Shown here one piece after another: positions 1 to 64,000 of a DNA stretch of 64,000 nt. A model generated the notes under the pieces. That model did not search any database, was not told where the DNA came from, and worked only from the letters and a program-made list of their open reading frames with translations. The DNA lies in contig CAUJGS010000040.1 of NCBI GenBank assembly GCA_963170185.1, positions 1 to 64,000 on the forward strand, given 5' to 3'. Numbering within the stretch: the stretch's first letter is position 1; each line of letters starts with the position of its first letter. The DNA comes from Bdellovibrionota bacterium (GTDB lineage: Bacteria > Bdellovibrionota > Bdellovibrionia > Bdellovibrionales > JAMPXM01). Made by a program: the position numbers and the translations under genes.

Positions 1-2198
1 GGCTCACCGTAGGCCAAGAGGTAGTGGAACAACGCGCGCACTTCGTCGTCTTTTTTAAAGCCCGAAGCGTCTTTCAGCAGGCGTTTAAACAAGAAGTAAG
101 CTTTGTCCGCCTCATGCAGAGAAAGCCGACCATCGCGATTCGAGTCCCACCGCGTGTAGAGCGATTCGATGTAGTGATGAACCGAAATCGCACGACTACG
201 CTCGCTGGAGATCAACGGTCCTTTAGGATTGTCGGCTTTTCGAGACGCTTTCTCCATGTTGTCGAAGAAACTGTTCCAAGTTCCGCTGCTGCGATCTTTC
301 ATCTGATCGCGCCATCCAGGAATATCTGCGAAGAAGTTGGGATACCCTTCTTTCACGCGCTTACGCCAGCAAGCCGCATCAATCGTGGGCTTGCCCGCGA
401 TATCATCTGGGCCAAGTTTGCAATTCAAAAGCAGATCGGCTTCGACCGAGTCGCGAATCACGCCGGAGGCAAACGAAATCACGAAGAGATCAACAGCCTC
501 GTGATACCCAATGCGATCGTCGCCGTTGGACGAGAACAAGAAGATGTTGGAAACCGAAAACCCCGTCTTCCAGATATCCTTATCCGAATCATCCAAGAAC
601 TTGAGATCCAAGCCCAGCTGCTGGAAGTCGTTAAAAACGCGCCCAAACTGATCAAGCGTAATGCCCGTCATGCGCAAGCCTTCGGGGTCACTGATATAGC
701 CATAGCCAATGCTGCGAACGATTTGCTGTTTCCAGTTGAGCTCCGCAAACGAATTGCGGTCGTAAACCACTTTCTTGGAGTTTTCAAAAATCAGCGTGCC
801 GTTAGCGCGCGTCGATGGCGGAATCGGCCGATCAAAAATCGACTTCAAGTCGGCCCAAGGCTCTTCGTAAACGGCCGAGAACGACGCCCAGATCGGCCGC
901 ACGACCTTCAGCGGAAGCGGTTGACCAATAGCAAGCGAAGGATCTTGAGCAAATGCCTCGCGCTCCAGCTTTTCCCAAAACTGCTGCGTCTCAACCCAGC
1001 CAAGCAATGTCTCGCGCATGCGTTCGAGATTCACCGCCGTCAGGCCGCCTTGTTCGCGGCGCTCAGCGCGAATCGACATCGGGTCTTTCGGATCAAGAGG
1101 CTTCGCGCCGGCCGTGTTCACGATGATCGGGTTGAATATCTGTTCGAGCAGTGGTTTCAAAAGCCCCACAACAGTGGTCGGCTGCACCGGAAGCTCAAAC
1201 GAACCGGAAGCACCTAGTGCAAGAATGAACTCCGTTAGGACATCGTACGGAATAACGCCAGTGCCTTTGGCCGCAATCGCCTCTTCCAATATTCCCGAGA
1301 TCTCAAGAACTCCGATTTCGATTTGCGCAAGACCATCGCCGTAAAACAGGTCGCGTCCCTGCATGGCGTATCTGAATCGCAAGTAGAGGCTATAGATACG
1401 GCCGATGTGCCCAAACAAGAGCTGCCATTCGCTAGGTAAAATCGTGTGCCCGTCGGCCCGAATCAAAAGCGCCTTCGCCGAAGCGATGAGGTTCATCTGT
1501 TGCGCAAACCATTCGGGTCCTTTCCAATTGGAACGTCCCGAATACAAACCCTGGAACTCATTGAGAAGCGTCTGCAAATTTTCAAGCTTGTACGGTTGCC
1601 GCGAGCGGCCCAACAGAGTGCCGACCGTGTCCATTGTGAACGTGAAGTCCGAAAGCGCTTGCTCAAGAACACTCGGGTCCACCGAAGCACCGTCGATGGG
1701 AAGACGCTGATTCAGAATATCGATGTAAGGACGTAAACGAATCGCCTCGACACGCAAGACGTCGACAACCTCTATCAAACGATCCAGCTCGGCCTTCGTG
1801 AGACGATCCGGAGAGCCACCGAGAATCGCGATCTTGACTCGCATGACTTCGTTCAAAAACGCATCTGTCAGCTTCACATCGCGCAAGAAGTGACGCTCGA
1901 AAAACGCCCGCAGCTCCGAAGAAGAAAACGAGTCACGCTCTGCCGAACCACGACCGTACATCTTGAACATGTCGAGCGCGCCCGACACGCACTTAAATGC
2001 TTCGTCGATCTCTCCGACTTTCGAGACACCTTTGAAATAGGCCTCGAGCGATTTCAAACTTTCCGACATGCAGTTTTCGGTTGGGCCAGAAAGCTTCAAC
2101 GGGGCTTCGCCAGGAACGTTCTCCTGTGTATTTAACTGACAAGCCGACGCAAAAAGCCCCAGGCTTGTGATCAAAGCCAACGTTCGAATTCGACTCAC
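1..2198 (-). CDS. Secreted lipoprotein with EF-hand-like calcium-binding motif (C-terminus cut by window edge)
   Basis: Read by translating the minus strand from GTG at 2198: VSRIRTLALITSLGLFASACQLN (lipobox LFASAC) and open to position 1; contains YTRWDSNRDGRLSLHEADKAY, a DxNxDGxLxxxE EF-hand loop. Not in the ORF track because it is open at the edge. Confidence 0.85.
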   Translation of the reverse strand, partial: MSRIRTLALITSLGLFASACQLNTQENVPGEAPLKLSGPTENCMSESLKSLEAYFKGVSKVGEIDEAFKCVSGALDMFKMYGRGSAERDSFSSSELRAFFERHFLRDVKLTDAFLNEVMRVKIAILGGSPDRLTKAELDRLIEVVDVLRVEAIRLRPYIDILNQRLPIDGASVDPSVLEQALSDFTFTMDTVGTLLGRSRQPYKLENLQTLLNEFQGLYSGRSNWKGPEWFAQQMNLIASAKALLIRADGHTILPSEWQLLFGHIGRIYSLYLRFRYAMQGRDLFYGDGLAQIEIGVLEISGILEEAIAAKGTGVIPYDVLTEFILALGASGSFELPVQPTTVVGLLKPLLEQIFNPIIVNTAGAKPLDPKDPMSIRAERREQGGLTAVNLERMRETLLGWVETQQFWEKLEREAFAQDPSLAIGQPLPLKVVRPIWASFSAVYEEPWADLKSIFDRPIPPSTRANGTLIFENSKKVVYDRNSFAELNWKQQIVRSIGYGYISDPEGLRMTGITLDQFGRVFNDFQQLGLDLKFLDDSDKDIWKTGFSVSNIFLFSSNGDDRIGYHEAVDLFVISFASGVIRDSVEADLLLNCKLGPDDIAGKPTIDAACWRKRVKEGYPNFFADIPGWRDQMKDRSSGTWNSFFDNMEKASRKADNPKGPLISSERSRAISVHHYIESLYTRWDSNRDGRLSLHEADKAYFLFKRLLKDASGFKKDDEVRALFHYLLAYGE

Positions 2199-2458
2199 GA
2201 TGCGAAGACTCCACTTATTGACGAACACAGGCCCCTCTCGTCAAAATCGCCCCGAAGGAATAATCGGTTCTAGCGACCCTTCACTCCAATGTAAATGCCG
2301 AGAAACTCCACGCGGAATCTGGTTTGAACTGGCGCTAAACCCGCGAGAATTTTGAATAACGCATAGGGTTAGCGTTTCAGCATCCGAGAAAGCTTTCCAG
2401 TCCAGAAAATGACTGAATCTCCGTTGCCGCCCCCTTTTTATGTCGCTATCGTCTCGAT

Positions 2459-3625
2459 ATGACTGCGAATTTGGACACTCCCGAGAGCCCACGAAACCAC
2501 CAGACCCACCGCCATGGCGGCACTCAGGCGACAGCCGCGGAATCGCGGGTTGTTGTCTCGCGACCTCCGCGCATTCCGGTGCTCAGCCCACGTCCTGTTT
2601 CGGAAGGTGGTCCGACACTTTTTGTTCGTGTCGACCGCATCGGCGACCTCGTCCTTAGTCTCCCCTCCGATGGTCAGTTTGGTGAGATCGAAAACGACGG
2701 CGAGCGCGATGTCGATTGGTGGATCTCCGAAGGATTGGGCTTCGTCGTGGATCACGCGGTTCCACGTCGGCGAGCACGCGAAATGAAAGCAAAAATCCGC
2801 TTTCAAGAATTCAAAACCATTCTTCGTGAAGTCAAAGCTCGAAAGTACCAAACAGCTGTCGTGCTTCACGCCCCTTGGTGGATGACCGCACTGCTATGGT
2901 TTGCGCGCATTCCAAATCGCGTCGGTCCTCGCTCGCAATGGCATTCCTTTTTATTCCTCAACAAAGGTGTCCGACAAAAGCGAAGCCTCTCGGAAACAAG
3001 CGAGTTTGAATACAACATGCGCGTGATGGACACGCTCACGGATCGGCCGACGATCCAGCGCGACCCTCTTAAGCTTCGTGTTGATACCGATTGGAAAGCG
3101 CAGACGCTAAAGAAGTACGAACTCGTGGATCAAAAATACGCCGTGGTTCATCCGGGGATGGGCGGCTCCGCACGCAATTGGCCAACGTCGCATTACATCT
3201 CTTGGATCCAGGAAGCATCGAAAGAAGAAACCATCGTGATCACCGGGACGTCGACCGACGAATCGGTGTTAGAGCCAATCCGCCAAGCTCTTGAGGGCGC
3301 ACGTGGAGTCGTGTGGCTCAACGGAAAACTTAGCGGACCACAGCTCTTGCACATTCTCGATGGTGCGCGCTGTGTCTTGGCACCAAGCACGGGAGTCGCG
3401 CATCTGGCGGCCTCGCTCGGGCGTCCCGTCATCGGCCTCTACAGCCCCGTCAAAGTACAACACCCAACACGCTGGGCGCCGCAAGGTGAAGCCGTGCAGG
3501 TTTTGGTGCCGGAAGTCGAATGCCCCGGGAAAAAGGCATGCGTCGGCCAAACTTGTCCACAATATGACTGCATGAACCGAATCAGCCTTGAATCCGTGAG
3601 ATCGCTTTGGTCTGCTCTTCCTTGA
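2459..3625 (+). CDS. Glycosyltransferase family 9 (ADP-heptose:LPS heptosyltransferase-like)
   Basis: DRIGDLVLSLP N-terminal motif; AVVHPGMGGSARNWP, ITGTSTDE, LAPSTGVAHLAASLGRPVIGLYSP. Confidence 0.9.
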   Translation: MTANLDTPESPRNHQTHRHGGTQATAAESRVVVSRPPRIPVLSPRPVSEGGPTLFVRVDRIGDLVLSLPSDGQFGEIENDGERDVDWWISEGLGFVVDHAVPRRRAREMKAKIRFQEFKTILREVKARKYQTAVVLHAPWWMTALLWFARIPNRVGPRSQWHSFLFLNKGVRQKRSLSETSEFEYNMRVMDTLTDRPTIQRDPLKLRVDTDWKAQTLKKYELVDQKYAVVHPGMGGSARNWPTSHYISWIQEASKEETIVITGTSTDESVLEPIRQALEGARGVVWLNGKLSGPQLLHILDGARCVLAPSTGVAHLAASLGRPVIGLYSPVKVQHPTRWAPQGEAVQVLVPEVECPGKKACVGQTCPQYDCMNRISLESVRSLWSALP

Positions 3626-3637
3626 AGGGAGAGTTAT

Positions 3638-4069
3638 ATGACTCAAAATTTCGTTTCTCGATTCTTGATCACGCTTCTAATGGGTGTCGCGATTGTCACC
3701 GCGGCCGCCCCGGCCCTCGCCGCCGAGAGTTCTTCTTCCGATACACTTTCCGAACAAGAGGACTTCTCGCGAGCAAAGGCGATTTTGAATCTGAATCCCG
3801 GTGACGAGATCACCATTCGCGCCAACACCACAACGACTGTGACGTGCGCAGCGGGTTCAAGTCTTCCAAACTGCAAGAGCGCGATCGCTAGCTACGAGTC
3901 TCGCTTCCAAACCTGCAAGCGCTCGTACCCAGCCTCGACCTGCTTCAACAACGAATGGCCCGCATTCAAAACACGCAATCCGGAATGTATTACAGAGGGC
4001 TTTGATGCCTGCGTCCGGACTTGCGGCGAGAGTTACCCTAGCTCGACTTGTTACAACAATTGCCGCTGA
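3638..4069 (+). CDS. Small secreted Cys-rich protein with duplicated C-terminal motif
   Basis: Signal peptide-like N-terminus ending AAPALAAES; two copies of C..SYP(A/S)STC(F/Y)NN; RBS-like gggagag upstream. Confidence 0.75.
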   Translation: MTQNFVSRFLITLLMGVAIVTAAAPALAAESSSSDTLSEQEDFSRAKAILNLNPGDEITIRANTTTTVTCAAGSSLPNCKSAIASYESRFQTCKRSYPASTCFNNEWPAFKTRNPECITEGFDACVRTCGESYPSSTCYNNCR

Positions 4070-4094
4070 CCTAGACTGAGTGGACGAGGTGAAA

Positions 4095-4733
4095 ATGAAA
4101 TCGTCCACTCTACTTACGTCCGTACTTGCTCTGGCCGCTACCACCGCCATCACCGCGATCTCGCTGCCAGCGCAAGCGCTTGTCGAACTCAAAGGCGCCT
4201 ACTCGCTTTTCTCGACAAACCCATCTGGCTTAAACGACAACTTCACTGGTCAGCCTAAAATCTCACAGATGCAGGCGCTCAGCTTTGACGTCATGGGCCG
4301 CGTCCCATTGATGCCCGTGGGGCTAGGAGTTCGTCACGAAATGTTCTCTCGCAAGGAGAGCGACGGCGCACTGAATTCCGAAGTCGACTGGAAACGCACA
4401 TCGATCTTGGTGAACAAACGTCTGATCGACACCGGCATCTATCTTGGTCCGGTCGCGACCGTTAGCTTCGCCAGCGATTTCAAATACCGCTCGGCAAACG
4501 GCACGACACGCGCCGATTACAAAACTGAGAGCACGCTCACTGCGACAGCTGGTGTAGAGGCCGGATTTAAAATGGCGCTTCTCAGTGCCGGTATCGAGGC
4601 AGGCTACCTGCACGCTCCCATGGGGAACTTACGAGACTCGGCGGGTGTCGAAGTCGTCGACGGCGGTGGCTCGAAGGTCAACGTCGACCTCAGCGGCACA
4701 TACCTGCGCGCAACAGTAGGCTTCGGCTTTTAA
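4095..4733 (+). CDS. Secreted outer-membrane beta-barrel-like protein
   Basis: MKSSTLLTSVLALAATTAITAISLPAQAL signal peptide, alternating hydrophobic pattern, C-terminal YLRATVGFGF typical of OMP end. Confidence 0.7.
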   Translation: MKSSTLLTSVLALAATTAITAISLPAQALVELKGAYSLFSTNPSGLNDNFTGQPKISQMQALSFDVMGRVPLMPVGLGVRHEMFSRKESDGALNSEVDWKRTSILVNKRLIDTGIYLGPVATVSFASDFKYRSANGTTRADYKTESTLTATAGVEAGFKMALLSAGIEAGYLHAPMGNLRDSAGVEVVDGGGSKVNVDLSGTYLRATVGFGF

Positions 4734-4747
4734 GTCCACGGCTGCGG

Positions 4748-5605
4748 CTATAGCGACATGGTGGCGCGGGGCTCTCCGAATGGGACGGGCCTTCCGCCAA
4801 AATAGGCCGACTGAATCGCGTGCCAGGATTTCTCGGCCAGCTCTGTTCGAATGCGCTCGCCGGGAATTCCTTCCGGCTTCGACGAAATCGGATCCAAAAA
4901 CTGGAGCTGCACCTTCACTTCACGATGCTTCAGCAGGCCCAAGAAATGGTCGGCAAACGTCATATCGCCGTACCAACAAACCTTGTCGGCATTTGCTTTG
5001 CCAAACGGCTCGCCGTCGACCGACATGTACTTCATCGCCACCGGCACGATCTCTCGCTCGGCATCGACAGCACTCATCAGAAGCGACTTCTTAAACGGCA
5101 GAAGCTTCTGCCCATCGGTCGATGTCCCCTCTGGATAGATCACGATGTTGAAACCATTGCGAAGCGTATTGGTCATGTTTGAGAGATCTTGATCCACGCG
5201 ATGGCGACTTCGGCGTTCAACGAAAATACTGCCACCCATCTCCGCCAGCGTGCCAAGGAAAAACACCTGCCCCATATCGACGCTCGTGACAAACACGCTT
5301 GGAACCTTCGCGCTGAAGATCAAGACATCGAGATAGCTCATGTGGTTTGAAACGAAGAGGTAGTTGCGATTTTTGAGATCTAGCTTTTCAAGCCCAAGAA
5401 CTTCGATCTCAAAATTGAGAACCTTCAATGCTTTAGAGCCCCAGCGTGAAATGTTCTCGATGAAGAAACGCAGTCTATCGTGCGGATCGCGAATCAGAGC
5501 TTTTCCCATCGAGGCCTGCGCCATATAAGCCGCAATCAGACCCGCAATTGTTCCGCCTCGTGGCGCCATTGCCAACTTCTCGAGAATCGTCTGTTCTTGG
5601 CCCAC
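4748..5605 (-). CDS. Lysophospholipid (1-acylglycerol-3-phosphate) acyltransferase, PlsC family (possible OlsA)
   Basis: NHMSYLDVLIF (NHxxxxD) and YPEGTSTDGQ motifs. Confidence 0.9.
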   Translation of the reverse strand: MGQEQTILEKLAMAPRGGTIAGLIAAYMAQASMGKALIRDPHDRLRFFIENISRWGSKALKVLNFEIEVLGLEKLDLKNRNYLFVSNHMSYLDVLIFSAKVPSVFVTSVDMGQVFFLGTLAEMGGSIFVERRSRHRVDQDLSNMTNTLRNGFNIVIYPEGTSTDGQKLLPFKKSLLMSAVDAEREIVPVAMKYMSVDGEPFGKANADKVCWYGDMTFADHFLGLLKHREVKVQLQFLDPISSKPEGIPGERIRTELAEKSWHAIQSAYFGGRPVPFGEPRATMSL

Positions 5606-5639
5606 GAAAGCTTCCTCTTCTCAAAATTTTCCGGACGTT

Positions 5640-6680
5640 CTAATCTTCTTCTTGGTTGGGACTGAAGTAGCGACGGCGAAACGCCTCGTCCAGATCCGCG
5701 ACACGCATCATGATAAAAAAGTCGATGCAATGAAAGTCACGATCAAGAGCCGGCTCACCGTACGCCTTAAATCCCATCTTAAAGTAAGACTTCATCAACG
5801 CCGGGATGCGCGCATCGATCTCTTTGGCATCGTATTCAAACGGGTTCTTTTCTAGATAGGTAAGAACCTGAGGCAGCGTTTTTACTTTGTATTTCTTCGT
5901 CGGCTCGATTCCGAGATCGTGCCGCAAGAGCCCTTCGCTTTCGAGGTGGTGACTGTAAAGCCCGATTTCCAGCGGCTCCATGGTTTTGGCGCTCGCGCAA
6001 CCGATCATCGTGTCGGCTTCGACGGCGACTACGTACTGCGCAATTCCTCGCCAAAGAAGCGAGATCACCGCGCCTGTACGAAACTCGCGATCAATCGCCG
6101 CGCGCCCGAGTTCGAGCACTGTGCCCGCATCTTTTAGAATGTGCTCGAATTCAAATTCGGAACTCGAATAATAAACGTCGGAGTAGCGATTCGAGTTCAA
6201 GCGATAGGTTCCGACGATGCGCCCTTCACGGTTGTCACGAATGATCAGGTGATCGCAAACGTAATCCAACTTGTCGACGTCGACACCGGCTCGCGGCTTA
6301 AGGTTTTTATATTCACGCACAAAAACATCGAAACGAAGGCGCAAGACCTCTTCCAACTCTTCGCCAGTCGTGACGGTCTTGACCGTGAAGTGGCCTTTTT
6401 TGAATTCGAACTTCACCTTCGGTTGGAACTCGCGAACCTTAAAACGATGCAGCTTCAGCTGCGCGTCCAACGAGTGAAAGGCTTCTTTTACAGTGCCAAT
6501 TCGCCGCATGACTTTGACGGCGGCGGTCTTCGAAACAGTCTTCAATCGACGAGCTCCGGCTGAGGGTTTCTTCGCCGCGGCAGAGGAGTTCGAGGAAGCC
6601 TTCTCGGTGCGATTTGAGCTCTTGCTCAGTCGACCCCGAATTTTCTTCTTTATCGCATTGCGAATCCGCCCCTTAGCCAC
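5640..6680 (-). CDS. GNAT/N-acyltransferase of the OlsB/hemolysin-like family
   Basis: LRLRFDVFVREYKN, RIVGTYRL, ELGRAAIDREFRTGAVISLLWRGIAQYV; adjacent to PlsC gene in olsB-olsA order. Confidence 0.75.
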   Translation of the reverse strand: MAKGRIRNAIKKKIRGRLSKSSNRTEKASSNSSAAAKKPSAGARRLKTVSKTAAVKVMRRIGTVKEAFHSLDAQLKLHRFKVREFQPKVKFEFKKGHFTVKTVTTGEELEEVLRLRFDVFVREYKNLKPRAGVDVDKLDYVCDHLIIRDNREGRIVGTYRLNSNRYSDVYYSSSEFEFEHILKDAGTVLELGRAAIDREFRTGAVISLLWRGIAQYVVAVEADTMIGCASAKTMEPLEIGLYSHHLESEGLLRHDLGIEPTKKYKVKTLPQVLTYLEKNPFEYDAKEIDARIPALMKSYFKMGFKAYGEPALDRDFHCIDFFIMMRVADLDEAFRRRYFSPNQEED

Positions 6681-6802
6681 GCGTTCCCCCTTTATGCTAG
6701 CTGCCTCGCGGTCCTCACGCGGTCAAGATTCGATTGGGATGCGGCGCGGAATTCTGCAATCTCTCACGTCGATTCCCCCGGTTTTCCCTTATTTTAAGCA
6801 CC

Positions 6803-7315
6803 TTACAGCTTATTGGTAAACACCGAGACATCGGCATAACGGGTGCTGGCCGTGAACAGAGCGTTGGTCAAACTACCCTCGGCATCCCCCGGCTGAGCAT
6901 CGCCGTTGTAGTTGCCGCTGATATTCAGCACCACACAAACCGAATAAGTCCCTTCGGGAATATAAGTCGCAGTTTGCGCGGCCGTGTCGATGAACTGCGA
7001 AACCGTGCCCGTGCAACCGAGCGCATTGCACGAAACCGTCCCAGAGCCGGCCACCTTCTGACCAAATTCAGCCGACGCACAGCTAGGAGACTCCGTGATC
7101 GTCACAAACGCTTGAATGGAACCCGAGGCCGCTCGACAGTTCGTCGACGTACAGCTAATGCGCACATCGGGAATCAGCATCGATCTACCGCTGCCGGCGA
7201 TCTCCGCGCAGCCCGACATCAGGAGACCGACCGCTAGGGCGGCGCCCGACGTCAGTGCGCCAAACCGACGCTTCGTACTCTGTGTTTTATAGGTTTTATT
7301 GCCCGCTACCACCAT
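6803..7315 (-). CDS. Hypothetical lipoprotein
   Basis: N-terminal region AALAVGLLMSGCAEIAGSG with lipobox. Confidence 0.65.
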   Translation of the reverse strand: MVVAGNKTYKTQSTKRRFGALTSGAALAVGLLMSGCAEIAGSGRSMLIPDVRISCTSTNCRAASGSIQAFVTITESPSCASAEFGQKVAGSGTVSCNALGCTGTVSQFIDTAAQTATYIPEGTYSVCVVLNISGNYNGDAQPGDAEGSLTNALFTASTRYADVSVFTNKL

Positions 7316-7414
7316 GCCTCATCCTATCGAGAGGCCCCGGAGGCCGACAACTGTTTCAACCAACAAGCCCGAGAAAAGGAATCCAATATTGGAACTCCTG
7401 TCTTGGGTTCTGAT

Positions 7415-8056
7415 TTACGGATATTTCACGCCGCAGCCGTAGGGTTTTGTCGAGGCCGTCTTCACCGGTTTACCGGCCGCGATGAGGTCCAGAGCGCCTG
7501 AAACGTAGTTTTCAGCCTTGGCAACATCCTCTTTTTTCGACGACGAGATACTATCGATCGCTCCGTTGTACACCAACGTGCCCTTGGCATCGACGATGTA
7601 CATGTGCGGAGTCGTTTTCGCTACGTAGAGCTTTCCGACTTCGCCCTTTGGATCAAGCAGTGTTGCCGTGCTTGCGATCTTCCAATCCGCTCGAGTCTTG
7701 TTGGCTTCTGCGCCTTCTTCAAAACCCTGCTTGCCTGGTGCCGACGAAATCACCGTCAACCATACAACACCCTTGTCTGTGTACTTCTTCTGCAAGGCTT
7801 GCATGTTCTGTGATTCGTAGTGTTTTTGAACGTATGGGCAGCCTTTGTTGAACCACTCGAGCACGACTGTTTTACCCGCAAACGACGAGAGCTTGTGCGA
7901 CTTGCCGTTGGTGTCGACAAGTTCAAACTCCGGAGCTTTCTCGCCCACTTTTGCCGCTGCAAGAGCTTGAGTCGACGCCATAGTCAGACCCAGAACCAGT
8001 GCTGCCAACGCTGAAAAATACGTTCCTCGAACTAACTTCATGATCATCCTCCACAA
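7415..8056 (-). CDS. Secreted thioredoxin-fold redoxin (AhpC/TSA-type)
   Basis: Signal peptide; VGEKAPEFELVDTNGKSHKLSSFAGKTVVLEWFNKGCPYVQKHYES. Confidence 0.85.
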   Translation of the reverse strand: MWRMIMKLVRGTYFSALAALVLGLTMASTQALAAAKVGEKAPEFELVDTNGKSHKLSSFAGKTVVLEWFNKGCPYVQKHYESQNMQALQKKYTDKGVVWLTVISSAPGKQGFEEGAEANKTRADWKIASTATLLDPKGEVGKLYVAKTTPHMYIVDAKGTLVYNGAIDSISSSKKEDVAKAENYVSGALDLIAAGKPVKTASTKPYGCGVKYP

Positions 8057-8066
8057 AAAATAAAAT

Positions 8067-10229
8067 TCATTTACGAAGTGCGTTTTCTAAAATTTCGAAG
8101 GTGAGAATCTCCGGTAAAACTTCCGGAGTGTTATTTCCATTTCGATAAAAAGCATAAACGGGAACACTCTGTCGTCCAAGACGGGAAAGCGAGTTCGAGA
8201 TTTCCGGATCTCTCTTGGTCCAGTCAGCTCGCACGAGACGAACTTTGGCGGCCTCAAACAGCGCTTGTCCACGATCTGTGTCGAGGACGAGCTTCTTATT
8301 GACCTGACAAGTGACACACCAAGAAGCGGTGTAGTCGACAAACACGCTCTCGCCGTTCGCCAAGGCCTCGCGAATTTTCGCATCGCTATAGCTCTCCCAG
8401 CGAGACGTCGTCGCCGCGCCAGACTCCATCGGTTCGTCCAAGACCTTGGCGATCATCGCGAATCCTGCAAGCAAAACGAGAAACGCGACCCATTTGGTTT
8501 TCGTGAGCCCGAAGTGACGAGCCCATATGTAAAAGCCAACGAAGACTGACCACGCCGCAATCATCACCAGAGCAGCAGTCGCCCCGGTCTGTGAAAGCAC
8601 CCAAAGCAGCCACACCGCCGTCAGGAATAGCGGAAACGCCAGCAATTGCTTGAAGCGATCCATCCAAGCACCCGGGCGCGGAAGCTTGTCGACAAGCTTG
8701 GGGAAAAAACCAAGAAGCACATAAGGCGAAGCCAGTCCGAGCCCTAAGAACGTGAACACCAACCCGGCTTCCAGGTAGCCGCTCGCGAGCGCCGCGCCTA
8801 TGGCAACTCCCATGAACGGTGCCGAACACGGAGTCGCAACCAGCGTCGTAAGAAGTCCCGTGAAAAACGAACCCGCACGCCCACGCGCCATCATCAAGTT
8901 CTGCAAACTTCCAGGACCCGAGTAGTTGATCTCAAAGAGCCCGAGAAGGTTGAAACCCAGGAATAAAAACACCGCAAAAAGCCCAAAGAGGAAAATAGGA
9001 TTCTGCAATTGAAAGCCCCAGCCCACCGCCGTGCCCGCCGAGCGAAGCGCCAAGAGCATCGCCAACAAAAGCCAGAGACTGAGCAACACTCCAAGAGCGT
9101 AAAGAAACGCATGCAGCTTTGTTTCGCGCCGATCTCCGCCCGATTCTTTCACGAAGCTTAAGACCTTCAAAGACACGACGGGAAACACGCACGGCATGAG
9201 GTTCAGGATCAATCCACCCAAAAAAGCAAAGCCGAGATAGCGAAGGAGTCCGACCCATTCGAGTCCCGACTTGGACTCTAGCCTCACCCAGGTCGCTTGG
9301 CCCGTTGTGCGATCCACCACGAGACCTTCAAGCGTGGTGCCTCGAGCCGGAGCCGCAAGACTTGGATCAAGTTCAAGCGTCACACCTAAGCTCTCGCCGC
9401 CGGAGCCTCGCTCAATTGCGAAAAGACCACGCGCGCCGTGCTGAGCACTGAAGCTCGCTAAAGGAAAAAACTCGAGCTTCGCAAGGTCCCCACCGTATTT
9501 AAAATTCTTCAGAGAAAAAACGAGGCGTCCGCCTTGATCGAGTTTCCAATTGGAGAACAAGGGTTCATCGCGCGATCCGACGCCTCGCAGAGGCGGGAAA
9601 TCTTCTGCACGGTAGGCGACTTCGACGTTCGCTTCATTTTCTTCGGCGCGAACCGGTACACGCCCTCGAAGTTTCACTTCGGCAGGAATGCACTCTTCTT
9701 TACAAACAAGATACGTGAGGTCCAAAACGACTTCGGCCATTCCCGACTCGCCACCCGGCTTCACTTCCGCAGGAACCCGAATTGCCACCGGGCTATTGGG
9801 AGCCGACTCGTAGCCAAAATTCGTAAATGGGCCAGCGGCAATGCGCTTTGGAATTGGAAACCACGGCCGACCAAACGAAACCCCGCGCGAAGAACGAAAA
9901 TCAAATTTCGGCTCTTCGCCGCTATCGCCCGGATTTTCCCAGTAGATGTGCCAGTCTTTGTCGATCTGAAATTCGACATTGATCGCATCCGTCTTCGTCT
10001 CGTGAAAAACTTCTGGCAAGCGAAGGGCAACTCGCGAATGAGGCCCCTTAGCAAAGAGTTGAACGCTGGAGGCTGTGCCAGGCAATGCCGACTGACCCAA
10101 AGCAGGTTCGGCGGACACACCTACGGTGAGCGCGCCGAACACACCACAAAGAAACACCAATACAAATGAAGATCGCCGAGCCCCCGCTCGCGCTCTATCG
10201 ACAATCGTAGATTCTAAACGTCCGTGCAT
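8067..10229 (-). CDS. dsbD: DsbD/ScsB-like thiol:disulfide interchange protein
   Basis: Periplasmic N-terminal domain, CcdA-like membrane core (LMPCVFPVVSLKVL, TPCSAPFMG), C-terminal thioredoxin domain DYTASWCVTCQVNKK. Start chosen at M36 of the listed ORF to limit overlap with upstream gene. Confidence 0.85.
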   Translation of the reverse strand: MHGRLESTIVDRARAGARRSSFVLVFLCGVFGALTVGVSAEPALGQSALPGTASSVQLFAKGPHSRVALRLPEVFHETKTDAINVEFQIDKDWHIYWENPGDSGEEPKFDFRSSRGVSFGRPWFPIPKRIAAGPFTNFGYESAPNSPVAIRVPAEVKPGGESGMAEVVLDLTYLVCKEECIPAEVKLRGRVPVRAEENEANVEVAYRAEDFPPLRGVGSRDEPLFSNWKLDQGGRLVFSLKNFKYGGDLAKLEFFPLASFSAQHGARGLFAIERGSGGESLGVTLELDPSLAAPARGTTLEGLVVDRTTGQATWVRLESKSGLEWVGLLRYLGFAFLGGLILNLMPCVFPVVSLKVLSFVKESGGDRRETKLHAFLYALGVLLSLWLLLAMLLALRSAGTAVGWGFQLQNPIFLFGLFAVFLFLGFNLLGLFEINYSGPGSLQNLMMARGRAGSFFTGLLTTLVATPCSAPFMGVAIGAALASGYLEAGLVFTFLGLGLASPYVLLGFFPKLVDKLPRPGAWMDRFKQLLAFPLFLTAVWLLWVLSQTGATAALVMIAAWSVFVGFYIWARHFGLTKTKWVAFLVLLAGFAMIAKVLDEPMESGAATTSRWESYSDAKIREALANGESVFVDYTASWCVTCQVNKKLVLDTDRGQALFEAAKVRLVRADWTKRDPEISNSLSRLGRQSVPVYAFYRNGNNTPEVLPEILTFEILENALRK

Positions 10230-11763
10230 ACACTTCCCCACGCTTGAAGACGAACGGCTCGAGTTCGGCGCACATGGAGAAAACGTGATAGTTAGCCACA
10301 TCCCCACGCGGATCGCGCTCGTAGCGGTTATCACTTACAAATAACATGGGTTTGTCGCGAAGGGATTCAATCACTTCGGGAGTTTGCAAATACGTGTAAT
10401 GGTCACGCGTGGGCGAAAGTCGGTACACCGTTTCTTTCGTCGCGAACGCGAGTTGCGAGACAAGTTGATAACGGCTTGAAGCCAAGTAAGGCCTTCCAGT
10501 TCCATTGGCCTCGCGGTCCTGCCGAATCTTTTCCAGATGTTCGGCCAGTTCGGGCCAACCGTAGAGATCGTTGGTTGGATCAAACTTCGGATCCCAGTTC
10601 GCTGCCGGTGCAAAAAACTGAGCCACCTTTGGAATCACCGGATACAGAACCGCGGCATGGAACAAAACAAAAAGCGGGACCACGAAAATCGCAATCGCCC
10701 ATCCCGCAAATCGACGGCGAGCGTTTCGCTGAAACTCTTCGCGACCGCCGAACCCTTCTTCAAGAAGTTTCGCGGTGGCGATTAAGAGCGTGAAGTGAGC
10801 AGGAGCCGGCCAATGCGGCTTGAATTCGGCAAACAAAGCTTGGCCGGCAAACAACATGAATGTCGGAAACGATAGCCAAAACAGATAGCGCCAACGAGCA
10901 TCGCTCGACTTCAAAAGCGCTAAGAACATCGCAAATACGTTGAGAAGAAACACCACCGGCGTGAAGAAGCCGATTTGTGAAATCCAAAACTGAGCCCAGC
11001 GCCCGAAGTTTGCTCCACCGCCGCCGCTTTGTCGATCAGACAAATGAAAAGCAAAGCTCCCCCACTCGTGTTGACCGTTCCAGATCAGAACCGGCATCGC
11101 CCCAACCATGACCACGAGAATGGCCAAACTAAAACCGGGCGAGAACAGCACGCGACGAAGACTCGCGTTGAAAAAGAAATACAGCAGAATCGAGAGCCCT
11201 ACGAGCACCGTGGTGTACTTCGAAAGAAAGCCCAGCGCCAAGGCAAGGCCCATCAAAAACCAAAGACCATTGGACACACGGTCCTCAGCGCCTAGAAATG
11301 TTCCGGCGGAAACCTTCGAAGCGATCTTCCACCCAAGCCAGGCCGAAAACGCCCACAAGAAACCCATCGGCGCATCTGGCACCGCCATCATTCCGCCGAG
11401 AGCGAAAATCGGAACCATCGTGTGCAACGTGGCCGCATAAAGTCCGACTCGGAGGTTGAACATATCAACGGCCAAGAGAAACAAAAACAGCGTCGCAAGC
11501 GTGTTGCAAAGAATGGCAGGCAGACGAACGGCAAACGCCGTGTCGCCAAAAACGGACGTCGAAGCCTTGATCAGCCAAGCGATCATGCCCGGATGGTCGT
11601 AATAAGAAAGCTGAAGCTGACGCGACCAATCCCAGTAGTAGGCCTCGTCGTCACCAAGTCCCGTCATCCCGCCTAAAACCAGTCGCATGATAAATACGGC
11701 GACAAAGAAAAACGGCAGCAAGCGCTCAAGCGGGCTAAGTGGACGATCAAACATACTATTCAT
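10195..11763 (-). CDS. Glycosyltransferase family 39 (ArnT/PMT-like) integral membrane protein
   Basis: GDDEAYYWDWSRQLQLSYYDHPGMIAWLI motif, many TM helices. Confidence 0.88.
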   Translation of the reverse strand: MNSMFDRPLSPLERLLPFFFVAVFIMRLVLGGMTGLGDDEAYYWDWSRQLQLSYYDHPGMIAWLIKASTSVFGDTAFAVRLPAILCNTLATLFLFLLAVDMFNLRVGLYAATLHTMVPIFALGGMMAVPDAPMGFLWAFSAWLGWKIASKVSAGTFLGAEDRVSNGLWFLMGLALALGFLSKYTTVLVGLSILLYFFFNASLRRVLFSPGFSLAILVVMVGAMPVLIWNGQHEWGSFAFHLSDRQSGGGGANFGRWAQFWISQIGFFTPVVFLLNVFAMFLALLKSSDARWRYLFWLSFPTFMLFAGQALFAEFKPHWPAPAHFTLLIATAKLLEEGFGGREEFQRNARRRFAGWAIAIFVVPLFVLFHAAVLYPVIPKVAQFFAPAANWDPKFDPTNDLYGWPELAEHLEKIRQDREANGTGRPYLASSRYQLVSQLAFATKETVYRLSPTRDHYTYLQTPEVIESLRDKPMLFVSDNRYERDPRGDVANYHVFSMCAELEPFVFKRGEVYARTFRIYDCR

Positions 11764-11868
11764 TTACACTCGTTTCCTTGCTCTAAGCGCTTCGTCAAAG
11801 CGGTCATCAAAATCGAATCAAGATGCGTTGTCAAAAAGCGACGTGTTGTGGCGCTGCGGGCTTCGCCC

Positions 11869-12723
11869 TTAGCCGGCCGGCGCGGCTGCACGGTCCCGAC
11901 GCTCTTGCAGCAAAGCTGTCAGCGTCGCTCCCATAAGGATAATCCACCATATGACAAAGACCCACATCAGAAACAGCGGCACGCCGGCAAGCGATCCATA
12001 CACCTTCGAAAAGCGAAACAGACTGCGCACGATCCCGGCGTAGAACTCTTGCGCCAAAGCCAAGCCCGCGGTCGCCATCAGCGCCGAGGCAAGCACCGGC
12101 AGGCGATCCACCTTCCGCGAAGGCACCCACTTGTAGATCGCATACAACGCAAAAAACGCGAAGAGCGATGTTAAGCCGGGGCCGGTGAACTTCTTCACCA
12201 AACCCAACTCCTTGCTACCGAGCACGCCCAACGTAGCCGCCAAAACCAAGGGACCGAAGAACATGATAGCCCAGTACACGGCGATGCGTTTCCATAGCGA
12301 GCGACGTTTTTTGAGAAGCCAAACACGATGAATCGCTCTCTCCATGTCGGTAAAGAGTTTCGTCGAGGCGATCAAAACCCCAATCACACCACCAATTCCC
12401 AAGGCGCTGGAATGCGTGCGACGAATGGCGCCCGACAGATAACGGCTAAGCTCCACGCCCGAGCTTTGCGCGAGGTTCTTTAAAATAAACGGCTCGACGT
12501 GCTTCATGAGGTGCTCAAGGCCACCCAGCAATTGAAAAACAGAAAGACTGACCGCGAGCAGCGGAACCAACGAGAGCATCGTGGTGTACGACAAGCTTCC
12601 CGCAATGATCTCGACATCGGCTTGGCGAATCCGATGCCAGGTCGCGACCAGCATGCGCCAACCGGTCTTGAGACTGCGCTGAAACCGATCCAGCCATCGC
12701 AAGGAACTCAAACTGACTCCCAA
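11869..12723 (-). CDS. YihY/virulence factor BrkB family membrane protein
   Basis: AGSLSYTTMLSLVPLLAVSLSVFQ, YKWVPSRKV, six TM pattern. Confidence 0.88.
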   Translation of the reverse strand: MGVSLSSLRWLDRFQRSLKTGWRMLVATWHRIRQADVEIIAGSLSYTTMLSLVPLLAVSLSVFQLLGGLEHLMKHVEPFILKNLAQSSGVELSRYLSGAIRRTHSSALGIGGVIGVLIASTKLFTDMERAIHRVWLLKKRRSLWKRIAVYWAIMFFGPLVLAATLGVLGSKELGLVKKFTGPGLTSLFAFFALYAIYKWVPSRKVDRLPVLASALMATAGLALAQEFYAGIVRSLFRFSKVYGSLAGVPLFLMWVFVIWWIILMGATLTALLQERRDRAAAPAG

Positions 12724-12867
12724 ACACCTTCAAAGACTAAGAGCTAGTTGCTGCTACAACGCAGCATCCAGCTTCGGAACACTTCCCCATTGTCTGACGT
12801 CCTGCAGCTCGAGACAAGGATGGACGACGATTCCCCCCATCGACTTTACTTAAAGCCAGGAGGATCT

Positions 12868-13209
12868 ATGTCCACGACTTCGTTTTCGCGCCGGCTTTTA
12901 GCCAACGGGATTTTCACGTACACCGCCCTCGCACTCACTTTCGCTGCTGTCGCGCTCTCTGGCTGCGGTTCGCATCCGATAAAACCTGAGGGTGACAATG
13001 TGAAGATCACACGCGAAGCCATCGACGATGACGACTGCAAAGAGATTGGCCCCGTCGAAGGCCGCGTCTCATCGGCGAAAGGAACTTTCGAACAAGCGTT
13101 GGAAGATCTGAAACTCGACGCCGCTCGCAAGGGCGCCAACAAAGTTAAGATCGAAACCACAAGCGGCACCGGAACGGCCGTTCGCGGGATCGCATACTTC
13201 TGCGACTAA
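12868..13209 (+). CDS. DUF4156-like lipoprotein
   Basis: ATG at 12868 preceded by AGGAGG; VALSGCGSHPI lipobox; DCKEIGPVEGR...ARKGANKVKIETTSG. Confidence 0.75.
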   Translation: MSTTSFSRRLLANGIFTYTALALTFAAVALSGCGSHPIKPEGDNVKITREAIDDDDCKEIGPVEGRVSSAKGTFEQALEDLKLDAARKGANKVKIETTSGTGTAVRGIAYFCD

Positions 13210-13452
13210 GAACGCCTGTCAGCATAGATTTCAAGCCGTGCGGCTCCCGTTGGTGGCTCCATCGGCGGGCGGCCACCAGTGGCCGATCCGGTGTGCCTTT
13301 TTCCGCGATATACACAGCCTCGGCGACGAAAATCGCCCCAAGAACCTCAGAACTCCGTAAAAGGCTAGGCTCTCGGTACGGCCTCATCCGTGCAAGTCCG
13401 TGCATTATATATGGCGAAGCCGCCCTCTCAAATCTTGAACGGAGTCTTGAAG

Positions 13453-13875
13453 ATGAAACACACGATACGTATTTCGACCCTCATTCTCGGCCTCTCCCTG
13501 TTCGCGTTCTCAGAGTCGAAAGCCGAATTCGATAGCGAGAGCTACACCAGAAAAACAATCGCTGGAATTGAAGTGCTCACCAAAGAGCCGATGAACTCGA
13601 ACGTTAAGACTTTGCGTATCGAACGCTCTTCTCCAGGGCGAACGATCGCACTGCTTTCAGCCGGAGATTATGCGTTGGCTGTGTATCCAAGGCAGTCCAA
13701 TGACAACTTAACCTTTGCGTTCAACAACAAACGGCTTTCGATGACGACACTTTCGCCTCAAGCCGTAAATCTGTTGTTGGAAGTCGGGGCGGAAATTCAA
13801 CGCGGCTGCAAGGCTTCGATCAAAATTCAGATCGAACCCTTGCAGGTGCTTCGAATTGTTCGTTCATGCGATTAG
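13453..13875 (+). CDS. Hypothetical secreted protein
   Basis: ATG at 13453 with AACGGAG upstream; signal peptide MKHTIRISTLILGLSLFAFSESKA. Confidence 0.65.
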   Translation: MKHTIRISTLILGLSLFAFSESKAEFDSESYTRKTIAGIEVLTKEPMNSNVKTLRIERSSPGRTIALLSAGDYALAVYPRQSNDNLTFAFNNKRLSMTTLSPQAVNLLLEVGAEIQRGCKASIKIQIEPLQVLRIVRSCD

Positions 13876-13949
13876 TTCCGGCGATTACCGGTCTCACCAT
13901 GCGCAGGCGCGAGTCGCGATCGCCCATCATGAAATCCAGCATCTTGGCG

Positions 13950-14687
13950 CTAGAAGCCTAACGACTTCAGCCAAGACTGCCACTCACGCAGCACGGTCGG
14001 CGGAATCTCGTGCCCGCCACGGAAACCATAGAGCATGCCATCCCAACCTGCTTCACCCAAACCGCGCTCAAGGCGCTCGGCGAGATCAAACGGAAGCATG
14101 AAGTCTTGGGCACCATGACTTTGGAAAAACTTGAGACCACTTTTCTTGGGGCCGAGGGCTTTCAGCCCAGGCTCGTTCACCAATGAACCGGAAAAAATCG
14201 TGACACCCGCAGGAAGCTCCGGCGCACGCAATGCAACTTCAACGGCCATCATCGCACCTTGGCTGAAGCCGCCAAGTACGATTTGATTCCACTGCAAACC
14301 ATGTTTAGCGCGAAGACCTTCGACCGCCTTTAAAACGGAACTCGCCGCGCGATCCATTCCGTCCGGCAACACTTGCGTGAAATCGATCCCTTTTTCCTCG
14401 AGCTCCGCAAGACGTAGCGGAAACCACGCACGACCCGACGTGTGCGGACCAATGGGAACCGAGTGCGGACCATTTGGAAAAAACCAGCTCACCCCTGCTG
14501 ACGAGCCAACGTATTCGGCAAGACTCGCCAAATCCTGATTGTCGGCACCAAAGCCGTGAAGCAGCACAATGGCTTTTTTCACGCTTCCGGACGCGGTTTG
14601 ATCCGCGACTCCGGGTACGACGGTTGGGGTCACTTGAATTGTATCGAAGGAATCTAACTTTGTTTTATTTGTGAAGGCGCGCGACAT
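13950..14687 (-). CDS. Alpha/beta hydrolase, phospholipase/carboxylesterase family
   Basis: IVLLHGFGADNQDLASLA, LGGFSQGAMMA, SHGAQDFMLPF, RGGHEIP. Confidence 0.9.
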   Translation of the reverse strand: MSRAFTNKTKLDSFDTIQVTPTVVPGVADQTASGSVKKAIVLLHGFGADNQDLASLAEYVGSSAGVSWFFPNGPHSVPIGPHTSGRAWFPLRLAELEEKGIDFTQVLPDGMDRAASSVLKAVEGLRAKHGLQWNQIVLGGFSQGAMMAVEVALRAPELPAGVTIFSGSLVNEPGLKALGPKKSGLKFFQSHGAQDFMLPFDLAERLERGLGEAGWDGMLYGFRGGHEIPPTVLREWQSWLKSLGF

Positions 14688-14699
14688 CCTTCACTGATC

Positions 14700-15287
14700 T
14701 CACTTCTGGCGGCGACAGTCGAGGTCTTGTGTGAGGTCCTCACCATTCTTCTTCAGGTATGTCACAAGCCCCGCATGACGCTTGCGCGGCGTTGAAACCT
14801 GGTCAAAGTCGATGTCGAGATCCACCGTGATCGAGTGCAAAGCGCCAAGCACGGTGCCTCCCACGCGCTCACCCTTACGGCCGGTCAAAGGGTTCTTCAG
14901 ATCGACGAGACCGACGACACGAACGACAGGCGAAGCAGCGCTACCGCCAACTTCCGACGTCAGCTGTCGATCCTGAACGTCAAAGAGCGCAATTTCTTCG
15001 TAGACCGGTGAAACGGTCGGGTCAGACACACGCATTGCGAGCGCATGCGGTTTGGCCTTCGATTTATCCATGAGAATTTCAAAAACCACATCGCCATCTA
15101 AACCCTGGCAAACCACCATTTCCTGCTCAGCAGGCTTGGTCAGCGGCACCAGTGCTCCACTTAGCAACTCGGCCTCGTTCGCCTCGGCGACCGACGCGCC
15201 GTAAAATGCGCCAAGGAACACGCTCAGAACTGAGCACAAAATCGAGATGGATAGGAAACGTGCCATTTTGCCCCCCTTGAAAAACAC
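14700..15287 (-). CDS. Hypothetical secreted protein
   Basis: Signal peptide ending SVAEAN; no family recognised. Confidence 0.65.
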   Translation of the reverse strand: MFFKGGKMARFLSISILCSVLSVFLGAFYGASVAEANEAELLSGALVPLTKPAEQEMVVCQGLDGDVVFEILMDKSKAKPHALAMRVSDPTVSPVYEEIALFDVQDRQLTSEVGGSAASPVVRVVGLVDLKNPLTGRKGERVGGTVLGALHSITVDLDIDFDQVSTPRKRHAGLVTYLKKNGEDLTQDLDCRRQK

Positions 15288-15337
15288 TCAAACTTAGTCA
15301 CGACTCGCCGGACACCAAAAATACATATCGCGCAAAT

Positions 15338-15360
15338 CATTATGCATAGAACACATAATG
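15338..15360. promoter_or_regulatory. Candidate LysR-type operator: CATTATG-N9-CATAATG
   Basis: Perfect 7-bp inverted repeat between the divergent 14700-15287(-) and LysR 15401(+) genes. Confidence 0.5.
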
Positions 15361-15400
15361 CTGACAGCCCCTGCCTCCTGTGCTAATTCCAGCGCCCAAT

Positions 15401-16219
15401 ATGGATCACCTGCACTGGCCTCTCTCAGTTTTGAGCAAAGCGATTCACCACAAAAACCTGTCCGCTGCGGCGGATCACATCGGCCTTAGCCAGCCTCAGC
15501 TCTCAAGACTAATTGCTCAACTCGAAGACGAACTTGGAATCGTGCTCCTGGACCGGGCCGCACGGCGTAAATCCGGCTGGACGCCCGTCGCCTACAAAGT
15601 CGCCGATGTTTACTTTCGCAATTCGCGACGCCTCGTAGCCTCCCTGCAAGAGCTGCAAGGCGACGATCAGATCCATCACGTCACCTTCGGCACACTCGAG
15701 GGCCTGGTGCCGCTGGCGATGGAAATCACACAGACCATGTTTCGCGAAACGAAGATCCCCGTCATCGAACTCAACGTTTACGACTTAAGCGATCTCGAAG
15801 AACGTTTCGAAAAAGACGAGATCGATTTGATTCTCACTTGTCGTGAACCCGGCCGCTCGAAACGAAAACACGTGCGCGAGTTCGGCTGGCAGGACTTTAA
15901 GACAATCGGCCCCGCCAACTCGGATCTTAAGGTCTTAAGCCCGTTCGAGCACGCTCATCTCATTCAGTCGGGAAAACGCAATGCCTCCAAACGCGAGCGC
16001 GACGAAACGGCAAACTCCAAAATTATCTTGAGCAACTCGCTAGCCGTGCGCCGACTTTATCTCGATGAACACGGCGGCCGTGGCCAAGTTCCAGGGCCTG
16101 TTCAAAAGAAACGGCCTGGAACGTCGACCGAACAACCGGTTTATCTCATCGGCACCGAGATTCTCCCTCCAGTGCTTTGGGAGAAACTCGAAAACGCGCC
16201 GATCAAAATTCCAAACTAA
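15401..16219 (+). CDS. LysR-family transcriptional regulator
   Basis: N-terminal HTH SKAIHHKNLSAAADHIGLSQPQLSRLIAQLEDELGIVLLDR. Confidence 0.85.
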   Translation: MDHLHWPLSVLSKAIHHKNLSAAADHIGLSQPQLSRLIAQLEDELGIVLLDRAARRKSGWTPVAYKVADVYFRNSRRLVASLQELQGDDQIHHVTFGTLEGLVPLAMEITQTMFRETKIPVIELNVYDLSDLEERFEKDEIDLILTCREPGRSKRKHVREFGWQDFKTIGPANSDLKVLSPFEHAHLIQSGKRNASKRERDETANSKIILSNSLAVRRLYLDEHGGRGQVPGPVQKKRPGTSTEQPVYLIGTEILPPVLWEKLENAPIKIPN

Positions 16220-16246
16220 GAACCGCTTTGCGACCCTTGAGGTTCA

Positions 16247-17530
16247 CTACGACTCCTGAATGAGTCGAGCGCCACGGCGGAACGTGAGATACGCCCATGC
16301 CCATTGGTAAAACACGAAGAAGCGATTTTTGAATCCGATCAAGTAGTAGATGTGGATAAAGAGCCAAGTGATCCACGCGAAATACCCGGCAAACCGAATG
16401 CGCCCGGCTTCAACCACGGCGCGCTTGCGTCCAATAGTGGCCATCTGCCCTTTGTCAAAATACTCAAACTCCGGCGAACCCTCGCTCGGTTGAAGGCGCG
16501 ACTGTTTTTCTAAAAGCGTGGCGACAAAGCGACCCTGTTGCATCGCCACAGGCGCCAAACCAGGAAGAGGCTTTCCATCTTTTGCATCGAAATGCGCGAG
16601 ATCACCCAGCACGTAGACGTCCGGCGAACCGCCCGCGAGGCGAAGCTGCCGATCGACAAAGACCCTGCCTTGCGGATCAAGTCGTCCACCAAATGCTTGC
16701 ACAACTTTGTCCCCAAGCGGAGAAGGCTTCACACCCGCCGCCCAGATCACGGTTTTCGCCTGTACAAACTCTTGTCCAAGCTGCACACCATCTTCAGAGA
16801 CTTTGGAAACACGAGTCGACGTCCAAATCTGCACACCCATTTTTTCCAGGTCGCGAGCCGCTTGCTTGGAAAGAGACTCGTGAAAGCTTGCGAGCAAACG
16901 ACTTCCCGCCTCGATCAAAATGACCCTCGTGCGTGACGGGTCGATACGGCGAAAATCACTTTCCAAAGTGTAACGGCTGATCTCAGCCAATGCTCCGGCG
17001 ATCTCCACACCCGTAGGCCCCCCGCCGACGACGGCAAAGGTGAGAAGGGCTTTTTGCTTCTCGGGGTCCGTCTCCATCTCGGCACGCTCAAAGGCCAAGA
17101 GCACGCGGCGGCGAATATTGGTCGCATTCTCCAAAGTCTTAAGGCCCGGCGCAAACGGCTCCCATTCTGGATGCCCGAAATAGCTATGACCGGCACCGGC
17201 GGCGAGGATCAAGAAATCGAACGGATACTCCGCGGCCCGCCCCACGGCGATGCCTCCACGTTCAAGCTTTTGGAACTCCGTGATTTCATCCAGAACAACG
17301 CGCACATTCGGTTCTTCAGAGAACAAACTGCGAATCGGAACGGCGATTTCCGCTGGGCTTAAGGCGGCCGTTGCGACTTGATACAAGAGCGGCTGAAAGA
17401 GGTGATGATTGCGCCGGTCCACCAACGTGATTTGAAACGGTTGACCGTCGGCCGCTTTGGCCTTCGCCAGATCTCGAGCCGCCGCAAGTCCAGCAAAGCC
17501 CCCACCTATGATCACGACACGTGAGCCCAT
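16247..17530 (-). CDS. ndh: Type II NADH dehydrogenase / NAD(P)/FAD-dependent oxidoreductase
   Basis: VVIIGGGFAGLAAARDL, VVGGGPTGVEIAGALAE, VIWAAGVKPSPLG, YVLGDLAHF. Confidence 0.9.
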   Translation of the reverse strand: MGSRVVIIGGGFAGLAAARDLAKAKAADGQPFQITLVDRRNHHLFQPLLYQVATAALSPAEIAVPIRSLFSEEPNVRVVLDEITEFQKLERGGIAVGRAAEYPFDFLILAAGAGHSYFGHPEWEPFAPGLKTLENATNIRRRVLLAFERAEMETDPEKQKALLTFAVVGGGPTGVEIAGALAEISRYTLESDFRRIDPSRTRVILIEAGSRLLASFHESLSKQAARDLEKMGVQIWTSTRVSKVSEDGVQLGQEFVQAKTVIWAAGVKPSPLGDKVVQAFGGRLDPQGRVFVDRQLRLAGGSPDVYVLGDLAHFDAKDGKPLPGLAPVAMQQGRFVATLLEKQSRLQPSEGSPEFEYFDKGQMATIGRKRAVVEAGRIRFAGYFAWITWLFIHIYYLIGFKNRFFVFYQWAWAYLTFRRGARLIQES

Positions 17531-17616
17531 GTCGAGGGACTTTGCAGGATATTTTCAACAAAGTCAGCTCCGAATTCGCACTTGCGTGATAGCTCCAGCC
17601 GAGCTACTCCAGACCC

Positions 17617-20286
17617 ATGGTTCACCTAAAAGACTACAAAGCCCCATCCTTTTGGATTCGCGAAACCTTTCTGCATTTTGATCTCCACGAAGATCACGCG
17701 CGAGTCCGCTCGAAGCTCAAACTCGAACGCCGCAAAAACAGCGACGGAAGCTTAGTTCAAGAAAACTTCGTTCAACTTGACGGCGAAAATCTGAACTTGA
17801 AATCCGTAAAACTCAATGGCGATGCCTGCACACCGGCCCCTGCGGCGACGCCCGCGCTTTCGCCAGAGTCTGCGGCGGCCACGCCGCTTGCTCAAGGCCA
17901 GTACCGCTTGGTTGGCGAAAAGCTTCAGGTCGGAGTCGGCGCGCTTTCTGATTTCACATTGGAAATCGACGTGACCAATGAACCGCAAAAGAACTTGGCT
18001 TGCGAAGGCCTCTATCGCTCTAGCGGCATGTTCTGCACGCAGTGTGAGGCCGAAAGCTTCCGCCGCATCACATACTATATCGATCGCCCCGACGTGATGT
18101 CGGTGTTCACCGTCACTATGGAAGCGGACAAAGCGAAATATCCGATTTTGCTTTCCAACGGGAATCGCACGGCGACGCGCGAGATGAACAACGGCCGTCA
18201 CGAAGCGACCTGGCACGATCCTCACAAAAAACCATGTTACCTGTTTGCGCTTGTCGCAGGTGACATCGGATGTCTTAGAGACACCTTCACCACGGCCTCT
18301 GGTCGGGAAGTCGCCCTCGAGATCTACTGCCGCAAAGGCCTGGAAGCGCGCTGCGTGCACGCCATGGACTCTCTCAAAAAGTCGATGCGCTGGGATGAAG
18401 AGCGCTACGGACTCGAATATGATCTCGATGTGTTCATGATCGTCGTCGCCGATGATTTCAACATGGGCGCGATGGAAAACAAAGGTCTCAATATTTTCAA
18501 TGCCAACTACATTCTTGCAGACCGACAAACGGCGACCGACAAGGATTACGACAATATCCTCGCGGTCGTCGGACACGAGTACTTCCACAACTGGACAGGA
18601 AACCGCATCACCTGCCGCGACTGGTTCCAGCTTTCCCTGAAAGAAGGCCTCACAGTTTATCGCGATCAGGAGTTTTCGGCCGACATGGGATCACGTGCCG
18701 TGAAGCGCATCGAAGACGTGATTCGTCTTCGCACGCACCAATTTGCCGAAGACGCTGGCCCCATGGCGCACCCGGTGCGTCCGCAGTCCTACGAAGCCAT
18801 CGACAACTTCTACACGCTGACCGTTTACGAAAAGGGAGCCGAGGTCATTCGCATGATCGAAACTCTCATCGGACGAGACGGGTTCCGCAAAGGCATGGAT
18901 CGTTACTTCGAGCTTTTTGACGGACAGGCCGTCACGACCGACGACTTCGTGCACGCGATGTCTCTGGGCGCAAAGGACGTGGGGCGCCCCCGCGATTTCA
19001 CGCAGTTTAAAAACTGGTACGACCAGGCCGGCACCCCACTTATCAAGGTCCGCTCGAACTACGATGCCGCCGCCAAAAAGTTCTCGATCACGATTGCGCA
19101 GTCGTGCGCGCCGTCTCCAGGCCAAGCGACCAAAAAGCCTTACTTGATCCCGATCTCCGTCGGTCTCGTAGGGAATCAGGGCGACTTAATTCCGACAAAA
19201 GTTCTCGAACTCACAGAACCTGAACAAACATTCACGTTCGACGGGATCTCGGAAAAACCCGTTCTTTCGCTTCTTCGCGGTTTCAGCGCTCCAGTTAAAG
19301 CGGAGTGTGAATACTCGATCGAAGACCTAAGCTTCTTGATCGCCCGCGACTCCGATGCCGTCGCCCGCTGGGAGGCGACTCAGCAACTTATGTTGCGCAC
19401 GATGCTGGCATCAGCCAAAGGTGACGCAGCCGCCGAAACCCTGCGAAACGCTTTGGTCACCGCACTCGGCCCGGTGCTCGAAGACGCCGCTACCGGCGGA
19501 AAACTTGACGATGCGTTTGTCAGTTTCCTCCTACAGCCTCCTTCGGAAAACTATGTCGCTCAGTACATAAACCCCGTGGACGTAAAGAAAGTCTTCTGGG
19601 CCCACGATGGCCTCTTGCGCGCGATCGCGCAAAAGCACCGCGCCCACTTCGAAAAAGTTTATGCGCGTCTCGAGGGAAAAACCCAAACGACATCCGGCGA
19701 ACGCGCGCTTCGCAACACCGCACTCAGCTATCTCTGCATGAGTGACGACGTCCCAGATATGAATCGCGCGCTCAAACAACGCCGAGCCGCTACGGATATG
19801 ACGACCGAGTTAGGCGCCCTCGAGGCACTTAACCGATCGCACCTTCCGGCACGCACAAGCGCGCTCACGGAGTTCCGCGACAAGTGGAAAAATGAATCGC
19901 TCGTGATGAACAAGTGGCTCATGATTCGCGCGGTCTCTCCTGGTCCGCACACCTTAAATGAGGTGCAAGAGCTGATGAATGATTCTGTGTTCGACAAGAA
20001 CAACCCGAATAAGATCTATTCCCTGCTCTTGGCGTTTGCGAAGTTCAATACGCTGGCGTTCCATCGTGAAGACGGTTCAGGTTACAAATTTATCGCGGAC
20101 CAAGTTCTCGAGATCGACGGACGAAACCCGCAGGTCGCAAGCCGTCTCGTATCGGCATTTAATCAGTGGAAGACGTTCACTCCCGAAGCGTCCGCGAAAA
20201 TGAAGACCGAACTACAGCGTATCTCGGCACATACCGGGCTATCCAACAACGTTCGTGAGATTGTGACACGGGCTCTGGAATCTTAA
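17617..20286 (+). CDS. pepN: Aminopeptidase N (M1 family)
   Basis: GAMENKGLNIFN, VGHEYFHNWTGNRIT (HExxH), LKEGLTVYRDQEF. Confidence 0.97.
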   Translation: MVHLKDYKAPSFWIRETFLHFDLHEDHARVRSKLKLERRKNSDGSLVQENFVQLDGENLNLKSVKLNGDACTPAPAATPALSPESAAATPLAQGQYRLVGEKLQVGVGALSDFTLEIDVTNEPQKNLACEGLYRSSGMFCTQCEAESFRRITYYIDRPDVMSVFTVTMEADKAKYPILLSNGNRTATREMNNGRHEATWHDPHKKPCYLFALVAGDIGCLRDTFTTASGREVALEIYCRKGLEARCVHAMDSLKKSMRWDEERYGLEYDLDVFMIVVADDFNMGAMENKGLNIFNANYILADRQTATDKDYDNILAVVGHEYFHNWTGNRITCRDWFQLSLKEGLTVYRDQEFSADMGSRAVKRIEDVIRLRTHQFAEDAGPMAHPVRPQSYEAIDNFYTLTVYEKGAEVIRMIETLIGRDGFRKGMDRYFELFDGQAVTTDDFVHAMSLGAKDVGRPRDFTQFKNWYDQAGTPLIKVRSNYDAAAKKFSITIAQSCAPSPGQATKKPYLIPISVGLVGNQGDLIPTKVLELTEPEQTFTFDGISEKPVLSLLRGFSAPVKAECEYSIEDLSFLIARDSDAVARWEATQQLMLRTMLASAKGDAAAETLRNALVTALGPVLEDAATGGKLDDAFVSFLLQPPSENYVAQYINPVDVKKVFWAHDGLLRAIAQKHRAHFEKVYARLEGKTQTTSGERALRNTALSYLCMSDDVPDMNRALKQRRAATDMTTELGALEALNRSHLPARTSALTEFRDKWKNESLVMNKWLMIRAVSPGPHTLNEVQELMNDSVFDKNNPNKIYSLLLAFAKFNTLAFHREDGSGYKFIADQVLEIDGRNPQVASRLVSAFNQWKTFTPEASAKMKTELQRISAHTGLSNNVREIVTRALES

Positions 20287-20295
20287 TTTCAGAGC

Positions 20296-20745
20296 CTACT
20301 TCATGAGGCTCGCTTTCAGGGTTCGACTCAGGTCGAACTCTGACACTTTCGAAAAACGACAGCTGACGACACCGACCTTGTCTCGAGCCACGAGGGTGCC
20401 CTCGCCGCTCGATTTCGTTAAGAAGTCGAGATCCGCTTCAAACAGCGCATCCCAAACGCCGATCAGTTTGCAGTCGCGAAGTGCTCCCATAATTTTCATC
20501 TTCGAAACAGCTCCCCTGCGCGTATCAAACACTTTGAGATCCTGCACAGCACAGCTCTGTTTCAGAAGGTGATCCTCTAAAGTAGCCGATCCTGAATAAG
20601 CAATACGAAACGAGGCCTCTTTGCCTTTGCAGTCGAGAACCGATTTGCCGGCCGCTATAGCAGGGTCGATCGGCAGGCCAAACGCCAGCGAGAAATATCC
20701 TGCAAACAAAAAAAACCTCACTGTCTTTGCCAAACGTGATCTCAC
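20296..20745 (-). CDS. Small hypothetical secreted protein
   Basis: Signal peptide RFFLFAGYFSLAFGLPIDPAIAA; start overlaps stop region of 20742-22418 by 4 bp. Confidence 0.7.
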   Translation of the reverse strand: MRSRLAKTVRFFLFAGYFSLAFGLPIDPAIAAGKSVLDCKGKEASFRIAYSGSATLEDHLLKQSCAVQDLKVFDTRRGAVSKMKIMGALRDCKLIGVWDALFEADLDFLTKSSGEGTLVARDKVGVVSCRFSKVSEFDLSRTLKASLMK

Positions 20746-22418
20746 TTAGCGCCCCTTGGTCGACAGTAGCGCGCAACATTCGTCGCGCAATGGAGATTGC
20801 CATAGGCGCGATGCAGACTATAGGTGTCGACAAACTCCAGCTCTAAGCCGAGCTTTTCAAAAACCTTCCGATTGTATTCACGCATGGATTCGTTCATCGG
20901 GTCCGGCATGAAGTACCGATTTCCAATTAAAACTCCGTTTGTCGGCGGCGGGTTTAAAGCCGAGCCTGATCTCGGCACCGAAAAGGGGCTGCCGGAAACA
21001 GGCAATGTCTTGCCTTGAAAAATCTGAGGAACTGCAATGATCTCGGGATTGCAGCCAGGTATCTGCTTTTGAATTGCCTCACGCAGAACTTGGACATTGC
21101 CCATCTGAGCCGCTTCAACCGTCATGTTAAAATCCCAGGCCGGATACCGACGCCCCTCATCGACAGACATCGTGTTCAACACGTCTGCGTTAGTCATTTC
21201 CGCGCAGTCTTTTCGAAAGTAATTCCGCGGAAGGCTTTCGTCGAATTTCTGGTCTATCATCAACTCACGGCCGATTCGCTTCCTCAGCTCGCTTAGCAAA
21301 GCCGCGCGGCGCTTTTCAAGCCCCTCGCTGTCGGAAGCCGGGGAACGCCTCGAACTCCCCAACGAAGAAACCGTCTTATCGTTCGCGCGCTTTCTCTTTT
21401 CTGGCGATCGGCTCTTTTGGATTTGATGGTGAAGCGAACAAACCTTCGTCCATCCACCATGGGCCTCGATGCGATTTTCGAGTTCGGCGGTCGACGCCCC
21501 TTTGACATGAAAGGCCCGCTTCTCTGGCTCCGCCTGAAGCACGTCCACGGCTTTCAAGGGACTCGCCACCAAAATCGCGAAGGCACAAGAGCCTTCCTTT
21601 TTGCGATTGGGCACGACGGCCACGAACTCGTCCACATGACCAGGAGACAGATAGCCAGTGTCGATCTCTACGATCTTCGACTTTTCGCCGCATGCCAGAG
21701 GGAAATACTCGCTAACGGCCTTTCTTGAAAGATCACTTGAACCCACGACACAAAGCCCGCCGGGAAAGCCCTCAATATTGCCACCAGCAAATCCCGACTG
21801 CGGTGGCGCAGAATAATGAATGCTCGGCGCGGGCTTTAGACCGCACTGCTGCTGCATGCGTGCGATGGTTGTCCGCGCGATGCGCTTGGTGCCTCTTCCA
21901 AAATATGGCGTGATCTCACGCATGATGGGACGCCCGGACGCCGCATCGAAGCTTTCTTGAAACATGTCCTGTTGCCATGTCCAAGGATGCGTTCGAACCA
22001 TATCGGGATTCAGAGTGATCCCCTTGGCAATCGCATCGCTTTTAGCGAGACCACGGCGAGCGAGCTCTTTGATCAGCCATTCACGTGTCGCCGGTGAACC
22101 GTTGAGAAAAACCTGAGGCGGCTTTCCCGGCTGTGCCTTCCAGAATTTTTCAACAGTATCGGCAAGTAGCTGCTTTCTATCGGTTCCAAAAGCTCGTTCG
22201 GCCTCTGGCGACCATAGCGAAAAATCTTCGGCAATCGTGATGGCAGCGGCCGGGTACCAAGGCGGAAGAATATCTCCCGACTCAGGACAAAGAGGAACAC
22301 CAAGATCTTGGGGGTCATGAGCCGAACAGTTGTTCACTTCGGGCTTCGCCAGTGGCTCGCCAACGACATCGACCGAAACCACAAGCAGGACAAGAAAGAG
22401 AGAGAAAAATCTAGCCAC
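20742..22418 (-). CDS. Secreted protein-arginine deiminase (PAD)-like protein
   Basis: Signal peptide; TWQQDMFQ, GGNIEGFPGGLCVVGSS, SPGHVDEFVAVVP, PQIFQG, C-terminal NLHCATNVARYC correspond to animal PAD motifs around the catalytic Asp, His-x-Asp and Cys. Confidence 0.8.
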   Translation of the reverse strand: MARFFSLFLVLLVVSVDVVGEPLAKPEVNNCSAHDPQDLGVPLCPESGDILPPWYPAAAITIAEDFSLWSPEAERAFGTDRKQLLADTVEKFWKAQPGKPPQVFLNGSPATREWLIKELARRGLAKSDAIAKGITLNPDMVRTHPWTWQQDMFQESFDAASGRPIMREITPYFGRGTKRIARTTIARMQQQCGLKPAPSIHYSAPPQSGFAGGNIEGFPGGLCVVGSSDLSRKAVSEYFPLACGEKSKIVEIDTGYLSPGHVDEFVAVVPNRKKEGSCAFAILVASPLKAVDVLQAEPEKRAFHVKGASTAELENRIEAHGGWTKVCSLHHQIQKSRSPEKRKRANDKTVSSLGSSRRSPASDSEGLEKRRAALLSELRKRIGRELMIDQKFDESLPRNYFRKDCAEMTNADVLNTMSVDEGRRYPAWDFNMTVEAAQMGNVQVLREAIQKQIPGCNPEIIAVPQIFQGKTLPVSGSPFSVPRSGSALNPPPTNGVLIGNRYFMPDPMNESMREYNRKVFEKLGLELEFVDTYSLHRAYGNLHCATNVARYCRPRGAK

Positions 22419-22469
22419 GAGGGGCTCCTTTTCATCTACCTCTCTATCTTACCGCGCTCTCCACCCGTC

Positions 22470-23087
22470 CTAGGTAACCGTTTTACGAAAAAACTGGACC
22501 GCGAGCCCAGATGTAACCTGCATCACGACCGAATAAAACACCGCAGGAAGTGCCATCTCCACGCTTTTAAAGAGGAGCGGACTCATTGCGATCGTGATCG
22601 CCATGATACAATTGTGAACGCCGACCTCGAAGGTGATCGCAATCGCCTGTTTCTTGGCGAGGTTGCACATTCTGGACGCACCATAGGCAAAGACCAGATT
22701 CAAAATGTTAAAAAGAAGCACCGCAAATAGAATCGTGAACCCCGACTCCGTCAGGAGTTTCCACTCGTTCCGTACGCCGATCACGGCAAGCAAGATGATA
22801 AAAAACACCGCAATTCGCTGCACCCAGGGTTCGATTTTTTTCGCGGCTTCGGGTTTTCGCTTTCGGAATAACATGCCCAAAGCGACCGGCAAGAGCACGA
22901 TCAAAATCGTCTGCGCAATTTTGGCCGCGGGAACCGGAACGCTGCGCGAGCTTTCCAAAATCAACTCGCTGGCAAACATCAAAAATAGCGGAACGTACGC
23001 CACTCCCAAGGCCGAGTTGATGGCCGTTAAGGAAACATTCAGCGCGACATCACCCGCATCGCCTTTTCCGAGGCATTTTAGTTTGAA
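22470..23087 (-). pseudogene. Bile acid:sodium symporter (BASS) family, N-terminally truncated remnant
   Basis: In-frame translation from just after the sthA stop reads FKLKCLGKGDAGDVALNVSLTAINSALGVAYVPLFLMFASELILE..., which is BASS C-terminal half; the N-terminal half is absent and no ATG/GTG lies at the expected start. Confidence 0.65.
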
Positions 23088-24476
23088 TCAGAGCTGATTC
23101 TTCGCGTTGTAAGCCGCGACTTTGTAGGCTTCCGCAAGTGTCGGATAGTTAAATACGTTGTCGACAAAGAAATCCACGGTGGCGCCAAAGGCCATCGCCA
23201 CCTGTCCGATATGCACAAGCTCTGTCGCCCCTGTGCCGATCACGTGAACCCCGATCAGGCGTTTGGTCGCCGCATGCACGATGAGTTTCAAGAACCCGAA
23301 CTCATCTTCCACCATCTTGCCTCGAGCGAGTTCCGAGTAGGTGGCCTTGCCCACGACGTAGCGAATCCCTTTTGCTTTGGCCTCTTCTTCTTGCATGCCG
23401 ACCGTCGAAATTTCCGGAATGGTATAAATCCCGTAGGGAAACGTATCCGGAAACTTCGCTTCTTTGCCGCTAAATGCATGTAGCGCCGCAAGTCGTCCCT
23501 GTTCGGCGGAAGATGCCGCCAAGGCCGGAGCCCCGATGATATCTCCCACAGCGTAGATATGTTTGACGTCGGTTTGATAGTTCTTGTTCACCTTCAGAGA
23601 GCCGCGCTCGTCGACCTTCAGACCGGCTTTCTCGACTTTCAATTTCTCGTAGTTTCCGGTGCGGCCTTGGCAAACAAGAACAGCGTCGAATTTCTCGGTG
23701 AGAACTTCGTCATCATAGGTGTACGTGGCATCCGCACGCCACGCACGTCCGGTCTCGCCGGGAACAGTTTCGACCGAGTGCAGTTTCCAGCCGAGACGAA
23801 GCTGCACGCCGTTTTTTTTCATCTGCTTCACGAGCGCCGCTACGATCTCTTGATCGATGGACTTCAAAAGATCTGGTCGCGCATCATAGAGCGTTACGCG
23901 ACAGCCCGTGCGCGCGAAAATGGACGCGTATTCCGCTCCGATTACGCCCGCTCCCACCACAAGCAGCGTGCGCGGCTGAAACTTCATCTCCAAAACCGTG
24001 TCGCTATCGAAAATCGTGAAGCCGTCGAAATCGAATTCAGACGGTCGACGAGGGCGCGTGCCGGTCGCGATCACAATGTACGGCGCTGAATACTTTGTGA
24101 CGGCGCCGTCGTTTTCGACAACGACCGTGTGACTGTCGAGAAACGAGCCGGTGCCGGTGATCATCGTGACATCGTTTCGATCAAGGCTGTTGTGGATGAC
24201 AGTTCGTTCTTCGGCGATGATTCGCTTTGTCCGCTCCATCACCCCGAGCAGCGAAAGCTCTCCGGGGTTTACCATCAAGGCCGATTCACGCAGAGCTTTC
24301 GACGGAATCGTGCCCAGCTGAAGACACGAGCCACCCAGCTTGTCCTTTTCCACGACCAAAACTTTTTTCCCAAGTTTTGCCGCCTGCACCGCCGCCCGCT
24401 GTCCGCCTGGGCCGGAACCAATCACGATGAGGTCAAAATCATACTGAGGCTTCGCGGAATCGGTCACAGCTGTCAT
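23088..24476 (-). CDS. sthA: Soluble pyridine nucleotide transhydrogenase
   Basis: DLIVIGSGPGGQRAAVQAAKLGKKVLVVE; GGSCLQLGTIPSKALRES lacks the second redox Cys of lipoamide dehydrogenases, as in SthA. Confidence 0.88.
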   Translation of the reverse strand: MTAVTDSAKPQYDFDLIVIGSGPGGQRAAVQAAKLGKKVLVVEKDKLGGSCLQLGTIPSKALRESALMVNPGELSLLGVMERTKRIIAEERTVIHNSLDRNDVTMITGTGSFLDSHTVVVENDGAVTKYSAPYIVIATGTRPRRPSEFDFDGFTIFDSDTVLEMKFQPRTLLVVGAGVIGAEYASIFARTGCRVTLYDARPDLLKSIDQEIVAALVKQMKKNGVQLRLGWKLHSVETVPGETGRAWRADATYTYDDEVLTEKFDAVLVCQGRTGNYEKLKVEKAGLKVDERGSLKVNKNYQTDVKHIYAVGDIIGAPALAASSAEQGRLAALHAFSGKEAKFPDTFPYGIYTIPEISTVGMQEEEAKAKGIRYVVGKATYSELARGKMVEDEFGFLKLIVHAATKRLIGVHVIGTGATELVHIGQVAMAFGATVDFFVDNVFNYPTLAEAYKVAAYNAKNQL

Positions 24477-24485
24477 GAAACTATC

Positions 24486-25565
24486 TTACGCTTTCTGTTC
24501 ATCGAGTACCAACTCGACAATCGTGAACACGGCCCCAGCCACGACGGGACCTAAGAAGAGTCCGTAGAATCCGATGGTCTCAAGCGCTCCAAAGGCCGCG
24601 ATGAACCCGATCAACGGATGCAGTTTCGAGGAGCCGCTTAGGACATAGGGCCTGACAAAATTGTCGCTAACTCCCACTACCCCAGAAGTGATGGCGAAGG
24701 CAATCGCGTGTGGCCAATTCCCCGCCACGACTGCAGATCCTATAAGGTACAACGACACCGGAAGCGTGCCCACGACAGGCACAAAAGAGAGAACAAATGC
24801 CGTCATCGTAATCAAAAGCGTGCCGGGCACCCCTAGCACCAGGAGTACGATTCCGAAGATCAGAGACTGAACAAAGCCAGAGGCCACAGCCGCAAGCACC
24901 ACCGACGAGCAAAGCCCAGCGATGCTTCTAAAAAGAGTCTGAGTCTTCGCCTTGGAAAGCGGCGAGAAACGACGAAGCCACGCCATCACCGCATGTGACT
25001 CGAGCAAAAACACATAAATCCCAAGCATGATGACGATGTTGTCGATCGTGAGTTTGGGAAGATCCGCAACCAGCCCCTGAAGCATGGAAAGCACGGCTTT
25101 TCCCACCGTCGCCGCACCCTGCTCGAGCACGTTCACCAAATCGTTGCGCTCAACGGGAAGCGGCAGATAAGACTCGATCTTTTCGATCGTCGCCGACAAG
25201 TTCAGCTGCTGAAACCAGTTCTCTGGCATGTCTCGCACTCGCCGAAGGCCCGCGTCCGCCGCCAGAAATGCGACGATCCCAATTGGCAGCAGAAACGTAA
25301 TTGCAAAACCGACCGTCAACAGGGCCGCTCGCCAAGCTACCGACTTAATCCGCGTCGCCAACTTTTCCGAAAATGGATAAAGCGTCGCCGCAAACAGGGC
25401 CGCCATCGCCAGAGGCTTAATGAATCCACGGTTCATCCATAGCAACGCGACAACAGTCACCAGAACTGTCAAACGCAACATCCAAGACGAATCGTCGGAG
25501 CCACCGGAGCTTCGCTCCCCGCACATCGCCCGCTCGCGCAGAGGTTTCGTGATCCAATCACCCAT
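24486..25565 (-). CDS. AI-2E family transporter / permease
   Basis: Multi-TM; VPVVGTLPVSLYLIGSAVVAGNWPHAIAFAITSGVVGVSDNFVRPYVLSG, GLFLGPVVAGA. Confidence 0.88.
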   Translation of the reverse strand: MGDWITKPLRERAMCGERSSGGSDDSSWMLRLTVLVTVVALLWMNRGFIKPLAMAALFAATLYPFSEKLATRIKSVAWRAALLTVGFAITFLLPIGIVAFLAADAGLRRVRDMPENWFQQLNLSATIEKIESYLPLPVERNDLVNVLEQGAATVGKAVLSMLQGLVADLPKLTIDNIVIMLGIYVFLLESHAVMAWLRRFSPLSKAKTQTLFRSIAGLCSSVVLAAVASGFVQSLIFGIVLLVLGVPGTLLITMTAFVLSFVPVVGTLPVSLYLIGSAVVAGNWPHAIAFAITSGVVGVSDNFVRPYVLSGSSKLHPLIGFIAAFGALETIGFYGLFLGPVVAGAVFTIVELVLDEQKA

Positions 25566-25567
25566 TT

Positions 25568-26206
25568 CTAGTCTCCTCTCAATACACCAAGCTCGTGGAG
25601 CCGAGTTCGCAGGCCAGCCGCTTTTACAAAGTGATGCGTTTGAAAACCCAGTTTTGTCGCCGCTTCGATATTCTTATCGACGTCATCTATAAAAATCGCA
25701 CGCTCGGGAACAACTCCGTGTCGCTCCATCAGAAGGCGAAAAAACCGTGGATCTGGCTTGATCATCTTCTCTTCTCCCGAAATCAATCTCGCATCGAAAT
25801 TCTCGAGAAACGGAAAGCGCGCTCGAGCGATTTTAAAAGTATTTGCTTCCCAATTGCTGAGAGCCAAAACGCCCTTGAGGCGGCCTTGCCGGCGCTGAGC
25901 AACCACTTCTTCGAAAACCTGAACCGTTTCCGAGATCGGCCCGTGAAGCATTGTCGGCCAATGATCACGCCATGCCTGAAGCCATTCTTTCCATTCAGGA
26001 AACTCGCGAGCACGCTCATCGATGGCAGCTTGAAAAAGCTCGCCGGCATCCATTCGTGAGTTCCACTCGCCTGTCGCCACGTTTTTTAGGAAATATTCTA
26101 TGCGCGTCTCATCACTGGTAAAACGTCGGTAGACATACCTCGGGTTCCAGTCGATGAGCACGGCGCCGAGATCGAACACGACCCAATCTAAAGTCTGGCT
26201 CTGCAT
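25568..26206 (-). CDS. HAD-superfamily hydrolase
   Basis: VVFDLGAVLIDWNPRYVY, ALSNWEANTF, MIKPDPRFF, IFIDDVDKNIEAA. Confidence 0.93.
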   Translation of the reverse strand: MQSQTLDWVVFDLGAVLIDWNPRYVYRRFTSDETRIEYFLKNVATGEWNSRMDAGELFQAAIDERAREFPEWKEWLQAWRDHWPTMLHGPISETVQVFEEVVAQRRQGRLKGVLALSNWEANTFKIARARFPFLENFDARLISGEEKMIKPDPRFFRLLMERHGVVPERAIFIDDVDKNIEAATKLGFQTHHFVKAAGLRTRLHELGVLRGD

Positions 26207-26227
26207 GATTTTCTGACCTCGGGTTCA

Positions 26228-28267
26228 ATGCTCACATGTTTTGTTCCGATACAGCAAGTGATGTCCACTGTCTATTTTCGACTCATTCTCATGGGAGTCC
26301 TGTTGGTTTCGCCAAATCTTTGGGCGACAACCCGAGGCGCGCTGACGCCCGACGGGATTTTTAAGAGATACAAAGACGCCGTGGTGAGAATCGAAGTGCT
26401 TTTGCACGGCGCCTCGCTTGGCGTTGGGAGTGGCTTTTTCATCTCGAAAACCGGCGAAGTGGCAACCAGTCTTCACGTCGTCCGTCCTTGGCTAACGCAT
26501 CCGGAGGCCGAAATCCGGGTGCGCACGGCAAGCGGTCAATTGCACCGACAAGTTCAAGTCGGAAACTGCGGTGACTCGCGCGGAATCGATCTCTGTCTTT
26601 TAAAGATCGCGACGACGCCGACAGCCGTGCTCCCCCCTGGCGCCAGCAAGGTTACCCCAGGCGAATCAATCGTCACGATCGGCCATCCTCGAGGTTTGGA
26701 CTTTTCAATTTCCACCGGAATCGTTTCCGCCGTTCGCGAAAACCCCTCCGGCTGGAACGAAGTGCAGGTCGACGCCGCCATCAGCCCCGGCAACAGCGGC
26801 GGCCCGATTATCAACTCTGCCGGGCAAGCCGTCGGTGTCGTCTACCAATTTGAACGCGACGGACAAAATTTGAACTTCGGCATCACATCCGACGAGCTAA
26901 AAAAACTCCTCTCGTCAGGCGAAGACAACTCGCGCAACACCTATTTGAAAATCACAGATGCCCGTCGCGCATTTCTCGATCGAGGTCGTCGGATTTCCAA
27001 ACGCGCTATTGATAAACTCATCCGACCGGCCATTCAGAGTATGAACACCGCGGCCGGCGATGCCCGTCCCGCAGGCTTCAAGTGGATGAGGGCTTCGCTC
27101 GACGACAAGTCCTTTCTCATGCTGGTTCCCGAAGTGATCCAGAGCTGCGAGCGCGCAGACGAAGGCACCGGAGTTTCGGCGACGTCATGCGCCTCCAACG
27201 GTGGCGATCTCATTCTCACGGTACAAAGACGTCCTCGAACATTAGAAGGCTCGATGGTCACCTATCGCGGACGACGTCTCGTCGTTGCACGCCATCTTGC
27301 CGTCGTCGACCGCCTTGAGTCCGAAGGTCAGTGGGAAAAGCTAAAACCGTACGAACGCGCGTTTCTTTCACGGCCCAGCCAGGCAAAGTGCCAGAACTTC
27401 AGCAAAGCCAACGGCCAAACGGGCGTCGTCGCGGCCGACGAAGGTTCCAACCTCCGTCTAAGAAATAAAGGCTTCTTCCAAAATGCCACGGCCGTCTGTC
27501 GTTTCGAAACCGAAAATGACTCTGAACCCGGCGCGACTTCTTTTAGTCAATGGATCGAATACGGAAACGAGTTTTACGGTATCAACGTTTGGACCGCCGA
27601 TCCGTCACGCCTTCCGTTTGCGCAAAGTCTTGCCGATCTTGTCTTAGTCTCCGCGGGTGCGCAGGCCGACGAGGCCACCGTGAAACCGTATCGACTCTCG
27701 CTGCGTCCAGGCCTAAGAAAAAGAGAAACCGGAGTTCGCGGACGCTGGATTCCAGCCGCCGAACACTACGACTATTTCCAAGACGACATCTCTTCGATCG
27801 CGATCGCAAAAACCGCGGCCGTTATGCCTTCACAAATGAATCGCAGCTTTACCGATTGGGTGATTGCGATCGCAAAGGCCAACGGGCTCCGCTTGACCGT
27901 CACCGGTTCGGCCGGTCTCGAATCGACGATGTCACACTCCGAGGTGGCCGGTCACAACGGTCGTATCGGAAGCTGGGTCGCAACCTCGGCGACGGATCGT
28001 TCGAAATCGTTCATGATACATCTCGCCGCGAGCTACGGATCGGACTCGACTTGGGTCATCGCCGAAGTCGAACGCCTTGGAACAGCGGTCAGCGACGAAC
28101 GTTACGGAACGGCCGAGGGATCGGCCAGCCGAGCAGCCGGCCGTTCAACGGCTTCTTCTCGTCAAGTCGCCACCGCTTCGTCACCAGACGTGATCAAAAG
28201 TCTTCAAAATTTCCGCAAGTGGGTACAAGAGTTCGAGCCCCTAAGCCCTTCGGCTTCGAACAGATAA
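26228..28267 (+). CDS. Secreted trypsin-like serine protease with novel C-terminal extension
   Basis: GSGFFISKTGEVATSLHVVRP, GIDLCLLKI, AISPGNSGGPIIN (Ser motif); about 400 aa C-terminal region not recognised. ATG at 26261 is an alternative start. Confidence 0.85.
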   Translation: MLTCFVPIQQVMSTVYFRLILMGVLLVSPNLWATTRGALTPDGIFKRYKDAVVRIEVLLHGASLGVGSGFFISKTGEVATSLHVVRPWLTHPEAEIRVRTASGQLHRQVQVGNCGDSRGIDLCLLKIATTPTAVLPPGASKVTPGESIVTIGHPRGLDFSISTGIVSAVRENPSGWNEVQVDAAISPGNSGGPIINSAGQAVGVVYQFERDGQNLNFGITSDELKKLLSSGEDNSRNTYLKITDARRAFLDRGRRISKRAIDKLIRPAIQSMNTAAGDARPAGFKWMRASLDDKSFLMLVPEVIQSCERADEGTGVSATSCASNGGDLILTVQRRPRTLEGSMVTYRGRRLVVARHLAVVDRLESEGQWEKLKPYERAFLSRPSQAKCQNFSKANGQTGVVAADEGSNLRLRNKGFFQNATAVCRFETENDSEPGATSFSQWIEYGNEFYGINVWTADPSRLPFAQSLADLVLVSAGAQADEATVKPYRLSLRPGLRKRETGVRGRWIPAAEHYDYFQDDISSIAIAKTAAVMPSQMNRSFTDWVIAIAKANGLRLTVTGSAGLESTMSHSEVAGHNGRIGSWVATSATDRSKSFMIHLAASYGSDSTWVIAEVERLGTAVSDERYGTAEGSASRAAGRSTASSRQVATASSPDVIKSLQNFRKWVQEFEPLSPSASNR

Positions 28268-28272
28268 GACCC

Positions 28273-28713
28273 TCACTCGGGTCGCGCAAGAATCTTCGTC
28301 CAAACTTCTTTGGCTAAAGCAGTGCCCGAAGCATACAAACCCAGAACATCGATGGGCCGTTCACCCTTTAACGTCTTAAAAAAAGGATCCGCTCCTTCGG
28401 CGACCAAAGCACGAGCCGTTTGCTCCAGCCCACGAGACGCGCAGTGATGAAGCGCCGTCCACCCCAGCCGATCGCGATCCAAAAGCTCCGCTCCGTGATC
28501 CAACAAGATTGGCAACCACTGCACAGCTTCAGCATCGCGAAGCGCTTTGCACAGTAGAACCAACGTGCCATCGCCGCTCTCGGTAGGCGCGTTGATCATC
28601 GCTCCCTGCTCAAGCAACACACGAGCCCGCTCGAGATCATGAGCCAAGATCGCATGATGAAGCGGCCGATAGCCGTCGCAGTCGAAATGATTGATCGCCT
28701 CGTCATTTGCCAT
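28273..28713 (-). CDS. Ankyrin-repeat protein
   Basis: DGYRPLHHAILAHDLERARVLLEQGAMIN, LGWTALHHCASRGLEQTARALVAEGADPF. Confidence 0.88.
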   Translation of the reverse strand: MANDEAINHFDCDGYRPLHHAILAHDLERARVLLEQGAMINAPTESGDGTLVLLCKALRDAEAVQWLPILLDHGAELLDRDRLGWTALHHCASRGLEQTARALVAEGADPFFKTLKGERPIDVLGLYASGTALAKEVWTKILARPE

Positions 28714-29464
28714 CTTGCAATCTCCTTGGCTGCATTATCTCCGGCGAAAAACCCAGCTGTCCACACGCATTCTGCCAGCGTTGGGTAAAGGGCGCGGCAA
28801 AGCGGTAAGGTTCGCCATCAAACTCAAAACTAAGCTCCGATGCGCGCAGCCAGAGCCCGCCCAGTCCAAGACTCTCGCGAAAGTAACGGCTGTGATGCGA
28901 ATCGCCATGTTCCCGGTCGCCAATAATCGGATGCGAGCTTCGCGCGAAATGTCGACGAATTTGGTGCCAACGCCCCGTTAGCGGCCGAGCCTCCACCAGC
29001 GAATACCGCGCCGTCGGATATCGTTTTCCTACCGGAAACGGACATTCGACTTTCGCCAATGTTCGAAACTTCGTCGAGGCATCGGCAAGCGTCCCATTGG
29101 AGTCGCGCTCCAGCGGCATGTCGATCAACCCTTCGTCTTCCATCCAGCCGCGACAAATCGCATGGTAGACCTTTTTCACCTGCCCCGCCTGAAGCGCGGC
29201 TTGCAAACGTCCCGCGACCTCCGACTGCAACGCCATGATCAACACACCTTCGGTCGCGACATCCAGCCGATGAACAGGGTACAGAAATTTCTCCACCTGA
29301 CGGCGCAAAGTCCAAAGCACCGTCAACTCACGCGGCACGCGGCGCCGGGCCATCTCGGGCTGGTGAACATGCATGCCGGGAGGCTTGTGAATCGCGATCA
29401 ACGATTCATTTTGGAAAAGCACGTGGAGATCCGCGATCGATCCCTGGCGTACATCCGAAGTCAT
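28703..29464 (-). CDS. truC: RluA-family pseudouridine synthase (TruC-like)
   Basis: LIAIHKPPGMHVHQ, YPVHRLDVATEGVLIMA, GRWHQIRRHFA. Confidence 0.85.
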   Translation of the reverse strand: MTSDVRQGSIADLHVLFQNESLIAIHKPPGMHVHQPEMARRRVPRELTVLWTLRRQVEKFLYPVHRLDVATEGVLIMALQSEVAGRLQAALQAGQVKKVYHAICRGWMEDEGLIDMPLERDSNGTLADASTKFRTLAKVECPFPVGKRYPTARYSLVEARPLTGRWHQIRRHFARSSHPIIGDREHGDSHHSRYFRESLGLGGLWLRASELSFEFDGEPYRFAAPFTQRWQNACGQLGFSPEIMQPRRLQDGK

Positions 29465-30896
29465 AAATCAAACCCATTGTTCGTAAACGTTCTATCTTCT
29501 TCTCAAACAGCGACCAATCATCGCGCAGGTCTATCGCTTCCCAAATTTTTTCAACCTCATCAATCAGCATCATCTCCGGCAGATCTTTCGAAAAATAATC
29601 CGCGTGCTGAAGCAGTCGCAAATCGGCGAGACTTGAAACTTCCCACTCACCCTCTTCAAGGCTTTTTCGCCACTTCACGCCTTCTGGACCGGCATATTTC
29701 CCCGCATCGCGATCGCGCCTCAGACCGCCACCATAAAAATCAAAGAAGAAACTCTCAAACGGAACCTTGGATTCCTCCAAGGCCGCTATTCCTAGCGAAA
29801 ACAAGGCCTCTTCCGCCTCCATCTGTTCCGGTTTGTCCGTCGGAATCAGACCAAGACGACCAAAAAATCTCACCACAAGTTCCCGTCGATACACATTCGG
29901 AAAGCCCGATAGCGACTCACTCAACGACTTGTGCCACAAGTTTTCCGCCCCTTCCGGTGCCAACGCGAATAGCGCTCTCGCAAGCTGATCGAGATTCCAA
30001 TACACGGCCTCGGCTTGCCGCCCGTAGCAGTAAAGTCCTTCGTGGTCGAAGTAGGCCGCGGTGAAGCTCGGATCATAGAACGGCAAAAAGCGCCATGGAC
30101 CATAGTCAAAACTCTCGCCGGTGATGTTCATATTGTCCGTGTTCAAAACACCGTGGACAAAACCAGCCATCATCCAGCTTGCGGCAAGTCGCGCGGCACG
30201 CATGCTTACCTCACGCAAGAACGCGCAGACAAGTTCCTCCAAAGGCTCGTTCAAAATCTCAGGGAAGTACGACTGACAAGAGTACACCAAAAGTCGCTTG
30301 AGATTTTCAGTTTCTCCCAAAGCCTGAAAGCGCTGAAACATGCCGTAGCGAATATGCCCATGCGAGAGTCTCGTCAGCACCGCCGAACGCGTCGGCGAGG
30401 GCTCGTCGCCGCGAAAAAGCGATTCACCGGTCTCAAAAAAACAAAACGTCTTTGATGTCGGAACTCCCAAGGCTTCCAGCATCTCGGTCGCTAGCGCTTC
30501 GCGCACGGCGCCCTTTAGCGTCAGACGACCGTCTCCCGCACGCGAGTATGGCGTCGTGCCGCTGCCCTTGGTTCCAAAGTCCAAAAGCTTTCCATCGACG
30601 GGGTCTTCGATCTGAGCAAAGAGAAACCCACGCCCGTCGCCCAGCTGCGGGTTGTAGTGGCGAAACTGGTGCCCGTGGTATCGCATCGCCAACGGTTCGG
30701 GCTGACAACCAGGCAGAGGATGAAATCGACCAAAGTGTTTTACACGGCGGTCCGCGCCGAGGTCTCCCATCCCGATACGGTTTGCCCAAGGTTGGTTCCA
30801 GAATCTTGGCTCGAGACGAGGAAAATCGGCCGGGCGAACCGGATCAGAAAAGCCCGAAGGAAGCTGGGAGTAGTCGAGACGTGGCTTAAACGACAT
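29406..30896 (-). CDS. selO: SelO/YdiU family protein adenylyltransferase (UPF0061)
   Basis: MRYHGHQFRHYNPQLGDGRGFLFAQI, GTKGSGTTPYSRAGDGRLTLKGAVREALATE, VLTRLSHGHIRYGMFQ, HGVLNTDNMNITGESFDYGPWRFL. Confidence 0.95.
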   Translation of the reverse strand: MSFKPRLDYSQLPSGFSDPVRPADFPRLEPRFWNQPWANRIGMGDLGADRRVKHFGRFHPLPGCQPEPLAMRYHGHQFRHYNPQLGDGRGFLFAQIEDPVDGKLLDFGTKGSGTTPYSRAGDGRLTLKGAVREALATEMLEALGVPTSKTFCFFETGESLFRGDEPSPTRSAVLTRLSHGHIRYGMFQRFQALGETENLKRLLVYSCQSYFPEILNEPLEELVCAFLREVSMRAARLAASWMMAGFVHGVLNTDNMNITGESFDYGPWRFLPFYDPSFTAAYFDHEGLYCYGRQAEAVYWNLDQLARALFALAPEGAENLWHKSLSESLSGFPNVYRRELVVRFFGRLGLIPTDKPEQMEAEEALFSLGIAALEESKVPFESFFFDFYGGGLRRDRDAGKYAGPEGVKWRKSLEEGEWEVSSLADLRLLQHADYFSKDLPEMMLIDEVEKIWEAIDLRDDWSLFEKKIERLRTMGLIYDFGCTPGIDRGSPRAFPK

Positions 30897-30920
30897 GAGG
30901 CGACGTTGTGTCGCCTCATG
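30894..30920 (-). promoter_or_regulatory. Perfect hairpin overlapping the selO start codon
   Basis: catgaggcgac-gttgt-gtcgcctcatg on plus strand; 11-bp perfect arms, 5-nt loop; ATG start of selO is the last triplet of the arm on the minus strand. Confidence 0.65.
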
Positions 30921-30945
30921 TATTCTGTGTCAAGCTGGCATCGGT

Positions 30946-32442
30946 TTAATCGAGAGCTTTGAACAAGAAGGGGTAACTCACGCGAACTTGTGTTCCGCCT
31001 TTTGGTAAAGGGAACTTCCATCCCGCCATGCGACGAAGAACACAACCCTCAACCAAGCTGCTCTTCAAAGTCGACGTGTCGATCTTCGGCTCCATGACGC
31101 CACCACCGGCATCGATCGTGAAACGCACCAAGAGCTTTCCGTAAAGATCGGGATTCGAACTCAACTGACGCTCGTAGCAGTAACGGATCTGACCCAAGTT
31201 TCGACGAATCACGTCGGCAATCACATCGCGATCAAGACCGCCTTCGATCACCGTCTCTTCGTCAACCATCGCCACATCGCCCGTACCAACGGTTCCACCG
31301 GCAAGCGCGGTTCCGTCGCGAACACCCGTAGCGCCGCCCCCCTTACCCTTGGTGGCGATTCCACCCAAGCGGAACGTATCACCAGCAACCGCAGCGGCAC
31401 CGCCACCACCTGTCGTCGCCGTACCGTTAGAGAAAAAGGCACGACCAGAACCTTTCACGTCAGGTGCAACACCTTGAGCCGCTACCATCAATCCGTTTTT
31501 ATTGGCGCGCTTGGCGATCTTCCCAACTAGGTTCGAAAGACCAGCGTTACGAATCGAAGTGAGCGCCGCTGTCGCCTTCTCCGATTTTACAGGAGAAACC
31601 GATTGATCGGGCTGAGCGATCGGTTGGTTGTTGGCCGCCGTTGCATTCGAAGTCCCACCCGCACGCAGTTTCGCGGTCTGAGTGACCTTCTGAGATTCTT
31701 GCCGTTTCTTTTTAATCGCTTCGGCATTGAAAATCATATCGATCGACTTTTGATCCAGCGCAAGCTCCGGCTTTTCGACGGGCGCTTTGGGTATGACCAG
31801 AACTCCGCCGATCAAGAGCAAGAAGAGCATGAAAGCCATGAAGAACGGTTTCTTCATGTCATTGTCGACACGCATCCCTTCGGCCGCGGCCGCTTCGCGC
31901 GCCGTGATCAAACGCTGACGAATAACGCGGTTGCCGACCTTTGTCTCGACCCATTCGTGCCCCGTCGGCGCGACAAACGTTCCTTCGAGAGATTTGTACG
32001 ACTCCGTCTTTGCCAGAACCCGAGTTCGGATGACGTGACCATGAGAATCCAAGACCACCACGAGCTGGTGGACGAGGAGATGAGCCTGAGGCCCCGTCTC
32101 ACCTTCCGCCTGACGGAAAAGCCCTTCCGATCTTTCCGGTGAGAATAGGCGGATGCGGTGAGTACCTATTTGAACATCCGATTCCGCCGTCAGTTTCGCT
32201 TCGACGACGGGTTCGTTATTCAAACGAAGTTCCGGACCATCTACCGTCACATTACGAATATACCAGTTTGAATCACGATACTGGAGCACCGCTTGGCAAC
32301 CCGCGATCGACTGATCGAGGATACGAAGATCGGCGTCCTTCGAGGAACCAATGACATACAGCGGAGTTCGCGAAGTCACACGACGTCGCCGAACGTTCTT
32401 TCCTTGGCCTCGATGTTCGAGAAAGATTTCAGGATGCCCCAT
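30946..32442 (-). CDS. FHA-domain / AgmX-PglI C-terminal domain (TonB-like) protein
   Basis: N-terminal FHA-like region, single TM (MAFMLFLLLIGGVLVIP), Gly-rich linker, C-terminal DVIRRNLGQIRYCYERQLSSNPDLYGKLLVRFTIDAGGGV. Confidence 0.85.
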   Translation of the reverse strand: MGHPEIFLEHRGQGKNVRRRRVTSRTPLYVIGSSKDADLRILDQSIAGCQAVLQYRDSNWYIRNVTVDGPELRLNNEPVVEAKLTAESDVQIGTHRIRLFSPERSEGLFRQAEGETGPQAHLLVHQLVVVLDSHGHVIRTRVLAKTESYKSLEGTFVAPTGHEWVETKVGNRVIRQRLITAREAAAAEGMRVDNDMKKPFFMAFMLFLLLIGGVLVIPKAPVEKPELALDQKSIDMIFNAEAIKKKRQESQKVTQTAKLRAGGTSNATAANNQPIAQPDQSVSPVKSEKATAALTSIRNAGLSNLVGKIAKRANKNGLMVAAQGVAPDVKGSGRAFFSNGTATTGGGGAAAVAGDTFRLGGIATKGKGGGATGVRDGTALAGGTVGTGDVAMVDEETVIEGGLDRDVIADVIRRNLGQIRYCYERQLSSNPDLYGKLLVRFTIDAGGGVMEPKIDTSTLKSSLVEGCVLRRMAGWKFPLPKGGTQVRVSYPFLFKALD

Positions 32443-32446
32443 CCAG

Positions 32447-32971
32447 TTACTCCTTCAACATGACAGCGATCTTGACGTCCGAGTATCCGGCCATCATCGA
32501 CGTGTACATGACCTTGCGGAGGAGATCGTAAGGGAGACTACGCTCCGCTTGCATCACAACCTTACCGTCAAACTCGAGTTCCGAGTTTTGGCTCGCGATT
32601 GTACGAGTCTTCTTCGCCTGCTCATCCAGCTCTGTGTACAAAGCACGAATGAACTGCGTGTCGTTCTCGTCAACCGCCGCATTTGCCAAAACACCGTCTT
32701 TCATCTCAACAATGCGTTTGTCTTCCACGAAAATTCCGTTGGAAGAGACCACTAGCTTCAGAGCCTCGACAGGATTTTTTGTCGAACTCGAAACCGGCAG
32801 TTTCAGATCATCGCTGGGCGTGATGTTCACCGGGCTTGTCGAATAGCTCTTAAGCAAGAAGACAAGCAGGATGACGAACATGTCGACCATCGAGGTGATC
32901 TGAATTTTGAACGTGGAAGCCACTCGGCGATCCATGTAGCGGCCCATGCCGCGACGACGTCCCATTCCCAT
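32447..32971 (-). CDS. ExbD/TolR-family biopolymer transport protein
   Basis: STFKIQITSMVDMFVILLVFLLKSYS; SYPYDLLRKVMYTSMMAGYSDVKIAVM-type C-terminus. Confidence 0.88.
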   Translation of the reverse strand: MGMGRRRGMGRYMDRRVASTFKIQITSMVDMFVILLVFLLKSYSTSPVNITPSDDLKLPVSSSTKNPVEALKLVVSSNGIFVEDKRIVEMKDGVLANAAVDENDTQFIRALYTELDEQAKKTRTIASQNSELEFDGKVVMQAERSLPYDLLRKVMYTSMMAGYSDVKIAVMLKE

Positions 32972-32973
32972 AA

Positions 32974-33573
32974 TTAACCTCCTGCCACGTTCCCGAATAC
33001 AATGTCGGGAAAGAGCAGATTTGTTTCAACTGGCTTACCGGTGTTGATGTCCGTGAACGTGAGGTTCACTGGTCGACCATCCTTCGAGCGCGTCGTGCGG
33101 ATCGAGTCCATCACGACGATGATATCCGAAAGCGGTACCGTCTCGGCGGGATTGAGTTCCAGACGAAACACGTCAGGGTACTCTTTCTTCAGATTCATGA
33201 CCTGTGAATAAAGCCCATCGACATCTGTTTTCGCTTCGGCACCTTGGCCAACGGCCGGAACGTGGTATTCCTTGGTGTTGCCGCGATCAAGAACCGAAAT
33301 GTGCACCGAACGATCCGCCGCTACAGCCATGCGAACCTGAACAACATCTTTGTTCTTCTCATTGGCTGCCGCCACGGCCTGCGCGACCGCCTGGGGAATA
33401 GGCGTCTCGATGACCGTGATCTGCACGAAAGCAACGCTGAGAAGAAGCATCGGAATAATCGACACGATGATATCCAGCATCGGCGCCAGATTCAGTTCGA
33501 ATGTCGAATCTTCGACTCTTGTTTTTAATGCTCGCATAGGTCCCTCATTGGAAGACTCTGAAACACCAGCCAT
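32974..33573 (-). CDS. ExbD/TolR-family biopolymer transport protein (second paralogue)
   Basis: FELNLAPMLDIIVSIIPMLLLSVAFVQI. Confidence 0.85.
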   Translation of the reverse strand: MAGVSESSNEGPMRALKTRVEDSTFELNLAPMLDIIVSIIPMLLLSVAFVQITVIETPIPQAVAQAVAAANEKNKDVVQVRMAVAADRSVHISVLDRGNTKEYHVPAVGQGAEAKTDVDGLYSQVMNLKKEYPDVFRLELNPAETVPLSDIIVVMDSIRTTRSKDGRPVNLTFTDINTGKPVETNLLFPDIVFGNVAGG

Positions 33574-33610
33574 CGTAACCCGTTCCTCTAACCTCTACGT
33601 TGCAAATCGC

Positions 33611-34318
33611 TTAGACCGTTTTGATGTTGGCAGATTTCGTTTTCGGCATTTTCTCGACAGCTACTGTCGTCGAATACGCCATACCGAAATGGCCGAAATC
33701 GCGTGCTTTTAAAAGCTCGATCAGTTTGTTGGAGTGTTGATCGATCTCGTTAAAAATCTTCCCCTGTTTTGCGTGGAAGAACGAGTACACGACCATCACC
33801 GGAATCGCGACCAAGAGACCCGCCGCCGTCGCATGCATCGCAAGCGAGATACCGTCAGCAAGAAGACTTTGTTTCTGCGAAGGGTCGGCAAAACTCACGG
33901 CTTTAAACGACATGATCAGACCGACGACCGTACCGAACAGACCGACAAGCGTTACGACGTTTGAAACCATCGAAAGATAGCTCAAATTCTTTGTCAGCTT
34001 TGGCGCTACTTCAGACGCCGCGATATCAAGCGAATGTTCGATCGCCGAATCGTCGCGATCCGCGCGTTCAAGAACTCGCTTCACGACCGCCGCCAAAGGT
34101 TTTTTCTCATTGGCCGCGCAGTATGTAATCGCATCTTCGATTTTATCTTCTTCGACCCACTTCATGACTTTCGCCATGAACTCGTCGGCTTTGATCGAGT
34201 AGTCGAAGTAAAGCGCCTTAAAGCGCTCGAACATCAATGCCAGTGCAAACACACCGAACAATCCAATTACCGCGTCGATAAGATAATAATCGACTGCGAG
34301 TTTCATCAATCCGTCCAT
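33611..34318 (-). CDS. MotA/TolQ/ExbB proton channel family protein
   Basis: NLSYLSMVSNVVTLVGLFGTVVGLIMSFKAVSFADPSQKQSLLADGISLAMHATAAGLLVAIPVMVVYSFF. Confidence 0.93.
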   Translation of the reverse strand: MDGLMKLAVDYYLIDAVIGLFGVFALALMFERFKALYFDYSIKADEFMAKVMKWVEEDKIEDAITYCAANEKKPLAAVVKRVLERADRDDSAIEHSLDIAASEVAPKLTKNLSYLSMVSNVVTLVGLFGTVVGLIMSFKAVSFADPSQKQSLLADGISLAMHATAAGLLVAIPVMVVYSFFHAKQGKIFNEIDQHSNKLIELLKARDFGHFGMAYSTTVAVEKMPKTKSANIKTV

Positions 34319-34334
34319 CTTTCCCCCTAGTTCC

Positions 34335-35183
34335 TTAGGCCGCAGCGCGACCTGTTTTTTCTTTTAAAAATTCACGCACGCGCTCGGACACCTTCTGATC
34401 CATCTTCACGAAACGAATTCCGTAGTGAATCGGGGCGCGACGATCGCGTGTTCCTTTTGCATATTTTTTTGAAACCACTTCTCCGATGGCGTTGAAGGCC
34501 GGAAGCCCCTCAAGCGAGGAGTAATGCACATTGACCATCTGTCCTGGAATCAATGTCGAGTTGCGAACCACAAGGCCCGAGCCACCTTCGCTCGCTTCCA
34601 CCATACGCCCCGGGCTCACGCTGTTGTTGTCATGAACAAGAACATCGTTCTCCAGCAGAATACGGGTGTGCTTGCGTTTAGCGAAGATCGCGGCGCCCTC
34701 GGCCGTCTTCATCAATTCACGAATCGTTTCCGAACCAAATCGTTCGTGTTCCGCAATGCGAACCCACGACTCCATCCCGTTCGTCCATATATAGTCGAAT
34801 TCGTAAACCGCTTTATCCTGAAGAGCCTTGATCACACCAAAGTAGGTGAAAGGACCAAACTTCTGCTGACCACGGCTGACGTACCATTCCGGTCGCTCTT
34901 CCGTGCCGACGGCTTTCGCCTCCGAAACGTCGCCCGCTTGGATTTTAGTGACCGTCGACTCGATTGTCTTTTCGATGGTTTTCGTCTGCGGACGACCAGG
35001 CTTCAACGATTGCAGATGAGCCTTCAACGGCGCAAAGTCCATGAGCGGCGTCCAGTCGTCGCTAGCGTCATCCCATGCGAAATCCGTCACAGAGAGCTCT
35101 GTCGCTGCGAGCTTACGTGCGATCTCCTCGATCGCCCATGGGCCCATGGTTTCACCATTGCGCGAGACTGTGTACATGGTCAT
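34335..35183 (-). CDS. Two GYF_2 (DUF4339-like) domains plus PilZ-like domain
   Basis: MYTVSRNGETMGPWAIEEIARKL...DDWTPL and WYVSRGQQKFGPFTYFGVIKALQ...ESWVRI; PilZ-like RKHTR and EASEGGSGL. Confidence 0.75.
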   Translation of the reverse strand: MTMYTVSRNGETMGPWAIEEIARKLAATELSVTDFAWDDASDDWTPLMDFAPLKAHLQSLKPGRPQTKTIEKTIESTVTKIQAGDVSEAKAVGTEERPEWYVSRGQQKFGPFTYFGVIKALQDKAVYEFDYIWTNGMESWVRIAEHERFGSETIRELMKTAEGAAIFAKRKHTRILLENDVLVHDNNSVSPGRMVEASEGGSGLVVRNSTLIPGQMVNVHYSSLEGLPAFNAIGEVVSKKYAKGTRDRRAPIHYGIRFVKMDQKVSERVREFLKEKTGRAAA

Positions 35184-35384
35184 TCCTCCAGCAGGCCTAT
35201 CGAGCCGCCGGAGGCTCCTCTAAAGAGCCATGCTTTGAGAATTCGGAGTTCGATTCGAAATGAGGCGTTTCACGCCGCAATTGTTTGAAATCCTAGAGGA
35301 ATCGTCACGATTCAAAATCCTGCTTCAGAAATTCTGTCGAACTTCCTTACAGCTCTTTTTTAAGAAGGTTTTGGAAAATACTCG

Positions 35385-35401
35385 CCTCATACTGAGGCGT
35401 T
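35385..35401 (-). terminator. Candidate terminator/stem-loop 3' of PBP gene
   Basis: cgcctcatactgaggcg inverted repeat followed (minus strand) by AGTATTTTCC. Confidence 0.35.
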
Positions 35402-35422
35402 TCAGGACTCAGCCCTACAGGA

Positions 35423-36712
35423 CTAGCGATCTGCCGCTTCTTGAAAGCGAATGTATTCCGTGAGGAACATCTGCGCGAGCGTCGAAGACTTCACTCGCCA
35501 TTTCTCTTCGTTGACCGTGAGCGCCGCTACCGCGATTCGGTTGTCGCCAAACAAAGCGTAACCCACAAACCAGTCACACTTGCCACGCGGGTTAAGCCCC
35601 GTCAGCGAGCCCGTTTTACCGCCAAACTCCACACTCTCAAATCGACGCTTGCGAACCGCCGTGCGAAAGGATTTGCGGGATGTCCCGGAAAGCACGGTCT
35701 GTTCAAAGAGTTCCCGAAGCTGACGAGCCGTTTCTGGCCCCACCACGATCGCCGTACGGCGAGGTGCCGCCTTGTACATCGACTGCCCGGCTTGATCGAC
35801 AACGGACTCCACCACGTATGGCTCCATCATCACGCCATCGTTTGCAACCGTCGCCGCGATCATCGCGCCATGAACCGGCGACATCGTGTTGTCTTGTGTG
35901 AAGCCCGATGCCGCCGAGACGACGCTCCAGGGATCATCGGCCGTGAATCGCGAATAACCCGTCTGCACAGGAATGTCGGAGCGAATCGGATGATTGAAGT
36001 GAAAGCGTTCGGCGTAGGTGCGAAGCATCTCGGGTCCCGCATAGAAAAGGCCAAGCTTTCCAAACACCGTATTGACGGAACTGCCAAAGGCCTCGCGCAG
36101 CGTGATTCGCCTTGTCCAACGATTCTCTTTGGTGTCGACCACGTTTCGTTTGTAGAGAGTGTGGTTCGCACCGTTGTAAGCGATGCGAGTGTCCGGACGA
36201 ACTTTCTCCGTATCAAGCACCGCGCCCGCCGTTACGACTTTGAAAATCGACGCCGCCGGAAACGTTGCACGCAGCGCCAGATTCTCACCTTGAACAACAG
36301 GGTTCTGCGATCGATTGGCGAGTGCAATAATACGCCCCGTGCGTGCATCCATCGCGACAAATACGCCGTAGTCGGGACGGTACTGCGACAGCACCTTCTC
36401 AATGTACTCTTGAGCCGCCGGATCAAATCCGTACTCGACCTTGCCGACAACCGGAATCGCTCCGACCTCAAACTTGGCATGATCCGGATAACGATTGGCC
36501 GCGATCTCGGGACCAACCGAGCCTGCGATATCTTCCTTGGTCAGAAGAGAAACCGGAATCCCGCCGTAATCACCGCTTTCACTTGCGGGCGAGCGCTCAC
36601 CAGAAGCCAGACTCCGATTGGATGACTCGCATTGAGCGATTCCCAGCGATACCAAGCCGGCAACCAAGGAAAGCGATGCAACGAGGGACGTCCTGCCCCA
36701 GAAATAACTCAT
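35423..36712 (-). CDS. Penicillin-binding protein, transpeptidase domain
   Basis: AASIFKVVTAGAVL (SxxK), GSSVNTVF (SxN), FGGKTGSLTG (KTG). Confidence 0.93.
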   Translation of the reverse strand: MSYFWGRTSLVASLSLVAGLVSLGIAQCESSNRSLASGERSPASESGDYGGIPVSLLTKEDIAGSVGPEIAANRYPDHAKFEVGAIPVVGKVEYGFDPAAQEYIEKVLSQYRPDYGVFVAMDARTGRIIALANRSQNPVVQGENLALRATFPAASIFKVVTAGAVLDTEKVRPDTRIAYNGANHTLYKRNVVDTKENRWTRRITLREAFGSSVNTVFGKLGLFYAGPEMLRTYAERFHFNHPIRSDIPVQTGYSRFTADDPWSVVSAASGFTQDNTMSPVHGAMIAATVANDGVMMEPYVVESVVDQAGQSMYKAAPRRTAIVVGPETARQLRELFEQTVLSGTSRKSFRTAVRKRRFESVEFGGKTGSLTGLNPRGKCDWFVGYALFGDNRIAVAALTVNEEKWRVKSSTLAQMFLTEYIRFQEAADR

Positions 36713-36753
36713 ACTAAAATTGTAGGCTGTTTCCGGAATACGTCAAATTCTAT

Positions 36754-36852
36754 TATGTCGCTGCGGCCTCTGGCCTACGCTGCTTTCGATGCAGGGGCAT
36801 CGAAAGATTTGACCATGTCGCCTATGTCGCTGCGGCCTCTGGCCTACGCTGC
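36754..36852. repeat. 30-bp direct repeat (2 copies, 69-bp period) flanking a perfect hairpin
   Basis: tatgtcgctgcggcctctggcctacgctgc at 36754-36783 and 36823-36852; tttcgatgc-aggg-gcatcgaaa at 36784-36805. Confidence 0.85.
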
Positions 36853-36856
36853 GAGC

Positions 36857-38428
36857 TCAATCTAATACGGTATGGAGCCGTAGCTTGAGGTCGGTGAAAT
36901 CCAGTGTGCGAGCGTCTTTCAGCGAGCGATTGCGTAGGTAAAACTGATTCTTCGATTCTCCCAGCTGAATTTCGAGAAACTCATTAACCGGAAGCTCGCG
37001 CGCGGTCGCGGGACCACGTTCGCTATTTGACGAAAAACACTGATTTCCGCAAGGCAAAGAGTCCGCGAACTCCGGAGTCGCGTAGCGCACACCGACCACG
37101 CGCAGACCGATTCCCACAAGCGGCTCCGCCGACTCACGATACTTCGTCATCAAACTCTTGCGACGCTTCTTCGTTTTGTTCGGAGTCGATTCCGGCGTCG
37201 GTTCCACGCTCAGCGCCGGCACGGGAAACTCAGAGGCCGTGACAAGATTCCACGTGCCGAGGAACGTCCAAGTTTTGGCCGTTCGCGCGCGATCCGTGAA
37301 AACCTTCGCGGCAACCGTCCCGTCACCGCGAAAGCGAAACTGCCAGATCTCGCTGTTCTTGCTGGTCTTGCGTCCACGAACCGTCTCCGTTCGCAGTTCT
37401 CGATCTAGAATTTCGTCAAACCCACGCGCTTTAAATTCTTCGAACCGAAGCCTCGCCGCAAGACTGGTGGTTTCGCCTTCCGTCGAGGCGTCCACAACGC
37501 CAGGAACCCAAACCGTGCCGCCGGCCAAAAGCTGAACTTCCGACAAAGTTTTTGCGGTCGAAGACATGGAGCCGATCGGAGGGAAATTTTCGCGAACTTC
37601 CATTTTCAAACCGCGCGCCGTCGCGGGTTGCGGCCATTCGAACTTCTGAAAACCGCGACGATCCTCCAGATTCCATTTCTGCTTCTCGCCGCGCTCTTTA
37701 CCTTTTTCGTCGAGCACAGAGACTTCCAAGACACGCGCGCGCGGCGCTTCGAGATAGCGATCACCGGCGGCTTGATTGCCATTCCAAACACGCAGACCAT
37801 CGACAATGAGGTTGCGCTCCCACCGAAGGTCCGAGCGCGGAGTTCGCGGCATGGCTAACCCATCGAAATCGATACGCCCATCGCCAAGCTCCGTCCAACC
37901 CTTCGCATCCAAAACCTCTGGCACAATCAGGTCCGTCGGTTTTCCGTCGGTGAAAAACGCGATCGATTTCAAACAAAGGCCCTGTGACTCCAAAAAACCA
38001 AGAGTCAACGCGCGCACTTCGTTACGAGATCGCGAACGCGGAATCGAAAACTTGATCAAAGACCGCCCGCCCTCGGCAAACAGCCTCGTGTCATCGAGTC
38101 CCAAAAACAGCTCGACACCGTCTTCGAAACTCTTTTTCGGGTCACATGTCTCGACCCGCACTTCGTCAATGCGAACCGGGGACTCAAACAAGACCGACCA
38201 TTTGGAATAGCGCTGCGATTCAAAAAACTGCATCGGACGCGAACCCGCCAGCACCAGTAGCGGATGTCCGGAACTCAAAGTCGTGCTCATGGCCGTCAAC
38301 ACACGGTTTTGCGACGCCTTAGGTTTTGCGGCTTCACTAGCTGGTTGCTGTGCCAGCACGTGCTCCACGCCCGTCAAAACACCAAGTACTCCGAATAAAG
38401 AAAGCGCACGCTTAAGTTTCAAGGACAC
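36857..38428 (-). CDS. Hypothetical secreted protein (discoidin/glycan-binding-like repeats possible)
   Basis: Signal peptide MSLKLKRALSLFGVLGVLTGVEHVLAQ; long ORF; FESPVRIDEVRVETCDP-type beta-sandwich segments. Confidence 0.7.
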   Translation of the reverse strand: MSLKLKRALSLFGVLGVLTGVEHVLAQQPASEAAKPKASQNRVLTAMSTTLSSGHPLLVLAGSRPMQFFESQRYSKWSVLFESPVRIDEVRVETCDPKKSFEDGVELFLGLDDTRLFAEGGRSLIKFSIPRSRSRNEVRALTLGFLESQGLCLKSIAFFTDGKPTDLIVPEVLDAKGWTELGDGRIDFDGLAMPRTPRSDLRWERNLIVDGLRVWNGNQAAGDRYLEAPRARVLEVSVLDEKGKERGEKQKWNLEDRRGFQKFEWPQPATARGLKMEVRENFPPIGSMSSTAKTLSEVQLLAGGTVWVPGVVDASTEGETTSLAARLRFEEFKARGFDEILDRELRTETVRGRKTSKNSEIWQFRFRGDGTVAAKVFTDRARTAKTWTFLGTWNLVTASEFPVPALSVEPTPESTPNKTKKRRKSLMTKYRESAEPLVGIGLRVVGVRYATPEFADSLPCGNQCFSSNSERGPATARELPVNEFLEIQLGESKNQFYLRNRSLKDARTLDFTDLKLRLHTVLD

Positions 38429-39444
38429 TTCACCTTTTCAACCATTCGGATCGGCGCATACTTGGCGCCGAAAACTTTCATCGGAACTTCCGTCGTATAG
38501 AAAAACCGTCCTTGATCATCATAAGCCACGGCCTCCTGCTGTTCCAAATAGTCGAGGTCCAATACACGGCGCGCACGCACTTTCCACTCTTCGCGCTCGA
38601 CCTTTGTCTTGGCATTTCGCCCGCTCTCCGAAAGCACCTCGAGCTCAATCGCATATTGATAGGTCAAAAGCAGCATCTTCCGAGGAAACCCTCGAGCTCC
38701 CGGAACAACCGACATTCCTGTCACCAACCCGCCAAAGCCTTTGTTGGTCACCCACGTCGGCACGTCAAACTCGGCCACTTTTTGCATCGTCGCCTTGGCG
38801 AGATCCACATGAAAAACCGAAGCCGCTTGAGCTTCCCGAGTTTTGCGATCTTGGCTCTTGGTCACGATCACCGCACGGTCTTGTTCCAACATCGCAAAAG
38901 CTTCCGCATTCGACGCCCGCTCTGGATACTTTAGACGCACCACTTTTTCGATCTTCACTTTTTTTGGCGGAGTTTCGGCGCGCAAGGTCTGCATCGGTAC
39001 AAACCCGATCTCGACATGCTTTCGACGATCGCGATTGTCTCCGATATCCGCCAGTGCCAAACAATCTCCGGTCAAAGGCGAAGGACAGGGGCCTATCGAG
39101 AGCTCCTCAAGATCAAAGGCTTTCCACTTTTCAAATCGGATTTCATGAATCTCAGAAACTTTGTCGCGCGCAAGGGCGGCATGCTTCACCCGAAAAAACC
39201 GCGGCAAATCGCCAGAGTCGTTGATCAGAAAAAAACTCTTCGAGGCTGGATCCCAAACCATGCCGCTGGCTTCGTCGATCGGATCAACCGGTAGCTGCCC
39301 CACCTGCTCACTCACCGCACGATACCGGCAGTTCTCGCCGAATGCCGGTGCCGAACTCTGCGCCCAGCCCGTCTCGACACCCATCGGCAAAGCCTGCGCG
39401 ATGACTCCTTGCGCTAATAAGATTTTCAAGCCAGCTCTCTTCAA
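38419..39444 (-). CDS. Hypothetical secreted protein, esterase-like/beta-propeller type
   Basis: EASGMVWDPASKSFFLINDSGDLPRFFRV; overlaps start of 36857-38428 by 10 bp. Confidence 0.7.
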   Translation of the reverse strand: MKRAGLKILLAQGVIAQALPMGVETGWAQSSAPAFGENCRYRAVSEQVGQLPVDPIDEASGMVWDPASKSFFLINDSGDLPRFFRVKHAALARDKVSEIHEIRFEKWKAFDLEELSIGPCPSPLTGDCLALADIGDNRDRRKHVEIGFVPMQTLRAETPPKKVKIEKVVRLKYPERASNAEAFAMLEQDRAVIVTKSQDRKTREAQAASVFHVDLAKATMQKVAEFDVPTWVTNKGFGGLVTGMSVVPGARGFPRKMLLLTYQYAIELEVLSESGRNAKTKVEREEWKVRARRVLDLDYLEQQEAVAYDDQGRFFYTTEVPMKVFGAKYAPIRMVEKVKCP

Positions 39445-39571
39445 CGGCGCCCCTCCGGCACTTTCTGCAATCTGAAGCCAAAAGGTTTCAGGGCATTTGG
39501 CAGGAAGGCAAGAAACCTCTACAACGCGCGTGAGGGAAATTCAAAAGCATCATCGTCGCCAAGGGGGGAAT

Positions 39572-41851
39572 ATGGAGTCGATGGGTCGCATTTCTAAAGC
39601 CGTGACGGTTCTCGTACTGAGTCTTGTCACTGGGCTGGCACTATCACTGGCATATGGACTTTTCACAGCGGAAGCAGCCAACGCAGCCGAAATCGCAACG
39701 AGTACGGAAACTCCGGGCTCGTTCGGCGTCGAGTCCGCCGTCTATAAATTCAAACCGAGTGTCGATCCCGACATTCTTCCGCACACGACGACCGAAATCT
39801 GGGCACGTGTGTACTGGCCGGCGAATCTCAAAGATCCGCAAGGCAAAAAGCGTCCTTTGATCTTGTTCCTTCACGGCAACCACGGAACTTGCGGTGCTGG
39901 CACCGCGCCTCGCAACGACTCAAGCTGCCAATATACAAATGAAGGAGCCTGCCCGTCGGGCTTTGTCGTGACTCCGAATCACGAAGGTTACAAATACGCG
40001 GCGGAACACCTGGCGAGCTGGGGTTACGTCGTGGCCTCGATCAACGCCAATCGCGGCATCACGTGTGGCGGCGGCGACAGCGACGACTGGGGTCTCGTGC
40101 TCGCGCGCGGACGTTTGATCTTAAAACACTTGGAGCTTTGGCAGAAATGGTCCACACAAGGTGGAGCACCCGCGGAATTCGGTGACGCCGACCTCTTTAA
40201 AGGGGTCGTCGACATCGGCCAAGTCGGTCTCATGGGTCACTCGCGTGGCGGCGAGGGCGTTCGCGCGGCTCTCAATATCTTCCGCGACAAAGGCAGCATC
40301 TGGCCTGCGAAAATTCCAGGGCTCGACATCCGCGCTCTCTTTGAAATCGGCGCTGTCGATGGCCAAAGCGATCGCGTACTCGACGCTCCATCGGTTGCAT
40401 GGAACCAGCTACTTCCACTTTGTGATGGCGACGTTTCGGATCTCCAAGGAAGAAACCCTTTTGAGCGCATGAGCTCGAAGTACTTCCAACAAAACGAGGC
40501 CGAAGACCGTCCTTCTTCCAAGTCTTTGCAAATGGTCTGGGGAGCCAACCACAACTACTTCAATACAGAGTGGCAAACCAGCGACTCGTGGGGCTGCTCG
40601 GGAGAACCAACCCACAAGCCGATCTTCTCGAAAACGGAAACCGAATCGCCGGAACAAAAGTCGATCGCTATGCAGTCGATGACCGGGTTTTTCCGCGCGC
40701 ATGTCGGTGTCGACGCCGACGGCGCTCACGCTCAACTCTTTGATCCCGCCTTCGATCTACCGACGGCAATGACCAAAGAAGGCATCGTCGATCGCGACTT
40801 CATTCCTTCTCTCGAGCTTCGCAAAACACGTCGAGTCGACGACTTCACCGAAGCCACTGGCAAAAACGTCAATGGACCCTCGAACCTCGCAACAGGCGTG
40901 AATGTTTCGCACAACACCTACGCGGAACCACCGGTTGCACGTGTGACCTGGCAACAAGCCGGCGACGATCGTTTCTTCCAAAGCAATTTCGCGGAAGCCG
41001 GCACCAGCTGGGACGTTCGCGATTTCGATTACCTCGACTTCCGCGTCGGCCGCGTCTTAAACGACGCCGCTCGCGAACTGAATGAGCCTGTTGTTTTCGG
41101 CTTGGCACTGGTCGACAAAAACGAAAAGCTCTCGTCGGTTCTTAGCTTGGCAGACTACACGCGCCTCGTTGGTCCTCCGAACGACAGTACGGATCTCACG
41201 CAGACAGTTCGTATTCCGCTAAAGGATTTCGGAATCGATCTCTCGCAGGTACGCGCTGTTCGTTTCATCTTCAACCAAACCCCGAAAGCGGAAATTCGAC
41301 TCGCGCAGGTACGCTTCGGACTTGGCACCGCAAAAGCTTTGGCGATCGCGGCGGCGAATACCACATCCACAGGAGCTTCGTTCATCGCGAACCTCGCTTC
41401 GCGCGTCGGCGGTTGGATCGATTCGCTCTTGCCTTCTACGAATGTCGAGAAAGTCCGTGCTGGCCACTTGCGACTGGTGAAAAACCTCGCGGCCCGCGCC
41501 ACGGAACTCGCGGGCGCTTCGTCAGAGCCTCAGCCAGTTTCCACAGCGTCGGCTATTTGGCTTCGCAAGGAAACCGTCGCAGGTAGCCGCCAGCTGAAGG
41601 GCGATGCGGCCGTTGAAATCGCTGTTCGCACCACCGAAGGTTTCCCAGTGATGGACGAAGTCCCTGTGCTGCGCCTGGGAGATGAGCTCTTCCCAGTATC
41701 TCGCTACACAAGTAGCGGGCAGACTCACACCCTGATCTTCAGCGTGCCGCAAACATCGTACAACGAGCTGCCAGACGGCACCGCCGCGCGCGTTCAATAC
41801 GGAACGGCAAAACCAAAAAGAGTCTGGGAGCTTCCGGCACTAAGCAAATAA
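39572..41851 (+). CDS. Secreted alpha/beta hydrolase (chlorophyllase/PET-hydrolase-like N-terminal domain) with C-terminal beta-rich regions
   Basis: RPLILFLHGNHGTCG, GLMGHSRGGEGVRAALN (GxSxG nucleophile elbow); signal anchor at N-terminus. Confidence 0.85.
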   Translation: MESMGRISKAVTVLVLSLVTGLALSLAYGLFTAEAANAAEIATSTETPGSFGVESAVYKFKPSVDPDILPHTTTEIWARVYWPANLKDPQGKKRPLILFLHGNHGTCGAGTAPRNDSSCQYTNEGACPSGFVVTPNHEGYKYAAEHLASWGYVVASINANRGITCGGGDSDDWGLVLARGRLILKHLELWQKWSTQGGAPAEFGDADLFKGVVDIGQVGLMGHSRGGEGVRAALNIFRDKGSIWPAKIPGLDIRALFEIGAVDGQSDRVLDAPSVAWNQLLPLCDGDVSDLQGRNPFERMSSKYFQQNEAEDRPSSKSLQMVWGANHNYFNTEWQTSDSWGCSGEPTHKPIFSKTETESPEQKSIAMQSMTGFFRAHVGVDADGAHAQLFDPAFDLPTAMTKEGIVDRDFIPSLELRKTRRVDDFTEATGKNVNGPSNLATGVNVSHNTYAEPPVARVTWQQAGDDRFFQSNFAEAGTSWDVRDFDYLDFRVGRVLNDAARELNEPVVFGLALVDKNEKLSSVLSLADYTRLVGPPNDSTDLTQTVRIPLKDFGIDLSQVRAVRFIFNQTPKAEIRLAQVRFGLGTAKALAIAAANTTSTGASFIANLASRVGGWIDSLLPSTNVEKVRAGHLRLVKNLAARATELAGASSEPQPVSTASAIWLRKETVAGSRQLKGDAAVEIAVRTTEGFPVMDEVPVLRLGDELFPVSRYTSSGQTHTLIFSVPQTSYNELPDGTAARVQYGTAKPKRVWELPALSK

Positions 41852-41881
41852 AAGATGGCAGAGATACGCTGTCGAACTTCT

Positions 41882-41904
41882 AGGCGGGTTTTCACAACCC
41901 GCCT
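41882..41904 (+). terminator. Candidate terminator stem-loop
   Basis: aggcgggtt-ttcac-aacccgcct downstream of 39572-41851. Confidence 0.5.
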
Positions 41905-41999
41905 CGTTCGTCTCAAATCGCGACGCTCTCCTAGGAAAAATCTCTGATTTTCAAAAGTCGAAGTCTTGAGGATGTCGAGAAAGCAGCCGAAATGTCCTC

Positions 42000-43007
42000 A
42001 TGCTATCAAGAAACCGCACTCGCAGTCGTCGCAATCTCATCCTTCTTGGCTTGAGTTCCATCGCCATCGTTCTCTCGCAACTGGCATCGGCCTCTCCACT
42101 CATTATCGCGGACTCCGCCGCCACTGATCGCGCCGCTCGCCGAATCCGCACAAACGTGGCGCAAGACGGCTTAAAGCCGATTACGACCAAAGAAGAAACC
42201 GCACAAGAGGCGGGAGCCGAGGTTCTGTTTGTGAAAGGCGCTTCCGGTGGAGAGGGCGAAAGCCTGGTCGTCGAAACAGGTGAAACATTGCCGTCTCAGC
42301 TTCGGCCGGTTGTCACGAAGCAACAAGCCCCCGGGATTCGCGAGCCAGCGGCTGACAGCAAAGCTCCCCTCGTAAAACCGCTGGAACCCAAAGCAAGCCC
42401 GAAACTTCCCAACGCGGATCAGGCACAAAAATTCTTAGAAAATGGAAACCGTCGTTACGTGAATCAAACATTTCGCAAAGACGGACGCCTTCCGGCAGAT
42501 CGCGCAAAGTCGGCGACGGCTGACGCTCCCCACGCGATTGTGCTTTCGTGTTCCGATTCACGTGTGCCGCCAGAGATGGTCTTCGATCAAGGCGTCGGCG
42601 AAATCTCGGTGATTCGCACCATGGGAACGACAATCGATTCCGCCGTGATCGCGAGCCTCGAGCATATCGTTCAAAAAAGCGATACCAGTTTGATCGTCGT
42701 ACTCGGCCACACCAGCTGCAGCGCCGTGGAAACCGCACTCAAGCACGATCCCAATCAATCTGTCGGTAGTCCCGCTCTTGATCAAGCGATCGCGGACATT
42801 CGACCGCGCGTGCTCTCTCGCGTGCCAGCCAACGAGCATGCAGGCCACTCGAAGGGTTTTGAAATCGAAGCTTCGACAAACGCGCAAGCCGTGGCGAGCG
42901 ACCTGCTTAAACAATCCGAGATTCTTCGCGAACGAGTCAAAGCAGGAGCCCTGCGTATCACGCCCGCTCTTTACAATATCGAATCTGGCATCGTGAAATT
43001 CTACTGA
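42000..43007 (+). CDS. Beta-class carbonic anhydrase, exported, with N-terminal extension
   Basis: VLSCSDSRVPPEMVFDQGVGEISVIRTMG, VVLGHTSCSAVE (CxDxR...HxxC zinc site); N-terminal signal-like sequence. Confidence 0.93.
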   Translation: MLSRNRTRSRRNLILLGLSSIAIVLSQLASASPLIIADSAATDRAARRIRTNVAQDGLKPITTKEETAQEAGAEVLFVKGASGGEGESLVVETGETLPSQLRPVVTKQQAPGIREPAADSKAPLVKPLEPKASPKLPNADQAQKFLENGNRRYVNQTFRKDGRLPADRAKSATADAPHAIVLSCSDSRVPPEMVFDQGVGEISVIRTMGTTIDSAVIASLEHIVQKSDTSLIVVLGHTSCSAVETALKHDPNQSVGSPALDQAIADIRPRVLSRVPANEHAGHSKGFEIEASTNAQAVASDLLKQSEILRERVKAGALRITPALYNIESGIVKFY

Positions 43008-43453
43008 AGTCGAACTTTGACGACCCGAACACCGAGCTTGGTTTCAACAGCTCGGGCCGCCTTCGCGCCGGAAACTGTTTCCATTTGTGTGTTCGTGATC
43101 ACACCGTAGTCACCCAAACGAACAAGAAGCTTTCCGGACTCTTCGAGTTTTTGACTGCGAATGCGTGTTTCGACTTCCGCCACTTCGGCATCAAGCATGG
43201 TCGCACGCGCTTCGATCACAAATCGTTCGCCACTTGTACCAGCTCGCAAGGCCTTCGTTTGCCCTTCGCCGATCTTCACCCAATTCGGATTTCCCGCCTC
43301 AAGCACGACCCGGCTCTTCACAAACGCACCTGAGTGCGTCACCTGCGACTCCAGCATCAGGCTTTCCTTGGGACCACGCGAAGGAATAGCCGCCGCCGCG
43401 GTGTGCGCTACAAAAAGTCCCGTGATGCCGATCAATGCTGCGATAAAACGCAT
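43001..43453 (-). CDS. Hypothetical secreted protein
   Basis: Signal peptide MRFIAALIGITGLFVAHTAAAA; convergent 7-bp overlap with carbonic anhydrase gene. Confidence 0.65.
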   Translation of the reverse strand: MRFIAALIGITGLFVAHTAAAAIPSRGPKESLMLESQVTHSGAFVKSRVVLEAGNPNWVKIGEGQTKALRAGTSGERFVIEARATMLDAEVAEVETRIRSQKLEESGKLLVRLGDYGVITNTQMETVSGAKAARAVETKLGVRVVKVRLQ

Positions 43454-43606
43454 GGCTAAGCTTCCCCCGTCTGGCCGATTTGACGGCCATCAGATCAAAG
43501 AGTTTTCCGGCTTTCAAGTCTCGAAACGAGGCGCCGGCGTTTAGGTTTTCCAGACCGGCCAAAAGAATACGTGCAATAAAACGAACGGTCGTGCTAATTT
43601 TAAGGC

Positions 43607-44296
43607 ATGATGACCCTGAGTTACCCCGCAAAAGGGAAACAGACTCGCAAACAGATTCTCGATGCCGCTCTGATCGTGGCCTCCAGAGAGGGCTTGGGCG
43701 GTCTTACCATCGGCGAACTCGCAAAAACCGTGGGTATGTCAAAGAGCGGGCTGTTCGCGCACTTTCGCACCAAAGACGCTTTGGAACTCGCCGTGCTCGA
43801 AGCCGCCGTCGACCGCTTTGTTGCGGCGGTGATTCACCCGGCTTTCCAAAAACCTCGCGGCGAACCGCGCATTCTCGCTCTTGTCGAAAACTGGGTGAAG
43901 TTCCTCGACGGCTCCGATTCGTTGCCCGGAGGCAGCGTTTTGATCTCAGCTTCCGTGGAACTCGATGATCGTCCAGGTCCCGCCCGTGATTTCGTCCAGA
44001 CGGCACAAAGAGATTTGATCACAAATATCGAGAAATCCGCGAGAATAGCCGTGGACGTTGGCCACTTCCGTGAGGACCTCGACTGCGATCAGTTCGCGTG
44101 GTCGCTCTACTCATTCGTCCTTGGATATCATCATTTCTCGCGAATGTTGAACGATCCAAAAGCGGAGTGGCACTTGATGCAATCCGTGCGCGGACTCTTA
44201 AATGTCGCGCGCCGACGCACCGAGGGCGCTGGCGAAAAGTCGAAACGAAATAAGAAAGAAGAAACAAAAACCAAGAACCGTCGCAAGAAGACGTAA
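43607..44296 (+). CDS. TetR/AcrR-family transcriptional regulator
   Basis: TRKQILDAALIVASREGLGGLTIGELAKTVGMSKSGLFAHFRTKDALE. Confidence 0.93.
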   Translation: MMTLSYPAKGKQTRKQILDAALIVASREGLGGLTIGELAKTVGMSKSGLFAHFRTKDALELAVLEAAVDRFVAAVIHPAFQKPRGEPRILALVENWVKFLDGSDSLPGGSVLISASVELDDRPGPARDFVQTAQRDLITNIEKSARIAVDVGHFREDLDCDQFAWSLYSFVLGYHHFSRMLNDPKAEWHLMQSVRGLLNVARRRTEGAGEKSKRNKKEETKTKNRRKKT

Positions 44297-44314
44297 GACA
44301 TCAGGGGGATTCAA

Positions 44315-46837
44315 GTGGGTTCTATACATGGACTGTTTATCGATGCTGGTGGAGGTGCCGCGCTCGCGGGCCTCTCGACCGGAATTTGGGCGGCGATTTT
44401 TGCCGCACTAGTGGTTGTGTTCGGCTACGTCGGTGTGCCGTTCTTCGTGTGGACGGTTCTCATCGCACTGGCACTTGTCGGATTCGGAGCGCCGATTCCC
44501 GTGATCGCGGTCGGAGCGGTTTTGCTTCTGATCTTCAACGTCCCTCCCATCCGTCGTGTGGTTGTATCGGGCCTCGTGATGAAGATCTTAAAAGGCATCA
44601 TGCCCGCGATCTCCGACACCGAGCGCATCGCCCTGGAAGCTGGTACAGTTGGCGCCGAAGGTGAGCTCTTCAGCGGAAGCCCGAACTTCAAAAAGCTGAT
44701 GGAAGAGCCGTATCCCGATCTCACGGCAGAAGAAAAAGCCTTCCTCAATGGTCCGGTCGAAAAGCTTTGCGAAGCCATCGACGACTGGGAAATCTGGGAA
44801 GAGCGCGACATTCCTCAAGCCGCATGGGACATCATCAAAAAAGAAAAGTTCCTCGGCATGATCATTCCAAAAGAGTACGGTGGACTCGGCTTCTCCGCGC
44901 TCGCGCACTCTGAAGTCATCAAGAAGGTTTCGTCTCGCTCGGTTCCGGCGTGTATCAGCATCATGGTTCCAAACTCACTTGGACCAGCCGAACTCCTCGT
45001 TCACTACGGAACAGAAGAACAGAAAAAGAAAATGCTCCCTCGCCTCGCAAATGGCGAAGAGATTCCATGTTTCGCTCTCACCGAGCCAGGCGCGGGATCA
45101 GACGCGGGCTCACTAACAGCGGAAGGCGTGCTCTTTAAAGGCGACGACGGCAAGCTGTACATGAAGCTCAACTGGAACAAGCGCTACATCACGCTCGCGG
45201 CGATTTCGACCATCCTCGGTCTCGCGTTCCGCCTGAAAGATCCTCAAAATCTTCTCGGCAAAGGCGAAGACCTCGGCATCACGGCGGCACTCATTCCAAC
45301 AAAAACTCCTGGAGTTGTCGTTGGTCGCAGACACGATCCGCTTGGCACACCGTTTTACAACTGTCCAACTCAAGGCAAGGACGTCGTCGTTTCCGTCGAC
45401 ACCATTGTCGGTGGCATCGAAGGTGCCGGTCGTGGTTGGTTGATGCTGATGGAGTGTTTGGCCGCTGGTCGCGGGATCTCGCTTCCCGCGCAGTCCGCAG
45501 GCGGTACAGCGACCGTCACACGAGTCGTCAGCTCCTACGCCTCGATCCGCAAACAGTTCGGTTTCCCAATCGGCATGATGGAAGGCGTGGAAGAACCCAT
45601 CGCCAGAATCGCCGGCTTCAACTACATGATCGAAGCCATGCGTAAGTACACGCTCGGCGCTCTCGACAAAGGCATCAAGCCAGCCGTTACGACAGCGATG
45701 GCAAAATACAACGCGACCGAAATCGGCCGCAAAGTCATCAATGATGGCATGGACGTGGTCGGTGGTTCGGGGATCTCTCTCGGACCTAAGAACTTGCTCG
45801 GCCATCTCTACATCGCAACTCCAATCGGTATCACGGTTGAAGGTGCGAACATCATGACTCGTACGCTGATCATTTTCGGTCAGGGTGCGATGCGCGCTCA
45901 CCCGTTTGCCTTCAAAGAAGTCGACGCCATCGGACGCGGCGACCTCGTGACATTCGATGCCGCCTTCTGGGGTCACATCGGACACATCACAAAGAACCTC
46001 TTCCGCGCGGTTGTTCTGTCTTGGACACGCGGCCTTGTATCCTTGAGCCCGGTCGGCGGTTCAACAGCTCGCTACTACCGCAAGCTTTCTTGGGCTTCGG
46101 CGACGTTTGCGATCATGTCCGACATCGCGATGGGCTCGCTCGGTGGATCACTAAAGAGTAAGCAGATGATCACTGGTCGTTTCGCCGACATCCTTTCTTG
46201 GATGTACATCGGAACGTCGGTACTCCGTCGTTACGAAGCCGAAGGCCGTCGCAAAGAAGATCTTCCTTTTGTCCACTACACGATGAACCACGCGCTTTAC
46301 GAAATCCAAAAAGCGTTCGACGGAATCTTTGCGAACCTCACGGTTCCCGGGCTTTCGTGGTTCTTCCGCTATGTCGTACGCGTTTGGTCGAACGTGAATG
46401 CACTGGCGGGCGAGGCCGATGACCGTCACGTCCATAAGATCGCTTCGATGATCTTGGCCGACTCCGAGGTACGCATCCGTCACACCGACGGCATCTATAT
46501 TCCGCAAAACTCCGTCGAACAGATGGGGAAACTGGAAGAGACCTTCAAGGTCGTCAAACGTGCGGAAGTCATCGAACGCAAGATGCGCAAAGCCGTACGC
46601 GATCGTCAGATTCCGAAAGCCAAGGGCCGCGCTCTTATCGAGTCGGCGATGGCCAAGGGCATTATCACCAAAGAGGAGTATCAAGACGTGATTCGCGCCG
46701 ACGAGCTTCGCACCGAGGCCATCCAGGTCGATTCGTTCACGCAAGAGGAATACTTGGGCCACGCCTCCAAAGGCACTGCTCGCCTAGCGAAATCCGGCGG
46801 CGGTTCGGCAGGCTTCGCAAGCGCGATCAACAAGTAA
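44315..46837 (+). CDS. fadE: Acyl-CoA dehydrogenase, FadE type
   Basis: N-terminal TM segments, CFALTEPGAGSDAGS, VGGSGISLGPKNLLGHLYIATPIGITVEGANIMTRTLIIFGQGAMRAHPF. Confidence 0.92.
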   Translation: MGSIHGLFIDAGGGAALAGLSTGIWAAIFAALVVVFGYVGVPFFVWTVLIALALVGFGAPIPVIAVGAVLLLIFNVPPIRRVVVSGLVMKILKGIMPAISDTERIALEAGTVGAEGELFSGSPNFKKLMEEPYPDLTAEEKAFLNGPVEKLCEAIDDWEIWEERDIPQAAWDIIKKEKFLGMIIPKEYGGLGFSALAHSEVIKKVSSRSVPACISIMVPNSLGPAELLVHYGTEEQKKKMLPRLANGEEIPCFALTEPGAGSDAGSLTAEGVLFKGDDGKLYMKLNWNKRYITLAAISTILGLAFRLKDPQNLLGKGEDLGITAALIPTKTPGVVVGRRHDPLGTPFYNCPTQGKDVVVSVDTIVGGIEGAGRGWLMLMECLAAGRGISLPAQSAGGTATVTRVVSSYASIRKQFGFPIGMMEGVEEPIARIAGFNYMIEAMRKYTLGALDKGIKPAVTTAMAKYNATEIGRKVINDGMDVVGGSGISLGPKNLLGHLYIATPIGITVEGANIMTRTLIIFGQGAMRAHPFAFKEVDAIGRGDLVTFDAAFWGHIGHITKNLFRAVVLSWTRGLVSLSPVGGSTARYYRKLSWASATFAIMSDIAMGSLGGSLKSKQMITGRFADILSWMYIGTSVLRRYEAEGRRKEDLPFVHYTMNHALYEIQKAFDGIFANLTVPGLSWFFRYVVRVWSNVNALAGEADDRHVHKIASMILADSEVRIRHTDGIYIPQNSVEQMGKLEETFKVVKRAEVIERKMRKAVRDRQIPKAKGRALIESAMAKGIITKEEYQDVIRADELRTEAIQVDSFTQEEYLGHASKGTARLAKSGGGSAGFASAINK

Positions 46838-46883
46838 CCCTGTGGCAAGAGCCCTTTCCAGGCTCGGGCCGATCTGAAAAAGC

Positions 46884-46914
46884 AAAAGCCCAGGACCTAA
46901 AATCCTGGGCTTTT
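46884..46914. terminator. Bidirectional Rho-independent terminator
   Basis: aaaagcccagga-cctaaaa-tcctgggctttt, 12-bp perfect stem with flanking A and T runs, between convergent genes. Confidence 0.9.
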
Positions 46915-46958
46915 TCATGCCCGCATTACGCGGTGCAAATCAGAAAACAAGGAGGTAC

Positions 46959-47816
46959 CTAGAAGCAGCTGCGGGAGAGATAGGCGGCTTGGCCTGATTT
47001 GCTGTAGACCTTCCAGTAGCTATTGTCGCCGGCATCTTCAACCCAAAGTTTTCGACTAGCCTTGGTTTGCCCAATGGAGTCACCGGCACCAGGCGCCGAC
47101 TCCATCGCGCAATCACGAGACGTCGTGACATACTGGCCACCAGCGTATTTGATGCTCGCGACTTTGCGGGACTTCTTACCGGCCTTGTCCGCCGACTTCT
47201 TTTTCGAAGACTTCTTCGCGTCGCCAACTTTTTTGCCTTTGGATTTTTCAGACTTAGAAGCCGTCTTCGTCGCCTTGGCGGATTTATTCTTAGCCGTCTT
47301 TTTGTCCGACTTAACAGCTTTCGAAGTTTTCGCCGCCTTCGCCGCGACAGACTTTTTCGCAGCCTTTTCCACTTTCTTCACCGGCTTTTCAGGAACAGCC
47401 TGAGTTTCCGCAACCGGAACTACAGGCGCATCCTGCATCGTCGATTCAACCTGTGGTGCCGTCGTGTCGATCACATTCGGAGTTCCCGCGTCGGCTGTAC
47501 CAGATTTACCGGCGTTGAAATCCGCGTCGAAATCCAGGCCCACACCCGAATCCGATCCCACCGATGGCTCGGAGCTTGTCGCTCCAAAAGCCGCGCCGTC
47601 CGCAGGTGTTTCCACTGGCGTTGGTTTTTCGAAATCACCTTCACCCTCGTCGATAAACACATCGGCCGCGAAAACATTGTTCGACGTCCAAGCATTGAAC
47701 ACCGTCGCCACGGTAAGTGCCGCAATCGCCGCCAGTAGCCAACGAACAAAAAGATGTCGCAAGGACTTCTCTAGGTTGGGTGTCGATCCAGGTGCCGATC
47801 CATGGGATTCACTCAT
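46959..47816 (-). CDS. Membrane-anchored protein with Lys/Ala/Ser-rich region and SH3-like C-terminus
   Basis: Single TM (LFVRWLLAAIAALTVATVFNAW); KKVEKAAKKSVAAKAAKTSKAVKSDKKTAKNKSAKATKTASK; C-terminal KLWVEDAGDNSYWKVYSKSGQAAYLSRSCF. Confidence 0.75.
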   Translation of the reverse strand: MSESHGSAPGSTPNLEKSLRHLFVRWLLAAIAALTVATVFNAWTSNNVFAADVFIDEGEGDFEKPTPVETPADGAAFGATSSEPSVGSDSGVGLDFDADFNAGKSGTADAGTPNVIDTTAPQVESTMQDAPVVPVAETQAVPEKPVKKVEKAAKKSVAAKAAKTSKAVKSDKKTAKNKSAKATKTASKSEKSKGKKVGDAKKSSKKKSADKAGKKSRKVASIKYAGGQYVTTSRDCAMESAPGAGDSIGQTKASRKLWVEDAGDNSYWKVYSKSGQAAYLSRSCF

Positions 47817-47933
47817 GTTTACTCCTCGGAAACTCATCTCTCCAAAAAACATTCCCTAGGAGTTATCGGCTTGAATTTGCTTCGAAATGAGAGCCCTCGG
47901 CCTCAGTCGAGAAAGGACTCGGCTTCGGTCTGG

Positions 47934-48644
47934 TCAGTTTGGAATTTCGGCAAACCACGCTCGTCTTTGAATCGCCGATTGGCGGTAACGAACATAATGT
48001 GAGGGTTTATCGATTCTCAGTTTTCGCGGGTTCGGCAAAACCGCGATGATCAACGCCGCCTCACTCGAAGTGAGCTTGCTTGCGGGTTTTTTAAAGAACT
48101 TCTGGGCAGCCGCCTCGACGCCATAGACACCATTCCCGAACTCGATGACGTTGAGATAGACCTCAAGAATTCGCTTCTTCGACCAAAACATCTCGATCCA
48201 AACCGTGAACCAAGCCTCAAGCCCTTTTCGAAGCCAGTTTCTGCTGGGCCATAAAAACACATTCTTCGCGGTCTGTTGCGTGATCGTGCTTGCGCCACGA
48301 ATACGGCCTTTTCCTCGCTTCTCAACACGACGGTTGGCCTCCATGGCCTTCTGAATCGCATCGAAATCAAACCCGCTATGCTCAGCGAAGCGAAAATCTT
48401 CCGAGGCGATCGCCGACCTCACCACGTGCGGCGAAATCTGGTCGAGGCTCACCCAGGTTTTATCAAAGCGCGGACGTTCACCTGAAAGCACAGCTTGCGT
48501 GGCGCGGATTCCCGCCAAAGGCGTGATCAACACCGGCAGGACCGAGAACAGCAATACCGAAACAATCGAGGCCAATGCTCCAAAACAAGCCACTCGAAGA
48601 GCCCGGCGAAGCATATTCTTAAAAAGAGACCCAAACGACCGCAT
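47934..48644 (-). CDS. mtgA: Monofunctional biosynthetic peptidoglycan transglycosylase
   Basis: VRSAIASEDFRFAEHSGFD, GASTITQQTAKNVFLWPSRNWLRKGLEAWFTVWIEMFWSKKRILEVYLNVIEFGNGVYG. Confidence 0.95.
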   Translation of the reverse strand: MRSFGSLFKNMLRRALRVACFGALASIVSVLLFSVLPVLITPLAGIRATQAVLSGERPRFDKTWVSLDQISPHVVRSAIASEDFRFAEHSGFDFDAIQKAMEANRRVEKRGKGRIRGASTITQQTAKNVFLWPSRNWLRKGLEAWFTVWIEMFWSKKRILEVYLNVIEFGNGVYGVEAAAQKFFKKPASKLTSSEAALIIAVLPNPRKLRIDKPSHYVRYRQSAIQRRAWFAEIPN

Positions 48645-48804
48645 AAGCAGCCGATTTTAAAGGCATGGCTCATTGCGCGCCAGTACGCCGTCTTCCCTTG
48701 GTTTTCGCTACTAGAGCGGCTTCCCTGTCTCGCAGGTTTTACAGGGAAACTGAGAATTCCCTTGGAAGCCCACCCATTCAATCTTACCCTGATAGAATTC
48801 TGGC

Positions 48805-50637
48805 TTGACGCCAGGAGAGTCTAGCAAAGGAAAGAAACGCGAGACCGTGAAACTAACGCTCCGACCAGGCCCATCTGTCATAGCGATCCTGACCAAGTCC
48901 GCCGAGGCGCTCAACCCTCGTCGTCTCTTTCGTCAAACCGCTGTGGGAACCGGTTCAGCCGCCAAAACGGTCATGCAGGTTTCGCGACACGATCACCACA
49001 ATCTCGAGATAAAATCGGTCGTCGAGTTCGCGCGTGAGCCGCAGAAAATCACCACCGAAGTTTTTCTTTATTTCCCCAAGAGCTTTGAAATCGGCCTTGT
49101 TGGCAAAAACGAAATGGCCAAGGACTTTCGCACAAGACTAAGACTTTCGATGCCGACTCAGCACGGTTTCGAAGATGAAAACTTCATGACAGCGCTGTCT
49201 TATCTCAAACAAGCCAACTCTCGATTTGAACTCGAGACCTTGGCCAGCACGGCAATGGGAGTCGAAGTCCCTTCCGATCTGCGAGAAGGGGTGCTCGAAG
49301 CTTCAAAAGATCTGGCGGCCATCGTCGCCGAACGGCTAAAACGCTTTTCTCACGAACATGGCCGCGAATTTTTCGTCTCACAAAGCCTGCTCTCAACGCC
49401 GACGAGTCGCTCAAACGGCTTCGATCTGCTCGCGAAGAACCTGCAAGCCGTTCGTCGCAAAGTCGAACTCATGCGAGACGCGATGCGATCTCGCAGCGAA
49501 GAAGGTCGACAGCTCAATAGCCTGCTCGACGAGTACACGAGTCAGCTCTACGTGCAGTACCTCGGCGCCGTTCACGTCGAACTCCAGCGCTTCGAAAGCG
49601 AGCTTCGCACCCAGTCCGATGACCCTGATCTTGAACTCAACACAGAAAACGGCTCGACCGTCGACGGCCACGCCGGTTGCGAAGCGTCCAGGCTGCGTGT
49701 TCGACAACTGCTTCTCGCCCTTCAAGAAGATGAAGCCGTGTATCGCAAAACCAAGTGTTGGTCTTTTGATTCCGAAACCGAGCTCGAGCGTGAGCGACAT
49801 CTCATGCGGCTTAGCCAGCTAAAAAAGTTTTTCCAAAGCAAAACCTTTGTCGACGTCGCAAAAACTCAAGCGGCCCAAAGACTCAGTGAATCCACCGCAC
49901 TTGTCGGAACGGCAATTGCCGCCATCACGGCGGCAACACTCGAACAGTTTGGACGAAAAAACGTCGCTACACTGGCGTCGCAAGGTCTGATGGTCGTTGG
50001 ACTCGGTGTCATTCTCTATGTTCTTCGCGACCGCATGAAAGACTGGGCGCGCCACAAGCTGCAAGAAAAAGCGATGGTTCTGATTCCCGATTTCGAAACC
50101 ATACTCGTCGCGGGAAAAAAACGTTTCGGTTTAAGTCGAGAATGGCTGCACATTCTCCCTTCCAAATCTGTGGAGGCTGAAGTCACCGAGGCACGACACA
50201 CGGATGCGGTCGTCGAACGCAGTCTTCGTCTGCCCGAGGACGTTCTTTACCTAAGACGTGTCTTCTTCTTGGATGCGGGCTTCGACGCCGCCGATCAGAC
50301 TCGCTCACTCCACGAAAATGTGCGCCTCAATCTTGATCGCCATTTAAAGTTTATGGACGATCCGTTTAAAGACCTCACGGATCTGGAAGCCGACGGGCGC
50401 TTCGTGCTTTCACGCTCGCATCGGGTTTATCACTTTCACATGGTCACACGCACGACCTTGCTGACCGGCCCCTACGCGCGCCCTTCACGCCTTCGTGTTT
50501 GGAAACACGCCGTGATGGCCATTCTCGGAATGAAGCCCAAGCTTCCACCACCCGATCGCACGGAAATCGGCACCCATCGTGTGGTGCTCGACAAGTCTGG
50601 CATCGTGCGCGTCGAATCATGTTCGAATATGCCGTAG
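48805..50637 (+). CDS. Hypothetical protein with hydrophobic segments
   Basis: Long ORF with consistent coding character; internal hydrophobic stretch STALVGTAIAAITAATLEQFG...LASQGLMVVGLGVILYVLRD; no family recognised. Confidence 0.8.
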   Translation: MTPGESSKGKKRETVKLTLRPGPSVIAILTKSAEALNPRRLFRQTAVGTGSAAKTVMQVSRHDHHNLEIKSVVEFAREPQKITTEVFLYFPKSFEIGLVGKNEMAKDFRTRLRLSMPTQHGFEDENFMTALSYLKQANSRFELETLASTAMGVEVPSDLREGVLEASKDLAAIVAERLKRFSHEHGREFFVSQSLLSTPTSRSNGFDLLAKNLQAVRRKVELMRDAMRSRSEEGRQLNSLLDEYTSQLYVQYLGAVHVELQRFESELRTQSDDPDLELNTENGSTVDGHAGCEASRLRVRQLLLALQEDEAVYRKTKCWSFDSETELERERHLMRLSQLKKFFQSKTFVDVAKTQAAQRLSESTALVGTAIAAITAATLEQFGRKNVATLASQGLMVVGLGVILYVLRDRMKDWARHKLQEKAMVLIPDFETILVAGKKRFGLSREWLHILPSKSVEAEVTEARHTDAVVERSLRLPEDVLYLRRVFFLDAGFDAADQTRSLHENVRLNLDRHLKFMDDPFKDLTDLEADGRFVLSRSHRVYHFHMVTRTTLLTGPYARPSRLRVWKHAVMAILGMKPKLPPPDRTEIGTHRVVLDKSGIVRVESCSNMP

Positions 50638-50642
50638 GTCTG

Positions 50643-51326
50643 CTATGGGGTGAAGATGGGAGCGCGGTCGGCGGTAAGAACTCCATTTTCCAACGTAAAG
50701 AGAAAAACTGAGCCGTTGACGACGTCAATCGGCGTTTTCTCTTCCGGTAAAAGCGAATGCAGAAGTCGCCTCACAAGCCCCCCGTGCGTGGCAACCGCGA
50801 TCCGGCGAAGCCCCGAGCCGTCGGAAACTTGAGATCCCATCGTCGAATGCTGCTCACGTGCGAGATCCAAAATGGCCGCGGTCGCGCGATCGCGCACATC
50901 CGCCTTCGACTCACCTTCCGGGAACCTCGCATCCCAGGTCGACTCTCCAAGCCCGATCCACTGATTCCAAATCTCTTCACCAAACTGCGTGACCAACTCT
51001 TCGCGATTGAGACCCTCTGCTTTTCCAAGATGCGTTTCGCGAAAACGCGGGTCACGACGAATCAAAGCGTGGTCTTTCAGACGAAACGCAATCGCCGCCG
51101 TCTGCAACGCTCGCGTGAGATCGGACGAAACAAGATCTCGCTGCAAAAAGAACTCTCCGGCGCCGGCGCCTTCCCCTCCTTTTACGAAGGAGTCAAAGAA
51201 CTCACGCAGAGCTTCGGCCTGTTTCAGGCCGGTGGGATTTAAAGGGATATCCGCGCTACCTTGCATCTTCCCTTGTTTATTCCAGTCGGTCTCTCCGTGC
51301 CGAAAAAGATAGAACTCGTGCTTCAT
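50643..51326 (-). CDS. Histidine phosphatase family protein (phosphoglycerate mutase-like)
   Basis: FYLFRHGETDWNKQGKMQGSADIPLNPTG, VATHGGLVRRLL. Confidence 0.94.
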   Translation of the reverse strand: MKHEFYLFRHGETDWNKQGKMQGSADIPLNPTGLKQAEALREFFDSFVKGGEGAGAGEFFLQRDLVSSDLTRALQTAAIAFRLKDHALIRRDPRFRETHLGKAEGLNREELVTQFGEEIWNQWIGLGESTWDARFPEGESKADVRDRATAAILDLAREQHSTMGSQVSDGSGLRRIAVATHGGLVRRLLHSLLPEEKTPIDVVNGSVFLFTLENGVLTADRAPIFTP

Positions 51327-51347
51327 GACAACATCCCCAAAAACCGA

Positions 51348-51797
51348 CTACCGAAGCTTAAGATCGCCGCCGTGATCAAACGGCAATGTGAAAAGACCGA
51401 CACGCGCCTCACCGCGAACTTTATAGGCGGCCGTACCCTTGGTGATAAGATCCATCACCGACGAGAACACTTGCGAATATTGAAATGGCACCGGAATCTC
51501 CACTCGCGATGTCGATCGCGCCTGAAGCTTGGCGATCTCTTTGACCTCGGCTTTGGCGACTTCGCGCCCGCCGATCTCAAGAGCGTAGTTGAGTTCATCC
51601 ACCGTCAAAGTCACACCGTTGGGATTCGTGACATCAATGGCGATCACGGCCGTGGCGCCATCCTTTGTGGCATCTCGAACCGCTACCGAATGAAACTGCA
51701 CCTGCGGTTTCTCCAACACCGATTCCACGAGACTCTGGCAACCCAAGAGACCGATGAGGCCGAAACTCAACGCCACCACGGCTAACAGCTTTCCCAT
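51348..51797 (-). CDS. LEA type 2 (water-stress/hypersensitive)-like lipoprotein
   Basis: GLIGLLGCQSLV lipobox; AVIAIDVTNPNGVTLTVDELNYALEIGGREVAKAEV. Confidence 0.75.
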   Translation of the reverse strand: MGKLLAVVALSFGLIGLLGCQSLVESVLEKPQVQFHSVAVRDATKDGATAVIAIDVTNPNGVTLTVDELNYALEIGGREVAKAEVKEIAKLQARSTSRVEIPVPFQYSQVFSSVMDLITKGTAAYKVRGEARVGLFTLPFDHGGDLKLR

Positions 51798-51982
51798 TTT
51801 CCTCTTCTCCAAATGCCATTTTTGGCCAATTTGGGGCGCTCGCCTGACAGAACACGGCACCCTCGCCCTCACAATCTACCGCCGTCGACCATAAATCCCA
51901 ATGGATTTCGCCTCAAATAGGGGTCTCCGTCTTGCACCTTAGTGCCGGGTCGAAACTCGATTTTGATTTTTGGAGGATTACT

Positions 51983-52597
51983 ATGAAGCACATGCGAATG
52001 GCTCTCTTCACTGCTCTCTTAAGTCTCACGACCATGCAGGTCGGTTGTACGGATCGCGAAGTCGCAGCTGGTGCGGCCGGCGCGGTTATCGGCGCAATCA
52101 TTGTGGATTCTGCTCATCGCAGCCCACCACCAACACGCTCCGTTCATCGCTGTGAAGTTCGCCAACGCGAACATTGCGGTTACTACCCTGTATATGGCGG
52201 TGGCACTGTTCGCCGTTGTTCGTACCAAACAATCGACACATGCGGCGGACGTTATCGCAAAATGGGTGATAACTCGGCAGAGGCGTTGGATATCACGGAT
52301 ATCGCACAAATGTACCAACTCCAGCCAGAATCGGCTTCGAAGCTGATCATCGCTCTTGATCAAGCTCAGAAAGCACAAGACGACGCATCGGCAGCAGCTG
52401 CTTGGGCACAAATCGGCGTTGACCTTCAAGAAGCACGCAGCCTTGGAAACTCTGGCTCGCTCTCTTCGGCATCGATCGATCGTATCGCTCGCACACTCGA
52501 TCAAGACGTGAACGCGACGAACACAATGGTTAACGGAATCTTGGCGACAGCTCGTCAGCTGCAAGCCGAAAAGAACCAGAACCAAAACATGAACTGA
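51983..52597 (+). CDS. Hypothetical lipoprotein with glycine-zipper-like segment
   Basis: ATG at 51983 with GGAGG upstream; TTMQVGCTDREVAAGAAGAVIGAIIVDSA. Confidence 0.75.
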   Translation: MKHMRMALFTALLSLTTMQVGCTDREVAAGAAGAVIGAIIVDSAHRSPPPTRSVHRCEVRQREHCGYYPVYGGGTVRRCSYQTIDTCGGRYRKMGDNSAEALDITDIAQMYQLQPESASKLIIALDQAQKAQDDASAAAAWAQIGVDLQEARSLGNSGSLSSASIDRIARTLDQDVNATNTMVNGILATARQLQAEKNQNQNMN

Positions 52598-52627
52598 TCT
52601 TAGATAAGGACCGCTACATGCTGTCCA

Positions 52628-52656
52628 CGCCCGCCGTCTTCGGCGGGCGTTTTTTT
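52628..52656 (+). terminator. Rho-independent terminator
   Basis: cgcccgccg-tctt-cggcgggcg followed by ttttttt. Confidence 0.93.
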
Positions 52657-53041
52657 ATGGCGAGACCTGCCTTGTCACCTCAAGCACACGCGCCCGAAGT
52701 TTTTTTAAGCTAAACGGCTTAGGGATCAATTCTTCAAAGCGCAACGTCTTAGCATCTCCCTGATGCAATTCCGCATATCCAGAGAGCAGGAACACGTATG
52801 GAGGCGCCTTCGGATAGCGCTGACGAATTCGCGCAAGCAGAGAAACGCCGTCGCCTCCAGACATGCGCACATCGCTTAAAACAACTGTCGGTTGAAATTC
52901 CTCGAAGACCTCAAAGCCTTCGTCACCGCCACTGGCCGTTCGCACAGCGGCACCCATCGCCAGAAACTCCTCCGCGAGAATTTCTCGGAGTTCGGACTCG
53001 TCATCGACGATCAAGATCGAAACACCCTTAAGGCTCTGCAC
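52655..53041 (-). CDS. Stand-alone response-regulator receiver domain
   Basis: ILIVDDESELREILAEEF, VVLSDVRMSGGDG, ELIPKPFSLKKL. Confidence 0.92.
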   Translation of the reverse strand: MQSLKGVSILIVDDESELREILAEEFLAMGAAVRTASGGDEGFEVFEEFQPTVVLSDVRMSGGDGVSLLARIRQRYPKAPPYVFLLSGYAELHQGDAKTLRFEELIPKPFSLKKLRARVLEVTRQVSP

Positions 53042-53062
53042 CCATTCCCCTTTTTATATCCG

Positions 53063-54061
53063 CTAAATATCCGCCGGGAAATACCCGTCCGCGGAAGGGC
53101 GTTTTTCGATAACCTTCATCGAGCGCAGCTGCTCCTCGAGCTCTTGCCAGCGGGCCGCTGTCATTTTCCCGAGATCCGCCTTGTCGGCCTTTGCCGGTTC
53201 GATCAGAAGTCTTTGCGCAATCGCCATCTCCTTCATCGTCGCAAGATCGATGGAAGGATTTAGCTCATTCATTTTGGCATTGGTAAGGTCCAGAGCTTTT
53301 GGGTCGTCCAAATACAGACGCCAGCCCTGGCGAACGGTTTCCAACACGCTCTTCACCAAAGCGGGCTTCTCTTTTAAAAGCGCCCGCCGCGTGACTAAAA
53401 CCGTCGTGTAAGGGTTGAACCCGCTATCAGCCACCAAGAACGTCTTCACCTTCGCACCCTGTTTTGCCGCAAGCAAAGGCTCGGAGGTGATGAAGCATTG
53501 CTGAGAGTGGTCTTTGCGTCCCAAAAAGTTAGACACTCCACCCAAGTAAGGAACAATGGAAGCTCTCATCCCCGCCGAATAGCGAGTTTGCAGATAACGC
53601 GCATAAGGCAGTCCCTTTTGCATCGCAATCGTGCCCGGGCTCTTAAAAACATCCGCCAGCGACTCAAAACCGCGATCCGAATGAGTCATCACACCCTGGG
53701 GATTCGTTTGATACGTCGCAAACAAGGCGACGAGATCAATTCCACGCACACGAGAGACCACGATCTCATCGCCGCTGGCGAGGCCGAAATCGAACTGCCC
53801 TGAAGCGATCATCTGCACAACTGGCGTGCCCGCCCCGCCGGGTGCGATCTCAAGCTCGATACCATGTCCCTTGTCGATCTCCATGAGCGACGCCGTATAA
53901 AATCCGCCAAACTGCGGTTCCGGTTTCCAGTTGAGCGCCAGCTTCACTTTTTCCGGTGCCTTCGTCTTCGCCTGTGCGAAACATCCCATTGAGACCGCGA
54001 GAATCGACGCGATAGTCAGAGATGATAAAAACGAACGACGCAAAACAGAACACGAAATCAT
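53063..54061 (-). CDS. ABC transporter substrate-binding protein, NMT1/THI5/SsuA-like
   Basis: VKLALNWKPEPQFGGFYTA, GTPVVQMIASGQFDFGLASGDEIV; signal peptide. Confidence 0.88.
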   Translation of the reverse strand: MISCSVLRRSFLSSLTIASILAVSMGCFAQAKTKAPEKVKLALNWKPEPQFGGFYTASLMEIDKGHGIELEIAPGGAGTPVVQMIASGQFDFGLASGDEIVVSRVRGIDLVALFATYQTNPQGVMTHSDRGFESLADVFKSPGTIAMQKGLPYARYLQTRYSAGMRASIVPYLGGVSNFLGRKDHSQQCFITSEPLLAAKQGAKVKTFLVADSGFNPYTTVLVTRRALLKEKPALVKSVLETVRQGWRLYLDDPKALDLTNAKMNELNPSIDLATMKEMAIAQRLLIEPAKADKADLGKMTAARWQELEEQLRSMKVIEKRPSADGYFPADI

Positions 54062-54801
54062 TTCGGAACCCTCATCCATGAACGCAAGAAGAGCTTAGAC
54101 ACTAGATCAATCAATCCCACGAGAGCCAATCCTAAAAAGGATGACAGAAGCACCGCTGCAAAGACTTTATCGAGCCTCTGCTGCGTTCTCGCGGCATCTA
54201 CAACCTCGCCCAGACCTCCACCGGCAACAAATTCGCCAACGACCGCACCGATCACAGCCAAACCAGCCGCGATTTTTAGCCCCGTAAAAATCGACGGCAT
54301 CGCCGTCGGTAGACGTAGTTTCCACAATGTTTGAAACCGAGAGGCTTTGTGCAATCGAAAGAGATCCAAAAGCATCGGGTCTGGCGCCAAGAGGCCGGCG
54401 ATCGAATTGGCGATCATTGGAAAAACTGAAACGATAAACGCACTTGCCATCACCGTCGGTCGACCAAATCCGAACCAAATCACCAACACCGGCGCCAGCG
54501 CAATAATCGGCACCGTCTGAAAGAAAACCGCGTAAGGCAAAAACGCATGACGAAGTCTCTCCGAGAGAGAAAGCACGACGGCCGCGAAAAGACCAAGCGT
54601 TAAACTCAAAAGAAGTCCAAGCACCGCCGCGATCGTTGTCGACTCAAGACCACCCAAAAGTTCTTTGTGATCGCGAACCAGCGAAACCAACACATCGGAA
54701 GTCGCCGGTAAGAGATAAGACGGCACAATCTCCGTTCTCACCAAAACTTCGACAACGAGACCCAGCGCTAGAAATGGAATCCAGGGTAAAAGGAAATTCA
54801 A
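54058..54801 (-). CDS. ABC transporter permease
   Basis: TM pattern with RLHKASRFQTLWKLRLPTAMPSIFTGLKIAAGLAVIGAVVGEF EAA-loop motif. Confidence 0.93.
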   Translation of the reverse strand: MNFLLPWIPFLALGLVVEVLVRTEIVPSYLLPATSDVLVSLVRDHKELLGGLESTTIAAVLGLLLSLTLGLFAAVVLSLSERLRHAFLPYAVFFQTVPIIALAPVLVIWFGFGRPTVMASAFIVSVFPMIANSIAGLLAPDPMLLDLFRLHKASRFQTLWKLRLPTAMPSIFTGLKIAAGLAVIGAVVGEFVAGGGLGEVVDAARTQQRLDKVFAAVLLSSFLGLALVGLIDLVSKLFLRSWMRVPK

Positions 54802-55547
54802 TTCATCTCCTCGTCCGAACGGAACAAACCTTGAAGCTCTTGTACTTCGCTTGCGTGCTCCTTTGCGAACTCGAGAGAAAATCTCTGCTTAAAGCTTCGC
54901 TCGCCAACAAGCTTCGTTGTACGGTCTGCGATGACATTTGCGGGTCGTTTCGAAAACACGATCTGGCGCTGCCCAAGATACGCCGCTTCCGACATCGAGT
55001 GAGTAACAAAGACCACCGTCATCTGAAACCCGCGCCAGTAGCTAAGAAGATCATCTTGCAGATGAAATCTTGTCACTTCATCAAGCGCCGCAAAGGGCTC
55101 ATCCAGCAAAAGCAAATCCGGCTTCGTCACCAAGGCCCGAGCCAAGCTTGCGCGCATCTTCATGCCGCCAGAAAGCTCATGCGGCACTTTGTCGAGCGAC
55201 TCGCCCAAGCCCACAGAAACCAACGCCAACCGCGCTCGCTCTCGCAATTCTGAACCGCTTAAACCACCTTCTAGCTCGAGAGGCAGCATGACATTTTCAA
55301 GCGTCGTCCGCCACGGCAGCAGCTGTGGTTCCTGAAAAACATAAGAAACCCGAGCATCCGATGTTCGTACGCTACCTGTGTCGGGGGTCTCAAGACCCGC
55401 GATCATTCGCAAGAGGGTGGACTTGCCGCAGCCACTTGGTCCCAGCAAACACAGAAATTGCCCCTTGGGAATTCTCAAGTCCAACGACCGGACAACAACC
55501 CCGGTCTTGGGAAACGACTTCTGCGCGCGCTCGATCTCTACGAGCAC
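54798..55547 (-). CDS. ABC transporter ATP-binding protein
   Basis: LLGPSGCGKSTLLRMIAG, HELSGGMKMRASLARALVTKPDLLLLDEPFAALDE. Confidence 0.96.
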   Translation of the reverse strand: MLVEIERAQKSFPKTGVVVRSLDLRIPKGQFLCLLGPSGCGKSTLLRMIAGLETPDTGSVRTSDARVSYVFQEPQLLPWRTTLENVMLPLELEGGLSGSELRERARLALVSVGLGESLDKVPHELSGGMKMRASLARALVTKPDLLLLDEPFAALDEVTRFHLQDDLLSYWRGFQMTVVFVTHSMSEAAYLGQRQIVFSKRPANVIADRTTKLVGERSFKQRFSLEFAKEHASEVQELQGLFRSDEEMN

Positions 55548-56188
55548 GTCGCCGAATCCTTGCCCTTTTCGGGGGTCTTTTCTTGTAGGCGCGATTCAAT
55601 CAACTTCGTCACTTCGGCCGCCGACGGCTTCACCCGTGACTTAAACCGTCCCACCAGTTGTCCGTTGCGATCGATGACGAACTTTTCGAAATTCCAAGAA
55701 ACCGATCCCGTCATCTTCGGATTGGCATCCGTCGTAAGATAACGAAACACCGGCTGAATCGCGTCGCCCTTCACCGGGCCCTTTTCGAAAAGCGGGAACT
55801 TGGTGTTGAAGTTCGTTTCGCAAAAATCCTTGATGTCCTTGTTGCTGCCCGGCTCTTGCCCCAGGAAATCGTTCGACGGAAAGGCTAGAACCATGAACCC
55901 CTTGTCTTGATATTTCGCGTAAATGTCCTGCAGGTCTTTGTACTGCGAGGTGAAACCACAGCGAGACGCCGTGTTGACCACCATCAAAACCTTGCCCTTG
56001 TAATCCGCCAGTTTTACCGGAGAACCATCGATGCTCTTCACTTCGAAGTCGTAAAGTGACTTCTGTTTTTCCGTGCTCGCACCTTTGATCAGATCAGCAC
56101 CACAGGTCGCATCGCCAGCGGCTTGCGCTGTCGCGCTAAACAATGTTGCGGAAAGCATTAGAACCGAAATCTTTAAAAGACTCATCAT
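55538..56188 (-). CDS. Exported glutathione peroxidase
   Basis: VLMVVNTASRCGFTSQYKDLQ, VLAFPSNDFLGQEPGSNKDIKDFC, WNFEKFVIDRNGQLVGRF; signal peptide. Confidence 0.95.
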   Translation of the reverse strand: MMSLLKISVLMLSATLFSATAQAAGDATCGADLIKGASTEKQKSLYDFEVKSIDGSPVKLADYKGKVLMVVNTASRCGFTSQYKDLQDIYAKYQDKGFMVLAFPSNDFLGQEPGSNKDIKDFCETNFNTKFPLFEKGPVKGDAIQPVFRYLTTDANPKMTGSVSWNFEKFVIDRNGQLVGRFKSRVKPSAAEVTKLIESRLQEKTPEKGKDSATCS

Positions 56189-56234
56189 AGACCCCTTGTG
56201 TGGAGATCTATGAGTTTAGCAAAGCCAGATGGGA

Positions 56235-59042
56235 TTAAGGAAGTCTCTCGGCAGCATCGCGCAGGGCGCCGATCCACGGTTTAGAAAGTTTCGACCACTG
56301 GACCTGACGCTGGCTGGGCAGATGCGGTTTTAACGTTTCTCCAGCAACCAGCATCGCCACCAAGGCCTCCAGATTAGGAGCCTTCGTCGAACCCGGCTGG
56401 TCCGCATAGAATGCCAATTCCGGCTTAAAGAAGTTCACATTGGTCGCAGAGAAGATGTCTTGCGCCTCATGGCGATAAATCGCAGCCGAAATTGCTTCCG
56501 ATGCATCCAACAGAGCCCGGATCACCAAAGCTTGTTCGATCAAACGTGGTTCTCCGCGTGGCCCAACAGCGACGCCGCCCTGTGTGCGCACGTAGGTAGG
56601 TCGAACCAGACCATCAAGGCCACGCGCCTCTTTGGAAAGGAAGTTGGCGATTGCCATCACCAATAGTTTGATATCTTGGCGACCACCGGTGAATTGATCC
56701 AACGGCGAGACGCCGTCGGCATCACGCTCCAACAAGACACTTGATCTCGTGTTTTCGATATCGTCGACCGCCTTCAAAAACACCGTCAAAGCCGATAGGA
56801 ATCTCGCGACATCCGCGATTTTTGCTTCCGTCGCTCGCTCGCCGTTGACGATATCAAATACGACGGCCATCGTTTCTTGCTCCGCTGGCGCCACGGCCGA
56901 GGGCGTAGGAACTCGAGGCGCTTCACCGGAAATCGCTCCCGACAGCTCGACCTGGGGCGAAAGCGACTCGTTGGCCCAGCGAATGCGTTTCTGCGGACTG
57001 ATTAGGCCGATACTAGAAGACTTCTTCGTCGCGTTCTGCAAAATAATCGCGGCATTGCCGATCGCCGCGGCGAAGAAGAGATCTTTCGGGAAAAGCTTTT
57101 GGTCGACTGCCTCGCGCGGGAGATCGGGAACGAAGTCGGCCAGTACGATGGAACCAAGCGTCTCGTCAAACTTGGTCGACTTCCAGTCCTTCAGCTGAAT
57201 AGCAAGCCGACTTAAACCTCGGATCATGTCCGCCTGCCCACCGACACTGACCGAGAGCTTCGTCGGAATCGTCGACGTCATCACGGCATCTGCGCGCGAG
57301 GTTTTACCAAGCTGAACGCTGTCGGGGACGGCAAACGACACCGGAGATCCCGACATCGTGCGAAGATTAAACCGACTGCGCGAAGACATGTCGCGGTCGA
57401 TGGAAACCGACAAGGCGTCAAACGACTTCGAGGCCTCCGTTTTAAATCCACCCACGACGAGAACTTTGTTGATCTGCTCAAACAGCGTTCGAGACAGGCT
57501 TTGATGCAGGCGAATCGGGTTTAAGCCCTGATTGGCGAGATACGGCTCAAGATGATTCTCCAACTGATCAACAGCCAGCGAGAGCCCAGCCCCGATCGCT
57601 CCAGCTCCAGTCACAAACCGCGAATTATTGGAAGTCGGCGTCTCAGCCGACGCCGAGATTCCGCTGTCTTCAAAGTCGATGCTCACGCGCAGACGAGTTG
57701 GTTCAACACCGTAAAAGGTCGCCTTTTCACGAATACCAAGCTTCGCGACCGCCATGCGATCCATGGCAACCCGCAAATAAGCACCGTAGTCTTGTGAAAT
57801 CTTCGTGATATTGCTCTTCTGACGACGAAGTTCACCGACGATCATGTTGCCGACTTCTTCGTGAAGTTTTGGCAAAAACGCCGTCGCCTGACTTTCAAGC
57901 TCACCGCGAATCGACGCCTGCGCCGCCTCGACGAGCTTGTTGCGAAGCTTGCGAACGCCATACTCTTCAAGCTGCGGCAGAATAAAAATCTCGCGCTTTA
58001 AAACGGTCAGGATTCCGCAACCTCGCTTCAGGCAATCAAGGTCTTCCACCGATTGGTCTTTAAAGAAATCGTAAAGCTCTTTGGAAACCGGTTTGAATTC
58101 TTGATCCCGTGTTTCGGGCGAAGCAGCTAGCCAGAAATCGATGAGCACCGAAAGCGCACGTTTGGCGGAGTTGATTCGCTCAGCGTCGCGCGGTAGCCGC
58201 TCGGCAAGATCCAACTGCTTGTTCAAGTCCGGACCAAGATCGATGTCCTCGGCCTTCAGGATTTCACGAATGCGCCGAACGAAGTCGTAAACCTTTGGTT
58301 CGTTGTACGCGAGCGCCGCCTGCGCGCGAATTCTCCCAATCTTGGGTCCAAAGTTGATGCGCAACTCATCGACAATTTGTTTTCGCACTTGTGGGTCGGC
58401 GTTGCTGGTTTCGACATCATGAACAAAGTCGACCAAGAACTTTTCAATACGACCGACGAGATCGACCAACGAAACCTGCGCCGTCGGCCACTGCGTCTGC
58501 GCGTTGCGAGACTTTAACAAATCCATGATGATCGGCTCTTGGGCCGTCAACATGTCGACACCTTCTTGAATCGAGGCTTCGGTATCCGAGCGCGTCTCGC
58601 CGATCGCCGCCGACACATACGGCGAACTCGCGATCGTGTGCGACCACGGAGTCGAAGTTTTCATCACGGCTTCGCGCATCTTTAAAGAAACTCGTGCGAT
58701 CTCAGGAGCGCGAACTTGGCGTGCAAGCCAGCTTAAGTCTTCCGCCGCGCGATACCACGTCGCAGTTTCAACCGCTCCTCGCCATTTGAAGCTGGAAGCC
58801 GAAGGCATCTGGTTAATCGAGATTTCGTCGACCGCGATATCACCGTCAGTTCGCGTCGGACCGAAGTCCATCTTCGCCTGTTTAAACTCGCGCGCCACCG
58901 GTTCGGGCGAACACCCAACCAATCCCACCAACACCAAAAGCACCGCGGTACATGAGATCGGTCGAGCCAAGGGCGAGACCAAGCTTCTGAAGCGCTTGCG
59001 CGAAGAAGCGATACTAAAAGAATAGCTGAAGCCAGAGTTCAT
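56235..59042 (-). CDS. Large hypothetical lipoprotein
   Basis: M41 start MNSGFSYSF...LLVLVGLVGCSPEP lipobox; about 935 aa with no recognised domain. Confidence 0.8.
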   Translation of the reverse strand: MNSGFSYSFSIASSRKRFRSLVSPLARPISCTAVLLVLVGLVGCSPEPVAREFKQAKMDFGPTRTDGDIAVDEISINQMPSASSFKWRGAVETATWYRAAEDLSWLARQVRAPEIARVSLKMREAVMKTSTPWSHTIASSPYVSAAIGETRSDTEASIQEGVDMLTAQEPIIMDLLKSRNAQTQWPTAQVSLVDLVGRIEKFLVDFVHDVETSNADPQVRKQIVDELRINFGPKIGRIRAQAALAYNEPKVYDFVRRIREILKAEDIDLGPDLNKQLDLAERLPRDAERINSAKRALSVLIDFWLAASPETRDQEFKPVSKELYDFFKDQSVEDLDCLKRGCGILTVLKREIFILPQLEEYGVRKLRNKLVEAAQASIRGELESQATAFLPKLHEEVGNMIVGELRRQKSNITKISQDYGAYLRVAMDRMAVAKLGIREKATFYGVEPTRLRVSIDFEDSGISASAETPTSNNSRFVTGAGAIGAGLSLAVDQLENHLEPYLANQGLNPIRLHQSLSRTLFEQINKVLVVGGFKTEASKSFDALSVSIDRDMSSRSRFNLRTMSGSPVSFAVPDSVQLGKTSRADAVMTSTIPTKLSVSVGGQADMIRGLSRLAIQLKDWKSTKFDETLGSIVLADFVPDLPREAVDQKLFPKDLFFAAAIGNAAIILQNATKKSSSIGLISPQKRIRWANESLSPQVELSGAISGEAPRVPTPSAVAPAEQETMAVVFDIVNGERATEAKIADVARFLSALTVFLKAVDDIENTRSSVLLERDADGVSPLDQFTGGRQDIKLLVMAIANFLSKEARGLDGLVRPTYVRTQGGVAVGPRGEPRLIEQALVIRALLDASEAISAAIYRHEAQDIFSATNVNFFKPELAFYADQPGSTKAPNLEALVAMLVAGETLKPHLPSQRQVQWSKLSKPWIGALRDAAERLP

Positions 59043-60267
59043 GCACCGCCATCCTTTCTGTGTTGCGACCGCTGAAGTTATCCGAGAACTCGTAAGCAAT
59101 GATCGACGGGAGCATCGCTTGGCCCGCGAAGAAAGATTCGATCGTCGAATACGAAATACCAAACCGTGCGCGATCCGATGAGCTTTCCAGTTGATTGGAA
59201 ATCAAATCGTACCGCACGGGCGCCGAGCCCGAATAAGAGTCCGCGCCCTTGCGCGTGAACTCCCAGCCGATACCGATGTCGAGTCCGCGACTCACGCTAT
59301 AGGTCACGCTACCACCGCCGAAGATCGCGTCGCCGGGACGACGATTGACTGTCATCTTGGTCTCTGGTCCCGGAAGCGTGTCGTCTTCGCGAGTTGGAAT
59401 ACGACGAGAAACTCGGTCCGGCAAGACGTAGCGGTAACCGACTTTCGCCGCCAGTTGCCACTTTCTTAGAGGGATATAATTTCCCAGCAGCTGATTCTCA
59501 ATCGCCGTATATCCAAACGCACCGAGATCCGCCAAATCATCCGGGTCGTCGCCCTCTCCCGTCGGAACCGAGAGCAAGGTTTTAAGCTGGGTCGAAAACT
59601 TCTCTTCCTTGTTCATCTGCACGAGGCTCACGATCTGAAGGTCGCCAAGCAAAGTCTCGTCGCGATCCACCAAGGGCTTATACCCCTTCTTCACAAGCGT
59701 CTCTTGCGCCACTATCGCGAGGTTCACGTTGAGCTGATCAAATGCCTCGTTCAGATCGGCGGACGCGTTTCCAACTTGAGCACGAACCGCGGCAAGGTTG
59801 GAACCGTGTTGCGACAGGTTCAAACGGTTTCGGTAGTTCACGATCGGAAGACCAAAACCCACCGTCCACTGCCGAGTGATTCCGCGCGCGTAAACCGGAG
59901 CCAAGTAACGAACCTCCGGAGTTGTATCGACCTTGAGAACTCCCAGCGAAAGCTGATCGCCAAGTCGTTGACTGCCGAATTGATTCAACACCGCCACCAG
60001 CTCGTTCACTCGCGGCTCAAATTGACGAAGCGTCGAAATATCGAACTCAACCGAGTTGATATCTCCAAGAGTCATGAGATCGCCGTTGGAGAGAAACTTC
60101 ATCCCAATGCCCGACACAACTCCCATACGCACCGATGGTGAGTTGATCGCCTCAGGAAGCACTTCGGTCGAGTCGATTGCCCGAGCTATTGAACTCGATA
60201 AGAGCGCGCAGCCAAAGACCGCCAGCGCAAACCGATTCGATGTGTTTTTAAACAATTCGAAGATCAT
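59014..60267 (-). CDS. Hypothetical outer-membrane protein (porin/transporter-like barrel)
   Basis: Signal peptide; beta-strand alternation; C-terminal MAVHELWLQLFF ending in aromatic residue. Confidence 0.75.
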   Translation of the reverse strand: MIFELFKNTSNRFALAVFGCALLSSSIARAIDSTEVLPEAINSPSVRMGVVSGIGMKFLSNGDLMTLGDINSVEFDISTLRQFEPRVNELVAVLNQFGSQRLGDQLSLGVLKVDTTPEVRYLAPVYARGITRQWTVGFGLPIVNYRNRLNLSQHGSNLAAVRAQVGNASADLNEAFDQLNVNLAIVAQETLVKKGYKPLVDRDETLLGDLQIVSLVQMNKEEKFSTQLKTLLSVPTGEGDDPDDLADLGAFGYTAIENQLLGNYIPLRKWQLAAKVGYRYVLPDRVSRRIPTREDDTLPGPETKMTVNRRPGDAIFGGGSVTYSVSRGLDIGIGWEFTRKGADSYSGSAPVRYDLISNQLESSSDRARFGISYSTIESFFAGQAMLPSIIAYEFSDNFSGRNTERMAVHELWLQLFF

Positions 60268-60440
60268 TTCTTCTTTGTTCCCCAGATCCGTTATTTCCGT
60301 CCGCCGGAGTTTGGACTATCGAGAAACGGGCCAAGCCGAGTGTTTCAAATCCGCCGGACACCGTATACCACCGATCGCTAAAAATCCCCAGTCATTCCAA
60401 GGGATTTCGCCCATATTTTTGAGTTCGTAGACTCGTCCCT

Positions 60441-61742
60441 TTGAATCTCTTGCCAAGTGTTTCATACCCGCCGCGGAACCGGGATGAGGCTTTCAAAGTC
60501 GGTGACACAGAAGGGCACTTCGCCGATGGTGTGCCAATGTCGCTCTCATGTTCCTACAGTCATCTATGCTCTGGCTGCGACTTGCTGTCTCTCTCGCGCA
60601 CCCAAGTCGAAGCAAGGCGCAGTAAAGCGCTCGCCGATCTCGGGCTTGCGCCTTCTCATATCAAAACTGTTTGGATCGGCGATGGCGGCCTCCGCAATCA
60701 TCTCGAGTTTACCTACGAACCGGGACACGAACAGAACCCAGCTCGCCTGGGGCTCCAAACCTCAGCCCGCCTGGGGCTCTACGAAAAATCCGGGCTCGTG
60801 CGATGGCGTAAAACATTGGACCTCGCCGGCTGTCCGCAACTGACGCCGGAACTTGAAGCTTGGCTGCAGGTGTTTCGTCGCGACCTTCCTCCTTTGACAA
60901 AAAAGGCCGGCATTCGCCTACGCGTCTCGCCCGAAGGACGCCGCGGGGTCTGGATCGACACGGCCAATGAGGAAATTCGAGATCTCTTGAACGAGGAAAA
61001 CTGGCTCGTGCGCCAACTCGCGCAAGGCACCGTCGTCGAAATTGGCCAGCGAAGAAAACGCGTCGTCGATGAAAAGTCCGAGGCTTCTACCGGCACACGA
61101 CGTCTTCGCCTGGCGGACCCGGTGCTTGAGCCTTGGTTCCAAACTTTGGACGGTCAGAAAATCTACGGCACCGTCGCAAGCTTCACGCAACCCGGCTGGA
61201 AAGCCGCTGCTGCTTTGACAAAAACCGTCCTACAAAAACTTCCTGACGTGGCGAGCACCGTTCTTGAGTTCGGCGCCGGAAGCGGCGGCTTCACGCTGCC
61301 CCTTCTCAAACGAAAGCATCGTGTTTTCGCTTTCGAATTCGACCGCTTGGCCGTGGCCGCTTTAAAAACGGGGCTCGAACAGCTCCCCCCCGAAGAGCGC
61401 GATCGACTGCAGGTGTTTGAAGGAGACTTCATCCAGTCCGATCGAGCCTGGAAAGCGGCACGTGAAAATCTCGGTCTTGCACCGACAGAATTTTCGGCGG
61501 CGACAGTCCTCGTGGATCCGCCGCGCAGTGGACTCGGAAAATTTCTTGAAACTCTGCTTGGGGACGAGGCGAATCTTCCCAAACACTGGATCTATGTCTC
61601 TTGTTATCCAGAGAGCTTTGCGCGCGATCTTAAGCGCCTAACCGAGCGCGGTTTTCTGCTCGAGGACCTCACTGTCGTCGAGCAGTTTCCCTATACGAAT
61701 CATTTCGAACTCGTCGCCTCAATTATTAAGAAACCAAACTGA
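60441..61742 (+). CDS. TrmA/RlmD-family SAM-dependent RNA (uracil-C5) methyltransferase
   Basis: CSYSHLCSGCDLL Fe-S-like cysteines, VLEFGAGSGGFTLPLLKR, VLVDPPRSGLGKFLETLLG, WIYVSCYPESFARDL. Confidence 0.9.
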   Translation: MNLLPSVSYPPRNRDEAFKVGDTEGHFADGVPMSLSCSYSHLCSGCDLLSLSRTQVEARRSKALADLGLAPSHIKTVWIGDGGLRNHLEFTYEPGHEQNPARLGLQTSARLGLYEKSGLVRWRKTLDLAGCPQLTPELEAWLQVFRRDLPPLTKKAGIRLRVSPEGRRGVWIDTANEEIRDLLNEENWLVRQLAQGTVVEIGQRRKRVVDEKSEASTGTRRLRLADPVLEPWFQTLDGQKIYGTVASFTQPGWKAAAALTKTVLQKLPDVASTVLEFGAGSGGFTLPLLKRKHRVFAFEFDRLAVAALKTGLEQLPPEERDRLQVFEGDFIQSDRAWKAARENLGLAPTEFSAATVLVDPPRSGLGKFLETLLGDEANLPKHWIYVSCYPESFARDLKRLTERGFLLEDLTVVEQFPYTNHFELVASIIKKPN

Positions 61743-62606
61743 GAGCCCTTCGCACACGCGGCGCAGATGGTTTTCAACATTCTCCAAACGCTTGAGCACC
61801 GGAGCCGACACGCCAGCCACGCGCGGATCGCGGCTTAGCCGTGGCGAAGCCGCATCCGGGCAATACTCGCCAGGAACAAAGAGGCGCTCCAGGCGTTGTT
61901 CGGTTTCAATTTCCGCGAAAACTTTCGCTAGGGCGCGCTCGGAAAGACGCCCGTTTGCAAACTGCACGACCGCGATGTCCGCCGCCGAATCAAACGCAAA
62001 CGTTTCACCCGCGTTAACGGCCTGACCACTGACACGACGAATGAAGACCTGCGTGTTCATCTTGCGAAGGTCGGCGACATTTTTCTTTGCAAACATATAA
62101 GCGGCGTGGTCGTGTTCGGTGTCGTCGCCGATCATCAAAATGTCCGCCTCGTCCAAAGACTGTTGATCAAGAAGCTTTGCGATCTCGTCCGATTTAAAAT
62201 CGTAGGTTTCTTTACCGATCGGGCGCGTAGCCAAAAAACCTGGATCCGGAAAACGAAACTCCGACAGAAAATTCCAGACCGAAAAACCGAGAATAAATGG
62301 TGTTCCCGAAACCACGGCAAACCCATGATCACGACCTTGTTGATTCGCTTGATCGAGTAGCGAATGATAAAGCGTCGACATTCCAGCAAACGCGACGGGG
62401 TCTTGGAAAAAGCGAATGACTTTTCCGATCGGGTCTAAGATGTGCGAAACCTTGATGGTGTCATCGACATCCGTCACGATCACAAACGCCGACTTTGTCG
62501 ACGGCGCCTGAGGCTCCGACAAAGCCAAGGCATTTGGCGTGGCGCAGCCCAAGCCAACAACCAAATGCAGCTGCACAACGAATAGAATGCGAAGCGAGTA
62601 TTTCAT
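61719..62606 (-). CDS. App1-type phosphatase domain (DUF2183) secreted protein
   Basis: FVIVTDVDDTIKVSHILDPIGKVIRFFQDP, FRFPDPGFLATRPIGKETYDFKSDEIAKLL, ILMIGDDTEHDHAAY; hydrophobic N-terminus with LGCATP. Confidence 0.85.
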   Translation of the reverse strand: MKYSLRILFVVQLHLVVGLGCATPNALALSEPQAPSTKSAFVIVTDVDDTIKVSHILDPIGKVIRFFQDPVAFAGMSTLYHSLLDQANQQGRDHGFAVVSGTPFILGFSVWNFLSEFRFPDPGFLATRPIGKETYDFKSDEIAKLLDQQSLDEADILMIGDDTEHDHAAYMFAKKNVADLRKMNTQVFIRRVSGQAVNAGETFAFDSAADIAVVQFANGRLSERALAKVFAEIETEQRLERLFVPGEYCPDAASPRLSRDPRVAGVSAPVLKRLENVENHLRRVCEGLSVWFLNN

Positions 62607-62709
62607 GAATCCCCCCTTCCCATTTTCTAACGTTGCCTTTCTCAGCGAGCCTATCGCAAACTGACGCTCTCCTTGGGACCCGGTAGAATATTCTTGGAGG
62701 TTTGTTCTC

Positions 62710-63870
62710 GTGGAGCCGATGCCTGCTTTGGTCGTGCAGACACTTCAAAAAGAGATCGCCGCCGCTCCGCAGTTCAGATCGCTTTTTGCGAATCTCGGTG
62801 GACATCAACACACTCTAGGTGGCTACTTTCTGCCGCAACCAAGATCTTTGCGGGCTCTAGGAAACAGCGCTCCCAAACCCGAAGACGTCGTTCACTTGAA
62901 AACTCACGACGGCGATCTGCTTGTGGGAGTGCGACACACGCCGGTCGGTGAACCCCAAGGTGTGCTGCACGTGTTCCACGGACTGGCCGGTTCATCGAAT
63001 TCGACATACATGCCTAGAATTGCGGAAACCGCGACACGGCTTGGACTCATCACCATCTTATGGAATCACCGCGGCTGCGGCCCTGGGCGCAAACTCGCCA
63101 AACGCCCCTATCACTCGGGACGAAGCGACGACCTCGGCCGCGCCGTCGAGTACGGCCGCGAACATCACCCGCATCTCAAGCAGATTTTGTTGGGCTACAG
63201 CCTAAGCGCCAATGCCGCTGTTTTGTTGGCCGCGGGTGTGATTCCCGCACAAAGCGAAAGCCCCCTCTCTGCAAGCGAATGGAAACGCCTTGCAAACGCG
63301 TCTCAGCCCGACCTCTGCATCGCCATCAATCCGCCCCTTGATCTCAAACAAAGCGCTCTTCGCCTTAGCCACGGCCCAGCCAAACTATATGGACAGCGCT
63401 TTATCGTGGATCTCCTAGAGTGCTTGCATGATCGCGCAGGCGAACCTGAGGCCGATCAGGCCTTGCGCCAACTCGACAAACATTTTGCGACCTTCCGTTT
63501 TTCCGTTATCGACTTCGATGCCGCCTACACCGGTTTTGCCGGAGGCTTTAAGGACCATCTCGACTACTACAATCGCGCATCATGTGGGCGCTATCTCACG
63601 CGATCAGAAATACCTCTTGTGGTTTTGACCAGCGAGGACGACCCTATTACACGCGGGCTTTCCGATCTCGAAACACCTCTTTCGTCAGGTCCGACGCCGA
63701 ACCTGCTTGCACTGGACTTGCAAACGGCGGGCGGTCACATGGGGTACATCGATCTCAGTTCCGTGCGCGCGACTTGGGACGACAAGCAAGACCGCTGGAT
63801 GGAAGAGCGCATTGCTCTTTATTTGAAGTCGTACTTGAAACTACTGGCGGCTTCGCCGGAAAGGACGTGA
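62710..63870 (+). CDS. Alpha/beta hydrolase, YheT-like
   Basis: GVLHVFHGLAGSSNSTYMPRIAETATRLGLITILWNHRGCGPG, ILLGYSLSANAAVLLA. Confidence 0.9.
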   Translation: MEPMPALVVQTLQKEIAAAPQFRSLFANLGGHQHTLGGYFLPQPRSLRALGNSAPKPEDVVHLKTHDGDLLVGVRHTPVGEPQGVLHVFHGLAGSSNSTYMPRIAETATRLGLITILWNHRGCGPGRKLAKRPYHSGRSDDLGRAVEYGREHHPHLKQILLGYSLSANAAVLLAAGVIPAQSESPLSASEWKRLANASQPDLCIAINPPLDLKQSALRLSHGPAKLYGQRFIVDLLECLHDRAGEPEADQALRQLDKHFATFRFSVIDFDAAYTGFAGGFKDHLDYYNRASCGRYLTRSEIPLVVLTSEDDPITRGLSDLETPLSSGPTPNLLALDLQTAGGHMGYIDLSSVRATWDDKQDRWMEERIALYLKSYLKLLAASPERT

Positions 63871-63874
63871 AACT

Positions 63875-64000
63875 TTGGCTTTTCGAACGATTCTACTTCT
63901 CGCGTTCTTGGCATGCTTGGTCTGCACCGGGTGCAAGCCAACCTCCATCTGGCAAACACAGCCTGGGCCCAGTGACGGTCTCTTTTTGGAAGGCCGCCTT
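63875..64000 (+). CDS. Start of a lipoprotein (3' end beyond window)
   Basis: TTG start; LAFRTILLLAFLACLVCTGCKPTSIWQTQPGPSDGLFLEGRL, lipobox CTGC, open to window end. Confidence 0.6.
   Translation, partial: MAFRTILLLAFLACLVCTGCKPTSIWQTQPGPSDGLFLEGRL

What the first reader, a model, noticed from the sequence alone, without database searches (positions are those of the whole stretch)
20296..22418. Secreted bacterial protein-arginine deiminase-like protein with overlapping small secreted partner
The 558-aa product carries, in the same order as in animal PADs, a W-x-Q-D segment (TWQQDMFQ; PAD4 has WIQDE around Asp350), GGNIE..PLG-like (GGNIEGFPGG), H-x-D (SPGHVDEFVAVVP; PAD4 HVDEFLSFVP around His471/Asp473) and a C-terminal catalytic-Cys motif (NLHCATNVARYC; PAD4 VHCGTNV around Cys645). 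It has a signal peptide, so it could citrullinate targets in the periplasm or in another cell. The 149-aa secreted protein starts 4 bp inside its 3' end, suggesting translational coupling: a candidate inhibitor, chaperone or substrate. PAD relatives are known in some bacteria (e.g. cyanobacteria), but a two-gene exported PAD plus partner unit is not one I recognise.
Basis: partly seen in the sequence, partly recalled or inferred. Interest (0 to 1): 0.75.

Follow-up and report, generated by a model that had tools for sequence, protein, structure and literature searches.

The report
Exported arginine deiminase with conserved partner
A bacterium related to the predator Bdellovibrio carries an exported relative of the animal enzymes that convert protein arginine to citrulline, encoded together with a small exported partner protein; the same two-gene unit recurs across this phylum, including the laboratory predator B. 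bacteriovorus HD100, so these bacteria may modify proteins outside their own cytoplasm and need a partner to do it safely.

Summary
The 558-aa protein is a true PAD-family member: Pfam PAD 64 bits (cut-off 25), and a confident AlphaFold model whose best PDB matches are all PADs. All four catalytic residues are in place. Only the catalytic domain is recognised, and it carries an export signal. The 149-aa gene overlaps it by 4 bp (GTGA). Sequence searches first called the partner an orphan. Neighbourhoods show otherwise: 30 of 58 PAD genes examined in this phylum are followed within 25 bp by a 126-210-aa exported ORF (7 of 156 for other exported genes). These ORFs form one unnamed, fast-evolving family (usually four cysteines, predicted beta-barrel). 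39 of 42 members sit beside a PAD; twice the order is reversed, once there are two tandem PAD-partner units. In B. bacteriovorus HD100 the pair lies directly upstream of the published predation-induced nuclease gene bd1934. Best explanation: an exported citrullinating enzyme with a cognate periplasmic partner, most likely a self-protecting inhibitor; a folding or activation helper is the main rival. Nothing biochemical is shown. The window's own partner is a marginal family member by sequence alone.

The parts
20742..22418 (-). PAD-family protein, 558 aa, GTG start, TGA stop
   Evidence: Pfam PF03068 64 bits; model pLDDT 84, pTM 0.85, top PDB matches all PADs, E about 1e-15
22359..22418 (-). 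N-terminal export signal of the PAD (about residues 1-20; hydrophobicity only, no SignalP)
   Evidence: sequence MARFFSLFLVLLVVSVDVVG; hydrophobic core scored
22425..22432 (-). Shine-Dalgarno-like AAAAGGAG of the PAD gene
21966..21977 (-). W148-Q-Q-D151 motif (PAD4 W347-M-Q-D350); D151 predicted catalytic
   Evidence: profile alignment to PAD4; W and D invariant in 40 relatives
21771..21785 (-). GGNIE motif, residues 212-216 (PAD4 FGNLE; E216 = E411, a Ca1 ligand)
21627..21641 (-). G260-H261-V-D263-E264 motif (PAD4 H471, D473)
20787..20792 (-). H543-C544, predicted catalytic Cys (PAD4 C645)
20296..20745 (-). partner gene, 149 aa, GTG start overlapping the PAD stop by 4 bp
   Evidence: family assignment
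20653..20745 (-). predicted export signal of the partner (about residues 1-31)
   Evidence: sequence, hydrophobicity
20752..20757 (-). Shine-Dalgarno-like AAGGGG of the partner, inside the PAD 3' end
20359..20631 (-). partner mature core with four cysteines C39, C65, C92, C129 (C65 and C92 invariant in the 36-row alignment); predicted beta-barrel plus C-terminal helix
   Evidence: alignment A5, model pLDDT 77.5, pTM 0.71
22470..23009 (-). SBF-type transporter fragment 51 bp upstream on the same strand, lacking the N-terminal half; shares the island but is not part of the conserved unit
   Evidence: Pfam SBF 105-189 of 191 only; absent with PAD and partner at the empty site

Best explanation
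The locus encodes an exported, single-domain protein-arginine deiminase that is expected to citrullinate arginines of proteins in the periplasm, outside the cell or in a prey cell. Its cognate partner is translated from the same mRNA by stop-start coupling and exported alongside it. The partner most likely binds the PAD and restrains it in the producer's own periplasm: a self-protecting inhibitor, comparable in role to the periplasmic inhibitors of secreted proteases or to Bd3460 of B. bacteriovorus. Shown here: PAD family and fold, catalytic residues in place, the overlap, the partner family and its genomic linkage. Inferred: export, enzyme activity, binding. Least certain: inhibition rather than assistance.
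For: PAD identity. Linkage: 30/58 PADs against 7/156 other exported genes are followed tightly by a small exported ORF. The partner profile hits 42 of 374 genomes, one copy each except two in G220 (and two doubtful fragments in G131); 39 of 42 clear copies adjoin a PAD. Order is reversed in L042 and L202 yet adjacency is kept; G220 has two tandem PADs, each with its own partner. Leave-one-out profiles recover 27 of 31 testable members at E 1e-5 or better. PAD and partner co-diverge (Mantel r 0.86, p 0.0005) and the partner diverges faster. All 41 partner-bearing PADs keep all four active-site motifs, whereas 7 of 8 partnerless PADs inside the partner clades have damaged ones; L050 and L058, nested among partnered PADs, lost both the Gln of W-x-Q-D and the Glu of GGN-x-E: the partner seems needed only with an intact enzyme. 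The predicted partner fold is a small beta-barrel, a general type seen in several secreted inhibitors (own knowledge). In HD100 the pair lies 89 bp upstream of bd1934, induced 15-45 min after prey contact.
Against: Loss of the partner with a damaged enzyme fits a chaperone as well as an inhibitor. Foldseek gives the partner no significant match (best E 0.08), so the inhibitor analogy rests on general shape. Intact PADs in other clades (Riflebacteria, actinobacteria, anchored Bdellovibrionota PADs) have no partner, so a partner is not a universal need. The window partner by itself scores only E 0.03-0.1 when left out of the profile. No complex could be modelled.
Confidence: 0.5

Rival explanations
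1. The partner is a dedicated periplasmic folding, export or activation factor for the PAD (like lipase foldases), without which the cysteine-rich enzyme does not mature.
For: Strict pairing, stop-start coupling and loss together with a degraded active site are equally expected. The partnered PADs have many conserved cysteines (C31, C44, C223, C243, C278, C327, C456, C552), so assisted folding is plausible.
Against: PADs elsewhere in the phylum and outside do without it. Orphan partners exist in G209, G210 and G103, though these are fragmented drafts.
Confidence: 0.25
2. The partner is the substrate or a pseudosubstrate: an arginine at the tip of the hairpin after the second cysteine is citrullinated, or plugs the active site.
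For: Arg is enriched at that column, 14 of 35 rows against 5.4% background; in the window protein R76-R77-G78 fall in the loop between two strands.
Against: Arg is absent from this column in over half of the family (SLG, KAV, LGG instead).
Confidence: 0.12
3. Whatever the partner does, the pair is an envelope or biofilm-matrix modification unit, not a predation tool; the link to bd1934 in Bdellovibrio is positional only. (Not exclusive of the other readings.)
For: Patchy occurrence; the pair is absent from all four other genomes of the window's genus that were searched; deletion of bd1934 leaves predation intact and affects biofilms.
Against: Frequent in a phylum rich in predators and next to a predation-induced gene in HD100; but whether the window organism is a predator is unknown.
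Confidence: 0.3
4. The small gene of the window is an unrelated neighbour that happens to overlap the PAD gene.
For: Plain search of 99 relatives with the window protein found no homologue; leave-one-out E only 0.1.
Against: Same position, coupling, length, export signal and cysteine spacing as family members; with it and clade B left out it scores above every non-member among 1,975 ORFs; full-length HHalign p 4e-4.
Confidence: 0.04

Closest known systems
Animal and bacterial peptidylarginine deiminases (PADI; Pfam PF03068), Cummings et al. 2021, PMC8826395
   Same: Catalytic-domain fold, order of motifs, Asp/His/Asp/Cys catalytic residues, two of the three Ca1 side chains (Q150, E216)
   Different: No PAD_N or PAD_M domain recognised in any of 40 relatives; Ca1 Glu353 is Gln154 in the window (Glu in most relatives); Ca2 ligands and PAD4 Arg374 not conserved; export signal; cysteine-rich; paired with a partner
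Porphyromonas gingivalis PPAD (own knowledge: a separate deiminase family)
   Same: Exported bacterial protein-arginine deiminase
   Different: Different family; PPAD-type enzymes fall outside the PADI group (PMC8826395); the window protein matches only PF03068
Bd3459/Bd0816 endopeptidases with self-protection protein Bd3460, B. bacteriovorus (PMC4686830)
   Same: Exported prey-directed enzyme with a self-protecting inhibitor, in the same order of bacteria
   Different: Different enzyme, and Bd3460 is an ankyrin-repeat protein; here a small predicted beta-barrel
Secreted serralysin proteases with periplasmic inhibitor (AprA/AprI, Inh family; own knowledge)
   Same: Exported enzyme plus small exported beta-barrel inhibitor encoded beside it
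   Different: No sequence or Pfam match of the partner to that family

Membership tests
PAD family (PF03068) | Significant match to the curated family profile | tested here: met
   64 bits against cut-off 25; 40 of 40 aligned relatives match
PAD family (PF03068) | PAD fold | tested here: met
   AlphaFold pTM 0.85; PDB top hits PAD4, PAD3, PAD1, PAD2 at E about 1e-15 to 1e-13
PAD family (PF03068) | Catalytic Asp, His, Asp, Cys in order | tested here: met
   D151, H261, D263, C544 aligned with PAD4 D350, H471, D473, C645; not superposed in 3D
PAD family (PF03068) | Citrullination of peptidyl-arginine | not testable with these tools
   needs an enzyme assay
Animal-type three-domain, six-calcium PADI | PAD_N and PAD_M domains with their calcium sites | tested here: not met
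   no PAD_N or PAD_M match in 40 relatives; Ca2 ligands not conserved in the alignment
Animal-type three-domain, six-calcium PADI | Ca1 site (PAD4 Q349, E353, E411) | tested here: inconclusive
   Q150 and E216 kept, E353 is Q154 in the window but Glu in most relatives
Partner family described here | Sequence similarity to the family with the window copy left out | tested here: inconclusive
   E 0.1; 0.03 with the clade A profile and above all non-members; HHalign p 4e-4
Partner family described here | Two invariant cysteines (C2, C3), usually four, and adjacency to a PAD | tested here: met
   C39, C65, C92, C129; 4-bp overlap
Secreted protease-inhibitor families (Inh and others) | Match to a curated inhibitor family | tested here: not met
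   no convincing Pfam, NCBIfam or PDB sequence match; Foldseek best E 0.08

The most novel reading that the evidence does not exclude
Predatory Bdellovibrionota use exported protein citrullination on prey proteins during invasion, and a dedicated family of periplasmic beta-barrel proteins, some with a pseudosubstrate arginine loop, is a natural protein inhibitor of PAD enzymes.
Probability: 0.2. Interest if true: 0.87.

Novelty: new variant of a known kind. Interest (0 to 1): 0.68.

Why it matters
Bacterial PADs are described as rare (under 1% of species; PMC8826395) and I know of no established role for this kind. Here 78 of 374 genomes of one phylum have a PAD-family match, and about half of the PAD genes examined carry an unnamed cognate partner. 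If the partner inhibits, it would be a natural protein inhibitor of a PAD, an enzyme class of medical interest, and citrullination would become a candidate predation activity that can be tested at once in the laboratory strain HD100.

Tried and rejected
Plain protein search for the partner in 99 relatives and a first scan for the PAD with the window sequence alone found nothing: both genes are too divergent, and this would have wrongly marked the partner as an orphan. Plasmid search for the PAD: none. PDB, Pfam and NCBIfam searches of the partner family: nothing convincing. Foldseek of the partner: only weak lipocalin-like or fHbp-barrel shapes, E 0.08 or worse; not used as evidence of kinship. 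Idea that small exported ORFs are simply common after exported genes: rejected, 4.5% background. Idea that other small exported ORFs of the window are paralogues: the family has one copy in this genome. Promoter and terminator scans were close to shuffles and uninformative. I suspected that the predation-induced gene bd1904 was part of the locus; by gene count it lies about 23 kb away. Locus tags of the HD100 PAD and partner were not established, and no paper found names them.

Full report
OBSERVATION. On the minus strand of the window lie a 558-aa ORF (20742-22418) and a 149-aa ORF (20296-20745) that share the four bases GTGA; both have Shine-Dalgarno-like sites and hydrophobic N-termini. The quoted motifs are all there.

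THE ENZYME. Pfam assigns only PF03068 (PAD), 64 bits against a cut-off of 25. Plain phmmer already finds human PAD1 and PAD4, and a profile of 40 sequences finds PAD4 at 7.5e-31, aligned over residues 332-528 and 526-654 of a PAD4 chain. In that alignment D151, H261, D263 and C544 take the places of PAD4 Asp350, His471, Asp473 and Cys645. AlphaFold with the 40-row alignment gives pLDDT 84 and pTM 0.85; the 50 PDB matches that Foldseek lists are PAD chains or chains of the PAD6-containing egg lattice, E from 9.5e-16. No PAD_N or PAD_M domain is recognised in any of the 40. Of the Ca1 ligands, Gln349 and Glu411 are kept (Q150, E216) and Glu353 is Gln154, though Glu in most relatives; the Ca2 ligands and Arg374 are not conserved (ligand list from own knowledge). 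So calcium and substrate handling probably differ from animal PADs. Activity is not shown.

THE PARTNER IS PART OF A CONSERVED UNIT. A direct search with the small protein found nothing in 99 relatives. Looking at gene neighbourhoods instead, 30 of 58 PAD genes from this phylum are followed by an exported ORF of 126-210 aa that starts between 8 bp before and 25 bp after the PAD stop, most often with a 4-bp overlap. By a comparable rule only 7 of 156 other exported genes have one (Fisher p 2.6e-14; related genomes are not independent). The ORFs align into one family with two invariant cysteines and usually two more; the members lacking the first also lack the fourth, which suggests disulfides 1-4 and 2-3. 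Leave-one-out profiles recover 27 of 31 testable members at E 1e-5 or better. The window copy is a weak member by sequence alone: E 0.1 with all others as profile, where one unlisted ORF outranks it, and that ORF lies just downstream of the PAD in L073; E 0.03 with clade A as profile, above every non-member in 1,975 ORFs; HHalign p 4e-4 over most of its length. Together with position, coupling, export signal and cysteine spacing, membership is very likely.

DISTRIBUTION. The partner profile (which includes the window copy) hits 42 of 374 genomes of the phylum, G131 only doubtfully; the PAD profile hits 78. My count: 39 of 42 clear partner copies adjoin a PAD. The exceptions, G209, G210 and G103, are fragmented drafts. 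In L042 and L202 the partner precedes the PAD, and G220 has two tandem PADs each with its own partner, so linkage has survived rearrangement and duplication. A tree of 92 PADs puts the partnered ones in two clades; the label needs 5 changes against 30 in shuffles. PADs of Riflebacteria, actinobacteria and others have none. The site itself is telling: in G213, G214 and G215 the two convergent flanking genes (lpdA-like and pepN-like) lie 3 to 64 bp apart, and PAD and partner are absent together; in G220 the same site holds two PAD-partner units.

A FUNCTIONAL HINT. All 41 partnered PADs keep all four active-site motifs. Of eight partnerless PADs inside the partner clades, seven have a damaged motif and the eighth (L062) looks like a lipoprotein; L050 and L058, nested among partnered PADs, lost both the Gln of W-x-Q-D and the Glu of GGN-x-E. 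Some of these share ancestry, so independent events are fewer, perhaps five. The partner thus seems needed only with a working enzyme. That fits an inhibitor and a folding helper alike. PAD and partner co-diverge (Mantel r 0.86), the partner faster.

THE MODEL PREDATOR. Genome G134 is one contig of 3,782,950 bp, the length I know for B. bacteriovorus HD100. Both published bd1934 primers (PMC3593177) match exactly in the exported staphylococcal-nuclease gene that follows PAD and partner on the same strand after 89 bp. bd1934 is induced on prey contact and peaks at 15-45 min. The order PAD-partner-nuclease recurs in L036, L195, L196 and L199. Co-transcription is a guess.

MECHANISM. The partner model (pLDDT 77.5) is eight strands and a C-terminal helix, without a significant PDB match. 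I favour a periplasmic inhibitor that protects the producer, by analogy with Bd3460 (PMC4686830) and protease inhibitors; a maturation helper is the main rival. An arginine at a hairpin tip is enriched (14 of 35 against 5.4%), which allows, weakly, a pseudosubstrate. Confidence in inhibition rather than assistance is modest.

NOVELTY. Bacterial PADs are known; the 2021 survey counts proteobacterial ones, but its main text has no mention of secretion, signal peptides, operons or Bdellovibrio. No paper found in the held library describes a Bdellovibrio PAD or a partner; most subscription papers are not held. I call it a new variant of a known kind: a known enzyme family in an exported, partnered form, with an undescribed partner family.

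Noticed in passing
window 22470-23009 (-): SBF-family transporter ORF lacks the N-terminal half of the family profile and has only 79 bp to the upstream gene; probably a remnant carried by the same island as PAD and partner.
   Followed up: partly
L211:10979-12610 (HD100-like genome G134): A 543-aa ORF with no Pfam or NCBIfam match lies 2-3 bp upstream of the PAD in Bdellovibrio genomes, so the operon there may be four genes: unknown, PAD, partner, bd1934.
   Followed up: partly
L052, L053, L054, L057, L060, L068, L088, L091: A second PAD clade of the phylum has no partner and looks membrane-anchored (long N-terminus with transmembrane helix, or lipobox), in contrast to the soluble exported partnered PADs.
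   Followed up: partly
L045-L048 (genome G062): One genome carries four or more divergent PAD genes, all without the usual W-x-Q-D pattern and without partner.
   Followed up: no
window 29406-30896 (-): ORF resembling SelO/YdiU protein adenylyltransferase by eye; not searched.
   Followed up: no
L208 (G211), about 3700-7800: In G211 the pepN-like flank of the PAD site is followed by several kb of unrelated small genes instead of PAD and partner, so the site may be a recurrent insertion spot.
   Followed up: no
L212:1240-1785 (G134, about 1,823,739-1,824,284): By gene count this small exported ORF next to an FKBP-type isomerase is probably the published bd1904, induced 13.9-fold at 30 min of predation (PMC2797640).
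   Followed up: partly
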